Assembly (NCBI GenBank): GCA_019775845.1
Contig: JADQAV010000017.1
Coordinates: 558,001-622,000 of the forward strand
Length of the DNA stretch: 64,000 nt
Direction of reading: 5' to 3'
Source of the DNA: Myrmaecium sp. VS I D KN 1
Lineage: Eukaryota > Ascomycota > Dothideomycetes > Valsariales > Valsariaceae
Shown here one piece after another: positions 1-64,000 of the stretch; positions within the stretch are counted from its first letter, which is position 1; each line of letters starts with the position of its first letter. The notes beneath the pieces were generated by a model. That model had not been told where the DNA came from and made no database searches. It was given only the letters and a program-made list of their open reading frames with translations. A program made the translations under genes and the position numbers.

Positions 1-1151
1 CTTCATCCTGGGGAAAGGGGGAGAGAGAAGAGAGAGGTAGCTACGCCATGTGTGTTTTTCCACTTCTTTTCTTCTTTTATTGGGAAGTGGGATGCTTGAG
101 TTGTTGTATACCGGCCGCCGCTGCTACTTCCTCGATATGCATCTTCGCTGTAGTATTATTTGCTTTGCGGATAGATTTTTTCCTTTTATCTTCGTCCTTT
201 CTGTTAACTTCTTCCTTTGGCATCTTCTGACCGAGTTCCTTTGCACTTTTCTCCCTTTCCCAGTACTATCACCGAATGTATACCTAATTGTTTGTTCACC
301 CCCATGGCGACTACTGTACTGGTACTCGATTGCTCCGCGTATGTTATTCTAACCGCTACTGCTATTACTGCGACTTATACTGTATGTATGGCATAGAGGG
401 ATCGTTATTTGTGGGCAGAATATATTGACGAATAGTACGCTATATTATTGCAAGGCATTATGATGGCATGGCCGGCTACATGCATGCATGCATGCAGCAG
501 GCACGTTTCTGTGCATCTTCCCTCGTGCACCGAGCGGTTGCCTGCGTCTCGGTTGTCAAGGACGTCCGTTCGTTCATTCGTTCGCCGGTTCGTTCGCTCG
601 CTCGTTCGCGCCTTCCTTGCTGCCTTGCCGGACAACGACGCTCGAGCATCGACTGCCTGCCTGCCTGCCTGACCGCAACACCAACGACAACCGACTGACT
701 GACATCCTTCTTCTCCAGCTTCACACACATACTACACACATACACACACATACACCGTTGCACTGGACTTGGTACCACGCTGCTGACGGAGAAAAAAAGC
801 ATGATCATATCACCAACAGAACTTTTTACTTCTCTTTTCTCATCTTCTGTTTCTGCTTCTGCTTCGGCCTCCACCGCTGCTGCTTGCTGGTCGACGTGAA
901 GGAGAGCTACTACTACTACTACTACTACTACTAACTTGACGATCGCGCGCGTGCGTGTTCGATCAAGCACCTGACCGGAACGGACAGACCGTTTCACTGG
1001 CAGCTTCGCTGCCCGTTTCCCGGATTTTTCTCTCTTCATTTGGCTTACGAGATCCTTTCTTCTCGTTCCGTATCCGGCTTGCTTCTTCTTCTTCTTCTTT
1101 CCTTTTTTTCCCAGTCAGATATTCACTCCAACTCCCTCTCCGTACATCATC
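1..1151. other. Intergenic, simple-sequence-rich upstream region
   Basis: No gene is supported here. It holds several short simple repeats: TGCA units near 480-497, TTCG/CTCG units near 565-610, TGCC units near 652-671, a CA-rich tract near 720-752 and CTA units at about 907-933. The last 100 bases before position 1152 are pyrimidine-rich (TTC/CTT runs), as is common just upstream of fungal start codons. It presumably contains the promoter and 5' leader of the C78 peptidase gene. Open frames here read as repeat translations with no domain. Confidence 0.6.
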
Positions 1152-2743
1152 ATGGCTCGGGAGATTCTCAAATGTCCGATGTGCGCGTTCGCCGTGTCGG
1201 ACGCGCGGGCGTACGATCTGCAACTTCACTTCGAACAGGAGCACACGGACGACTCGCCATTCAAGATCATCGAGCCGGTTGGGGAGGCTGCTCGCGGAGG
1301 AAAGAAGGAGGAGGAGGAGGAGGAGGAGGAGGAGGAGGAGGAGGAGAACGATTCGCGAGCGTCGCCGCTGCGGGAAGGCCCGGCTGATCCGGTCCAGGTC
1401 GATTGGGTGCACTGTCCTGAGGCGGAGTGCGATGAGATGATCGCTCTGGAGGACTTCAATGAGCACCTGAACTTCCATGAGCTGGAGAAGACGACGTTGG
1501 ATGAGGATGGCCCGCGTCGGGGGAGGATGCGGACTTACGGTCCGGAGTCGTCATCGGAGACACTGGTACCGGCTCATGGGGCGTCGCGGAAACGCCGACA
1601 CGTCCGGCGCCATCGTGATGATAGCGACGAGCACAGCGGCAAGTCGGGACTGCGTCGCTATGTGTCGACCAAGACTCGACATGGTAGGAAGACGGACGGT
1701 GTGCGGCAGGGTGTAAGCGGAGTTTCTTGAGCTGCCGGTGTTGCTCTGCTAACCGCTCAAATCAGACAGCTGAGCTCGGTCCCTATGCGTGGGAAGAGCA
1801 GATGCCGGCCTGGTTATACAAGAAGCTGCTTGACGGCCCGCGGGTCACGACCATCAATAAGATCGGCAGTGGTGGCCAGTTGGTCAGGGAGGAGGTTGTG
1901 GAGAACGAAACACATGGAGTCATCGAAGTCCTTGCCCAGCTGTCTGTTGCCGACAGAGATGTCGTCGAGGCGTATTACTGTCATCCTTGCGTAACTCACA
2001 TCATCAAGATGCCGAACGAAGGAGGGTTCTGCGGCTACAGGAATATACAAATGCTCATCTCTCACCTCACTCACGCGAAGGCCCCAGGCCACGAGAAATT
2101 TCCTGGACGAACGCCCGGCATCCTGAAGATACAGGACGATATCGAGCAGGCATGGGACATGGGAATCGCGGAGATCTGCAGGGCTCAAACAGGCGGGATT
2201 AGAGGTACTCGAAAATACATCGGCACGTCTGAGGTAGAAAAGCAGCTATGTTCGTTCTATTGTGGTTTCTGCTCGCTTACGCTCCTCTAGGCTCAGACGT
2301 TCTTTCGGTTCCACGGGATTGATACAAAGGTCTTCATCATGAGTGATGATAAGGAAGGGACGGTTCCCTTTTTACATGCCTACGAGAAACTCTTCCGAGC
2401 AGTGGAGAACTACTTCGAACAGAGTGCCGTCAGTCACAAGATCAAAGACTCGAACGTGGTTGGGACCCACCTGCCGCCGATATACCTTCAGCAACCGGGC
2501 CATTCGGTCACCATCGTCGGCTTCGAACGGAGGAAAGATGGCTCCCGTAATCTCGTGATCCTGGATCCCTTCTTCAAGACGTCGCCGGCCATGGCCAGGT
2601 TACTGGGCCGAAAGGACATCAAGACCTCGCGGCCGGGCGTCATGCAAGGATATCGACGGGGCGTTCGACAACTCAAGAAGCATGAGGGCTTTGAACTACT
2701 CATGTTGACTGCCCCTGTTCAGGAGGATTCGATGCAGAGCTGA
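1152..2743 (+). CDS. ZUFSP/ZUP1-like C78 cysteine peptidase (deubiquitinase)
   Basis: Three exons, 1152-1712, 1766-2233 and 2291-2743, join in phase and give about 493 aa. Introns start GTAAGC and GTAGAA and end CAG and TAG. The N-terminus has a C2H2-type finger (CPMC...H...H, residues about 9-31) and a second one (CPEAEC...HLNFH). Between them is a run of about 13 Glu encoded by GAG repeats. The C-terminal half is a peptidase C78 domain: Cys276 in EGGFCGYRN, His414 in PGHSVTIVGFE and Asp435 in LVILDP. Family members (human ZUFSP/ZUP1, S. pombe Mug105) are ubiquitin-chain peptidases, the human one K63-selective and linked to genome stability. All catalytic residues are present, so it should be active. 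The acidic run is the odd feature. A possible alternative C-terminus lies downstream. Confidence 0.88.
1308..1347 (+). repeat. GAG trinucleotide run (poly-Glu) in the C78 peptidase exon 1
   Basis: About 13 GAG/GAA codons in a row sit between the two zinc fingers. They are in frame, so length changes would alter only the acidic linker. Confidence 0.85.
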
Positions 2744-2754
2744 CGCGCCTTCAG

Positions 2755-3415
2755 GTTCTCCGCACCACAACCGATCTTCCCGGTCTGGGCGGTATGAATC
2801 ACATCCACCCCTCACTCCCTCTTCTCCCCAACGCCCTACACATATCTTCATCTACATTCTTACCTCCCCACGTCCACTTGTGCGTGATTCGAGGCTAAAC
2901 CATGCCCTCCGTGGGGAGTTTCTTCTTCTCCTTAGGTCCTCTCCAACTACCCCGACGTCCCCTACGTCTACGTCTTCTTCCGCGTGCTGACGGCCAGCTG
3001 GGTCTGCGTCCCCGCCCACGACTTCCTCCCCTCCTTCCCTTGGTTCGCGTACGGGGCGCTCTTCGTCACCGCCGCCGGCGGCTTCGCCCGCAGCGCCACC
3101 TCCCTCCTCTTCTTCGGCCAGCCCCGCCTCCGCAACGGCATCGGCTTCGTCTGGCTCGATGCGCCCGATGGCGCCGAGAACGAGGGCAGCGACGACGATG
3201 CTGCTGCTGCTGCCGCGGCTGCTGCTGCCGCTGACTCTCGCACCCGCCAACAGGTCGCGTTCTTTGGCTGCCCTGCCCTCACTGAGGATGAGATGCGGCA
3301 GGTTGAGTTTTGGCAGGGCTGTGGCCGGCGCACGTGCACGTTCGGCTGCGGTAAGCACTTTGTCGGCCGGCTGGGACGGGGCGAGTGGGAGGCGGCTAAG
3401 CGGCTGTTCCTGTAG
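2755..3415 (+). CDS. Hypothetical 3' ORF without its own ATG
   Basis: Two segments, 2755-2791 and 2936-3415, join in phase across an intron that begins GTATGA and ends CCTTAG, with GCTAAAC as a possible branch site. The result reads FSAPQPIFPVWAV and runs about 170 aa to a stop at 3413-3415. Codon use is strongly C-ending, like the neighbouring genes. It has hydrophobic stretches, a run of about 11 Ala coded by GCT/GCC/GCG, and a Cys-containing end (GCGRRTCTFGCG). No ATG opens this frame. A CTGAC branch site and CAG acceptor sit just before 2755, so it may be reached by splicing from the peptidase gene. A donor at 2704 (GTTGAC, weak) would keep the frame and swap the last peptidase residues for this tail. 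I recognise no family. It could also be a separate gene with an unseen first exon. Confidence 0.4.
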
Positions 3416-4139
3416 TAGCGTGCGTGGATCGGTGGTGATAGGGGGGAGGATGTGCGTTTCCCGTTTTTGTCTTTGTTCCCTTGATTGCGTGCTTCTGGCG
3501 TACGCTATATCTTTCTATTATTTCATCATTTCTGTTTACTTCCTCGTTCAGCGTGGAGCGTTTGGGAGCATTGTCTGTGGGAAGGACATGGATGGCATGT
3601 TGATTTGGCTTTCATTCAGTCGCTTTTTTGGTTTTCATTATTTTTATGGTTGATATAGAAGGCTCGTTATTCTTCTTCCGTCCGCCAATTTTCCTGATTG
3701 ATCAGCCTTGAGACCTGATGGAGCATCGTCGTGAGTTGAGCATGGTGGAGGGTTTGGGTATTTGACCTGATAGATATGTGTTATGTGAGTGGCTGGGTAA
3801 AGACGGGTCAAGGTAGCTCAACGGACGAGAGTCCTTCGCTTGTTCCGTGAGAGCATCTGATTTCGGGGAGGGCAAAAACAGATAATTGGTTTTTCTCTTC
3901 TTCAGGCTACGCTTGTTATCACCAGAGGCGCTCCTTTCCCCACGGAGCCCCAACTCCACGCACCCCAACATGACACCCACACCTTCGAATTACATGACAA
4001 CCGTGCCAATTGAATCTATTCGTGCTGATCGTTTTCCCATAACCGCCGTTTCCTTTTTTCCCACGGAGGGAGAGCCTCACCCACCGTCCGATATCCTCTC
4101 ACCCCCCTTATGCCTTTTGTTTCCGGTATGCGAGCAAGC
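3416..4139. other. Convergent intergenic region
   Basis: 3' flank of the hypothetical ORF and of SND3. It is T-rich at 3460-3680. No gene is seen. One stretch near 3808-3818 resembles a tRNA A box but no B box follows. Confidence 0.6.
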
Positions 4140-5113
4140 TTACTCCTCCTTGGCGCCGCCGCGGCCGGCGCGCTCGGCAGCCTCGACGCTCTTCTTGTCG
4201 GTCTTGACCTCGCCGCCCTGGAGGGCGCCCATGAGGCCGCCGGCGGGCTTCTTCCAGGGCCGCTTGAGGTCGCCGGCGGCGGGGTGGCCGAGCAGGTGGA
4301 TCTTGACGAGGTTGGCCTCGAAGGCGCCCTTGAGCGGGAGGATGGACTGGATGAGGAGGGGGTTGGTGTAGCGGAAGTAGAGGTGCATGACGGCCATCAT
4401 GCCCAGGCCCATCAGCTGGGAGCGGAAGGCCTGGCGGACCTGCGCCAGGTCGTAGGCGTGCACCGTCGTCGTCACCGCTTTCGGCTCCTCCTGCGAGCCC
4501 AGCGGGGCCGGCTCGACGTACTTGAGGACCGTCATGTCTGTTGCGTGTTTTGCGCGCGCGCGCGACGGGGGTTAGCTGGTGGGGTTCTGTGGGTTTGGGG
4601 TGGTGGTGCTCCTTCTTCTTCGGTGACGACGTACCCTTCTTCTTGTTGATCTGCTGCTGGACGTAGAGGTAGATACCGGCGATGATCAGGTTGCTGAGCA
4701 GGTACAGGCCCCGGATCGCGTTCAGCACCATCGGGTCGTCGAAGGGAATTTTCTTGGACGCCTGCATCATGAACAGGATGATGACCAGGTTGGTGCTGTT
4801 TTTTGGGTTCGGTCAGCGAGAGTGAAAACGCGCATGATGAGCCTCGAATTCTTGCTGCTTCTCCCTTTCTTTCTTGTCTTCGCGGTTGGAGGACGGGTAA
4901 TGTGAGTAGCTGGCCAGAGATCTAGCTGGCCGATAGCTCACTACCGGTCTCTTGCCGCTCAGGATACAAGAAGAACATCTTTCTTCCGTGCGCAAAGCAG
5001 CCGGCGACGGGCGCGACGCTGAGGAGGGTAGAAGAGGAAAGAGGAACGGAACTTTGGGGGAATGTGCGGGAAGATGGGAGCTTGCGTGCTTACACTTGCG
5101 GACTGAGCGCCAT
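4140..5113 (-). CDS. SND3: SND3/PHO88 ER-targeting membrane protein
   Basis: Exons on the minus strand are 5113-5094, 4795-4635 and 4537-4140. They join to MALSPQVTNLVIILFMMQ and on to 192 aa, close to the length of yeast Pho88. The motifs IPFDDPMVLNAIRG, LKYVEPAPLGS and PLKGAFEANLVKIH match that family strongly. The first coding exon is only 20 nt and the intron after it is about 300 nt. Two hydrophobic segments lie near residues 8-16 and 33-50, and a third in LMGLGMMAVMHLYF. The yeast protein was first named for phosphate transport and is now known as Snd3, a subunit of the SRP-independent route that inserts membrane proteins into the ER. The C-terminus is charged (KTDKKSVEAAERAG) and probably cytosolic. 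The intron donors are GTAAGC and GTACGT. Confidence 0.93.
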
Positions 5114-5943
5114 CGTGTCAGATTGTGAAGGCGGACGAAAGACGGTTTGCCGGTGACGAGAAGGAGGGTTGTGGGGAAGGGGGATGAAGAAGAGGACGGA
5201 GTTGGGGAGGATGTCGTCGTGGTGGTGGTTAAAGGACACAGTTCGCTTGGGGGTTTGCTTCGGGGTTGCAAAAGTGGCGGGGAGCGGAAGCCGGTAGGTC
5301 GGCCGGCGGATCGTCAATAAAGACCCTTCTCGGCTTGTCACTCTCCCGCGGCCGTTCTACTTATCTATCACCGTCACAATCACCACGGAGGGCTCACAGT
5401 TCATTGTTGACTGGCGCGGCCTCACATGTGTTATCCAGCCCTTATTCAAAGTCATCTCGCTACAGATATGATTGTAAATCCCTTGGGACACGGCCCTGCG
5501 CCTGCGCTTTAGGAAGAGTGCGAGCAAACTGGCATGTCCATGTCAAACATATGCCATCAGTGTCTCCAGTGTTGCGGTGCCATCTCAGTTAGGAATCTGT
5601 CTTCACCTCGTGCAGTGATTTCCCCTCTCCCAGATGTGGTCCAGGCTGCCACATATTGCAAATCACTTCATTCCATTAGATGGCCCAGATTCAGATGAGA
5701 GTGTTGGTTGAAATGAGTTTCATGGTTTCGATTGCCATTCGATTGTAGGCGGGAAGAATCCTCTGTATTTTTATCCCTCCTGTCCAAAGCAAGCGGACGC
5801 CGTAGCCATGGGAACACGGCCTGAGATAGCAGCATGCAACGACCATAAACATCCAGCTTCGTTTTTCCCACAGCCTATGACCTTACTCCCAATCCCTCAT
5901 TTTTGGCGGTTGACCAACGCATCTCCATCCCCGGGGTAACTCA
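5114..5943. other. Intergenic: SND3 upstream and eL33 downstream region
   Basis: No coding region is supported. The first part (5114-5350) should hold the SND3 leader and promoter. The rest is the 3' flank of the ribosomal protein gene. Confidence 0.6.
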
Positions 5944-6715
5944 TTATATCGAAGAAGGGTAAAGCATGATGCGGACGGTAGCACCGAAGGACTTGGGGGG
6001 GAGGTTGTTGCGGAACTGAGCCCTCACGACACCGGAGTTGCCTGGCGAAACACGTTAGCCTTTTAGCCCTGGTTGAGTGTGCTGCAGTGATTATTTACCG
6101 TGGGGACGGGTGACCTTGCCCCAGATAACCCGGATCTTGGAGCCGCGGACCTCCTTGTGCGCGCGGTAGACGAAAGCGACCTTCTTGCCCTGGTAGAAAG
6201 TGGCGGCCTTGGAGTCGTCGACACTACAATCCGCTATCAGCCCTTGCCCGTCGCTGTCACATATTTAGCAGTGTACATACCCCTCGATCTTGATGAGAGA
6301 GGTGTTAGGGTTGGTGTTCCTCTTGCCCCTCTGGTAGCTCAAGTGGCGGCCCTGCACAGTGTACAGTTAGCATGACTCTTCTCTGGTGTCGCTGTGATAT
6401 GCTCGTGATGGAGGGCTCGGTAAAGACGTTGTCGGTCGGATAGGGCTCGATTGTCGCAATGTGTGAACGAGTCCGTTTATTCGATCCACCATGTTGTCCC
6501 ATCCGTGCGAAATCCTCCATGCTGACCCGGGGCGACCTTATCGATGTAGTGATGCGGGAGAGAGATTGAACTTGCCTTAACGTAGACTGCGAGGATAGAA
6601 GTTAGCAAGTTATCCAATACGGCGTGGAGAAGGATTGAGTAGCCGGGAACGGTGGCTAGGGAACAGCGAGAATAGGTGCGGTTGACATACGGCGGTGACC
6701 CTGTTCCGAAGGCAT
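5944..6715 (-). CDS. RPL33: 60S ribosomal protein eL33 (L35Ae)
   Basis: Five exons on the minus strand: 6715-6691, 6586-6576, 6351-6281, 6223-6099 and 6041-5944. They join exactly to 109 aa beginning [12 protein letters not shown] and ending [10 protein letters not shown], the eL33 family length. [20 protein letters not shown] and [16 protein letters not shown] are hallmark segments. The protein sits on the large subunit. Two features are unusual. Exon 2 is only 11 nt (coding the end of Leu plus Tyr-Val-Lys), and the intron after it starts GCAAGT rather than GT, a GC-AG intron. The other donors are GTATGT (twice) and GTAAAT. Without the 11-nt exon the frame is lost, so the family alignment confirms it. 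Confidence 0.95.
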
Positions 6716-8979
6716 CTTGAAATATTCCTACTCTCCGAGAATGGGATTTATCGTGTCGGGGGAGGAGATGTTGTCGCTGGTCGTCGTGAAGTCGTCGTCC
6801 TTTGGTGCGTCGGTGAGAATATTCAAAGTCGAAGTGCGAGCGAGGCCCTCGCTTACTGGCGCCAAGCGATCAAGCCAACCACTTACGATCGCGCCCCGTC
6901 CACCACCTCACCTTCCTGTACAACTCCGTCCAGAACTTACACAAGAAAGTCGACGTTATCTTGATTGCTGCCGCCATGATCCTAATTTTTTTTTCTAAGA
7001 GAAGCGTCGCAACATATGGTACGTACAGTACATATTGGGCCGCTTGTCCGGCTGTTTGCGCGGAGCAGCTCCTGATAACCTGGTACTTAACCGACCTGCG
7101 CGCTCAACCCACGCGAACGTCATGAGACTATGGCAACAGGAAGGCTGAACAAACGTTGCTCGTGGCAGCCCGGACTGGCGTATTCCCGTATAGTTGATGT
7201 GCCTCGGTACAGGTGACCTCTGATTGTCGCAAATACCTACATGTTCGCAGGCGGTCAATTCGACAGCGTCAAAGTGGAAACACGCAGCTATATCATCCAG
7301 AACAACGAGTACGGCCCTTATGCTGTATGAGTAGACACCGCTCGCTGTTACAAGTCTGACCCCGACTGTGCTGGACCTTTTGAAATAAGGGAACAATGTG
7401 ACAAACTCGAATTCGGTCGGCTGCTTCACCCTAGAAGGGAGCGGACAAAACCATTATTTCGTACTGCAGGCGATTTCGATAAAGTGGGGGATAACCGCCA
7501 CCTATCGCCGACAGCACTCCCCCAGCAGAGGGCGCTGGGATGTTGGTGAAGAGGATTGTCATCTTCCAAGACCTGCCTGGGTTACATCTTCACATGGGGA
7601 AGCCGACCAGGGCTGTTTCTTCAAAAGAGAAGTGACCGCCACGGCCTGTCCGGTCTTCGGAGCAAAAGCGTGGACGGGACAGCAGCGCCGCATAGATGTG
7701 GTGCAAGAGTGGCAGGCAAGGTGGAGAAGGGCGATGGGCAGGGCGGGGGCTTGTCGCACGGCGGGAACGGCTGTCGGTGTAAAGGCCGACCGGACGGCCC
7801 GCAGACTTGCTGGACACGTTCCGCCACATCCGCCAGCTTGACGGAGATGCGAAGTCACGTTCGTGGATTTCACCATTTCCAACCAGATGCGCCCGATACG
7901 GTGCCGGCGTCCGTGTGGTGGATGGCACGGGTCCCGGTGCGTCCGCAGGCTGGGTGGGCAAGGCTGGAGGATGGGCAGCGGGACTGGCGGGCAGATGACG
8001 ACGGCGGGAAGGCAGCGAGAGAAAAATGGTTGAGCAGCAGAGCTTGCCATGGCGGTCGAGGTGGGGGCGGCGGTCGTCGGCGTTTGGCTCCTAGAACCGG
8101 AGATCAATCGTCCACCTACCGGAGATTGGAGGCATCCGTCCTGTCGTGGTCTCCGGGCTGTGATGTGGTTACAAATAAGAAGCGTCCAGCTGCTGTTGTC
8201 GTTGTTCTACGGCCTCCATCCATCGACCATCGCGGCGACTACAGAAGGTCGTACTTTACCATTCGAGTACCTTGAAGTAGTCATCCGTGAGATCTTGAGT
8301 TTCACTCCCTGTATATACGGTCCGCCCGGGAGGAGAGAGCCGATCGCATCTCCAGTTCAGCGCTTCAATTTGCTTCCATTGCTTCCATTAGTGGATTAAT
8401 GTACGTATGTAGGTACCAGGTCCGTAGTCAACGTTATCTTTTCCATCGTTCTGTCGTGGTGTTGGCGGCGGTCGTTGGCTGGCTTCCTCGCCTTATTAAT
8501 CAGGTCAAGCTGCCCACCACCCACCAGCCCTGGTCCATCCATGCCCGCCGTCATCTCGGACTTTGCTGGCCTTTGCGAACGAACCCCCGAACGCCCCCCC
8601 TCCCACTTCCCTCTCCTCTCCTCTTCTGCCCCTCCTCTCCTCTGCCCTGCCCGCCCCCCCCCCCATCCATTAGATTTTTGCCTTCCGCACACGGACGTCA
8701 TACAGGCGCCAGTCACCCCGTCACCTCCATTTGCAATTGCTCCGCCCGCCGGGCAACGATACTGCTGGATTAATCCGATAGAAACCCCACTACACCTCAA
8801 CCACCCCCCTCCTCCCCCCTCCAAGTGCGGCCCACCACCACATCCTTTACAAGCTTCACCCACTCTCTGCCACATTTCCACCATCCTCCTCCCTCCTGCG
8901 CCATTTGCATCTGATAACCTTTCCTGAACACCTCTCCACCTCCATCCATTCTCGCTTCCGTCAGACATCATCCAGAGCC
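6716..8979. other. Long divergent intergenic region (2.3 kb)
   Basis: It lies between the start codons of eL33 (leftward) and glucose-6-phosphate dehydrogenase (rightward), so it holds both promoters. Several open frames occur, for example at 7559-8107 and 7556-8275, but they overlap on both strands, match no family and lack coherent codon bias. The last 500 bases are C/T-rich with long C runs near 8590-8665, as expected for a fungal promoter and leader. Confidence 0.6.
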
Positions 8980-11028
8980 ATGGCAGACACTCTCATCCAG
9001 CACCAAGATGAGCCCAACGCCGGGTAAGTGACAGCTATCTGAAGCTTTTGGTGGCCCCTCTGCGTCCGTGGAAGCCGCCGGAAATGCATTCGATATGTGG
9101 GACACCCATGTCCAGAGCAGTTGTTCGTTAGATGCGGTCACCATCCCGCGCGGCATCGTTGGGACCACGTTGATGCTGGCCTGAGGTCATCGATCTGTTT
9201 GCTAACCTGCGGACCATGCTGGCAGTACCATTGAGTTGAAGGAGAACACCGTCATCGTCGTGCTCGGTGCGTCCGGTGATCTGGCAAAGAAGAAGACGGT
9301 AAGCTCTCACTGCTGGTCGCCTTGTGCGTGCGTGCTAACGTCAACTTCAGTTTCCCGCGCTCTTCGGCCTGGTAAGTCTTGCTGCCTTTCGGCGACGCCT
9401 GGTGCTTCCCTAACCAATTCGACAGCACAGGAACAACTTCCTCCCCAAAGATGTCAAGATCGTCGGATATGCGCGGACGAAGATGGACCACGAGGAGTAC
9501 CTCAGGCGTGTGAAGTCATACATCAAGACCCCGACAAAGGAGCTGGAGCAGCAATTGGAGGAGTTCTGCGGAATGTGCACATATATCGCCGGTCAATATG
9601 ACCAGGATGACTCCTTTATCAACCTGCGGAAGCACCTCGAGGAGCTGGAGAAGGGTCAGAAGGAGACTAACCGCGTCTTCTACATGGCTCTTCCCCCCAG
9701 CGTCTTCATCACCGTCTCCCAGCACCTCAAGAAGAACGTCTACCCCAAGTCTGGCATTGCTAGGATCATCGTAAGTAGCACGGTTCTCCGCCTGCATTTT
9801 TCAGATCCTGACCTCCCCTGCAGGTCGAGAAGCCGTTTGGCAAGGACCTTCCCAGCTCTAGAGAGCTCCAGAGAGCGCTTGCGCCGGACTGGAAGGAGGA
9901 GGAAATCTTCCGTATCGACCACTACTTGGGCAAGGAGATGGTGAAGAACATTCTCATTCTGAGATTCGGTAACGAATTCTTCGGCGCGACCTGGAACAGG
10001 AACCACATCGACAACGTTCAAATCTCCTTCAAGGAGCCGTTCGGCACTGAGGGCCGTGGCGGTTACTTCGATGAGTTTGGCATCATCCGCGACGTCATGC
10101 AGAACCGTATGTGTATCGTGATGCACTCGTTGCATGCCCCAGCTAACGCTCTTTACAGACTTGCTTCAGGTGCTCACGCTCCTGACTATGGAGAGGCCCA
10201 TCTCGTTCTCCGCCGAAGATATCCGTGATGAGAAGGTAGGCCCATATATGCTCCGTCGACTCCAACATCGCTAACCGCATCGAAGGTCCGTGTGCTTCGT
10301 GCCATGCCCAGCATTGAGCCCAAGAACGTCATCATTGGCCAGTACGGAAAGTCGCTGGACGGCACCAAGCCTGGCTACAAGGAGGATGAGACTGTGCCCA
10401 AGGACTCGCGCTGCCCGACTTTCGCTTCCATGGTCGCCTACATCAAGAACGAGCGGTGGGACGGTGTGCCCTTCATCCTCAAGGCCGGTAAGGCCCTGAA
10501 CGAGCAGAAGACCGAGGTCCGCATTCAGTTCAAGGATGTCACCTCCGGCATTTTCAAGGACATTCCTCGTAACGAGCTGGTCATCCGTGTCCAGCCCAAC
10601 GAGAGTGTCTACATCAAGATGAACTCGAAGCTCCCCGGTTTGAGCATGCAGACCGTCGTCACCGAGCTCGACCTGACCTACCGCCGCCGCTTCTCCGACC
10701 TGAAGATCCCCGAGGCTTACGAGTCGCTGATCTTGGATGCCCTGAAGGGCGACCACTCCAACTTCGTCCGTGACGATGAACTCGATGCCAGCTGGAGAAT
10801 CTTCACCCCTCTCCTGCACTACCTGGACGACAACAAGGAAATCATTCCCATGGAGTACCCTTACGGTATGTTATGATTACGAAGAAAATTGAAGGGGTCG
10901 TGACTAACGAATTTCTAGGATCCCGTGGTCCCGCTGTTTTGGACGACTTCACTGCGTCCTACGGCTACAAATTCAGCGACGCTGCCGGCTACCAGTGGCC
11001 CGGCGCCGGCGAGGGCAACAAGCTCTAA
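8980..11028 (+). CDS. gsdA: Glucose-6-phosphate 1-dehydrogenase
   Basis: Eight exons: 8980-9023, 9226-9298, 9351-9371, 9426-9770, 9824-10106, 10159-10235, 10286-10865 and 10919-11028. They join in phase to 510 aa from MADTLIQHQ to EGNKL. It oxidises glucose 6-phosphate to 6-phosphogluconolactone, making NADPH in the cytosol as the first step of the oxidative pentose phosphate pathway. The NADP-binding motif GASGDLAKK is at about residues 29-37, EKPFGKD follows at about 163-169, and the active-site motif RIDHYLGKE has its His at about 194. Exon 3 codes only seven residues (FPALFGL). Donors are GTAAGT/GTAAGC/GTATGT/GTAGGC. Similarity to Aspergillus gsdA is very high by eye, especially in the last third. 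Confidence 0.96.
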
Positions 11029-12288
11029 AAAAGTCCGTTCGCCCATCAATGTTGACTTGAAGCGTTTGGATCGTTCTTCTTATAACGGCACGAAATGGCG
11101 GGTATCCATAGATCAGTGTGGGCGTTAAATCGTCAAAGGGCAAACTACGATTGGAACGGGAAATTGAGAAATCTTGCTCCTTCTCCTCTCCGTCTCCAGT
11201 CAGGGACGGCTCTTCCTTGCACTTTCGACGTGTTATAAGCTTCTTTTCTTTTTCCTTTCTTACGGGAGCTTTCAATACGCAAACGGGGAGGGATTATTTG
11301 CGGGTGATCTGTCATGGAGGATGAGGGCGGTTCTTCTATCTAACCGGATTTCTATGTATTAGAAAGAGAAAAATGAAATGAAATGACCTATGATCTGATC
11401 AGCTCTTCTTATACGTGATTTATGAACCCTTTTTTCCTGTTGATGGGGGGACAAATGAAATCGATCAACCGGGCCACCGCCGGCGGAGTTTGATGGATCC
11501 GGCAGAACTTCGGGGGATTCCTCTCTCTCTCACTCTGCCCTTGGACCCTGGACCGAAAAAAAGTTCGGAGGAACGACGACGACGACGGTGTGGAGAGAGA
11601 AGGTCGATAGTGAACTGTCGGACAGAGAAGAGAGCGCGGGCTTCCTACACAACCGTTGCCACCATCACGGAAGCTTCCGACTGACCGCATCGACGACAAG
11701 ACGATTTTCTGAGCTTTTTCCCCGCGCGCACATACGGCAGCGGACGCACGCATCATCATCGATCGACGGAGCTCTGCGGAACGCTTTCCCTACCTACTTC
11801 TTCTACTCTTCTACCTACGAAGCCTACCTAAGAAGCCTATCTGGCATACGGAATCCACCTGGCCTGCGGAACCTCACGTACGAACGGACGAGCGAGTCTA
11901 GGAGCGGATCACGAAGCTGTGGCCTGATCCATACGGCTTGAGCTCACGCTGCTCTGTTCTTGCGGATATACAGCTTACCTCTTTCTTTCCGCTGGCCTTC
12001 ACCGATCGCTATTCGCGTTGCCGATCGGACTCGCTCACGGCATATCCTTGCGCACGAGACGAGATTGGGTCTTTAGGCGGGCCGAAACGAGGGAAGGGCT
12101 TTCTTGAAGTGGAGCTAGGTCGTATACTTGCGGCCGGGTGTGGTTTATCTTGTGACGGTGTAGGACGCGACGAGACTACCGGACGGGACTGTGGCGCGCG
12201 CGTGAGGAGTGCGACACGATAAACCCGAGAAGGAGGAAGGAAGAAGGAGGAAATTCATATCATCGGATACGTAAGAGACGGGAAGAAA
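11029..12288. other. Intergenic region between gsdA and FAP7
   Basis: No gene is supported. The left part is the gsdA 3' flank. The right part should be the FAP7 promoter and leader. Three TACCTA motifs lie between 11791 and 11832. A purine-rich tract (GAAGGAGGAAGG) precedes the FAP7 start. Confidence 0.6.
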
Positions 12289-13133
12289 ATGCGGACGTCG
12301 CCGAACATCATCATCACGGGCACGCCAGGGGTGGGCAAGACGACGCACGCGGCCATGGTGGCGGCGGCGGCGGGGATGAAGCACCTCAGCGTGAACGAGC
12401 TGGCCAAGGACCGGGACTGCTACGACGGCTGGGACGAGGAGCTGGGGAGCTGGATCGTGGATGAGGATAAGGTATTAATTTTTTTTTTTCTCTCTTTTCT
12501 GGGGGGGCTGGCGCTGACTTTTTTTCTCCTTCCCTTCCCTAGCTCCTCGACGCCATGGAACCCGACCTGCTCGAGGGCGGGTGCGTGATCGACTGGCACG
12601 CCTGCGACCTCTTCCCGGAATCCTGGATCGACCTGGTGGTGGTGATCCGGTGCGAGAGCGGGCTGCTATACGAGCGGCTGGCGGCCCGGGGGTACGGCGG
12701 CCGCAAGCTGGAGGAGAACCTGGACGCGGAGATCATGCAGGTCCTCCTCGAGGAGGCCCGCGACGCGTACGACGAGGAGATCGTGGTGGAGCTGTACAGC
12801 GACGTGGTGGAGCAGGTCGAGGGCAACGTGGAGAAGGTGTGTAAGTGGGTCGAGGGTTGGCGCTTGGATCGGGCGGAGTTGGGGGATGAGGGGTGGGAGG
12901 ATGCGGTGGAGTGGCAGGGGTTTGAGGAGGAGGAGGATGAGGATGGTGTGGGTGGGGAGAGGAGGGCTGGTGGTGGTAAGAGGAGGGAGGATGAGGAGGA
13001 GGATGAGGAGGATGAGGATGATTTTATGGATGCGAGGGGTGGGCGGGGACGAGAAGGAGATGGAGAGGAGGATGAAGATGATGAGGATGAGGATAGTGAC
13101 GAGGAGATGTCGGATGGGAAGCGATGGAGATGA
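12289..13133 (+). CDS. FAP7: Adenylate kinase 6 / FAP7-type ribosome maturation NTPase
   Basis: Two exons, 12289-12471 and 12543-13133, give 257 aa. The P-loop GTPGVGKTT lies at about residues 9-17. It is followed by HLSVNELAKD, GGCVIDWHACDLFPE and RCESGLLYERLAARGY, all typical of the AK6/hCINAP/Fap7 family, which acts in the last step of 18S rRNA maturation with uS11. Family members are usually about 170-200 aa. Here the folded part ends near residue 185 and about 70 more residues follow, nearly all Glu, Asp, Gly and Arg. Codon use shifts sharply to GAG/GAT/GGG in that tail. The intron contains a T-run right after the donor. The start gives a normal P-loop spacing. Confidence 0.93.
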
Positions 13134-13502
13134 GTCAGGCTTCTTTTTTCGGTTTTTATTCTTCTTCCTCTGTCCTCTTGGTTTTCATTCCATCACACAT
13201 GAACTGGCGTTTGCATGATTCGATCTCATCCGATTCTCCTGTTCATCGTTTGCCAAAAAAAGAAGCTGGGAAGAGAGGGGCTTTGGATCTAGTTTTCTTT
13301 TTCTCCCTTTCTTTCCCTCTGGCTTGTTTTACTAGGGCACTTATTGGCATCTATCAAGGACCCCTTTCTATCTATATAAACACCAAAGGCGGGAAGGTGT
13401 ACGTCTATGACTCCTCAAGCATATCCCGACCCCTAAGGAACAAAGCTTTTCTCTAGTCTCTCATCAAATCCCGCTTCCCTTCCCTCTCATCCCCTCCCCC
13501 CT
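13134..13502. other. Short convergent 3' region
   Basis: 3' flanks of FAP7 and ITPA. It is T-rich on the left and C/T-rich on the right. A TATATAAA-like stretch near 13374-13381 has no gene to serve as a promoter, so it is more likely A/T-rich 3' processing sequence. Confidence 0.5.
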
Positions 13503-14570
13503 TCAATCCTCCCTCCCACCCTCCACCCTCCCCGCCAACCACTCCGTCAACTTCCGCAGCGCCCGGCCGCGGTGCGACACCGCGTTCTTCTCCGGCTTCG
13601 GCATCTCGGCGTAGGTGCGGGGCGGTCCACCGCTGGTCCCATCCGCGGGGGTGGGCGTGTACTCGAAGCATGAGTCCCAACCTAGAGTGGAGGAATTTGT
13701 CAGAGCGATTTGGTCGGGGATTCTTGGGAGGGGATCATGACGTACCAAAATTCGTGGGACCGCGGGAGGGCACGAGTTTACCCTGTGTGTGTGACGGGGG
13801 TTAGCTAGCTAGCTAGCTGAAGGAAAAAGGGGGAAGAGAGAGGAAAAGGGGAGGCGTACGTCGGTCCGCCCTTGGAAGAGAAGCACGTCCTTCCCCGGCC
13901 CCTCGCAGTAGCCGAAGGTGCAGACGGCTTGGATGGACTTGTCGGCGAAGCCGTCGAGCATCTTGTGTAGGTCCTGCGGCCCGAGCGCTTGGAGGAACCA
14001 TTTGCTGTTTTTTTGAGGGGCGGGGATGGGTGTTAGTGCCAGCTTTTTTATTTTCTGATTCTTTTGTTTTTGGTGGAAGGTTGAGGTGGACGTACATGTA
14101 TGGACCGGGCAGGTCGTTCATGGCTTTGAAGCAGAGGCAGGTGTCTTCGACGAGGACGGGGCCGCCGACCTGTGGGGGGGAGGGGGTCGAGGTTATTATG
14201 TTGAACTGGGAAGTTTGCTTTTCTTCTTCTTCTTTTTCTTCTTGCTTGACTGATTTGATATTCTTCTTTTTGTGGAAATGACAATGAAAAGAGAGAGACG
14301 AGAGAGAGTAAAAAAAGAAAGAAAGAAAAAAAAATAGAGAAATAGAAAGAAGAAAGACCCAATCAAGAAAACAGATGAACATACAATCTCAGCAGCCCTC
14401 TTACACTTGTCCACCGTGACCTCTTCCACCGTGCCCTGGATCTCCAGCAGGTCGAGCGGCTGCGTCTTGAGCTCGATGGGGACGTCGCCGAGGATGGCCC
14501 GGACCTCGGCCAGCTTGTTGGCGTTGCCGGTGATGAAGTTGAGCTCGGTGGGCGGTGGTGGGGGTGCCAT
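13503..14570 (-). CDS. HAM1: Inosine triphosphate pyrophosphatase (ITPA/HAM1)
   Basis: Five exons on the minus strand: 14570-14385, 14169-14096, 14004-13860, 13782-13746 and 13681-13503. They join to 206 aa. It hydrolyses ITP, dITP and XTP to monophosphates, keeping deaminated purines out of DNA and RNA. Hallmarks in order are [12 protein letters not shown] near the start, [45 protein letters not shown], and [17 protein letters not shown] near the end. Length matches the family. Intron 1 is long (about 215 nt) and contains A/T-rich repeats. Donors are GTATGT, GTACGT, GTACGC and GTACGT. The start adds a proline run (MAPPPPPTE) before the conserved fold. Confidence 0.94.
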
Positions 14571-14975
14571 AGTGAATGAGGGAATGTGTTGTTTATAGGG
14601 ATCTATAAGAGAATGACAATGGGTACGGGAGATTTATGTATAAGGAGGGTGGGTTGGTGGTGACTCTTTGAGGGGGTGTGTGGTGTATTAGGATGGGGTG
14701 GGCGAAGACTTGCTTGGCGGTGGGCTTTTTGGTGTGGATAGGGGGAAGTGGAGGACTCCACTACAGCTTGATAGAGTGAGCTTCCTCTATTCACAACTTA
14801 TTCCTTTCTTCCCACGGTTCTCTTCTCGTTTCGAAGTCCTCTAAAAAGAACATCGATTTACCGTCTCCATTCAGATTCAAAACATTTCCTCCAGTTTCAT
14901 TCCCATGTCTTGAAACCGCGTCTTTTTCATTCCCGTTCTGTTCTTCCTGTTCTGTTTCCAATCTCTCAGCCAGCC
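14571..14975. promoter_or_regulatory. Divergent promoter region, ITPA and P450-like gene
   Basis: 405 bases between two opposing start codons must hold both promoters and leaders. It is GT-rich near ITPA and CT-rich near the P450-like gene. No clear TATA box or factor site stands out. Confidence 0.5.
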
Positions 14976-16904
14976 ATGCCGGCCTACCAACCCCTCTTCA
15001 TCGCGCTCAACAACTCCAACGCCTTCGTCAAGCACCTCACCGCCCCTCTGCTCACCCTCCTCTTCTACTCTCCCCTCGTCCTGCTCGCCAGCCACTACTT
15101 CGGCTTCACTTCCAGCCTTCCCCTCGACTCCATCCGGAACTACTCTCCCGCTCGCCTTCTATCGGCGGTGCTGCCCTACCTCGCCGCCGCAGTCGCAGTA
15201 TGCCTTGCCACGAGGTTTCTAAGCGGCTCTCGCGCTGCTGAAGAGGAGGTTGCGCCTGGTACTCCCCGGAGGATCCCCGCTCCACCGTACTGGATTCCTG
15301 GACTGGGCAGCTTGCCCGAGTTTCTGCTGCGAGAGAGAAGCACGTTGGAGGGCGGAAGGTATGTCTCTTGAGTTCCCGGTAGGGACGGTCAACTGACTGT
15401 TATTCACATCCAGAGATGCCTCTCCACACGGCATCTTCGCCCTCAACCTCGCCGGACGCCGGCACAATATCGTCACTTCGCCCTCTCTGATCCGAGCAAC
15501 CTTGGCCAAGGCGGAACGAGAGGAACCATGCACCTTGATTGACGCCAATCTTCCAACTATCCTGCACCGAGTCTATGGCCTCCCTCCGAGCCAACAGATG
15601 CAGATCCGCCAGATCATCTCCTCAACGGAGGATCTCCGCCCGGAAGCCCTCCAGAAGCATCTGGAGGATCTCGTTCCCCTATTCCTCAAGCGATTGGAAG
15701 AGAACCTGCCTCACCTAGTCACCTTCATGGCCAGCCCAGTAGATCAGATGCCGTGGGAGCGCGCGACCACCGTGACCGTCTCCAAGACGAACGACGAAGT
15801 CACCATCGACCTACCGTAAGCCCCCTCCCCTCAACCTATGCCGCAGCACAACCCCTAACCCATCTCCGCTCTAGCACCCTCCTCCGCGAATTCATCGGTC
15901 ACACCTTCCTCCCCATCCTCCTCGGCACCACCCACCTCGACAACCACCCCAGCATCCCCACCGACCTCGCCACCCTGAGCAACTCCTTCCACGCCCTCGC
16001 CACCGGCCTCCCCCGCTGGCTTCCCCTCCCCGGTCTCGTCCCCGCCCACCTCGCCCGCCGCCACCTGCTCACCCACCTGACCACACCCCCCACCGACCCA
16101 CCCTCCCCCCTCCTCCCGCTCCTCCACTCCACCCTCCCACGCCCCCTCCACACCCCCCTCACCCTCACCCTCCTGCACACCCTCCTCACCCCCCTCAGCA
16201 CCCTCACCACCCGCACCGTCCTCCACCTCCTCTCCAACCCATCTCCTCTGCGCACCCAAACCCATCCCCACGCCACCCCCAGCCAACCCGCCCCCGCCAT
16301 CTCCCCCCTCTTCCCCGAACCCCCGCGTCTCACCTTCCATCCCCGAGGCCCATCGGGCCCCGCCGCCGTCGCGGCTGAGCAACTTCGCCGCACACCGCTC
16401 CTGCGCCGCGCTCTCATGCGCGCGGCAGCCGAGGATGATGCGGATGCGGATGGCGGGAGCGGGATGTGGCGGACGTTCCGCGTGGAGAGGGATACGGTGC
16501 TGGCCGCTGGGAAGGAGGAGGAGGCGAAGGAGGGGAAGGATAGCTTCGTACTTGGAAGGGGGGAGTTCGTGAGCCTTGTGCCTGGAATGGCGGAAGCGGA
16601 CGCGGCAGCGGCAGATGACGTGGATGCGGAGCCGGAAGATCAACCTCTAGAGCTCCCGCTCACCGCGCTGCTAGACGACGTCCTGCGGCGTGGCGACGGG
16701 AGGCTGGCTGCGGCGGCGGTGGTGCAGCGTTGTGTGGCGGCGGCGGTGGTGGGGGTGTTGCAGCTTTGGGATGTGGATGTGCTGGATTCAGGCTCTGATG
16801 GGAAGGGGTTGGGGGGATGGGGGAAGGGGGGGAGGGTGAGGCTGAGGAGGAGGAAGTTGGAGGGGTTGGAGGGTGAGGGTGAGGAGGAGGAGGAGGAACC
16901 TTAA
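14976..16904 (+). CDS. Cytochrome P450-like protein with degenerate heme region
   Basis: Exons 14976-15358, 15414-15815 and 15875-16904 give about 604 aa. An N-terminal hydrophobic part (LLTLLFYSPLVLLASHYFG and LLSAVLPYLAAAVAV) looks like a membrane anchor. Then PYWIPGLGSLPEFLLRE, SPHGIFALNLAGRRHNIV, FMASPVDQMPWERAT and LPRWLPLPGL follow the order of a fungal P450 family. The rest departs from it. The I-helix region is a Leu/Thr/Pro-rich low-complexity stretch, no ExxR pair is visible, and the heme loop FxxGxxxCxG is absent. A segment VVQRCVAAAVVGVLQLWDVDVL resembles the helix after that loop, but its Cys is not in the right place. The tail is basic and acidic low complexity. I infer a non-catalytic P450 relative. 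An unrecognised intron or assembly error in exon 3 is the alternative. Confidence 0.65.
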
Positions 16905-17563
16905 GGGGTTGGTGTGGAGTTTGGAGGGGGAGATGTGCATCGGGAAGGAAGGAAGGAGGGGAAGGGAAAGGGGAGGGATTGCTGTCATGCCATGTAAACA
17001 TCGTAGTAGTAGTGGCAGGAGTCGTGGCGGTAGTGGTGGTAAGGAAGTGAGTACTTCGCTCTATCAGAAGAGAGAAGAAGAAAACAAATAGAAAAAAATG
17101 AGAAATCCGATCAAATACCAATACCAATATCAATACCAATACCAATACCACTCCTAATCCTAACCCTAATCCCGCATTACTCGCTCTCCATTCAACCCCC
17201 CTGGAAAACTGAATATATATATCGTGTCATCATATCTAACGCTGATTGAAAAAGAAGAAGAAAAATGAATGGAAAAAAGGGAAACCCCGAAAAACAAAAG
17301 ACCCATCAACTCGACGACCTGTTCACCAGCCAATTAGTCCATCCATCCTCGAAAGTATTCGCTTGCTCATGGCTTCGTTCATTCATCATTTCCCCATCCC
17401 ATCCCGTGAAAGTAATAATCCCCCCAATTGCCCGAACCCATCCCATCCCATTGCACGATGAACCTAAACCCAAACCCCAAATCCCAAGCCCCAAACCCGA
17501 AAAGAAGAAGAAGAAGAAGTAAAAATAGAGAAATAAAAGAAGTCCTCCCCCCAAGAACCCCCA
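16905..17563. other. Convergent intergenic region with TACCAA repeat
   Basis: 3' flanks of the P450-like gene and the MATH/RING gene. A TACCAA/TATCAA hexanucleotide repeat lies at about 17114-17150, followed by one telomere-like unit (TAACCCTAAT) at 17161-17170, too short to be a telomere relic. The rest is A- and C-rich. No gene is seen. Confidence 0.55.
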
Positions 17564-20500
17564 TCACACATCCCCAACATAAAACAACTTCACCGCCGCC
17601 ACCACCTTCCGGCGACACACGGGGCACACCTCCAACCGGCGCGCACACTCCAAGCACGCCAGCACGTGCCCGCAATCCACGAACGCCGCCTCCGCCGGCT
17701 CCTCCCAGCACACCCGACACAGCGGCTCCGCATGCTGCGCGGCGCGCCAGCGCGTGACGCCGGCCCCGAACCGGCGACCGCGGCGCCAGCCGCCCGCGTA
17801 CGCGTTGCCCGTCGCCGCCTCGACGAACGTGCCCGCGCCGTCCTGAAGGTCGGCGCGCCAGGCGCCGTCGTACGTGTCGCCGTTGCGGCGGACGAGGTGG
17901 CCGGCGTCGCCGTGCCGGAGCCCCAGGCGGAACCCGCCCGTGTACGTGGAACCGTCGTCGAGCGCGAGCAAGGTGCCCTGGCCGTGGCGGTGGCCGCCGT
18001 GCGCGAGCCCGCCTGCGTACCGCGACGTGCCGAAGTAGGCGAGCACGAAGTGTGGGCCTGCGGTGCGGTGGGGGAAGTTGCGCGCGTGCATGTGCGCGGC
18101 GAGGAAGTCGGCGAGCGAGGCGAGGCCGGCGCGGTCCGCGAGCGCGTCCGGGTCGGCGGAGGGTCGGCAGAGCACGATCACGCTGCCGTGCGTGAGGTCG
18201 TTCGTGGTGAAGGAGCGGTGGAGGCGGAGTTCGGGGGTGCGAGGGGAGGCCAGGTCGTCTTCCAGGTGGCCTTTGAGCGTCGATATCGCGGAGTCGGGCA
18301 GGTTGAGGAGGGGGAGGAGGACATCCCTAAGGTGGGAAGCGCGGTTGACGAGGTGGCCGCCCCGACTCTCGAGCGTCTGGGCGTCGGCATCGAAGTATTT
18401 GAGGAAGACAAAGATGTTCTCGTCCTGTGGCGGCGGAGCCGGTGGCGGCGGAGCAGTCTCAAGGATGGAACGGTGGTGAGGTGGATCTTCGGGCTCGCTC
18501 ACCCTCATCTCTGCATCAAGCGGCGGCGGTGGTGGTGGCGGCGGCGGAGGTGGCGGCGGGAGTTCTGCCGCTCCCGCCTCCGCTTGCGCCTCATCCCCAT
18601 CCTGCCCACTCATCGGCGTATCCTCCACGGTCGTCGTCCCAGACGGCGTAGTCCAATCGACCTCCGGCGACGGCGAGAGCTCCGCGTCCGGCGGGACGAG
18701 GTGGAGCCAGATGCGGAACCGGTGCGGGCGATCGCCGAACAGGCCGGCGACCGTCCAGTGTGCGTCGGGGAACTCGGCCGGATCGATGAACCGCGGCCGA
18801 AGCACGCTGCCCTCCCACACGTTCAAGAACCAGAACCGGCATTGGCGCGGCGACAAGATGGCGCCCACGGGCAGCCGCTCGGCCAGCCGCTCGCCCAGCA
18901 TCCACCGGACCTCCTCAAGCCTGTCCCGCCCCCGGAGCCGGACGGTAAAGGTGTGTTCCCCTCGCAACGCCGCCTCGTCAAACGGGTCGAGCGTGCCGGG
19001 CCCGCGGTGCTGTCGGAACACCTCGCTGCGATGGACGAGGACGTCGTAAGTCCAATCGGCGTACTGGGCTGCGGCCTGCACGTCGTAACCGCCCAAGTCG
19101 GGCCGGGGCAGGGCCGTGAACGACTGCAGCTCGCGCTTGACCGCCTCATCCGCCAGCCACGTCGGCAGCTCCCATTTCTCCTCGGTCCGCCCGTCGAACG
19201 CCCACGCGGCGAGGGCGAACCGCACGTAGACGGCCACGTGCGCAACGGCGTCGCTCCGCGCCTGTGGGGTCTGAGGGTCGTGGACGCGGGCGGCCTGCAA
19301 CTGCGTCAGGCGCCGGACATGGTTGTCGCCTCTGCCGTCGAAATAGGTGTACCACGCCGTGCCCGGGCCCCAGGGACGCACGACGGCGGTGTAGTAGCCC
19401 GACTCCAGATCGCCCTCGTGGCTGACGTACCCGAGCAGCACGTATCCTAATCCGCCCACCATTAGATGGTCGTCGAGCTTCACCCGCTGATTCAGCTTCG
19501 TCCACGCGCGCGTTTTCTCGTTGAACTCTTGCCGATCCAGCTCGATGGTCAAAACGTGGGGATCCTTGTCCAAAAAATGGGAGTCCTCAGGGTGGCCTTC
19601 CAGGGGCATCTTCCGGACCGCCTCCTGGAGGCTCTGACAACCCTTGATCGGGACCCGCGATTGCGGGTAGACGGTCCCCGAGAAGGTGCCCAAGACGTGG
19701 GCCAGCTCGGTCGCATGCGGCGTGCCCCGCAGCTCATCCTCCATCTTCTCAATCAGCATCTGCCAGATCTCCACGACGCCGATCGTCGACAGGTTCGTGC
19801 CGATCCCGTGCCACTCCAGCGCGCGGACGATGTCATATAGGCTCACGAGGTCGCGCGGCTCCCCCATGCCCAGGCGACGGGGGTTCCGCAGCCGGTAGAG
19901 CGTCATTTGTAGGGCCATGACCAGCTGCCACGGCCGGCGGTACGGCTGCGTGGCGTGATAGGGCAGTCGGATGTCGTAGAGGAACTGGCGGAACGGCTTC
20001 ATGTGCATCAGCATGGCGATGGCGGCGATGAAGCTGCCGCCGAATCGGTAGCCCGGGCATTCCATCGTCGAGATCCCCTGCAAGCCTGTCATTGCCAGGT
20101 TGCTCCACCGGTTGCTGAAGGGACCCGAGTGCTCGTACAGGCAGTTGGTCTCGTCCTCGATGGTTCGGATATAGGCGGTGAAGGCGAGCGTGTCGTTGCG
20201 CAGCATCGCCTGCCGCTGTCCGCGCTGGCGACGATGGATCTCGTAGTGGGGCCCGTAGAAGCGCGTCCAGCCCCAGTCCGGCGAGTTCACGCAGAACCGA
20301 TGGAGGCCGGAATCGTAGTGGTTGACCGTAGGCGCGTTCGGATTGTAGAGGAGGACCGAGATCTGTGCCGCCACGCTCTTGCGCTTCGGAATCGGCTTCG
20401 TGTCAAGCAGGGGGAGCGGAGTCTCCTGGTAGGCCTCGAAGGTTTTCTTCGTACCGTCGCTCGATTCGGCGGGCTTCCCTGTTGTCGAGATACCTTTGGT

Positions 20501-21816
20501 TTGTCCATTCCCTTGCGGCTCCGCCCCCGCCTCCGCATCCCCCAGGCTGACGCACTCCACATAAACGCTCAGATAATCCGTCCCGTTGCCGCGAGGGTAG
20601 AGCTTGATCCGCCAGTCGTAGCCGCCGATGTTCACTGTCGGGGATCGCATCAGGAGTTGTCGGTTCGGATTCTGCTTGGTGCCGTTGTACTTGATCGCCC
20701 ACTCGAGCCGGCCGCTGGCGGCCGGGCGGTAATCCGGGTCGTCGAGCGGGACGAACGTCTTCTTCTCCCAATACTCATCTAGCAAACGTTTGCATATCAG
20801 TTTCCGCGCTGCTGAAGTAATAAAAGGACAATCACACGATATGATGACTTACGATCAAAAGCGGACGTCTCTCCATACCGCTCAATCTCCCTCAACTCCT
20901 CCTCCTCCGGCACCGACAAGTCTTCCCGAATCGGAAGCCAGCGATAAACCATATCATCATCATCATCATCATCATCATCCTCCGAGGACGACCCCTCCGG
21001 CACAAAGGACGACCGCGCCGGCGAGGCAATCGGCGGCTGAACCTGGGACAAGCCGTCCGTCGACGCCGCGGCGACCGTCTCCGGGATGATAGTGGCAGGC
21101 ACTGCTCTCACCAGGTACAATGCTGGCGGCGGAGGCGGCGGGGGCGGCAGCGTTGGGGCTGCTGGGTGGATAACGCCGGCACCCTGCGACGGCGGCGGCG
21201 GAGGAGGTGGTGGTGGTGGTGGTGGTGGGGGCGCGCGGACGTTCCCACTAGGCGTTACGCCGTCGTCGTTGCCCCCACCGGCGCCGGCCTGCGTCCCGTC
21301 CGGCGTGGTGTCCATCACGTCCTCGCCTGCTGTGCTGTCCACCGCAGCGTCGTGCTGCTGATGCTGATACTGATACTGATAATGTTGTTCTTCTCGCTCA
21401 CTCGACAGCACCTCCGTAATCTCTAAATGTTCCGCATCCGTGTCTCTGTGGGCGGCGTTTCGGTCGTGGTTCTGGCCTTGCGCAGCGACGTCGGCGGGGG
21501 AGGTGCTGTGGGTAGTGATGATGGTGGTGGTGGTGGTGGTGGTGGTGGTGGTGGTGGTGTTGTAGTCGTTTGCAGTACTCGTCGAGGTGCCGCTCATCTC
21601 GCAATCTTCTTCGGGAGGCGGAGCAGCAGGCACGACCGGGGAAGCCTGATCTCGAGGCGTGTGTGCATGCAGGTGCGACGACGATGACGATGGAGCGAAG
21701 GATGAAGGAGAGGAAGGAAGGTGAGGAGGAGGAAGAGGAGGAGGAGGGCTGGGCGAGCGCGTTGCGAAGAGCAGCGGCGGCGGCTCGACGGTCGGTGAGC
21801 CGGTTGTCACACTCAT
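17564..21816 (-). CDS. MATH / pseudo-USP / USP7-type UBL / MORN / RING protein
   Basis: Exons 21816-20853 and 20778-17564 join across a 74-nt intron (GTAAGT...TAG) to 1392 aa. The first about 300 residues are disordered, with poly-Thr, two poly-Pro runs and an Asp9 run. A MATH domain covers about 345-530. A USP7/UBP15-like peptidase domain covers about 550-830, but the Cys-box position (about 569) reads YRFGGSFIAAIA with no Cys, and the His box reads ESGYYTAVVRP (about 783), where USP7 has GGHYVVY. A USP7-type ICP0-binding ubiquitin-like domain begins IFVFLKYFDADAQTL (near 1075). About four MORN-like repeats (YxGxxxxGxxHGxG) and a C3HC4-type RING (CRVCWEE...CGHVLACLEC...CPVC, 1342-1378) end the protein. 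I infer a ubiquitin ligase that recognises partners through MATH and a dead USP fold. Partners and location are unknown. Confidence 0.87.
20975..21560 (-). repeat. Amino-acid run cluster in the MATH/RING protein N-terminus
   Basis: Trinucleotide runs code for Asp (ATC on the plus strand, near 20955-20980), two proline runs (near 21127-21150 and 21186-21235) and a threonine run (GGT/GTG on the plus strand, 21517-21560). All are in frame with exon 1. Confidence 0.75.
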
Positions 21817-23413
21817 GCTGCTAGGCAGTAGGTAACTTGAAGGTAAGGTCGGTAGTAGTTGATCACCTCACGAGTTGGCAGGTAGGCAGACAGGTCAACG
21901 TAGGCAGGGAGGAGCGCACAGAAAGCCAGCAGGTCCTGGTAACGGTTCGACCATGCGGAGGAGTAAAGTAGTAGTAGGTACTAGGTAGTAGGTAAGGTAG
22001 GTGAAGTCCGGTAGCGGTAGGTCAAGGCAGGTACACTTGACCGGGAATCGGAGTCCAAGCACGCTGGACAGGGCGGGTAGGTACCTATCTATTCGTCCCG
22101 CCTCACCAATCGTCCGTACCAGGTACCCCGGTCCGTGTATATATATAGCCCCGTCAGCAAGCGGGCAGTGGAAGGCGGCGCGGAGGCGGGAGAAGAACAA
22201 GGGCAAAGAAGTCCGCGAGTGTTATATGTGAATAGATGTATATATATGCAGACGCGCTCGAGTAGGAGGAGGACGGAAAACAATAGCGGATAGAGCTAAA
22301 ATATCCAGGCAGGCGGTGTGTCAATAGTACCTAGGTTTGTCTTCCAAACCGTGAGGCTGCAGCAGCGTCGATGGCTGGCTAGCTGGCTGGCTGGCTGGCT
22401 GGGTTGGGCAGGACAAGGCTAGGAGGGCAGGCAGGACCCGGGGAGATGATGTGTGCGAGTGAAGCGTGCAGCGTGCGCGACGGGCACGACTTTTGATTGC
22501 GTGCGCGCGTGCGTTGCGTGACTTTTGATCGAAGAACAGTGATTGACCGGCTTGTTCCTCCAACTCTGGGTTCTGCCAGAGGGCTTGGATCTGGCCTTGG
22601 ATCTATATCTGTTTCTGGTGGGTGGGGTGGGATATAAACTTCGTTCGTCAACCTATCATCCGTACGCAGGATCGGAGAGAAAAGGGGAAAAAAAAGAGTC
22701 TGAAAAACGAAGAAACAGAAGAAGCAGAAGAAGACAAGCAAGAGGAGGATTCCCATTGATATAAGTAACCCAACCCATAACCCCGCCGTACGTTCAGAAA
22801 AGTTAGTATCCGAGCTGCTGGCAGCCTCGCAGGCTCCCACGTTGCTCGCTAGCTCTGGACCAGCCCATCCCGCATTTCACATACAGCCAGCCTCACTCCA
22901 GAAAAACCAAGGGAGGAGTCATCAAGAACCCCTAAAGAATCTTACGACGTTTTCCAAATACTAGGCAGTACTAGTGATAGCAGGCAGTAGGTTCCTGGCC
23001 TCTCTCTCTCTCTTCAGCCATTTCTATGCATCTGATGCCATAGCACAACTCACTCCATCGACCTAGCACACGACGCCATCAAACACATGTACACATGCAT
23101 ACCTACATCACAGATACATACATACATATCTACCCATACATATACATCCGCATCCAAGCAAATGCAACCCCTTCCATCAACAACAAAACCCCCCGTTGAA
23201 GAGAGCTTTCATTCCCCCCTTCCTCTTCTTCTGTTATTTTTCAGTTGAAACTGGGAAGAAACAAACAAACAAACCAAAAGAAAAAGAAGAAAAACGCCAT
23301 GTTGAATGCTACGGCTTTTTCGTTCGTTCCATGTCAAAGATATCCATTTTTTGTCTTTCACCTTTCTCTTTTTTCTCCCCGAAACCCAACCCTCCAAACG
23401 GAGCCAATGCTCT
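21817..23413. other. Intergenic region rich in TAGGTA motifs
   Basis: It holds the upstream region of the MATH/RING gene and the 3' flank of the phosphoglycerate dehydrogenase gene. TAGGTA or its complement recurs at about 21975, 21983, 21989, 22078 (as the palindrome TAGGTACCTA) and 22327. A TATATATATA box near 22138-22147 is about 320 bases upstream of the MATH/RING start. GGCT/GCTG units lie at 22371-22402. A pattern TACTAGGCAGTA-like occurs near 21829 and 22968. No gene is seen. Confidence 0.55.
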
Positions 23414-24955
23414 CTAATACAGAACACGAGTGCGGATACGAGCTGCAACAGTTTTCCGTTAGCCGCTGAAAATCGAGATGAAATGTGAGATCTTGGATTG
23501 ACTTACAAGGCAGATCCTCCAACGACTGGAACAAATCCTTAATCTGATCCTCATGCACATCGCTGATGTCCGCCATCAAATAGGCCACATCACCCTTGTT
23601 ATCCGTCATCTGCTTATCGACGTTGTGGTCACCCAGCAGCGCGTTCACCTTGCCAAGCACACCGGGGATGTTCTTGTGAATGAAGATCACCCGAACGTGG
23701 TTCGGCTCATCCGCGGTCAGCGAACGCAGGTTGACCTCCGGCAGGTTGACCGCGCCCAGGGTCGAGCCCTCGTTCACGTAGCGGACCAGCGCTTGCGCGA
23801 CCTCCACGCCGATGGCGCTCTGGGCCTCCTCGGTGCTGCCGCCGATGTGGGGCGTCAGGATGACGTTCTTCAGCGTGCGGAGGTCCTCGGCCCACTGGTT
23901 GAGGTCCTTGTTGAAGTAAGGGCCGTTCGCGCCGGGCTCGTTGGGGTAGACGTCCAACGCGGCACCGGCGAGCTTGCCGCTCTTCGAGGCGTTGATGAGG
24001 GCGGGGATGTCGACGACGGTGCCGCGGCTGGCGTTGATCAGGTAGCTGCCGTCCTTCATCTGGGCGAACTGCTCCGCGCCGATCATGTTCTTGGTCTCGG
24101 GGAGTTCGGGCACGTGGAGGGTGACCCAGTCGGAGTTCTCGAGCAGGTCCTTCAGCGTGGGCACCTGGCGGGCGGTACCCAGAGCCATCAGGTTGATGAC
24201 ATCGTAGTAGATCACGTTCATGCCCATGGCCTCGGCAAGGACGGAAAGTTGGCTACCAATGTGTCCGTAGCCGACGATGCCGAGCGTCTTCCCACGGATT
24301 TCCCAGCAGCCGGCGCTAACCTTGCTCCAGATGCCGTTGTGCAGCTCCATGGAGCGGTCACCGAGCTGGCGGGCCAGGGCGATGATCTCGGCGATGACGA
24401 GCTCGGCGACACTGCGGGAGTTGCTGAAGGGGGAGTTGAACACGGCGATACCGGCGGAGGCGGCATACTCGAGGTCGACCTGGTTGGTGCCGATGCAGAA
24501 GCAGCCGATGACGATGAGGTTCTTCGCCTCGCGGAGGACGCGGGCGGTGAGCTTGGTCTTGGAACGGATACCAATTACGTGCACGTCGCTGTCTCCCATG
24601 TCAGACTCAGGGAATCTTCTTATGTAACCGGGGAGGGGAAAGTGTCATACCGAATCTTCTCAATGAGCTGATCTTCCGGCAGCGAGCTCTTCAGGAATTC
24701 CACCTGGTAACCCTGACCTCGCAGGATATCCTGGCCGGTCTGGTTGACATTCTCGAGGAGCAGGACCTTGATGTCGTTGGTGTTGAAGGGCTTCAGCTCC
24801 CTGGCCGATGTTCGTTGCAGCTGCGGTTGCGGGCCGCCGAAGCTGGAGGGCGGGGAGTGGAAGGTGTGCGTCGGGGAGGTGGACAGGCCCAGGCTGTTGG
24901 AAACAGCGTGTGCGAGGCGTTCTACGCGGGGTGCGATGTCTCTGGCGGCGCTCAT
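23414..24955 (-). CDS. SER33: D-3-phosphoglycerate dehydrogenase
   Basis: Exons 24955-24651, 24588-23507 and 23442-23414 join to 471 aa from MSAARDIAPR to RIRTRVLY. It oxidises 3-phosphoglycerate to 3-phosphohydroxypyruvate with NAD, the first step of serine synthesis in the cytosol. The NAD-binding motif GYGHIGSQL lies near residue 208, NASRGTVVD has the catalytic Arg near 290, the Glu is in YPNEP near 319 and the His in TPHIGGSTEE near 349. An ACT regulatory domain (HVRVIFIHKNIPGVLGKVN onward) ends the protein, so serine feedback is likely. The last exon codes only the final ten residues and the conserved ending confirms it. The first splice joins EKIR to DVHVIGIRSKT as in yeast Ser3/Ser33. 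Two Gcn4/CpcA sites lie just upstream. Confidence 0.96.
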
Positions 24956-25702
24956 GGTGAATGTGTAGAGGTGTGTGAGGTGTTTCTTGCTTGAAGGTGG
25001 GCAATTGGATGTGGAAAATAATGTAGGTACTGGATGTCGCAATCGCTCCGGAGCGTCCCCGCTGCCGCCGTCTGAGTCAACTAGGCGGGTTCTGTCCCGC
25101 AGCCATCACCTGAGTCATTGCGTAAATTCCCCCGAGGCGTACGAAGCGTCAGCACTTTCACCGCAAGAAAAAACATTACGACATTATCGTACAATTTATC
25201 ATCATCAATAAGCGCACAAGTGCCGACAAAGAAGTGCTCAGGTGGGCTGTTTTTTGAAAATTTCTGTAACCGCTGTTTTTTCCCCTCAAGAACCCTTGGC
25301 GGCAACCCCTCGATTGCGCCACGCCGATTATAGGAGCGTTTGGATTACATACTACTTACTCATCAGCCACTTTGACAGCGCACAGCAGATGAGGATGCGG
25401 CGGTGCATACGTGAGAATGAACGGGCAACGCTCACTATTGACCAGAAACGATGTGAGGTCTCTTGTGTCAGACGCGGGGAGGGGAAGCTTCTCATGCTGG
25501 AAGGAGAAGAACTCGGGTGCAAATGTGTTATTCTTCATATAAAGAAATCACAGACGGGAAAAAAGCCACCTAACACCTGATGCTGCTCAAAGAATCATGC
25601 TATGTGCTTTGTGAATCCAGCGACACCTGGTCGCTTGATGCGTATACCCCTTCACTTGTCCATCCTTCAGAAGCCGCTTCTCCCACCCCGACTTGACTTC
25701 CA
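24956..25702. other. Intergenic: SER33 upstream region and deoxyhypusine synthase 3' flank
   Basis: The left part should be the SER33 promoter and leader with two TGAGTCA sites (25073 and 25111). The right part is the 3' flank of deoxyhypusine synthase. No gene is seen. Confidence 0.6.
25073..25117. promoter_or_regulatory. Two Gcn4/CpcA-type TGAGTCA sites upstream of SER33
   Basis: TGAGTCA occurs exactly at 25073-25079 and 25111-25117, about 118 and 156 bases upstream of the start codon. This is the established half-palindromic site of the bZIP activator Gcn4 (CpcA in Aspergillus), which turns on amino-acid synthesis genes under starvation. Two copies in 45 bases next to a serine-pathway gene is unlikely to be chance, though binding is inferred. 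Confidence 0.7.
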
Positions 25703-26872
25703 TCACACATCCGTCTTCTCCGTCGCGGCAGCATTGGCAAATGTCGCGGCGACAATGAGTGGGAAGACAACGGTGGCTTCGGCATAGACCTTAACGCTAT
25801 CGCCATCGGCGCGAATCTTCCCCCAGCTGACAGCCTCGTCCGGGCGTGCGCCGGCGTCGCTGCCATCAAACTCCTGGGCGGTGTTGACGTAGACAGCCGA
25901 CTCAGCGCCGTTGCGCATGAGGCAGGCGTTGGCGATGTGGTGCTTGACAATGCCGCCGCCGAGGACGATCATGCCGGCGCGGCGGGCGCGGACGGAGAGC
26001 GTGTTGATGCGGCGGATGTCCTCGACGATGTCGATCCGGAGCTGCTGCGGGGACGCCTTGAAGGTGTGGAAGTAGAGCATGTCCCCCAAGCTGCCGTCCG
26101 TCAGGGCCGGGCAGAAGACCGGGATGTCGTTCTTCCACGCCCAGTAGTACACGCTCCGCTCGTCGTTGATCTCGCGGCCGAGCCGGTGGATGACCTTGCT
26201 TGGCGTCCAGTGGATGGGCTCCTCGGTGTGCTTGGAGGCTTCTTGCTCCTCGAGCATCTTGTCTAGGATCGGTACTACCCAGTCCTCAAAGGCGCAGTAG
26301 TTGCTGTTGGGTACAACGAGGTTGCCGATGCGGTTCATGCCCTTGGCGCGAAGGCCGGCGCCGGGCGTGCTGAAGGAGCCTAGATATGTGGGTGCGAGGC
26401 ATTTGATGAAGTCCTCCTCAACACCGCCAGCGGTGGTGACGATCGCTGAGACGTGCTTGTGCTGGACAAGGTAGCGGAGGGTCTCTCGCAGACCGGATGA
26501 GATAAGGTTGCTGGTATAGCCGAGGAAAATGGTGGTACCTTGAGAGGTCTCGGGGTCTTTCCAGGCGCGCTGATGCAGTTATGAGAGACTGGAACGACAA
26601 GAAAGATATAAAGGTAAATTTTATTGAAGACTGCAATGAAAGTTGCCTACCATGTCATTTATTATCCGTACAGCTTCGCCAACTGACGTTGCTTGGAAAC
26701 CCATGTGGGACATGCCTGCCACGAGCTCCTGGACGGTGATGTCTTTTCCATGGTATTTGTTGAAGTCAATGCCTTGCACTTCTTGTGCTCCTTCTGGCAC
26801 GGGATCTGATGCCTTCAAGACGGCATCGGTGGCACCTGAGGGTGCCTGGCTGAGGTCCACGGGTGCGCTCAT
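25703..26872 (-). CDS. DYS1: Deoxyhypusine synthase
   Basis: Exons 26872-26651 and 26569-25703 join to 362 aa, the usual family length. It moves the aminobutyl group of spermidine onto one lysine of eIF5A, the first step of hypusine formation, using [55 protein letters not shown] and [18 protein letters not shown] are family signatures. The catalytic lysine is Lys334 in [14 protein letters not shown]. The intron is 81 nt, donor GTAGGC. Everything needed for activity is present. It is divergent from the SNT1-like gene across a 3-kb spacer. Confidence 0.96.
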
Positions 26873-29800
26873 CTCCCCGACCGTTGATTGTGCAAGGCTT
26901 CGTGAGGTAGAGTCTTCTACTCAGACTCCTAATATGCGAATACTCAATAGCTAATTGTGCTAGAAAAAACGTCAGACGTGAACATGCGATCAGGTGCCTG
27001 AAATTCTATCGAGGACGAATGCGGTTAGGCGGACAACCCGCATTTTCAAGGGGCACAGATTTTTTCGGCTGCCGGGCCAGGGTCTCCGAGAAGCCGCGGA
27101 CTGGGGACCTCGACGCATGGATTGGATGGCGTCGTTCAAGTTCGCCCATATCCTCGAATGTCATTTTTAGCAGGTCTTGACATGCTCGATCGATCCTGCG
27201 CATCCGTTTGGCACTCTGTCTGGGCGGTATGCAGTTGAATGTCTTCTGTTGCAGCCTCAAACGAGGACGATCGGAGGTGATGATGTGTTTGCTGTTCCAC
27301 GTCCTCGGCCATGAACCGGCGGGAAAGGCTTGGCTTGAACGGGCACGTCTCCGAGCGGTTGTACATTAGTGGAGATCTGCTGTCGAGGTACACCGACCGT
27401 GTCCTCGCATCGCCAACGGCTGATCAACGACAACAACGATAGTTACTGGGAAACGCAGAGAAGAGCTGCTCTTCACATCAACGTTGGAACGGATGCGAGA
27501 CTCGGTCAAAGTTATGATCCTCTCCCTTGGTAGTGAGAGGAGGCCTGAAATGGCGCGGGTCTGGGTCTTCCACGTGCGAGGGGTGGGGCCTGCCAATGGA
27601 TCTTATCGATGAACGAGCGAATTTGTTGGAAGAGACCTCGGCCAGGGGGTGTTCGAGAAAGCATCCGTACTCGAAATCATGTACTATGTACCGTAAAGGC
27701 GACCGAAAGCACTCTCGCCTTTCCATGCCCAAAACAGATGCGTGCTCCACATTGGGACGAGTCTCGGGGATAAGAAAAGGTTGAGAGTGACGGGAGTTCT
27801 CAAGGGAAGGGAGTCGGGCAGGATGATACCAGGCATCCTTCGAACAAATGGCGCGACGAGGGGATTCCAGTCTGATGGGGGTGGAGAAAATCTCGAATCG
27901 CGCGGGCCAGAGGTCGGCCAGGGATTGTAAGGCCGCACTAGCAGGGGGCCCAATGCGGGACGTCCATCGGCACGATTTCCACCCACGGTGCGGAGGCGTT
28001 TGTGGCTGCCACAATTTCCATCACCGGAGTTTAATTCCTGCTGGCGCCCCCCGTCGAAGGATGTAAAAGAACTTGAAGTCAGTCAGGTACAAGTATTGTA
28101 TGCCCTCGTCAGACTGGATACTGACAGGTGGCATCCTCATGTTTCTTACCCCTTTCAACCTACAAACGACGACCAGACGACCTGGGTTCATGACGAAGAT
28201 GATCAACCAAACGATCGCTACCCCGTTCTCCCCATGCTGTCGTCGTCTCATTGTTCTTCCGACGACGGCCGTTTCCCAAGACTGGGTGTGGCTGTTGGAA
28301 AAGGACGGGGGAACCGAGAGATGGCTGCGCGAACCGTGACCTTTTCACCGTTCGCATGATTTCAGATGCATCAGCTCGATTGGAAGGATGTCTGGAGGTC
28401 ATAACAATAATAGTGATTGTAGTAGTCGTTATTCCTGAACATGTAATCGCAATGTCGTTTGTCCACGGTGGATAGCTGCCACAGAGGCATCTTCACTCCA
28501 TCATCATCATCGTCAGCAGCAGCATCATCATCATCATCATCAGCATCACCATTTCACCATGGCGCATCTGACACACGGACACCCAACGTTTCAGCAAGCA
28601 TGGACACCTTGTGCCTTGTGGTGGTACCCCGTGTGGCCCGTCTCCAGAAGCCCACAATATCCCAGCCGGCGCCCAATCAGCCTCCACTCACGCATCGTTG
28701 CCCTCTGCTAATGCGCATCAGGACAAGGTGCAGTGCAGTGCAGTGTGTGCTCAATTCCCGACGGTGCCTTGAGCGCCTGCACCTGCACCTGCGACCTGTA
28801 CCTTCGCTGTACCCTGACCGTCTGTCCGTCCCCGAGACCCTTCAAGGCCAATTTTCATCCTCCAGGTGCTCTCCTCACAGCTTCTACACCTCTCCAAACC
28901 AATCCCCCTCAGAGACAACTCGTTCCATCCTGCAACCCGCCGCCTTGCCTTTCCGTACGCCGCGCCGCTCCAATCTGTGACACCGTTGGTCGTGGCGGAT
29001 CCTGGGGTCAGTGGCATCTCCCCCTTCGAAAACCCCCCTGGTTCTGCCATCCATCCATACGCGCGCACCACTGGCACGATCCGGTCGTGACCCGGTGCCT
29101 AGAAGCTTTCTTCTTCCTCGTTCTGCCACCATCCGCGAGCCGGTGCATCTGCAAGCCGTACGACTGGCGGTAGGGCACGCCGACCTGCACACCTCCGTCC
29201 ATTCAAGCAGTCCAGCACGCAGCATCGACGCTTGCGTGCTTGCGTGCCGTGCTCTCCTCCTCTCCGTTCACTCCTTCGACCGTTGCCCCCGGCCCCGCCT
29301 GGCACTGAAGGGTTGGCCGACTCCCCTTGACGGCGGTAAGTAGGTACCAAGGACCTCTGAACGCTGTACGCATTACATCGTACGGGACCAAGACCGGGCG
29401 GAACCCTTGAACCTACGCACGGGCGATCGTCGAAGCAAAAAACGGCTAGTGCCCCAACCGGATTAGCCCCGACCGGGCTTGTCACTCACTCATCCTTGCC
29501 TGGCATCCTGTCGCTCGGCACTCCAACCTCACACTACAATCCTTAGGTAACTCACGGCCGCCCTGCTTCGCGACCTCTTCGTTTCCGCGGACTAATGACC
29601 CGCATCTCCAGTAGCTGTTTGAGACTCTCCACTCCTTTACAACGTCGCCAGGACCACGCACGAACTCGATCCTTCATTGCTTTCCTTACCTGTCGTGGCC
29701 TTTCTCATTACGTCCTACACGCACGCCACGCCTTTCGACGCCCGTCCCTACGACTGACCGCGCCAGCAATCGCATCATCGACTGCACCTCCTCCTGCTGC

Positions 29801-29874
29801 AATTCGTTCGTGAGCCCTTTCGCGGCCAATGTGTCTGTCGGGGCTCTCGATAGCATACCAATCAATTACCGCAG
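26873..29874. other. 3-kb divergent intergenic region
   Basis: Promoters and leaders of deoxyhypusine synthase and the SNT1-like gene. Open frames up to about 180 codons (27478-28014, 28459-28980) overlap others on both strands and match no family. ATC/CAT-type triplet repeats lie near 28500-28545. A possible leader intron, 29810-29874, starts GTGAGC and ends CAG directly before the SNT1-like ATG. Confidence 0.55.
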
Positions 29875-32800
29875 ATGTCCTCACGTTTCCCGCCGACTGA
29901 ATCGCAGCGCTACGTCCCGCGGGATCGCTCTCCTCCCAGGTTTGACAGGCGACCGTCCGGTGCTTACCGAGGCGGTTTCGGCTCCCGGGCTGTCGAGCTT
30001 GGCAGCTCTTATACTCCCAGCGCCAGGGACGCACCCCGGGGTCCACGGTCCCAAGACGCGCCGCGCACTTCTGGACCGAGCGGATCCTCGTCAATTCCTT
30101 CAGGACCGCGTGGCAGGGGATTTGGTGGAGCACCAGGAGAGGTGCGCGAACTTCGACATGCGCCGCCGTTGACTGACACGCGTGATCGGTCATGGAGGGA
30201 CCGTGATCGGGACTTCGACCGTCGTGACCGTCGGCCTTCTCCACGCCGCAGTCCCCCAAGAGACTTCCGGGATTCTAGAGATTATCATCCACGCGATTTG
30301 GACATCGACCGTGCCAGGCGCAACTCCCGCGATGGGCCTCCCTCTGCCGGATCGAACTACTCGGATCCACCCCCGGGCCTGCCGCCCTATGGGCGAGGAG
30401 CATTCGGTCGTGGAAGAGGTCGAGGAGAATGGGACTATCGAGGACGTGGCAGGGGTCATTTCATAAGCGACCGGGAGGAACGGGAAAACTTCCGACCGCG
30501 AAATCGGTCTCGCAGTCCAAGGCGAGATGATAAACCGTTGAGAGACGATAGGGAAATAGATCGTCGTGATGACAGGAGATTTGAACGCAGAGACGAGGAA
30601 AGACGGCCTTACCGCGATGAAAGAGAATCGGATCGGTATAAACGTGACCAACCGCCACCGTCCCGGACGCAAGAGCCCCGGGCCTCGGACACACGCCCGC
30701 CCGCTAGCACAGAGTCACGAACTACTGGTACTACAGGAGCCACGTCACAGCCTCCTTCGCAGCCGCTGCCGACTCTTGCCGCCGACAAGGGCCCTGCACC
30801 GGAGACGCACCGTGAGCCAGCGCCGCGCAGAGCCTCTGTGGCTACCGATGCCAGCACTGCGCGACGAGAATCAACGGTGGCTGATCTGCATTCTGCCCGG
30901 TTGGAGGCGTCAAGAGATCGATACGCTGCCAGGCCCGCTTCTCCGCCGCCTCAGGTGCCGGCATTCGGGTCCGGTCGGTCTTTCAGTGTGAGCGGGCCAT
31001 CCAACGTTTGGAAAAATCCAAACCTCGAGAATAAGCCCACCCAGCCAGCCGCTCCTCCCGCTGCGCCAGCCTTAGCAAAAGCTCCTCCGACCGCACCCAA
31101 GGCGTTTACTGCCATACCGCCGTCTGGACCCAAGGCCACCAGGGTAGCGGAACGGCCTCTCTCTGATATCAGAGCTACCTCCGTTCCGTCTGATGACACT
31201 GCGAAAGACGATGCTTCCCTCAACAAAGCGAGAGCGATGAGCACCTCAGAGGCGAGCATTGCGGCCCCCACCGGCCCGCAAGCCCTTGCTCCGCCTACTG
31301 GTCCCGCCAAGTTCACCCGACCCCCTCCGACTGGGCCTCAAGCTAGCCTCAGGCCAACAATCCCCTCAGGCCCTAGTTTCGGACGCCCTGGATTTGCGGC
31401 GAGGGATGCCTCCCCAAATGCGATTCCCCTCGGTCCGCGAAACGCATCGCTGAGCACATCCCCTAAGATCCCCACTGGGCCAAAGGCGGAGAGAGCTCCT
31501 CAGCTCGTGGGACGAAACCCATTTGGCCCGCCTAATCGGCCGCCATTTGCTCCGCCACGGGAGCCGATCGGTAGGCAAGGTCTGAATTCGCTATCCTGGA
31601 CAAGGCCTGGATTTGATCGGCAGCCATCGATTCCGGCTAAACGTGATGCGACCGGCGATGAGAAGGAGCGTTCCACAAGTGGTCCGAATGCTGTCAACAC
31701 GAATACGTCGAAGACATCGGACGGATCTCAAGCATCCCAGGCTTTGCAGAAGACTGAACCAAAAGCGGAGCCTCAACGTAGAGAGAGCACTGTATCTGTT
31801 ACGCCCTCAATCAAGGAACCCTCCGGCAAGGGCGCTTCGGCGCCTGAGCGAACGATCAATGAGAAGTCCGATACTGAAATGACCGAGGCTCCCCCTCGGC
31901 GCGCTTTATCGCCGGATGAGGTTCGTTATAGTGATGAGGAAGACGGTATGGATCTGGACGAGGCAGATTTTGCCGAAGCCGAAGCCAGATTTAACAAGGA
32001 GAAGGCTCTGTTGGAGTCGAAATTGATCGATCTCAGCAAGAGGGAGTACCGTGCGACGACTCCGCTAGAAGAGCTCGCCCTCTTGTCAACTATCAAGATT
32101 GAGGACCTTCCGATAGAATTGACACCTCCCCCCGTGGAAGAAGCGAAGCCGGTACCGGTACCGGTGCCGGAAAAGGTTGCAAGTCCACCAGCAGAGATTC
32201 CCACGCCCCAGGCCGAACACGAGGAGCCGGAACAAGCCGCGGAGCCTCCAAAATCACCTGCAGCCTCACACCGTTCACCCACGCCGGCAGTGAAGGAGCC
32301 TTCTGTCGAGCCCGAACTCGACAACCTGCCATATCTGGTCAAAGGCCCCCCAACCCCGTTATCTGACCCTGACCAAGAGTGGGCCGCACCGCCAGCTGCA
32401 AGGGACGCGGTGCTTGCCGTGCTCATCCGACAGCGCGAGGAGGCTTCGGAACGGCAAGAGCGCCTTAAGGAAAGATATCGTGCTGCGTACAGGGAGTGGC
32501 GGATCACCGCGACGAAGATAGATCAGGAGAGAGAGGACGCTGATAAGGACTCGGGGAACAAATCTGGAGATGCCGCAGCGGCCACAACGCCGGATCCCAC
32601 CAGCGCGCAATCGAGCGAGTTCAGGCGTGCGCACAAGTTCAGCAGCGAGTATGAGATCGAACAGGTACTGAAAGAGTCGATGAAAGACCATGAGGAGGAG
32701 CAGGCGAAACGAGAGCGGGAGGCGAAGAAGGCACGGGCTGATCTCGAGAGGGAAGCGGTTATTCCGGATCTGCTGCCGAAGAGCGAGATTCTCCGAAGGA

Positions 32801-35800
32801 AGTTTGTCGACACGAACCAGCTGTTGCAACCCGGTACCGCGCTCAAAGCGTTTCACTTCGAGCCGCCGCCAGACGATTTCACTCCCGAAGAGCATCAGAT
32901 CCTCGTTAAGAACTATGCCGCCCACCCCAAGAAATGGGGTCAGCTCGCGAAGCTTCTTCCTGGACGCACATACAAGCAATGCATCAACCACTACTACCAG
33001 ACGAAATGGGACAAGGAATACAAGAACCCCAAGAACCAACGCAAGAAGGCTGCCAGAAAGGCGCGGTCCACTGCAGGCCGTGCCAAGGTCGCCACTGCGC
33101 CCGCAGACAAAGCAGAACTGGTCGGCGAGGAAGGAACGCCCGTTCTCACGGTTACGGATTCTGGACGACCGCGTCGTGCCGCGGCTCCAACATTTGGCCA
33201 TGACGTCGACGGTGATCATGCATCCACACCGGGTCGCCAGAGAGGTGGCAACGGTCGCGCGGATGCGAATGGTGAACCGGCGGAAAAGACTACGAAGAGA
33301 CAGAAGACCACGAAAGAGCGAGCACCGCGGAAGGGACGGGCTCAGGCCGTATCAGCAACCCCCGCTGCTTCACCGGTGAAGACGACGAAGGCGAAAGACC
33401 CTGCGCAGAACGTGAAGACCGAAGATCCTGCGACAAGGACACCGACGGCTGAGCTTCCGGGCTTCATTGCACCGTTGCAGCCTGTGCATTCGGTGCATCC
33501 TGTGCATCCTGTCGAGGTGCCCGAACAACACCCAGCGGACCTGATCATGCAGGGGGTTGACATTCACGGGCCATCAAAGGGTCAACCGCACCACCCACGA
33601 GCGGGCCCATCCAGCTACTGGTCCGTGACGGAACAGACCGACTTTAGGAAGAACATTGCGCACTTCGGCACAGATTTTGCAGCCATTGCGAATCATATGG
33701 GCACCAAGACGCAGACCATGGTAAGACGCGAACATTCCCTTCCTTCTCCTCATTTCTTTTCCCCTGGGGGACCGAGATAACTTCACTTTCACAGAGTGTT
33801 TCTGAATCCGGCTCTGAAGACGACTTTTCAAGTGAATACACAACTGAATCCGACGAATCTGACGAGGATTAGGTCAAAAACCAGTACCAGCGGATGATCG
33901 AGGGCGGACAGAATCCCGACCTCAGGATGGAGGCTACCATCGCCGACGAGAAGCGACAGCGCGGCGAAAACCTTGGACCTCCGCCGGCACCTACGCCCAT
34001 CGTGAAACGCCGCTTTGACAACCCAGGTGGTATCCCAAGACATCTGGCGGCGTCTGGCGACGTGATGGACATAGATCCCTCGCCTCCCGCTTCGCACGCT
34101 CATGGATCGCCGCCTTCCGCGATCTTCGCTGCTCCGCCCAGTAGATTTCCCATCCTTGCGCAAGCCTCTCCCCCTCAGCCGAAACACCTCAGTCCTCTTC
34201 AATCCGCCGTCACCACTCCCTCCGAAAACCCGCCGCAAAATATCTCCATTCAGCCGACAGTTCCAAAGCATCTCTCCGGTCCTCGGATAGGGTACTTCTC
34301 AGATCCGCGACCGGAGCCTGTGCGCCCATCTCAGGTGTCACATGTACACCAGACATCCCGACCGTTGCAGCATCAGCAGCAGCCTATGGCGTCAGCGCAG
34401 GTGCCACAGCATCCGCCGGAGCAGTTGTATCAGCGGGGCATGCCACCGCAGGCTCAGGCCGAACGAGAACCTCCGATAAGATTCCATCGGCCTGAAGAGC
34501 CGCGTCGCATCTCTCAAGAGATCGCACCCAGTGTGGGCTTCCGACCGAGCGAACAACAGCATCCTCGATCCCATCCTCCTGTTTCCACCGCGGCCCAGAT
34601 GCACATCCAGGAGCGACCGGGCGTTTCCGCGGGTTCGCCGATCGAACGAAACCTGCCGATGCAAAGCCCTATGCTCTCTGCCCCTCAACAACCTTCTGGA
34701 TTGCGTCACGTCATGGACCAGCATGGCTCACTCAACACACAGGGCATGTATGCTCCATTGACCAGACCGATGCAGCCAACGCCGCCTCCGAGAGAAGAGC
34801 TGAGACAGGCGTCTCTGCCGCCACCTCCCCGTGTGCAGCCTGCTCCAACGCCAAAGCCCGCTGAGCCGCGGAAGACTTCGAACCTTGTTTCTCTTTTGAA
34901 CCCGGAACCTGCTGCGGCAGAGCCACCACGAAAGCGCACCGTAGAAGCGGCCCATCCCCCTCCACCGCCGGCGAGTACACCTTTACCTCCACCCTCCGCA
35001 CCCACGCCCTTACCGCAACCTCCCCGCCACAGCCGGACTCCGACGCAAACCATACCTCGACCTGCATTTGTGGAGTTATCCAACGCGCCTCCGCAGAACC
35101 GGCCAATCACCGAAGTGGCCGCTCGCGACCGTCACGCAAGGGAGAGCTGGCCACCTCGTCAAGCCTTTGGCTCCCCGGCTCCTGTACCCGCTGCGTCTCC
35201 CGTCCCTTTCCAAAGGACACACTCACCACACATGCAGAATCCGCAACCCTCTCAGGCACAAGTTCAGGCTCTCTACAGTGGTAACCATCGGGCAATGGCG
35301 TTCGGTGGGCAAGGGCAACATGTACCTTCCCCCCCGCCGCAGCACTCGGCATATTCACATTCGCGCAGCTCCTCGTATAACCAGCAGCCTACACCGCAGT
35401 CGGTCCCGCCGCCCCCGCAGAGCACGACTCCTCTTGGCACCCCTCAGGGTGGGCCAGCTCAGGTTCTACAACCGAATCCGTATGCGGCGGTCTCGACCGG
35501 CTCCGTCGCCCAGTCTAGCCGTCCCAGCCCACAGGCTCATGCAGCGATGCTGCAGCGAAATGAACTGGCGCACAGCCAGAACGGTTCTGTTGCCTACGCT
35601 ACTCCGCAGGCCCAGAACGTCGAGCATCCCTTACATCGTAGCGTCAGTCGGCAGAGTGTGCGAAGCGAGAGAGACCGGGATCAGATGTATCGCGATGCGA
35701 TGCAGCAGCAGCGATACGGACAGCATACGCCGCAGCCCTCTCAAATGCAGGAGCCTCGGTACAACGCACCACCACCGCCCCCACGAACCGCGCATACCCC

Positions 35801-36416
35801 GATCAGCCAGCCTTTGCCACCCCCTCCGGCCCCGTCTCATCCTGACCAACGACCGCCGTCGGTCCAGCCGATGCACTCGAGCCATAGTCACCACACGGCA
35901 CGTCAAATCGCCGACGAGCAGCAGCGTCTGCGCGAAGAACACTACTACCGGGAACAGCAACAGTTTGAGCAGGACCGACAACTTGCTGCCGAGCTTTCTC
36001 GACGCGAAGCCGAGCGACGTGAGGTGGAGTATCGCAATCGACATCAGCAACAGCAACAGCAACAACAGCAGCAGGCGCACCGGCAGGCGTTGGCCGAGGA
36101 CGCGTGGAACCGCGAACGGACGATGCGCATGCAGCGGGAGCGGGACGAGTACGACGCGCGGGTGGTGGCGGCGGAGAGGGAGAGGGAGCGGCGGGAGCAG
36201 GACGAGATGCGGTTGCGGGCGGTTCGGCAGCAGGAGGAGGAGCTGCGGTTGCGACACCACGCCGCGGCTGCCGCGCACCAGCCGCCGCCGCCGCACTCGC
36301 ACCAGCACCAACATCAGCATCAGCAGCCGCAGCCGCAGTATCCGCCTGGGTTTGCGGGCCGGGGACCGCCGGACGCGAGGAGTTTGAATCTGTTTGGGCC
36401 GCAGGGTGGGCGATGA
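29875..36416 (+). CDS. SNT1: SNT1-like double-SANT co-repressor (Set3-complex type)
   Basis: Exons 29875-33720 and 33873-36416 join in phase to about 2129 aa. The first about 300 residues are Arg/Asp/Gly-rich and disordered, followed by many PTGP/PSGP repeats. SANT1 lies at about 1001-1050 (FTPEEHQILVKNY...GRTYKQCINHYYQTKW) and SANT2 at about 1248-1295 (YWSVTEQTDFRKNIAHFG...TKTQTMVKNQYQRMIE). The splice falls inside SANT2, and only the far acceptor at 33872 keeps its conserved end. The C-terminal 800 residues are Pro/Gln-rich with a coiled-coil-like charged stretch near the end and a poly-Gln run. Yeast Snt1 and animal NCoR/SMRT scaffold histone deacetylases. That this protein joins a Set3-like complex is inferred from domains. 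A near acceptor at 33794 would give a short isoform. Confidence 0.88.
33721..33872 (+). other. SNT1-like intron with two in-phase acceptors
   Basis: The donor is GTAAGA at 33721. A near acceptor (TTTCACAG, 33794) adds 25 acidic residues (SVSESGSEDDFSSEYTTESD...) and then the stop TAG at 33870-33872. The AG of that stop is also the far acceptor, with a CTGAC branch site 13-18 bases before it, and using it continues SANT2. Confidence 0.7.
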
Positions 36417-37310
36417 TTGTGTTTTGCGTTACTTCATTTCTTTCGTTCTTGCATGCGATGTATCATCAACATACCATTGATGATTTTTTGTTTTTTTCAA
36501 AAGAGGATGTTGGAGTGAAGGAGTGTGGGAGGTGAGTTTTGAAAAGAGAAGGGAAAGGGTGCTTTCTTTTTTTGTTTTTGGTATTCTTGTGATGAGGAAC
36601 GCCGACCATATCATATACTTACACACACGTTTTTTTTTTCTTCTCTTTTCTTTTGGACTCATAAGTAACGCATGCGAGATAATGTATGATATCTTCCTCT
36701 TTTTTTTCTTTCCTCATGTTCTCTCTCCCTCGTCTTTATTTCTCTTTTTGTCTGCTGCGTTTGAGGTTTCTATTTGGCGTTGTTTGCCCTGCGCCCGCTC
36801 TCTCTTTTCTTTACTTCGTCTCTCTCAGGACTAGGAAAACAGGGTCTCACTCAATTGTCTTTTCCTGTCCACCTTTGGTTCCTTTTGACCCTTTGGTTTC
36901 TGCGCGTGTTTGGAGGGAAGGGGGCGGGAAAGAAGATGTCTGGTTCCCTTGGTTCTCTTGGTTTCACGTTCTTTCGTTGGGTTGGAACGGTTCATACCCT
37001 TGCTCTTGCTCTCTTTTTCACTTTGGGTAAGGAAGGGGGTAATGGAAGGAGGCATGGAAGGACGGCTTGGGAGGAGGGAAGGATGGATATGTGTGGTCAA
37101 TTGTGGGGGTGGCAAGAAGAAACGCAGTTCATCGAAGCAAGGCCACCAAATATGAAGAAAAATAAAAAAATAAGAAGATGACAATGGGAAACGCCCAACT
37201 CCCACGATTAGAATTCCGTGACTCTCTTTTCTGTAACTGCGGTCCGACATGCACAAAGCCCAGGGAAAATATATAGAATCAAGAAACAAGAAAAACGGAG
37301 GGAAGGGAGC
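36417..37310. other. Convergent T-rich intergenic region
   Basis: 3' flanks of the SNT1-like gene and NOP2. It is strongly T- and TTC-rich on the plus strand. Several overlapping open frames there read as Phe/Leu/Ser-rich noise. No gene is seen. Confidence 0.6.
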
Positions 37311-39563
37311 CTAAGTGCTCTTCCTCTTCTTCTTCCCCTCGCCACCCTTCTTCTTCTCCTTCTTCTCCTTCTTCGCCTCTCCATCCAGCGTCGCCGCCTT
37401 GCCCTTAGCAGCCTCCTCACTCACACTGCTCTCCTTCTTCTTCTCCTTGCCCTCCGTCTCCCCCTCCACCGTCTTCTCCCCATCCACCTCACCACCCTCC
37501 TTCTTCCTCCCCCCCCTCTCCATCCTCTCCTTCTTCTCCTTGCCCACGGCGCGGGGATCCTTGCCCTTCCTCCGCAGGGCCGCCTTGCGCGCGCGCTCGA
37601 TCAGCTTCGCATCCTCCTCATCATCAAAGCCGCCAAAGTCATCCTCCTCCCGCGCGGCCGTCTCCTCATCCACAACAGGCGTGCGGTCAACGTACTCCTC
37701 TTCCTGCTGCTTCGCACTCGTAGTGGAAGGGTTTTTAGAGCTCTTGCTGGCGACGCCCGGCGCACCCACCGCGTTCGCCGGCGTCGGACCGACCTTCTTG
37801 AACTTGGCGACGAAGAAGCCGTCGACGTTGTAGGCGTGGGGGTAATAGCGACGGGTCTCCTTGAGGGAAGGGTGGAACTTCTTCTCGCGGTAGCGGGTGA
37901 AGCCTTCCTTGCCGAAGGTGAGGCCGGTGGGGACGAGCTTGACGTTCGGCCGCCGGTTGAGCGCATACTGGACGACCTGCTCGTTCTCCTCGACCGTGAC
38001 GGAGCAGGTGGAGTAGACGATGTACCCGCCCGTTTTGGAGGCGTGGTCGACGCTGTCGATGGCGTGCAGGAGCAGTTGCTTCTGCAGGTGCGGCAGCTTC
38101 ATGAAGTCGGCCTCCGTCTTGTTCGTCTTGACGCTGGCGTCCTTGCTGATGACGCCCGTGCCGGAGCAAGGGGCGTCCAGCAGCACCCGGTCGAACCCGC
38201 CGATCACCCGGGGGAACTCCATCGCGTTGTAGTTGCACACGATCGTGTTCTTCACCCCCAGGCGGTGGATGTTGCCGATCAGACCCTTGGCGCGCGCCTT
38301 GTTTGCGTCGTTGGCGAAGATGCACCCCGTGTTCTTCATCAGCGCCGCGATGTGCGTCGTCTTGCCGCCGGGCGCGGCCGCCATGTCCAGCACCCGCTCG
38401 TGCTCCTGTGGAGCCAGCGCCATCACGGGGAGGAAGGAGGACGCGGCCTGGAGGATGTAGTGGCCGGCCAGGTATTCGGGCGTGGCACCCAGCGGCACCG
38501 CCGACTCGAACACCTGCAGGCCGACCTTGGACCACTTGCCCACGGGCTCGAGCTGGACGCCGCGGTTGATGAGGGACTGGGCGAGCTCGCGACGGTGGGT
38601 GCGGAGGGTGTTGGTGCGCAGGACGACCGGACGGGGCGTCTCGTTCGCTTCGAAGAAGGCGAAGGCTTCTTGCGGCGGGAACAGGTTGAACAGCTTCTCG
38701 GCGAGGAAGGGGGAGTAGCCGTAGTAGGCGCAGATGTCCTTGAGCACTTGGGCGGTGTACTCGGCACGCGACCGGCCCTCCTCGGCCAGGTTGGCGAAGT
38801 CGGACAGCACGCGGATCGTGTCGGTGATGCGGGTGCGGAGGAGCTGGAGGTTGGGCGCCAGGAGCGGGTTGTGCACATTCTGCTCGTCATCATCCTCGTC
38901 GGCGAGAACCTTGGGTCGTTCGCCGGCGATGTTGGTCTGCATCTGGGCTTCCTCCAATTCGGCCTGGGCCTGCGCCGCCTCGACGGCGGCTTGCATGTCC
39001 AGCTTGCGCGACAGACCCTCGATGTTGGCCGCCGTGAGCTTCTCCTCCATGTCCTCGTCCTCGTCCTCCGACCACATGCCCTTCCTGACCTCCGTGTCCG
39101 AATCCATCACGTCGTCGTCCGACCCGTCGAAGTCATCCTCGTCCTCAGACGCACTGCCCAGAGCGTCCAATCCGCTCACCGCGACGCCATCCGCCTCCTC
39201 GTCCTCAGAATCCATCTCGCTGTCCATATCCTCGTCGCTCCCAATGTCCTCGAAGTCATCGTCATCCTCACTCGCCTCAGACGGGGGCGAGGGCGCCTTC
39301 TTCGCCGGTTTCGCTTTTCCATTCACCTGAGCCTTCGCGGTCGGTTTCCCATTCGCCTTCTCCTTGGTCACCCGGCCATTCACAACCGGCTCCTTCTTCG
39401 CAACCTTCGCCGGCTTCACCGCGCCCTTGCCCTCGGACGACGTCCTCCTCTTCTTACCTCGCTCCTCCGCCGCGGCGACGGGAGCATCCTTGCGCTTCTT
39501 GGTGAAGTTTTCCAGGGGCTCGGGCATGCCCTGCTTCTTGCCCATACGACGACCGACGCCCAT
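37311..39563 (-). CDS. NOP2: NOP2, 25S rRNA cytosine-5 methyltransferase
   Basis: A single exon of 750 aa. It methylates a cytosine in domain V of 25S rRNA and is needed for 60S assembly in the nucleolus. The N-terminal 200 residues are Lys- and Asp/Glu-rich. The methyltransferase core follows, with LDMAAAPGGKTTHIAALMKN (SAM binding), LDAPCSGTGVISKD (Cys near 466) and VYSTCSVTVEENEQ (catalytic Cys near 520), then GFTRYREKKFHPSLKETRR and a Lys/Glu tail. Both NSUN-family cysteines are present. The start MGVGRRMGKKQG resembles the conserved Nop2 N-terminus. It shares a 345-base divergent promoter with GET5. A 795-codon open frame on the other strand is its shadow. Confidence 0.96.
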   Translation of the reverse strand: MGVGRRMGKKQGMPEPLENFTKKRKDAPVAAAEERGKKRRTSSEGKGAVKPAKVAKKEPVVNGRVTKEKANGKPTAKAQVNGKAKPAKKAPSPPSEASEDDDDFEDIGSDEDMDSEMDSEDEEADGVAVSGLDALGSASEDEDDFDGSDDDVMDSDTEVRKGMWSEDEDEDMEEKLTAANIEGLSRKLDMQAAVEAAQAQAELEEAQMQTNIAGERPKVLADEDDDEQNVHNPLLAPNLQLLRTRITDTIRVLSDFANLAEEGRSRAEYTAQVLKDICAYYGYSPFLAEKLFNLFPPQEAFAFFEANETPRPVVLRTNTLRTHRRELAQSLINRGVQLEPVGKWSKVGLQVFESAVPLGATPEYLAGHYILQAASSFLPVMALAPQEHERVLDMAAAPGGKTTHIAALMKNTGCIFANDANKARAKGLIGNIHRLGVKNTIVCNYNAMEFPRVIGGFDRVLLDAPCSGTGVISKDASVKTNKTEADFMKLPHLQKQLLLHAIDSVDHASKTGGYIVYSTCSVTVEENEQVVQYALNRRPNVKLVPTGLTFGKEGFTRYREKKFHPSLKETRRYYPHAYNVDGFFVAKFKKVGPTPANAVGAPGVASKSSKNPSTTSAKQQEEEYVDRTPVVDEETAAREEDDFGGFDDEEDAKLIERARKAALRRKGKDPRAVGKEKKERMERGGRKKEGGEVDGEKTVEGETEGKEKKKESSVSEEAAKGKAATLDGEAKKEKKEKKKGGEGKKKRKST

Positions 39564-39908
39564 GGTTGTGAATGTTACTCGCGTCGGCGGGTGGAAACGG
39601 AGTGAAAGGAGGGGGATATGTAACGGAAGGTTGGCTCAGATCGACCTCGTTGCCAGAAATTTTGGCCCGCAAGGAAAAAGAGGACGCATTGACCCTGTCG
39701 GGCCTGTCCAAAAATTCACCCTCACCGCCTTTCGGAGGAATAGATTGGCCGTGCTCCGGGCGGAAGGGTCCAGCTCAAGCATCGGCCTTGGCATCAATCG
39801 CCCATGACATATCGTATCAAGGACAGCCCACCAAAGCAAAGCATCCGGAAGCTCACCACCTTCTACAACACCAAACTCTCCCGGCTTCTCCCACTTGACG
39901 CAGACGCA
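39564..39908. promoter_or_regulatory. Divergent promoter, NOP2 and GET5
   Basis: 345 bases between the two start codons. A GAAATTTT stretch near 39655 loosely resembles the RRPE element of ribosome-production genes, but no PAC element was found, so this is weak. Confidence 0.45.
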
Positions 39909-40776
39909 ATGGCAACAGAAGTCGCCTTCGCCCGCCAGTTCCTGGCTGCGCTGGAAACGCGCCCGATCAAGATCTCCAGCGATCACGTCGCGGATCCCAC
40001 CACCTACCCAGCGCAACCAGCTGTGAGTTTCCTTTCACCTCAACTCCGTCTATAAAAGAAAGACACCGGCAAAGCTAACACAACACCTCACCCTGCCCCA
40101 GCCCACCCTCCCACGCATCAGCATCCCTCCCCCCGCCAAACGCATCCGGCCCTCCCCCAGCGCCCAACAAGCATCACAACAAAACCAACAACCCAACGCA
40201 CCCACCGAACTCACCATCCTCCTCCGCCCCCTGCGCCCGCCCCCAGGCATCAGCGACCTCACCCTCACTCTCCCACCCACCTCCACCTCCCTCTACGACA
40301 TCAAAACGCGGTACGCATCCGCCTTCAGCCTCCAGCCCTCCAAGCTCAAGCTCCTCCACCGCAAACGACCCGCCGGCAGCGACACCAAGCTGCTCGCCGA
40401 GCTCCTCACCAACGAACCCGAAGGGGAAAGGGCCGAAGGGGAGCCTGTCGAAATCAACATCATGCTCCTCCCCGGCGCCCAGCAACAAGCGCAGCAAGAA
40501 CCCGCCCCGCCGTCCCCGGGTCCCAGCGTGCCCACGCCTGACACCGCGGTCGGTGTCAGCCCCGCGGACCATGAGCCCACCGGCACGGCCGATGCGGCGG
40601 GCCTGGAGGCGGAGGCGAAGGAGCATGATGCCGCGCATCAGGCGCATCCTGCTGGTGTGGCTGCGCTTCGCACCGAGGCGTTTTGGGATGATCTGCGGGG
40701 CTTTCTTGTCCAGCGGGTGCGGGATGAGGCGGTTGCGGAGGATTTGGTTGGGCGGTGGAGGGGCGGTTGGGAGTAG
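39909..40776 (+). CDS. GET5: GET5/MDY2-like ubiquitin-like protein of tail-anchored targeting
   Basis: Exons 39909-40022 and 40102-40776 join to 262 aa. The first exon carries a Get5 N-terminal helix (TEVAFARQFLAALETRPIKI), the part that binds Get4. A ubiquitin-like domain follows at about residues 62-150 (TELTILLRPLRPPPGISDLT through PVEINIMLLPG). The C-terminal helix AFWDDLRGFLVQRVRDEAVA matches the Get5 homodimerisation region. Between them is a Pro/Ala-rich linker. In yeast, Get4-Get5-Sgt2 pass tail-anchored proteins to Get3 for ER insertion. The intron donor is GTGAGT. A frame open from 39804 has an upstream ATG, but MATEVAFARQ fits the family start better. Confidence 0.85.
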
Positions 40777-41683
40777 GATTGCGTGGGATGGGAGGGGGTA
40801 CTACGGGTGTTTTCCCCTTTGTTCTCCCATGTAGCAGCAGCATGCAATGCAATCCGCCATATTTAAGTAGGCAGGGCAGAGCAAAGAATGAACGGTACAG
40901 ACGCACGAATGAAACAAAGGACATGGAGAAAAAGCAGTCCCGACTAATTGCCTTCTTCCTCCCTATATTTAACTCCAATAAACATTCTTCATCTACTTCT
41001 GAAGCCCACATCATTATCACCGCCTTCTCCTCCTGGTGAAGGAATGCAATGTGCAACACGTCTTCTAAAAGAGGACAGAGGAGATTATGTTTCCAACACG
41101 TGCTCAACGGTTTTTGAGTCACAGTCTCATTCATACACTTGGAATGTGATACAATACGATGCAATGCAATGCAATGCAATGCATTACGCTGCAGCACGGA
41201 AGAAAGAAAGAACGCAAGGTTTTTTGCACCGGGAAAAAGAAAGATTGGGAAAGGAGCGATGGACGATCCGATCCGTAGGGGATGGATGGAGGGAAGTGGA
41301 TGGGATTTTCAGGGAAGATAAAGTAAAAATGAAGAGATCCACGAAGAAAAGAAGTTCACAACCCACCCCCTTTTTATTCTTCAGCTTACTTGCTTATGTA
41401 TGTAGCACGAGGAAAAAGAAAGAAGAGCAAGAAAACGGCAAGAGGAAGGGCAAGAAAAAGGCAAGAAAAGAAAGAGAAAAGGGGGAAATTCATACAGATA
41501 TCTGTGTTCGGATGGAAAAAAGAGCTACGAGTAAGTAAGCTAGGTAACAACCTTCCCCTTTCCCATTCCCCTTTCCCATTCCCCTATCCCTTCACCCCCC
41601 TCCCCCCATCCCCTCCTCCCATCCATCCATACATCCGCACGTCTTTCACCAACCGTCGGATTGAGGGAACTAAAGAAAAAGAG

Positions 41684-41724
<41 letters not shown>

Positions 41725-42027
41725 ATGTGCGTGAAGAGAAGAAACCTCTTCGTCTCAGTTCAGTTTCAGCCGTTCCGCCTGTGAATGGACGTATTCGTAT
41801 TTCATTTTGTATTGGTTCTAAACGATGCATATCAGGTAAAATACGGAAAAACGCTCCCGCATGATGGTTCGATCAGGCCACAGGATTTCAAAACGGCTTT
41901 GCTGCCCCCGAGACGAGAGCGGGTTTTCGGTCTGGGCATAGCTGATGGGGCGGAGCTTTTTGGTGTGTGACGGGAGGAGGAAGGGAGGAAGGGAGGGAAG
42001 AGGGGAGTTTTCCGTGAAATGGGTGAT
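40777..42027. other. Convergent intergenic region with GA and CCCATT repeats
   Basis: 3' flanks of GET5 and cofilin. It contains ATGCA repeats at 41155-41182, CCCATTCCCCTTT units near 41557-41590 and a GA dinucleotide run at about 41690-41721. No gene is seen. Confidence 0.6.
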
Positions 42028-42825
42028 TTAACGACCCTTGGCGACGCGGGCGATGATGTTGTCGTACTCGATGTCGTCGGCGTCGTTGGCCTGGATGTCG
42101 GCGGCGAGACCGTTGAGGGCGCGCTTGAGGGCGTCCTTGGAGGAGGAGTACATCATGCGGGGCTGTGGTATCGAAGAAAGCGGTTAGGCAGGGGTTTTGA
42201 GAGAGAGGAAGGAAGAAGGAGCGGTCGGCTGTGGTGACTTACATATTGCGGAGCATCATCGGGAACCCAGGAGATGAAGGTAATCTTGCTCCTGCGGAGG
42301 GAAGTGTGATTAGTATGTGGTCGGGACATTTCCGAGGATGAAAGCCGTACCTTGAGCCCTCGCCACTGTCGAGGTTGTACTCAACATCGTAGACGGCGTA
42401 CCGGCCGCCCATGCCCTCGTTGCCGCGGCGGTCCTTGCTCTTGGCGTTGAGGAGCTTCTCACGGAAGACGTCGAAGTTGGCCTCCTTGGAGGTCTCCTCG
42501 ACGACGATCTCCTTCCAGTCGTCGCTGATGCGGTAGATGATCCACTTGACCTCCTTGCCCAACTTGAGGTCGTTGAAGGCGGAAATGCACTCGGGTGCGA
42601 CGGAAACACTGTAGATCGGCAAGAACCAAGGTCAGCTCACGGTGGTTCGATGTGCGAGGTGGGTGGCGGATGAAGGGAGGTGATGGCTGCCTAAGAGGCT
42701 GACGGTTGGGCAGGAAGAGCGGTCGGGTCGGGATGGATGGGGACGACGTACCCTGATTGAGCCTGCGACGGGCGACGGTGAGCTTGGAGATGAGCAGACG
42801 ACGGTGAGGGCATTCAACGTACCAT
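42028..42825 (-). CDS. COF1: Cofilin (actin-depolymerising factor)
   Basis: Five coding exons on the minus strand: 42825-42823 (ATG alone), 42762-42752 (11 nt), 42608-42351, 42291-42243 and 42162-42028. They join exactly to 151 aa starting MAQSGVSVAPECISAFNDLK. Cofilin binds and severs actin filaments in the cytoplasm. The segments YAVYDVEYNL, SKITFISWVPDDAPQYPRMM and YSSSKDALKRALNGL carry the actin-binding ADF-H signature. An insertion (NAKSKDRRGNEGMGGR) makes it slightly longer than the yeast 143 aa. The first coding exon holds only the start codon and the second only 11 nt. Donors are GTACGT (first two), GTACGG and GTAAGT. The conserved N-terminus supports the two tiny exons. Confidence 0.93.
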
Positions 42826-43750
42826 GATGCGTTTGGATTAACGGGGAGAAAGGTGTTGCGGGGAGTAGCGCTCTGTCAGACGATGTCAGCGGGGTGGATT
42901 CCTCCTCGGAGGGGGTCGGTCGCATGTTGTTTGATGTTGTTGATGCCACGCATGCGAGGGCGGCGGAGGGGCCGCCAAGCAGGAACTGGTGGGGTCATCG
43001 ACTCACAGTGTTGGTGCGGAAGGGAAGCGCAGACGGAGAAGAGCGTGCGAGAGATGTGCGAGGCACGGCGGGTTGGAAAGGCGGATAGGGGAGGGAAAAA
43101 GATGGGAGGTTGAGGGTTGGTGGAGAGGATGATATGTTCGTCAGGTTCGGTGGTCGCAGGGAGGGCAGGGAGGCACCGGCAGCGGCTTTCGAGGGGTAGT
43201 GGGGTTGGGTTGGATTGGCGCCAAGCCCGGTCGCATCGACGCAATGCCGGGCTGTGCGGGCGGTGATGGAAGCATGAAGACCACCGCCCCCTGGCAACAG
43301 CCACTCACCATCACACAACGCTCTGCTCGTCATCCTGTCACCAGAGATATGTTGACGGTGGTATTGATACCTCGGTGGCGAAGTAAAGGGAGGCACAGAG
43401 AGAAACATGCACACAGCGATTAACAAAGTGTGAAATGAGATTCGATATATATTACAGTCCGCTCGAATGGTTCATACGCTTTTTATCCATTAATACTTTT
43501 ACATTTTCTTCGATATCGTTCACCGTATCGTCCGTCCCCTCCATGCTTCCTAGTTTCAACCCCCTCACAAACTAGTCCATATCATACAAGATGCTCGATG
43601 TGCCACATGCAAAAAGAGAAAAAGAGAAGAAAGAATTCATGAGGGGAGTGAAGAGGGCTCGGGCATACGTAAAACACGTCGTCGTGAAGAGCAAATCAAG
43701 GGTATACAAGAATGCTTGAAAAGGCAGTAGCAAAGCAGTCAGGCAGCAGC
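42826..43750. other. Intergenic: cofilin upstream region and HSP60 3' flank
   Basis: No gene is supported. The part next to 42825 should hold the cofilin promoter and leader. The part next to 43750 is the HSP60 3' flank. Confidence 0.6.
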
Positions 43751-44723
43751 TTAGAACATGCCGCCCATGCCGCCCATGCCACCACCCATGCCGCCCATCG
43801 GGGGAGCAGGCTTGTCCTCGGGTGCCTCGACGATGGCCACCTCGGTGGTACCGAGGAGCGAGGCAACACCGCTGGCGTCGACCAGACCGGTGCGGACGAC
43901 CTTGAAGGGGTCGAGGATACCGGCCTTGATCATGTCGACGTACTCGCCCTTGGAGCTGTCGAAGCCCTTGTTGAAGTCGGCCGCGTACTCGTCCATGATC
44001 TTGCCGACGACGACGCTGCCCTCAGCACCGGCGTTCTCGACGATCTTGCGGGCAGGGTGGGTGATGGCGTTCTTGACGATGGAGATACCAAGCTGCTGGT
44101 CGAAGTTGGCAGGCTTGAGGTCGTTGAGCGCATGGGCAGCGGCCTTGAGGAGAGCGGTACCACCACCGGGCAGGATACCCTCCTCGACGGCAGCGCGGGT
44201 AGCGTTGAGGGCATCGACGATGCGGTCCTTCTTCTCGCCAACCTCAACCTCGGAAGCACCGCCAACCTTGATGACGGCAACACCGCCAGAGAGCTTGGCG
44301 AGACGCTCCTGGAGCTTCTCCTTCTCGTAGTCAGAGGTGGTGGGGTCAGCCATGACACCACGGATCTGCTCGCAGCGCTGGGCAACAGCGTCCTTGCTGC
44401 CCTCACCGTTCAGAAGGACGGTGTCCTCCTTGGTGATGGTGATGGAGCCGGTGGAGCCGAGCATGTCGGGGGTGAGCTTCTCGAGCTTGATGTCAAGCTC
44501 GTCGGTGAAGACGGTACCGTTGGTGAGAACGGCCAAGTCACCGAGGATGGACTTCCGGTTGTCACCGAAGCCAGGGGCCTTGACGGCGGCAACCTGGAGC
44601 TGGCCACGGAGCTTGTTGAGAATGCAGACGGCGAGAGCCTCACCGTCAATGTCCTCGGCGATGATGACGAGAGGGCGGCGGAGCTGCTGGGAGGCCTCAA
44701 GGGCAGGGATGATGTCCTGGACA

Positions 44724-44754
<31 letters not shown>

Positions 44755-44870
44755 GGGGCTTCTCGAACTCGACCTTCTGGGCCTTGGGGTCGGTGATGAA
44801 GTAGGGGGAGATGAAACCACGGTCGAACTTCATACCCTCGGTGACCTCGAGCTCGTCCTCAATGGTCTTG

Positions 44871-44902
<32 letters not shown>

Positions 44903-45632
44903 AACCTTCTCCATGGCGCTGGAGAGGAGCTCACCGATGTGGGTGTCGCCGTTGGCGGAGATGGTGGCAACCTGGGAGATCTCCTCGCTGGTGGTAACCT
45001 CCTTCTTGTGCTCCTTCAAGTACTTCACGACGGCCTCAACGGCGGCCTGGGTACCGCGGCGAAGGTCCATGGGGTTGCAACCGGCAGCGACGTTCTTCAC
45101 GGTCTCGGAGAAGATGGCGCGAGCGAGGACGGTGGCGGAGGTGGTACCGTCACCGGCAACCTCGTTGGTCTTGGAGGCGACGTCCTGGAGGAGACGAGCG
45201 CCGAGGTTCTCGAACTTGTCCTTGAGAGAGACGGCCTTGGCCACGGTGACACCATCTATCAATGCGGTCAGCATGCAATTCGTGATATCACGCTTCTGAT
45301 CTCGGGTGCAACATACCCTTGGTAATCTTGGGGGAGCCGTAGCTGGATTCGATCAGGACGTTGCGGCCCTTGGGACCGAGTGTGGTGGAAACGGCGCGGG
45401 CGAGAGTGTCAATACCAGCAAGAAGAGCTGCGCGGCCCTCAACACCGAACTTGAGCTCCTACAGGACGCTGCATTAGATCTTGCCCGAGCTGGAAGGACT
45501 TGTGCGGAGGCTGATGGAACGACTTACCTTGTGAGCGTACCGCTTGCATTGGAGGTTGAAGCTCTGGTTGCGGAGCTTAGCCCCAGCGGACAGAGCGGAT
45601 GTCCGCGCCTTGGAAGTCAGAGCCCTCTGCAT
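43751..45632 (-). CDS. HSP60: HSP60, mitochondrial chaperonin
   Basis: Exons 45632-45528, 45458-45317 and 45255-43751 join to 583 aa. Exon 1 codes a 35-residue presequence rich in Arg, Lys, Ser and Ala ([20 protein letters not shown]), which should target the matrix. [47 protein letters not shown] and [17 protein letters not shown] are GroEL-family signatures. The Gly/Met tail [17 protein letters not shown] is typical. It forms the ring chaperonin that folds imported matrix proteins with HSP10. Donors are GTAAGT and GTATGT, acceptors TAG. A heat-shock element lies about 210 bases upstream of the ATG. Confidence 0.97.
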
Positions 45633-45838
45633 GATGATGGAGATTGCGTGTGAGGTAGGGAGGAGGAAATGAGGAAGAATTGACCCGAGCCGTGCACCAA
45701 AGACTCCCGTCAACCAGACAATCACGTAAGATGAGGATGAGAAAGATGGAGATGGATGGGAGGATTGGGGGAGATGGACCGGCGGCTTTTGACGATCCAA
45801 AAATTTAGTCTCGGAGGTCCCTTGATTGGTGCCAAGCC

Positions 45839-45851
45839 TTCTGGAGCTTTC
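45839..45851 (-). promoter_or_regulatory. Heat-shock element upstream of HSP60
   Basis: TTCTGGAGCTTTC has three units at exact 5-base spacing (TTC, GAG, TTC). This is the established HSF1 pattern TTCnnGAAnnTTC with one mismatch. It lies 207 bases upstream of the start. An inverted CCAAT box (ATTGG near 45824-45828) is next to it. Confidence 0.6.
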
Positions 45852-47840
45852 TGTTTGGGAGCAGCTTGAACCGCCTTGCCGAGGATCACCAACATCCGCC
45901 GCCGCCCGCGATGTGGTGGGTGGAGACGCAACGAGGAAGAAGGAGATGGAAAGGCACGAAGTGGAAGAGATGGAGATGGTTCAACTACTTCTCTCCGGCG
46001 AGGGAGGTTATGGTATACGTGGTAGCTTGGGGATGGCAGAGAGCTGCTGGAGGAGCAACCGTAGGCCATTCAGCATGGGTGAACCTGTCCTTGAGCTCGC
46101 GACCTGTTCAGCCATCTGGAATCCATCTCCGCATTTTGTTCGGAGCCGGGGGACCGGGCACGCACAACCGACTCTGTTCACGCCGGTCGTCATCCGCTTT
46201 TATATTTCCTTTCATTCGTCCATTCTCCTCTCACATCTCCATCTCCACTTGGCCGCGCTTCCTCGTTCGCAGTTTGGAACGCAAGTGGTGAGCTAGCTGA
46301 CCCTTCTTGCATGTTTTTCCTGTCAAGACTATACGCCGTATATGCTGGATCGACCGCAGCAACATGATCTAAGATGGGAAAGCATGAGGATCACGGTGTG
46401 AACCTACAAGTAGCGTTCTGGGTTCGATGTTCACGGCCAGAGATGATCTCGCTCGTCGATGGATCTTAACCTCATATGCCGAATCTCAGTTGCTCCCCGT
46501 CAGGCTTTCTTATTACCTACATCTTCATCTTCAATCTTCATTTTTCTCTAGACTGTCTCGCCTTTCATTGTCTTGCCTAACCGGAAAGCAAGGACTGGCT
46601 CATACCAGGCTCTGTTTCTTCTCTTCCTCATCTCAATCTATTTACAAACGGAACCCCTTTCACGGCCCTGCAATATTGACATGTTCAGCTCGACCGCTAT
46701 GGTCAAGGAGGGAACCTTTGACCGGTGTCTGCCACCGCTGAGCTGATGATAGCAGATTTGTTCGTGGGAAAGACAAGCGGATGACTCCTTAGTCTATGCT
46801 ATTGACCCATCGGCGGCGCGTCAAATCACACAGAGTGAAGTGCGGCTGTATACTATGCTGCCTATAGTAAACATGCGCACTTCAACTGTAGTTGCAATTC
46901 AACGGCAGTAGTACCCTCGGCCGTTCTGGCAGTTTCCTTTCTAAGCGGCTCCTTCAGTGACGCCCTCACTTGTCGCCTTCGTCCGAAGCACAGCAACGAC
47001 GTTCCCGCATCCTATGTAAGGACGTCCAGTCTTATCGTAGGTAGCATATTGATACCTTTCTTTAGTGACCTACTATCTCTGAGCTACTATGCCCGAGTCT
47101 TTACTAAGCCTTCCATGGCCGTCACGTCGATCTCCCTGTCTAAATCCTTCCTTTCTTCCAGTCATGGTCCGTGCGTTTTATCCTCTCTTTCTCGCTCTCT
47201 CTCCGTTTGCCTGGCCACTGCCTCGTCTATACTTTCATGTTCATGCTGATTCTTCATGTGGGGATGCAGTCGTCTCCGCCAATTGCCAAATTTGCGATCT
47301 CCCCTGCATGAAGGGCTTTCTGAGTTCTCTCCGACGACAGTAGCCCGAGATGGACTTCATAACTTCGTCTGATGCGGTTTACTCTCTCTATTCCTATTGT
47401 CGTACCTAGTCTCCTTCAACACAACTCCGTCTTCCAATCACGTCTCTGCTATCTGGTCCTACAAGTGCGGTGATGATGTGCTTCCGTTATCGGCCTCAGG
47501 TGCCAGCTGCAGCAAGTGGCGGTGACAGGACAGCGCCTTGAGACCGACTGGACTCGACTCTCCAGGCAAAGCTCGCCCATTTCGGCCTCGAGTTCATGCC
47601 TTTCCAGCCAATGAGAGTGGTCGTCGGGACGGATATGAGCTGTTCCACGTGCAAGGCGTATGCCCGTCATTGCCTGGACTCCCAGCATCCCGCGTTTCCA
47701 GACAATCCAGCCGGCTTCGGGGCCAGTCCTGGCCATTTGGCAAGACAATAACCCGAATCCAAGGCAAAGGACCTCTGCTTTACCCCGGTTTGCTTTGCTT
47801 GGCCTGTTTCCGACCAGCCTCCCGCTTTTTCCCCCACCCC

Positions 47841-47848
47841 TATAAAAG
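47841..47848 (+). promoter_or_regulatory. TATA box of Myb-like gene 1
   Basis: TATAAAAG followed 30-50 bases later by a CT-rich tract suited to transcription start. It is about 340 bases before the ATG, with a leader intron in between. Confidence 0.6.
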
Positions 47849-48183
47849 GGCCTCCCCCGTCCGCGACCAACCGTCCGTCTTCTCTCTCTTTCATCGCTAC
47901 CCATTTCCACCGGCCATTCGCACTTTTACCAGATATTCTAGTCCCAGCTTCAATTTGACCACCGTCCCAACGATCTTCATCCATCAACCTTCTCCTGAGC
48001 ATCCCACCATACCTAATCACATCGCTTCGCTTTCATACTCGTGCCACCGAAGCAAGTCGGTCGTCTCATTCCAAGCAACGCACATTTTCTTCACAGTCAA
48101 GGTATGTCCATACTGACGTGTCGTTTCCCACTTGTTCCGTCTGCACTGACGTTTCACTTCGCAGCTATACAAACTATCTCATC

Positions 48184-49015
48184 ATGCCTATGACTTGGAA
48201 CGCCGAGACCCAGCAAAAGGTTAGTTCAGCCAGACTCTGTCGATGATCTCTTGCTAAATCCCTACAGCTGTTTATTGGTATCTTCCAATGCACCAAAGTC
48301 TCACTCGGCAAAGAAATCCTCGAGAAGCTTGCCGAATACATGGGGCCTGGTAAGTCCCAACCACTCTCAGCCCATCGTCCTCCAAAAATTTCGACTGACC
48401 TCACCTCAACCAGAATGCACCCCCAAAGCCATCCAGCATCAGCTCACCAACATCCGCAAGCTCATCCCCGATCAGCTCAAGACTGCCGAGGGCGACGATG
48501 CTCCGCCCGCCACTCCCAAGAAGCGCGGTCGCAAGCCCAAGGACGCCACCACTCCCGCCGCCGGCACCGCGGTCAAAGAGGAGAACGGCGACGATGGCGA
48601 CGCTCCGGCCACGCCTGCGGCTACGCCGGGCAAGAAGCGCAAGCGCGCTACTCCCAAGGTCAAGACTGAGAGCACCGTGAACAGCGATGAGGATGCGGAT
48701 GCTGAGGGTACTGAGACCCCGAAGAAGAAGCAGAAGGCGGCCCCGAAGAAGAAGGCTGTCCCCAAAAAGACTGCGGCTCAGGTGAAGAAGGAGACTTCCG
48801 AGGAGGACAAGGATACTGACAAGGACACTGCGTCGTCGAAGTCAACCACCCCTGCTGCCGAGAAGGCCCCTACTCCTGCCCCAAAGGAAGTCGAGAAGGA
48901 TGTCAAGGTCAAGGCTGAAGTCGAAGTCGAAGCCGAAGCCGAAGACTCCCAGACTGTCGACGAGGAGGAGGAGGAGACGACTCCTGCTGCTAGCGTCAAG
49001 GAGGAAACTGTCTAG
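48184..49015 (+). CDS. Fungal Myb-like / AT-hook basic nuclear protein 1
   Basis: Exons 48184-48219, 48268-48349 and 48414-49015 join to 239 aa. The first 55 residues (MTWNAETQQKLFIGIF...GPECTPKAIQHQLTNIRKL) form a short fungal Myb-like helix-turn-helix domain. An AT-hook-like KKRGRKPK follows at about residue 76-83. The rest is Lys-, Pro-, Glu- and Ala-rich with several PKKK and KKRKR signals, and the last 50 residues are strongly acidic. It probably binds DNA or chromatin in the nucleus. Targets are unknown. Introns fall after QQK and in Glu before CTP, exactly as in the next gene downstream, so the two are tandem paralogs. Confidence 0.85.
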
Positions 49016-49118
49016 ATGGTTTTCGAATGCTTCTTTTGTTCCTTCTTCTGCCCTTCTTCGATGGCGGAAAAGGTGTGACTGCTGGCGGTGTCAGTTGGCG
49101 AGATCTGGGATTTCATTC

Positions 49119-49120
49119 TT

Positions 49121-49152
<32 letters not shown>

Positions 49153-49178
49153 TTTCTTTTTCTTTTTCTTTTTCTTTA
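49119..49178 (+). repeat. CTTTTT hexanucleotide repeat in the 3' flank
   Basis: A T-run is followed by about eight CTTTTT units just after the stop codon of Myb-like gene 1, probably inside its 3' UTR. Confidence 0.9.
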
Positions 49179-50144
49179 CTTTTACTGGTGGGGCGTTGGA
49201 ACGGAGGATAGGAAAGCGTACTTGGGGGAGTTGATCACTGCGGGAGTTTTCATAGCCGTCGGCTTGAGAGGGAAGAGGATGGCCTTTTGACGGCTGGATT
49301 CTCACATGGATGGCTAGACACTTTTTACTAGCTGTGATTACTGATGGAATGAAACTTGACATCTCTTCCAACCCTCTTCTTTTTCCCATGCTTAAGTGTT
49401 GTCTCTAGACAAGTTTCTTCGCCGTGATGGTCAGTATCGTCGCTCAGTCGAAACATCCCAATGCTTCAACCGGTTTATCCACTGTGTGGACAACGCTCTG
49501 TAGGTTACTCAGTTACCACTACCGTCAGGCAATCATCGCGATGCTCTACACTACCACACGTACCTATCACCATCCCGCACGACGGCCACCGCTTCATCCC
49601 CCCAAACTGGAACACCTTGAACATCAAACCCGCCCGCAAAACCACATGCCGATTCCTCCCATTCCGCACCCGTCCGTCCACAACCACGACTGTCCTCACG
49701 TGCCGTGCCTTCGTCCCGCATCCGCCTTGCCACTTCTCGCTTGCTCGCTTGTTGACTTCTTATTTCCCGTGCTTATCCTTTCCTTCTCCGCATTCGTTCC
49801 ACTTCATAACATCAGTCACCGTCTACCTACATACCATACCTTTTCCTTCTTTCGCTCGTCACGCACACGCGCAGCAAGCAAGCATCCTCCCACCACCGCC
49901 GACGGTCGGAAGTTCAACTGCGTCGGTTGGTTTGCTTGTTAAGGTAAGTAGGAAACAAGGCAAGAAAGAAGAGGCGAGATCGTCCGTCGTCGACTGGTGA
50001 CTACGCATTGTTTTCGACGTTGGACTGTCCTCGCTGACGATTGAGGCACGCAGCAACAGCAGTACAGACAGACAGACAGCACCTCCAACGAACCGAAAAG
50101 AAACCACGCAACCAAGAAAAAGAAAAGCAAGAAAGCAAGCAAGC
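49179..50144. other. Intergenic region between the two Myb-like genes
   Basis: No gene is supported. It should contain the 3' end of gene 1 and the promoter and leader of gene 2. A CAAG/GAAAG-rich purine tract lies just before the ATG at 50145. Confidence 0.55.
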
Positions 50145-50588
50145 ATGCCCTCCTCACGCGGCATGACCTGGAACGCGGAGGCGAATGCAAAGGTACGTTT
50201 GTCGCCTCGTCGCATCAACTTCAATCGGAGTTGGCAAGAAGCAAAGAAAGCGTAAACTGACCCAACCCCAGCTCCTCACCGCCGTCCTCCACGTCCACGA
50301 CATCAAAAGCTCGCAAGAGCACCTCGCGCGTATCGCCGGCTACATGAGCACGAACGAGCAAGGTCCGTTTTTACCCCCCCTCCCCTCCCTCCCCTTCCCC
50401 CCTTCCCCATCCCCCGCCCAGCTCATCCCCCCCAAAACAGAATGCACCCCCCGCGCCGTCCGCGAGCAAATCGCCAAACTCCGTCGCACGGCCGGTCTCT
50501 CGGACGACAACGACGTCGTGGACCCAAGCACGCCGAAGAAAGAGAGGAAGGCGTGTGCGAGTGCGACGCCGAGAAGGAAGGGCGGTGT

Positions 50589-50619
<31 letters not shown>

Positions 50620-51187
50620 ACGACTGGCAAGCTGGGTGTTAAGATGGAGATGGATGAGGCTGAGGTGATGATGACGCCGGTGAAGAGGAAGAGAGATGGT
50701 GTGGTGGTTAAGAGGGAGGGCTTGGAGGAGGAGGAGGAGGTGGTGGGTGGTGGGGGGAAGAGGCGGAAGGCTGCTGTTACCGCTGGAGGTAAAGGCAAGG
50801 CGAAGCCCAAGGGTAAGAGTAAGGGTAAAGTCAAGATCGAACCTGGTCTTGAAGAAGAAGAAGAAGAAGAAGAAGAAGAANNNNNNNNNNNNNNNNNNNN
50901 NNNNNNNNNNNNNNNNNNNNNNNNNNNNNNNNNNNNNNNNNNNNNNNNNNNNNNNNNNNNNNNNNNNNNNNNNNNNNNNNNNNNNNNNAGAAGAAGAAGA
51001 AGAAGAAGAAGAAGAAGAGGCGGGAGAAAGCTCGCCAGCGATGGCGTTCGCACCGGGTGCGCGCGAGGATGGCTTGTTGGGCCGCGAGCGCAGTGTGGAG
51101 ATGGATGATGATGCTGGATTTGCTGAGAGGTTCTGGACTCAGCTTGTCGAGGTTGGTGAGAGGGGGGAGGATGGCGCGTGCGGATGA
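50145..51187 (+). CDS. Fungal Myb-like basic nuclear protein 2 (tandem paralog, split by gap)
   Basis: Exons are 50145-50192, 50272-50362 and 50441 onward. The N-terminus MTWNAEANAKLLTAVL...NEQECTPRAVREQIAKLRR aligns with gene 1, and both introns interrupt the same codons. The middle is Lys-rich (KKERK, KRKRD, GKRRKAA, KPKGKSKGKVK), then a poly-Glu run coded by GAA enters the assembly gap. After the gap the Glu frame continues to a stop at 51185-51187 with AGESSPAMAFAPGAREDG. With the gap written as 108 Ns the two sides are out of frame, so the true gap must be 2 modulo 3 if the Glu run is continuous. The end is therefore less certain than the start. Role is inferred only from the domain. Confidence 0.72.
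50849..51017 (+). repeat. GAA trinucleotide run with 108-N assembly gap
   Basis: GAA repeats flank Ns at 50881-50988. The gap most likely hides more GAA units that could not be assembled. Confidence 0.9.
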
Positions 51188-52662
51188 TGCGTGGGGGCCT
51201 GGGGGTCGTGAGTATGGAGGTTTTGGCTGAGGATGAGGTTTGAGCGCTGCTTTTTTCGGTGTCTCTTTCTCTCTTCCGCTCTCTCGGCGATGATGTGGCG
51301 GATGTGTGAAACGAAGAAGAATAAGTGAAAGTGTTGGAATGGAGATTGACTGAATGGGAAAAACGGATGTGAATGAGAATGGGAAGGACAGCGAAGACAG
51401 GAAAGAAAAACTGGAGAATATGGGAATCAAATGACACGAAGTCTCGACCTCACGAAGGAGGAGATGAAATGAGATGGGAATGAATGTACACTTACCGTCT
51501 CCATCCACATGATACATACGGTACATACGTACAGACTGTTGATACACAGTACGTCATGCGTTCATGTGTGTATGTATCTACCAGGGGAGTGTCTCACCTC
51601 CTCTAGATCACTAAGCAATGACAGACCTGCGAAATAGCAAATCCGAAGATCCCCACGATGACCATAGTGATGCTGCTTCGTAATCGAAAGAAAGGACTAG
51701 ACTGTGACCAGACTGTGAGTGTGAGTGTGAGTGTGAGTGTGAGTGTGACAAGCAGGGGAAGAAAGAGGGGGGAAGGCCCCCTGTCGAGGTGAAGCGAGAG
51801 ATGTGTAAGAAGTGCTTCATGCTCCCTTCCTTTTTCTTTTCTTTTTCTTATGCTTTCTTTTTCTTTTCTTTTGTTTCATGCGTGCATGCATCCGTACTCC
51901 TGCCCCCAGCGCCTGACGCCCCCTTATTCCATCCAACATCAACGGCAACATCGCATCCTCCACCTTCTTCCGGATGGGAGTGAGGGATGGAGGTGGGATG
52001 TGCGATGTGAAAGGGAAGGGAAATAGGGCGGCGAATGAACGGGTGGGGATCGGCCATCATCCATCCGTCAATGCTGATGCCCATGGAGTCGGGAGCAGTT
52101 CATTGGCATTGCTGACCAATCCCCCGGGCGGATCACGATGATGATGATGGGTGTGAACGGGCTGGTATGGAGGGATAGGAGAGGTTTGGTGCCCAACGAG
52201 GGTAGGATATGACGGGTTTTGATGGGTGTATAGGGGAATTGTTTGGGCGCGACATGGGTGATCGCTCCTTGAGGACCAGTACCGTATAAGAAATGTGAAT
52301 GTGCGTATCCGTTTGGGTGTACCTTACCTACTAGTCCTGTATAACCTGCGCCGCTCAGCCTCGCGGCACCCCCGAAATCCGCCGCCAGCCGGCCGGCCGT
52401 GTGACTTGACTGGACTGGCTGAGATGAGACAAGGCTCCCCTCGCCCTTTTTTTTCCTTGCCTTGCTTATGCTTACTCTCTCTGTCTCTTTCTCCCTCTCT
52501 CACTTTCTTTCCCTCACACTCCTATCCATTCTCTGTACTACCTATACATGCAATCGATGAATGTGAGCGGAAGATAACTCAGACAGTGTGATTTCTGTTG
52601 GTTCGACTAGGTACTACCTACGGTACATCCTCACGCTTTCCCTCACCCGCACTGCACCGTCC
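51188..52662. other. Intergenic region with GAGTGT repeat
   Basis: 3' flank of Myb-like gene 2 and upstream region of the ERF4-like gene. A GTGAGT repeat lies at about 51715-51749. Short open frames there have no family. TACCTA motifs occur near 52327 and 52606. Confidence 0.55.
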
Positions 52663-54642
52663 ATGCCTTCCAGCGACAACGGCGACGACGCTAGGCCAAG
52701 AAGCGAGCTCCTCGACCTCTCCTTTTCCGACCTCCCCTCGACCTCACCACCAAACTTGACCTTCAACTACACCGTTCACGTCCACTTCCACTGCCTCACA
52801 CTCGGCGATCGCACTCACCACCGTCCACTACACGCACCGCGGAGGACGGGCACCGAGGCGTTCCCTCCCTCACCATCTCACGACGCCGCCCGGCTTCGGC
52901 TGCCTCTGCCACGACGGCGTCCCCACCTTCCGCCCACCTTCAACAACCCTCGAAGACCGCGCGCAAGAGTACGTCGACCTCGAGACCAGGAGCAGCAGCG
53001 ACAGCAGCAGCAGCAGCAGCAGCAACATCTACAGCAACACCGACAGCAACACAACCATCGAGACCACCATTCACACCCACAGCCGCATCCTTCCCACTCC
53101 GCTCCCCTCCCCGAACCCCCGAGAACCGGCCGGACCAACCACCACCCACAGACACCTCACCATCCACCAGCCAGCCGACTCGCTGGTCGCTCACCCAGCG
53201 CATCTTCCACCTCACCGGGCTCTCCAAGACCCCGCCGCGCCCGCCCGCCTCCCGACTCTGGAATCCCATCAACTCGTCCCCACGCCCCAACGTCGTCGTC
53301 CCGCTCGCGCACCCGCCGCCGGCGCCGCCGCTCACCCGCGACCACGACACTCACCCCTACCTCGACGGCCGCGACGAGTACCCTCTCCTCACCCTCCCCG
53401 AGCAACGCAGCAGCCGCCATTACAGCACAGCGGGCGGTCTCGCCGCACCACCACCACCACCACCACCGAGCAGCCTCGCCGTCGAGCGATCCACGCCCAG
53501 CGCGGCCGGAAGCGGACGCACGAGCATCGGCCTGCCGCGGGATCGGCGGAGCTGGGGAACCTTTCAACAGCAGCAGCAGCAGTATCAGTACGAAGAACCG
53601 CGGACGCCCAGGGGAACGGCACGACGACACGCGATCGGTGAGCACAACAAGGGGAAGATGCCGATGGGCGGTGTCGAGGATGTGGGTGCCAAGTTCGCCG
53701 GGGTGGAGGACCGTCCGTCCACGGCGCGTCGGTCGCCGGGGGAATTGGAGGCTGGCTTGACGGTGGGATACACACATGCACAGCAGGAAGTCGAACGCCG
53801 CCCGTCCCGCGCGACGCTGCCGTCGTTGGGTCGGAGCGTGAGTCTCAACAGTCAGGGACGGAGCATGCGTACCGGCGGGGGACCCGGCGGCGCCAGAGGC
53901 GACGGACGCAGTATGCACGACGACGAAGAAGAAGAATACACCTGGGGCCCCTCGCACCCGTGCTTCCCGCACCTGAACCCGCACGTGCCCCTCGACTCCC
54001 CGCTCTACCACACCACCCGCATCATCCGCGTCAAGCGCGACTGGATGGTGGCCGGCGACCTGGCGCCCACCTTCGCGAACCTGTACCCGGAGGTGCTGGA
54101 ACCGGTCATGAGCGAGGCGACGTTCCGGCGCATCGTCGGGTTTGTGAACGCGGAGCTGCGCACGGCGTTTAGTCCGTGGAGCGTGCGGAGTTGGATCGAT
54201 GCCCTGATGGGGGTGGCGACGTTGTGGGTGTGGGAGGATGTCGGGTTGACGGGGGTGAAAGGGCGGCTGCGCCGGGTGGAGGAGAGGTTGGAATGCTGGA
54301 ATCGGGAGGAGGGGGTGAGGGAGGGCTGGAGGGTTATTCCCCTCAGGCGCACGGGGTATTTGACGGTGAGTTGGGTCCTGCTTCTTGCGCACTGCGTGGG
54401 TGGGTGGGTTTTGCTGACTGGGTGAACAGTTGGATATACAGATCCCCGACCCCCATATTCGGATCGATGGCGAGGAGGATGGGGATGAGGGGGGTGGTGC
54501 GGTGAGTGTCAGGACGGCTGATCACCACCGCCCGGATACCCGCCACACGCTCGATCAGTCCCCCCCAACGGCGACGGCGACGATGCCGCGGGATGGGAAG
54601 GAGATGGGCCCGTGGCCGGGGGCTGGGTTGAGTTCGCGATGA
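52663..54642 (+). CDS. ERF4 / Golgin A7-domain protein (palmitoyltransferase subunit type)
   Basis: The firm part is one frame open from 52695 to 54365, spliced (GTGAGT...ACAG) to 54430-54642. It contains RWSLTQRIFHLTGLSKTPPR, RDEYPLLTLPEQRSSRHYST and, at the end, the ERF4 domain: TWGPSHPCFPHLNPHVPLD, TTRIIRVKRDWMVAGDLAPT, FRRIVGFVNAELRTAFSPWS and VWEDVGLTG. Yeast Erf4/Shr5 and human Golgin A7 are partners of DHHC enzymes that palmitoylate Ras. This frame has no ATG until 53658. My best start is ATG 52663, joined over an intron 52774-52844 whose donor (GTTCAC) is weak. That gives 614 aa. The 5' end is uncertain and the domain part is solid. The N-terminal half has Ala, Pro and Gln runs and is disordered. 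Confidence 0.72.
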
Positions 54643-56244
54643 GGTGGTGGGGGGCTTGGGCGGTGATGAGGAGGAGAAGGGGAGAGGGGAGTGGTATGTG
54701 TGGCGATGCTGTCTCGCTGCTTGAGAGGGGGAAGGAGAAGGGGGAAGGTAAGGTAAGGTAAGAGATGGAAAGGGAATGGAATGGAGGATATGAAGCATCG
54801 CAGCATCTTAGACGTCCCGTCCCGTTTTTTTTTTTTCCTTTCTTTTTTCAGGGGGTTGCGTGGGAGAAGCGATGATCCCCTTCCCACCGTCTATATTCTG
54901 TTGCTCCTGTTGTACAGGGCGGGATGGTTTCGTCGGCGTTCATTTATTCCTGTCTTTTTTTCTTTCTGGCGGCATCGCTTTGCTTTGCTTTACTTCGCTA
55001 TCCTTGTCGTTGTATCACCTTTTTCTTTTCTTTTTTTTTCTGTCTGTCTGTGTGTTCGAGGATTGTTGCTTTGATTGGTTGGAATGCGTACTTATGATAT
55101 CCCCCCTTTTTTCGCTGTTATTCTTCTTCTGTTCGCTCGATAGTGTTGGAGTATTAGTAGGGTGTATACTATTTCGCTACGCGCGTGTAGATATGTACTA
55201 GGAATTGTCTTTATCCTTCGTCTATCTATCTGCTCCCCGCTTCCCTTAACCGTCTTCCATCCTCACGTCCCGCGTGTTCTATATCAATATTCGCCCAATA
55301 ATACTCAACGTGGGTTATATTTAGATAGATCTATCTCCCACCCAGTCTTCCCTACCAGGGACTCATTTCTACGCTGTTGTTTCATCTTCGCTGGTCTTTA
55401 CCATGGCGCCGTGGACTCCCTCGTCAGGCCAAACGCGACCTGGACCGGATATACTGTACTGATAGATGGAATCCGTTTCCCTCGGTCACTACCGTCACTC
55501 TCGATGTCCCATGGTATGCGGGCACGTGGCAAAATCCTAGTATATCTGACGGAATGTCGCGAGGGGAAGCAAAGGGGGAGGCGAAGAAAAGTAGGGAGCG
55601 CGGAGGCCATGGGATGGCTGTTTGAATCACACGAAGAAACCAAGAAAGAAGGATAAAGGAAGTAGTACTAAATCTTTATTCATTCTTTTCTTCCCTCTTC
55701 AAACCGTTTACTACCTACTTTAACTTGTCCCTCGCATTCCGGTCTGTCCTCACCTACTTTGTTCCCCGAACGACAGCGAGGGAGAGAATAGAGAATAAAC
55801 AGAGAAAGAAAGAAAGAAATATAAGGGAAAAGCCGGTGACCTTCCAACCTTCTTAACTGCCGAAACGCCGGGTCCAATGATGATGATGGATGATTGAGAC
55901 AAGATGCTGCCGATGCTGCCAAATGGGAAAGAAAAGTAAAAAAAGGGGATAAAAGAGAGGTCTGAACACATCGTTCGGACTTTCAGCGAGAATAAAAAAA
56001 GAGGTCGGCCGAACCTTGCTCCTGGGGAAAAATGAGAAAAAAAAACTCGCCCAGCATAGCCACACTCCACTCCGTCCGTCCATGCATGCACCCGCACCTC
56101 AACCCCAACCTAACACCCACATCGCACATGACTTTCTCGCCCTCTTCATTCGTTCGAGATAGTAACAAAGCAGATGAAAAGACGAAAAAGAAAAAAAAAA
56201 AAAAAAAATCAAATCCCAAATGCAACCAGCAAACCTTCCTCCAC
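54643..56244. other. Convergent T-rich intergenic region
   Basis: 3' flanks of the ERF4-like gene and THO2. It has GGTAA repeats at 54746-54762, T-rich tracts at 54820-55060 and an A-run at 56190-56208. Overlapping short frames are noise. No gene is seen. Confidence 0.6.
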
Positions 56245-59200
56245 TCACATGCTCTTCCGCAACCGCTTGCTCTCATGCCCACCATCATCATGTACGCCAC
56301 CACCCCTCCGCTTCCGCCGGTCATCGCGTCGATCCATGCCGCGGCTCTGTCGGCCGCCATCACCTTGATTCCAGTCCACCGGGCCACCCTGCGGACCACC
56401 ACCGTAGCCGCCACCGGTCATATCGCCACCGGGCGGAGGCATCTGCTGCGGCGGCAACGGGCCAGACGCCCTGGTACCGCGACGCTCACCACGCAACTCC
56501 CTAGGCTCGCGGGGCTCGCGAGGCTCCCGCATCTCCCTCGGCTCACCTCTCTCCTTGTCCTCCCGACGTCTCGGCATCCCGCCGCCATCATCCTTCCTCC
56601 GCTCGCTCCGATGCGGCGACCGACTGCGGCTGCGATGGCTGCGCTTGCTGCGCTCCTGTCCCGGCATCGCCCCGGAGGGATCTCTCGGCACGCGGCCATT
56701 ATCGGGTCCTCGCAACCGGCCTCGGCCGTCATCACCCGGCATCAACTCCATCGGGCGCTGTCCGTGCGGGTTCGGCGTGCCAGGCTGCGAGTTCGCCGGC
56801 GAGGGCCCGCTGGTCCCGGTACCGCCGCGGGGACGGTTGTTACGAACGGGGAAACGGTCGCTGGGGCGTTCATCGCGCGGCGACGGCGCACCGCCATTGC
56901 CGCTGCTGGGATTGAGCACGCTGTTGAGACCGGCGAAACGCTTGTCCTCACGTTCGGAGCGGCGGTCACCGGGGCCGCCGGGCGGGCCGCGGGATGACGG
57001 GTTCGGGCCTCCAGGCGCGTTCATGCTGGACCGTCCCGAGCTGCGAGGCCCGGAGGGAGCATACGAGGGTACATTGACGGTATCAAGCGGGGGCGGTTGC
57101 ATCAGGTTGGCCAGACGGCTCGGATGCACGGCGACATCTTCTCCAGAAGGAGGTCCAGAAAGGGGCTCCATCTCGCGGCGGTCACGGTCATTGCGGCGCT
57201 CGAAGGAACCAGAAGGCGGACGCTCATGGGCCGGCGAAGATGGCACGCCAGGCGAAGGCGCAGTGAAGTTGCGACTGCCAGTCCGAGGAGCGTTGCGGCT
57301 GCGAGGCCCGGACGGGATATCCTGGTTCAACCGACCGTAGTTCGGATCCTGTTGTACGCGAGGAGGCGGCGGACCGTAGTCCTGGTTCAGCCGGCCATGA
57401 CTCGGATCAATAGGCCCACGCGGCGCGGAGTTCGGCGATGAAAACAGCTCGCGGGAGCGCGAGGGCTCGGGATATTCTCTGCCTCCGCGAGGACCGGTTG
57501 GGGCATTGGCGCCGGGCTCGTCGCGGCGATCACGAGAAGGCGGCGGGAAACTTCCGCTGAGGGTGCGGTCGGGAGGGGGGAGACGGTCGTCGCGCATGTC
57601 GTGGCGAGAGGTCGGGAAGCTCTGAGGGCCACGGTCGTCCATGCGCCTGACGGGTGAATGAGGGCGTGACCCTCGGTCCCTACGGGTATCCACGCGAGGG
57701 TTCTCGGCTCGAGAGCGAGGCTCGTCGCCCATGAGACGAGCGGCACGATCAGGGTTGATACCGTTGCGATCCATGTCCATGTGCGGAGGGCGCTCAGAAT
57801 GCATGGGCGTCTCCCGACCAGCGGAAGCAACGTGCACCGGCGGCGGACCCATCGGACGGGTGCGCGAATCCATCGATATCGGCGGACCTCGAGAATCCAT
57901 CGGCCGCTGTCGCATGCTCTGCGGCTCATCGCGCCAGGCCTGCGGAGGGAGAGGACCGCGGCCATCGCGCGGCGGAGGCCTCATCGTGCGCTCATCCGGA
58001 TACTCACGGGGGACATACTCACGTTCACGGTCCATGACCATGCGCTCTTGCATTGGCGACCTAGATCGAGGACGGGGACGACGGTTCGGGGACTCGCGGC
58101 GCAGGTCGTAGCCGTCACGCGGTCCTTCAGGCCTCTCAAGCCTACCGTAGTCAGGATTCGGGGGAGGACCACGAGTGTCGTAGCGGCCATAACCGCGATA
58201 ATCCTGAGGTCGATCATCCATGCGCTGAGCACCGCGGCCACGCGGAGGAGGCGCCTCAGGCCGTGTTGGAAGGGCATGTGGCTGGCGTTGATTGGGCGGC
58301 CCGCGAGCGTTATCGTACCTCGGCGGTCCAGTCTGGGGTCCCGGAGAAAGTCGACCGGATTGCTTGCCGTCGGATTGGCGTGAAGACGGTCGCGCTTGGT
58401 CCTGGAAGGTTTCCGGTTGCGGCGCGTCCGTAGCAGGCGCCTGCTCACTGGCAGCCGCAGCAGACGTGTCCTTGGCCGGCTCGGTCTCACCTTCATCAGG
58501 ACGTCGTGGGTTGGTCTCCGTCGGTTTCATGGCTCCGTTTCTGTTGCGAATCAGCTCTTGCGTTCTCTGTCTGATCAGATCGTTGATGGGGCGCTTATAC
58601 GTTTGACTGCTGTCGACCTTGGGCTTGAAGTCGGGTGCCGCTGCATTCAACGTTGCCGGGGTCGAAGAACCTGCTTGAGGGGCGGACGGTTGCGGCGTGT
58701 TTGCCTGCGTCGAGGTGGCACGGCTGGCGCTTTGCCTGGCACCAGCAGACGCACCGTCGCCCTTGGGGGTTGTGTAAGCTTGCTGTTTCTGTTGCACGTG
58801 CGATTTTGATCGAAAGCGCGACTGTTTCGAAGAGACAGCTGAAGTAGGAGCGAGAGTAGAAACGGAAGTGACAGTAGAAGTAGAAGTAGAATGAGAACCA
58901 GCTCCTCGCGCCAGGCCCATAGGGCCAGGAGCAGCTCGAGGCGCCGAGAGTGTAGGTCTAGGAGCCGCCGACGTGGCGACACCGACCTTGTGAACGTAGA
59001 CAACGACACACAAAGACGGAGGAGAAGACGGCTGTGAGAAGGCGACGGCCCTAATGGCCTCGCTGATATCATAGGTACTCACCAATCGGAATGCCTGGGG
59101 GAGGATCCACGACTTCTCGCGCTTGGTCAGGTTGGGGATCGACGAGTTCGCCATCAGCTTGAGATCCTTGCGTTCCTCGTGCTGGGCGATCTCGGTGAAG

Positions 59201-62200
59201 CAGTCGAGGAGCGCCTTGCCCATCCAGTTGACGGTCGGGAAGGTCTGGGAGATGGTCTTGAGCAGGATCGTGCCGTTGCGGATGCACATGTATTCCTTGT
59301 CAGTCAGCAGGCTGCGGAGTGCGGTACACAAGTTCGAGTGCCACTTGTAAAGCAGGCGACGGAAGTCCTCGTAACCTAGAAGATTTGCTGCGGTCTTGTC
59401 AGGATTGAGCTTCATCGCAAAACCCGGGAGGTTATTCTTGGAGCCGTGCGCGGCCTTGTGGTAAGTATCCGCATCTTCGTGCCATCGAGCAAGATCCTTG
59501 AGGACTTCGTTAAGGAAACGACCCAGGTTCTCAGTCTCGCTGGCGGTTAGCGTGAAGACGGCATGGTACAACATATTAGAACGGAAAATCTGGTCAAGCA
59601 GCTGAAGGGTCCGGAAACCCGGCGTTCCGTTGTTGTGCAGGAACATCAGCATGCGGTGAGTATAGAGCGCATCCATGGGGGAGTGGATGATGCGAGGCCA
59701 GAAGCAGTGCTCAATGATGGCATCGTGCACAACCTCTCCCGCACTGATCGGGAACGCGCTGAACCATTCATCCTTCTCTTTCAAAAGCGCGCTCTTGACG
59801 TTAGCATGCGCCGTAATCCTCGCCTTCATCTCGTTGCGGAGGCCATCGGCAATCTCGGTGTGAATCCGAATCTCATTATCCCTTCTCTTCTTGCCCGCGC
59901 TGGACACATCCGAGCGGTCGGCCCTGGCCATCGCGATCGCATCGTTCTGCCGCTTGATTTCCTGCTCGTACGCCGTGGCTGGAACGAAGAGATCGGACAA
60001 GGACAGCTGCCAAAAGCGTGTGTAGAAAGCTAGGTTCATGTTCTTCTCGAAATCCGGAGGCAGCGTCGGGCGCAGATCCGCCGCGAGTGCCTTCAGAATA
60101 GGGTGGCGATGATCTTCGGGCGCCGGGACAGTGACCGGCGCAGCAGGCGGTGCACCATCTTCCATCTTGACATCTTCGGCCTCCGCCTTGACCTGGCCAT
60201 CGTTCTCCTGCTTCGGAGGTGCTGTTGCCTCGCCACTCTCTTTCGGGGTATCAACTTCCATCGCATCAGCATCGCCGTTCGTCTTCGGAGGTTCGGACGC
60301 CGCCTTCTGCACCTCCGCCTTCTTGTTCTCATCATACTCAAGCATGTGATGACTGATGCTGTCACGCACGATATGCCAGGCCGGCGCGTCCTGGATTCCG
60401 AATCTGCCCCGCAACTTCACCAGATCAGGCACGGCCGCGTCGAACTCCTTGACGGAGAGGTTGTGACGGAGGCCCTCCAAAAGCTGAACGAACACACGGT
60501 GGATCTTATCAATGTTATTGGTAACCACCTTCAGGGGTGCATCCTGGTTCCCTTCACGGTGCGCATAAGCATCGCGTTCGCGAGCGATGAGGATGATCAA
60601 ACGGCCCACGAGGTCGTTCTCGATGAGATGATTCAACAAGCGTTTCGCTGCCTGAATGGTGCCAGACTTGTGACGATCGTCGTGCAATGTCTGCCAGATC
60701 TGAGTGCGTAGCTTGTCGCCACCAGCCATCCCTTGGGTCTGAATCTCGGTGTAGTCGACATCGGAGCGAATACCGGTACAAGAAGCAAGCAGTTGCTCGA
60801 TGAGCTCAAGATCGGTCGTGTCGCCTTTGTTAAGCCGGCTGATGACGTATTGAACGATCGGGACCGGGTTGACGAGGGTGTACCGCTTCGCAGACTTGCC
60901 GGCAAAGGCGGACAGTGCCTGCAGCCACGGACTGGTGAGCATACCATCTCCTTGGAGACGATTTCTGCCTTGAGCGGAGAGAGAAGTGAGTAGTGACCAG
61001 GTGAGAATATCGTAGCCGATGTAGGTTAGATATCGAACACCTTCGACCACCACATCAACGAGGTTAGAGTAAGACTCCAACTGGCTGAGCGTCACCCTGA
61101 ACACAACGCCAGGGGCATAGTGTGCCGTCTTGGCCAAGACACGGCCCATTTGCCGCGTGTTTGTTCTGCTGATGCGCTTGAGAGTATCCTTCGTCTCGGC
61201 GGTGGCGCGATCAAAGGCGACCTTGATGTCGGGCTTCCTCGATGTCTGACCTTGAAACCACTCGGCGTAAATGTTGTAGCGCGTGGAAATTTTGAACATC
61301 TTGATGAGCTCCCAAACCTGGTTCAACGAACCGGACATGCGCTCCGTCAGACTGAGCGCCGGAACAAGGAGACGTTTCGACAAGGCAATCCATCGGTTGT
61401 AGTTTTCCTCCGACGGATTCTCCATAAGACTCTTCTTGCCAATGCGAGCAAGCTTCTGAAGCAGCGTTGGATCACTTCCGATCTTTAGGCCGGCGAAGTT
61501 AAGCAAGGTGTTGCAGAAGAGGAAGAGATCATCCACGCTCTGACAAACAGGCACGTTGTCGTCCCAGTCTTTCCAGTAGAACTGGAAGTCAAACAGGTCT
61601 CCACCGGCTTTGGAAGCATTACCAGCCTCCCTCTTTTCGATATCCATCCAACGCTTCATTTTACAGGGATCCAAGGGCTCTCTCATAAGCGGTCCTTTGG
61701 CTTGCTTAGGAGCCTCCGCTCTGATCTCGGGGGCATCGATACCCTCCAGGCGGGGTACAGTGTCCATGTCTTCGCAGATCTTGCTGATGCTGCGGTCAAA
61801 GATGCGGAACAGAAAAGGTAGTAGACTGGGATATCCATCCAGAAGCCATGGGAAGCGACCGAGGAGGTACAATGCCTCCGGCAGGCAGCCAAAGCAGAGG
61901 AGACTCTCAAGGAGCATGCGCTTCTGATCGGCAGGCTCGGGGAGATTCGCTTTAGGTTCTTCATCGGCGGCCGGGGTGCCAGCCGCGGGGGTTGGTGTTT
62001 CGTTTCGAGAAGCGGTGGTTTTGGCCTCAGCTTCACGGAAGCGCTGGACAGGTGCGGGAAGGGTATCATCGGTAAGTGCGCCAGCCATGGCCAAAGCGTT
62101 CGTGCCGCCACTGGGCAGCATCTTCTTCTCACGCTCCGCCTTCTCTTTCATAAGCTTTTCCTTGAGATCTTTCATGTCGTCGTCGGAGGGATAGAGGTAA

Positions 62201-63855
62201 GGGTAAATGTCGCGCAGGGAGATGAAACCGATCTTGATGAGGAGGGCAGTGAGGTAGATGAGGTTGGAGGGTAGAGTCTCGTTTTCGCCTCGTCGATCCG
62301 ACGCATAATACTGTAGCTTATAACCGAGGAGTTGTGCAGCAGTCGTATTGCCGTTAGGGGGGAGCTCGCCATTCTTCTTGATCCACGCGACGTCCTCATC
62401 GGAAAGGCCGAAGGAATCTTTGTTGGAGTCGTTGATCACCTCGGGATGAAGAACGCGACGACTACCAAGTTCGAAGTAGGCACGGGTGCCGATCTCCTGA
62501 ACACGCTTCCAGAACCGGGTATCACGTTCCTTTTTGGCGGCGGCCAACTGCTCGCGCTCCTCATCCGTATACGCCCATGTCTCGGAGCCGGGCAGGGCCC
62601 ATGACGGCAGCGACTGTATCTGAAGAGTGGTCGTCTCGAGACCCGGATATGTCTTCTCTTCCGGCCACCACGAGCTCATCCGGAGGAATTTGATGAAGAA
62701 GGTGCCGTTGGCAACCAATTGATTTGCACAAACGTCGAGGGTGACATCAAGCACACGCCCAACATCCATGTCGAACGCACCAATCAAAGCCTTGATCCTG
62801 GTGAAAGCCTCTTCCACCATCGTAGCAGTCGGCGCGCCACGGTTTCCCATTGCGAAGTATTCCGTGAGAAGTTTGGAGTACCCTTCAGTCTCCTCAACAA
62901 GCCGGTTGTACGCCGACTGGCGGTAGTAGGTGTCTGTGCTCTGTCGAATGAACTTTCTGTAGAAGGTGTTCCGCACAAAGCCCAGCTTCATCAACACGTC
63001 CGCCTCCAAGACCTCACGGATGATCTGGGGCGAGATCCATGTGTTAACGATGATCTGAACCAACGCGGGGTTGTCAAGGTCTTCCGGCGCACAGAAGGCG
63101 GTGGATATGACGTCGCAGAAGAACTCGGCCGAGTTGATACCGCAGTCAAGCTCCTTGACTTGCCATAGGATCTCCCTGACCGTCTCGCCGGCAGACTGGG
63201 GACTGATACGACCGAGAAGGCCCGACCGGACGATGTCCTGGAAGACCTCGCCTATCGTAAGAGTGTTGTCCTTGACGGCGTCAGCAATGACGGCCGCTTT
63301 ACCCGTGCTCTCCCAAGCCTTGACCCGCTCATCGGTAACCCATTTGTGAGGGAAATGTCGCTTTCGCGGCGGCGGAGCAGGTTGGGCAGGTGTCGGCTGT
63401 GCTAAGTTTGCTTGCTTCGGTTGTGTCGGGGCCGGTTGGATCTGAGGGGTAGGAGGATTTGACGGAGCCGGTTGGATCTGAGGGGTAGGAGGATTTGACG
63501 GAGCCGGTTGGGAGGGAGCTGACTGCGTCTGTGGTACCGGAGGAGGGTTCATCGCGGTATTCTGCGAACGGGGAGTTGGAGTGGAGGTCGCATTTGCTGC
63601 CGACGCAGAGGTCTCAGCTCCATTCCGCTGCGGAGTAGGAGACGCGCGCGGCGTGTTACCTCTATAACCACCTCTGTTCGACCGACGATCGCCTCGTGAG
63701 TTTTGTGAGTTCCCTCGCCGGTTCGGTAATTCCGTGCTATGCGGGTTCTGTTGAGCAAGGCTCATATTCTGAGGCCGGTGAGGGGAGGGGCGGGACTCAG
63801 TGCCGTCGTGCGACTGCGTGCGGTCAGGACGCTTGCGCTTATTGAGCGGAGCCAT
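56245..63855 (-). CDS. THO2: THO2, THO/TREX complex subunit
   Basis: Read as one open frame from ATG 63855 it gives 2536 aa. THO2 is the largest subunit of THO, which couples transcription elongation to mRNA export and limits R-loops in the nucleus. After a disordered, Pro/Gln-rich start (about 160 residues) the helical THO2 fold begins at KRHFPHKWVTDERVKAWEST. LGRISPQSAGETVREILW, QSLPSWALPGSETWAYTDEE and FEKNMNLAFYTRFWQLSLSD are typical blocks. The fold ends near residue 1590. The last about 900 residues are disordered and rich in Arg, Gly, Pro and Asp, which should bind RNA. A probable in-frame intron, 59082-58987 (GTGAGT...AAG, 96 nt), would remove residues near 1592-1623. An ATG upstream in the frame exists only as a non-ATG extension, so 63855 is chosen. 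Confidence 0.92.
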   Translation of the reverse strand: MAPLNKRKRPDRTQSHDGTESRPSPHRPQNMSLAQQNPHSTELPNRRGNSQNSRGDRRSNRGGYRGNTPRASPTPQRNGAETSASAANATSTPTPRSQNTAMNPPPVPQTQSAPSQPAPSNPPTPQIQPAPSNPPTPQIQPAPTQPKQANLAQPTPAQPAPPPRKRHFPHKWVTDERVKAWESTGKAAVIADAVKDNTLTIGEVFQDIVRSGLLGRISPQSAGETVREILWQVKELDCGINSAEFFCDVISTAFCAPEDLDNPALVQIIVNTWISPQIIREVLEADVLMKLGFVRNTFYRKFIRQSTDTYYRQSAYNRLVEETEGYSKLLTEYFAMGNRGAPTATMVEEAFTRIKALIGAFDMDVGRVLDVTLDVCANQLVANGTFFIKFLRMSSWWPEEKTYPGLETTTLQIQSLPSWALPGSETWAYTDEEREQLAAAKKERDTRFWKRVQEIGTRAYFELGSRRVLHPEVINDSNKDSFGLSDEDVAWIKKNGELPPNGNTTAAQLLGYKLQYYASDRRGENETLPSNLIYLTALLIKIGFISLRDIYPYLYPSDDDMKDLKEKLMKEKAEREKKMLPSGGTNALAMAGALTDDTLPAPVQRFREAEAKTTASRNETPTPAAGTPAADEEPKANLPEPADQKRMLLESLLCFGCLPEALYLLGRFPWLLDGYPSLLPFLFRIFDRSISKICEDMDTVPRLEGIDAPEIRAEAPKQAKGPLMREPLDPCKMKRWMDIEKREAGNASKAGGDLFDFQFYWKDWDDNVPVCQSVDDLFLFCNTLLNFAGLKIGSDPTLLQKLARIGKKSLMENPSEENYNRWIALSKRLLVPALSLTERMSGSLNQVWELIKMFKISTRYNIYAEWFQGQTSRKPDIKVAFDRATAETKDTLKRISRTNTRQMGRVLAKTAHYAPGVVFRVTLSQLESYSNLVDVVVEGVRYLTYIGYDILTWSLLTSLSAQGRNRLQGDGMLTSPWLQALSAFAGKSAKRYTLVNPVPIVQYVISRLNKGDTTDLELIEQLLASCTGIRSDVDYTEIQTQGMAGGDKLRTQIWQTLHDDRHKSGTIQAAKRLLNHLIENDLVGRLIILIARERDAYAHREGNQDAPLKVVTNNIDKIHRVFVQLLEGLRHNLSVKEFDAAVPDLVKLRGRFGIQDAPAWHIVRDSISHHMLEYDENKKAEVQKAASEPPKTNGDADAMEVDTPKESGEATAPPKQENDGQVKAEAEDVKMEDGAPPAAPVTVPAPEDHRHPILKALAADLRPTLPPDFEKNMNLAFYTRFWQLSLSDLFVPATAYEQEIKRQNDAIAMARADRSDVSSAGKKRRDNEIRIHTEIADGLRNEMKARITAHANVKSALLKEKDEWFSAFPISAGEVVHDAIIEHCFWPRIIHSPMDALYTHRMLMFLHNNGTPGFRTLQLLDQIFRSNMLYHAVFTLTASETENLGRFLNEVLKDLARWHEDADTYHKAAHGSKNNLPGFAMKLNPDKTAANLLGYEDFRRLLYKWHSNLCTALRSLLTDKEYMCIRNGTILLKTISQTFPTVNWMGKALLDCFTEIAQHEERKDLKLMANSSIPNLTKREKSWILPQAFRLVSTYDISEAIRAVAFSQPSSPPSLCVVVYVHKVGVATSAAPRPTLSAPRAAPGPMGLARGAGSHSTSTSTVTSVSTLAPTSAVSSKQSRFRSKSHVQQKQQAYTTPKGDGASAGARQSASRATSTQANTPQPSAPQAGSSTPATLNAAAPDFKPKVDSSQTYKRPINDLIRQRTQELIRNRNGAMKPTETNPRRPDEGETEPAKDTSAAAASEQAPATDAPQPETFQDQARPSSRQSDGKQSGRLSPGPQTGPPRYDNARGPPNQRQPHALPTRPEAPPPRGRGAQRMDDRPQDYRGYGRYDTRGPPPNPDYGRLERPEGPRDGYDLRRESPNRRPRPRSRSPMQERMVMDREREYVPREYPDERTMRPPPRDGRGPLPPQAWRDEPQSMRQRPMDSRGPPISMDSRTRPMGPPPVHVASAGRETPMHSERPPHMDMDRNGINPDRAARLMGDEPRSRAENPRVDTRRDRGSRPHSPVRRMDDRGPQSFPTSRHDMRDDRLPPPDRTLSGSFPPPSRDRRDEPGANAPTGPRGGREYPEPSRSRELFSSPNSAPRGPIDPSHGRLNQDYGPPPPRVQQDPNYGRLNQDIPSGPRSRNAPRTGSRNFTAPSPGVPSSPAHERPPSGSFERRNDRDRREMEPLSGPPSGEDVAVHPSRLANLMQPPPLDTVNVPSYAPSGPRSSGRSSMNAPGGPNPSSRGPPGGPGDRRSEREDKRFAGLNSVLNPSSGNGGAPSPRDERPSDRFPVRNNRPRGGTGTSGPSPANSQPGTPNPHGQRPMELMPGDDGRGRLRGPDNGRVPRDPSGAMPGQERSKRSHRSRSRSPHRSERRKDDGGGMPRRREDKERGEPREMREPREPREPRELRGERRGTRASGPLPPQQMPPPGGDMTGGGYGGGPQGGPVDWNQGDGGRQSRGMDRRDDRRKRRGGGVHDDGGHESKRLRKSM
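58987..59082 (-). other. Probable in-frame intron in THO2
   Basis: GTGAGT at 59082-59077 and a pyrimidine-rich end (TGTCTACGTTCACAAG) at 58987 frame a 96-nt piece with no stop. An inner acceptor CTCACAG at 59032 would make it 51 nt. The residues it codes (VSTYDISEAIRAVAFSQPSS) are unlike both sides. Confidence 0.5.
63431..63502 (-). repeat. 36-bp tandem repeat in THO2 N-terminus
   Basis: Two identical 36-base copies (start 63431 and 63467) plus a partial third. They code the 12-residue unit PAPSNPPTPQIQ. Confidence 0.9.
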
Positions 63856-64000
63856 GGTTGGATAAATGTCGTGGGGGAGGTTGAAGGTAGGAATACGAAT
63901 GAATGGGGAGGATCTCTTTGAAGCTTGTGACTTGCGCTGTTCGACTTGCGGAGATGACGCTGCTCGAAGTCGGTGCAATGGTCCAGCGCAAGAGAGCGGC

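Follow-up and report, generated by a model that had tools for sequence, protein, structure and literature searches.

We describe a gene on the minus strand of the window, which is the whole stretch of 64,000 nucleotides analysed here, that probably encodes a ubiquitin ligase of the RING type, with a scaffold of the USP7/Ubp15 type that has lost its catalytic function and a MATH domain that chooses the targets. In the predicted chain, MATH, USP-like domain, UBL1 and UBL2 are arranged as in human USP7, and behind them stand four MORN-like repeats and then a full C3HC4 RING. A preliminary description had proposed a five-part chain of this kind. That composition holds, as four of the five domain types score above the curated Pfam cut-offs in the exon-2 protein and the MORN block alone falls just under.

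Gene model and domain architecture

The gene product is obtained by joining two minus-strand frames over the intron at 20852-20779, which yields 1392 amino acids plus stop. Exon 1 (20853..21816, minus strand) encodes residues 1-321, a low-complexity N-terminus rich in Pro, Ser, Thr and Asp. Exon 2 (17564..20778, minus strand) carries every recognisable domain and ends with the stop codon at 17564-17566. The intron (20779..20852, minus strand) comprises 74 bases and shows a GTAAGT donor, a CTAG acceptor and a CTGAT branch-like site. These splice signals, like the two-exon gene model as a whole, were read by eye. Exon borders 21816-20853 and 20778-17564 and the length of 1392 residues had been proposed before and are borne out. 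All features below lie on the same strand.

The genomic setting is ordinary: the neighbours are a D-2-hydroxyacid dehydrogenase, a Myb/SANT protein, an RsmB/F-type methyltransferase, a chaperonin, an ERF4-family protein and also THO2. Two of the seven neighbouring frames scanned gave no Pfam match. Gene content and the form of the intron suggest that the gene is fungal.

Pfam was queried with the exon-2 protein, residues 323-1392, using curated cut-offs. Individual segments were aligned with human USP7 under BLOSUM62 or BLOSUM45 and compared with 1000 shuffles each. As a negative control, a C-terminal stretch was compared with the catalytic domain of USP7, and 121 of 1000 shuffles attained its score. 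Since searches of solved chains with single sequences gave weak results, membership in the USP7/Ubp15 group rests on the Pfam profiles and the domain order. NCBIfam returned a single match far under its cut-off (13.5 bits against 299). AlphaFold predictions on single sequences reached a mean pLDDT of 35.5 for residues 323-1392 and 37.0 for 296 residues of the USP-like part, which is too low to inform on structure. Scans of viral contigs and prokaryote genomes, collections not expected to hold fungal relatives, yielded no relative. Published work is cited by PMC number and drawn on in excerpts.

An apparently competent RING

The RING (17567..17719) has all eight zinc ligands in C3HC4 order, namely C1342, C1345, C1357, H1359, C1363, C1366, C1373 and C1376, and scores 44.8 bits with zf-C3HC4_3 (cut-off 27). 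Among the matches listed, the best solved RINGs are those of BIRC2 (cIAP1), BIRC3 (cIAP2), BIRC7 and XIAP, with E-values from 3.1e-10 to 1.8e-8, and MYLIP comes next. The alignment is gapless to BIRC2, BIRC3 and XIAP, needs one gap to BIRC7, and extends through R1377 and F1387. R1377 corresponds to Arg in BIRC2, BIRC3 and BIRC7 and to Tyr in XIAP, while F1387 meets the tail Phe in the five alignments listed. V1344, P1374 and R1377 align with the linchpin Arg and E2-contact positions of BIRC2. We take V1344 and P1374 to be E2-contact positions, R1377 to occupy the linchpin position and F1387 the tail position of active RING ligases. The linchpin Arg and the tail Phe matter for ubiquitin transfer and dimerisation, and IAP-type RINGs can dimerise. 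The RING appears competent, and its residues at these positions suggest ligase activity as well as dimerisation.

MATH, UBL and MORN modules

The MATH domain (20144..20725) covers about residues 340-533, including an insert of about 57 residues, and was delimited by MATH_2, by a MAFFT alignment with USP7 and by shuffles. MATH_2 scores 40.9 bits (cut-off 32), with its best stretch at residues 355-399. Under BLOSUM45 the scores of the two MATH halves against human USP7 were reached by 5 and 3 of 1000 shuffles, and under BLOSUM62 the score of the whole stretch by 30 of 1000. A phmmer search with the MATH region, insert removed, against solved chains returned four sequences at E up to 10, USP7 not among them. 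Judged by the whole stretch and by this search, both single-sequence tests, similarity to human USP7 is weak.

The Asp-Trp pair of the peptide pocket is preserved. D489-W490 (20273..20278) correspond by MAFFT to D164-W165 of USP7. According to the excerpts of PMC6203733, the USP7 TRAF (MATH) pocket with D164/W165 recognises P/A/ExxS peptides, and both residues are essential for interactions of that pocket. Of the further positions compared, USP7 R104 is replaced by K380 in the MAFFT alignment, where a shift by eye would give R384, and F118 by Y394.

UBL2 (18158..18430, residues 1105-1195) matches USP7_ICP0_bdg with 31.0 bits (cut-off 27), and its score against human USP7 was reached by none of 1000 shuffles under BLOSUM45 and by 2 of 1000 under BLOSUM62. 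The UBL1-like segment (18683..18955, about residues 930-1020) was not sensibly aligned with USP7 by MAFFT, so its assignment rests on a local alignment, the BLOSUM45 score of which was reached by 7 of 1000 shuffles. USP7 has a second partner pocket at D762/D764 in UBL2 (PMC6203733, in the parts drawn on). In our alignments these acidic residues are replaced by H1185 and S1187, so that this pocket is lost.

These data divide the idea that the MATH and UBL parts were kept to find or hold ubiquitinated partners. Retention for partner finding agrees with the conserved pair D489/W490 and disagrees with the lost UBL2 pocket; the MATH pocket is most likely the part that was retained for it, as judged from the conserved residues. 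Holding partners by their ubiquitin finds no support, because the USP7 MATH pocket, as far as the excerpts describe it, reads P/A/ExxS peptides and not ubiquitin (PMC6203733), and because the ubiquitin-gripping fingers are shortened here.

Between UBL2 and the RING lie four MORN-like repeats (17747..18025, residues 1240-1332) with YxG starts at 1242, 1267, 1291 and 1315. The Pfam MORN model scores 20.8 bits, slightly under its cut-off of 22.5. Solved MORN proteins match the block with a best E of 6.8e-14, a value to be read with the 7 to 13 bits of composition bias that HMMER reports on the main stretches. The suggestion that this block adds membrane or lipid contact is weakened by TbMORN1, which in the excerpts of PMC7725318 bound individual phospholipids and neither membranes nor vesicles. 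According to the same source, MORN repeats mediate contacts between proteins, for dimerisation and oligomerisation. By analogy, protein contacts are a likelier role of the present repeats than membrane contacts.

The chain could also be a scaffold pseudo-DUB. The USP-like part and the MATH domain would then assemble a complex, and the RING would serve only for dimerisation, or for self-ubiquitination by which the protein controls its own amount. That IAP-type RINGs can pair would suit such a role, as would the dimerisation of MORN repeats (PMC7725318) and the precedent of pseudo-DUBs that activate other DUBs or act as scaffolds (PMC10919355, excerpts). The pseudo-DUBs described there include USP39/Sad1, with a role in the assembly of the spliceosome, and PAN2, with one in deadenylation. 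We nevertheless consider this reading unlikely. A RING with all eight zinc ligands, Arg at the linchpin position and Phe at the tail position, together with a MATH pocket that kept its Asp-Trp pair, fits a targeting ligase better.

Loss of the catalytic residues

The USP-like domain (19199..20098, about residues 549-848) was delimited by the UCH model, shuffles and MAFFT. UCH scores 41.1 bits (cut-off 23.9), and the BLOSUM62 score of the region against human USP7 was reached by none of 1000 shuffles. In a phmmer search against solved chains, 25 of the 28 sequences found at E up to 10 are USPs, with E-values of 0.08 to 1.5, and the remaining three are unrelated. Compared with USP7 in the MAFFT alignment, the domain lacks parts of the finger region, which leaves shortened fingers.

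As the preliminary description stated, both catalytic residues are gone. The Cys column holds Gly. In both MAFFT alignments USP7 Cys223 falls on Gly564, and a gap-free phmmer alignment with USP28, in a stretch scored at -2.7 bits by HMMER, places the column at Gly569 (20036..20038), the start of the helix that bears the nucleophile in USPs. The His column is Tyr783 (19394..19396): USP7 His464 aligns with it in both MAFFT alignments, where GGHY becomes SGYY, and the alignments with USP47 and USP28 agree (stretches of 4.7 and 12.5 bits). The third catalytic column depends on the alignment, being Asp802 (19337..19339), opposite USP7 Asp481, in both MAFFT alignments and Phe801 against USP47 and USP28. 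Altogether, the substitutions suggest that protease activity is absent.

Residue loss is no proof of inactivity, since USP52, which also lacks the triad, was reported to have DUB activity (PMC10919355, excerpts). We have therefore weighed an atypical DUB, in which C562 or C702 and another His rebuild the site, so that the ligase chain would also take ubiquitin off again. Residues 541-861 contain two Cys only, precisely these two, the third column is Asp when compared with USP7, and non-canonical activity has been claimed for USP39 and USP52 (PMC10919355, excerpts). With Tyr in the His column, Gly in the Cys column, C562 lying seven residues ahead of Gly569 and the fingers shortened, however, such a rebuilt site is very improbable.

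It is hardly credible that two genes are joined, or the true catalytic residues hidden, by a cryptic intron or an assembly fault. The gene model was made by eye and small in-frame introns are possible, e.g., in the MATH insert, but no stop interrupts the exon-2 frame between 20776 and 17567 (1070 codons). Every domain from MATH to RING has a third-position GC of 0.82-0.96, against 0.67 for the low-complexity N-terminus. By MAFFT the Cys box is longer by only five residues, which is below intron size, and the His-box alignment has no gap. The open frame and the codon-position GC indicate a single coding chain and not two misjoined genes. An unannotated intron hiding the catalytic site was rejected on the alignments for the Cys box and the His box alike.

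Proposed function and origin

For the ligase on a dead USP7/Ubp15-type scaffold, which we favour, the following mechanism can be drawn up. The MATH domain would pick the target via its Asp-Trp pocket, as USP7 does for P/A/ExxS peptides; that target choice runs through MATH is suggested by the conserved pair. The dead USP domain with UBL1-UBL2 may act as a rigid spacer or offer a protein-binding or docking surface, and the MORN repeats may provide self-association or partner binding. The C-terminal IAP-type RING would pair with a second RING via its tail, and the dimer would let a charged E2 deliver its ubiquitin to the MATH-bound target. If this is true, a deubiquitinase scaffold was reused as a ligase with its target-choosing pocket retained, which permits a direct test of whether a ubiquitin writer and a ubiquitin eraser can share one recognition code. 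The chain would then also be a pseudo-DUB whose present function is plain to see.

The C-terminal USP7_C2 part of USP7 activates the catalytic domain. No match to USP7_C2 was found by Pfam at E up to 1, where few matches above about 0.1 pass the HMMER filters and a highly diverged remnant could persist. At the position of USP7_C2 and the activating tail we find the MORN repeats and the RING instead. With the catalytic columns dead and this part replaced, the loss of the active site and the loss of the activating tail seem coupled. The preliminary description had proposed a USP7 relative turned from removing ubiquitin to adding it. Its two end points agree with our data, namely the missing Cys and His and a RING that resembles active IAP-type RINGs at its key positions. 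The order from protease to ligase, eraser to writer, is what we infer; alternatively, an ancestor may have gained the RING first.

A more far-reaching version holds that this is a conserved fungal ligase which shares the MATH pocket and peptide motif with the active protease Ubp15, so that the two compete for common targets, the former attaching ubiquitin and the latter taking it off, and that it arose when the protease site decayed and a RING took the place of the activating tail. We regard this version as doubtful.

Comparison with known systems

Some Aspergillus annotations read 'MATH and UCH domain protein' and may belong to this family; the phrase was not found in open-licence PMC full text. 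Among the matches listed from that collection, as far as their excerpts go, we recognised no description of a MATH-USP-RING chain. The same is true of the matches listed for four papers on fungal DUBs (PMC9599802, PMC2935449, PMC6627422 and PMC3375289), of which the first, in the part drawn on, tabulates one UBP15 homologue for Magnaporthe (PMC9599802).

The closest known systems are USP7/HAUSP and the fungal Ubp15 proteins (S. pombe Ubp5 and Ubp15, C. neoformans Ubp5), which, as far as the excerpts tell, follow the same order of MATH, USP domain and UBLs of the USP7 type; with USP7 the Asp-Trp pocket of MATH is shared as well. In contrast to them, the present chain has lost Cys and His as well as the UBL2 pocket, has shortened fingers, yielded no USP7_C2 match, and shows added MORN repeats, an added RING and a long low-complexity N-terminus. 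With the IAP-type RING ligases cIAP1, cIAP2, XIAP and BIRC7 it has the RING in common, theirs being the closest solved RINGs and aligned through the C-terminal tail. It differs from them in that Pfam lists no BIR domain and that the MATH domain would choose the targets. MORN repeat proteins such as MORN1 and RSPH1 share the units of 24-25 residues, four of them here, and the YxG pattern, whereas the block described here is short and scores below the Pfam cut-off.

To our knowledge, neither USP39/Sad1 nor USP52/PAN2 has a MATH domain, a USP7-type UBL or a RING. What these pseudo-DUBs share with our chain is a USP domain without the usual catalytic residues. They differ in their roles and further domains, USP39/Sad1 acting in splicing and having a zinc finger, USP52/PAN2 acting in deadenylation and having a nuclease domain (PMC10919355, excerpts). 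Because USP-family pseudo-DUBs have been described (PMC10919355, excerpts), the kind as such is already known; the fusion of such a domain with an apparently competent RING was not seen among the matches listed from open-licence PMC full text.

Neighbouring genes and open frames

Two neighbouring frames, located at 48251-49015 (+) and 50185-51108 (+), each encode a basic low-complexity protein. Both carry a common ECTP(K/R)A core and are 35% identical in a two-sequence alignment, which includes the second frame only to 50800; they are possibly tandem duplicates. A run of N, 108 bases in length (50881-50988), represents either an assembly gap or masking.

Within the MATH domain of the USP7-like RING gene, there is an insert of 57 residues (20381-20551, minus strand), and on a reading by eye it could harbour a small in-frame intron that went unrecognised.

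An ERF4/Golgin A7 family protein is encoded at 53658-54425 (+) (PF10256, 116.7 bits). The long open frame at 15753-16904 (+) has no Pfam match at E 0.001, and its first part, as judged by eye, may resemble a segment of cytochrome P450.
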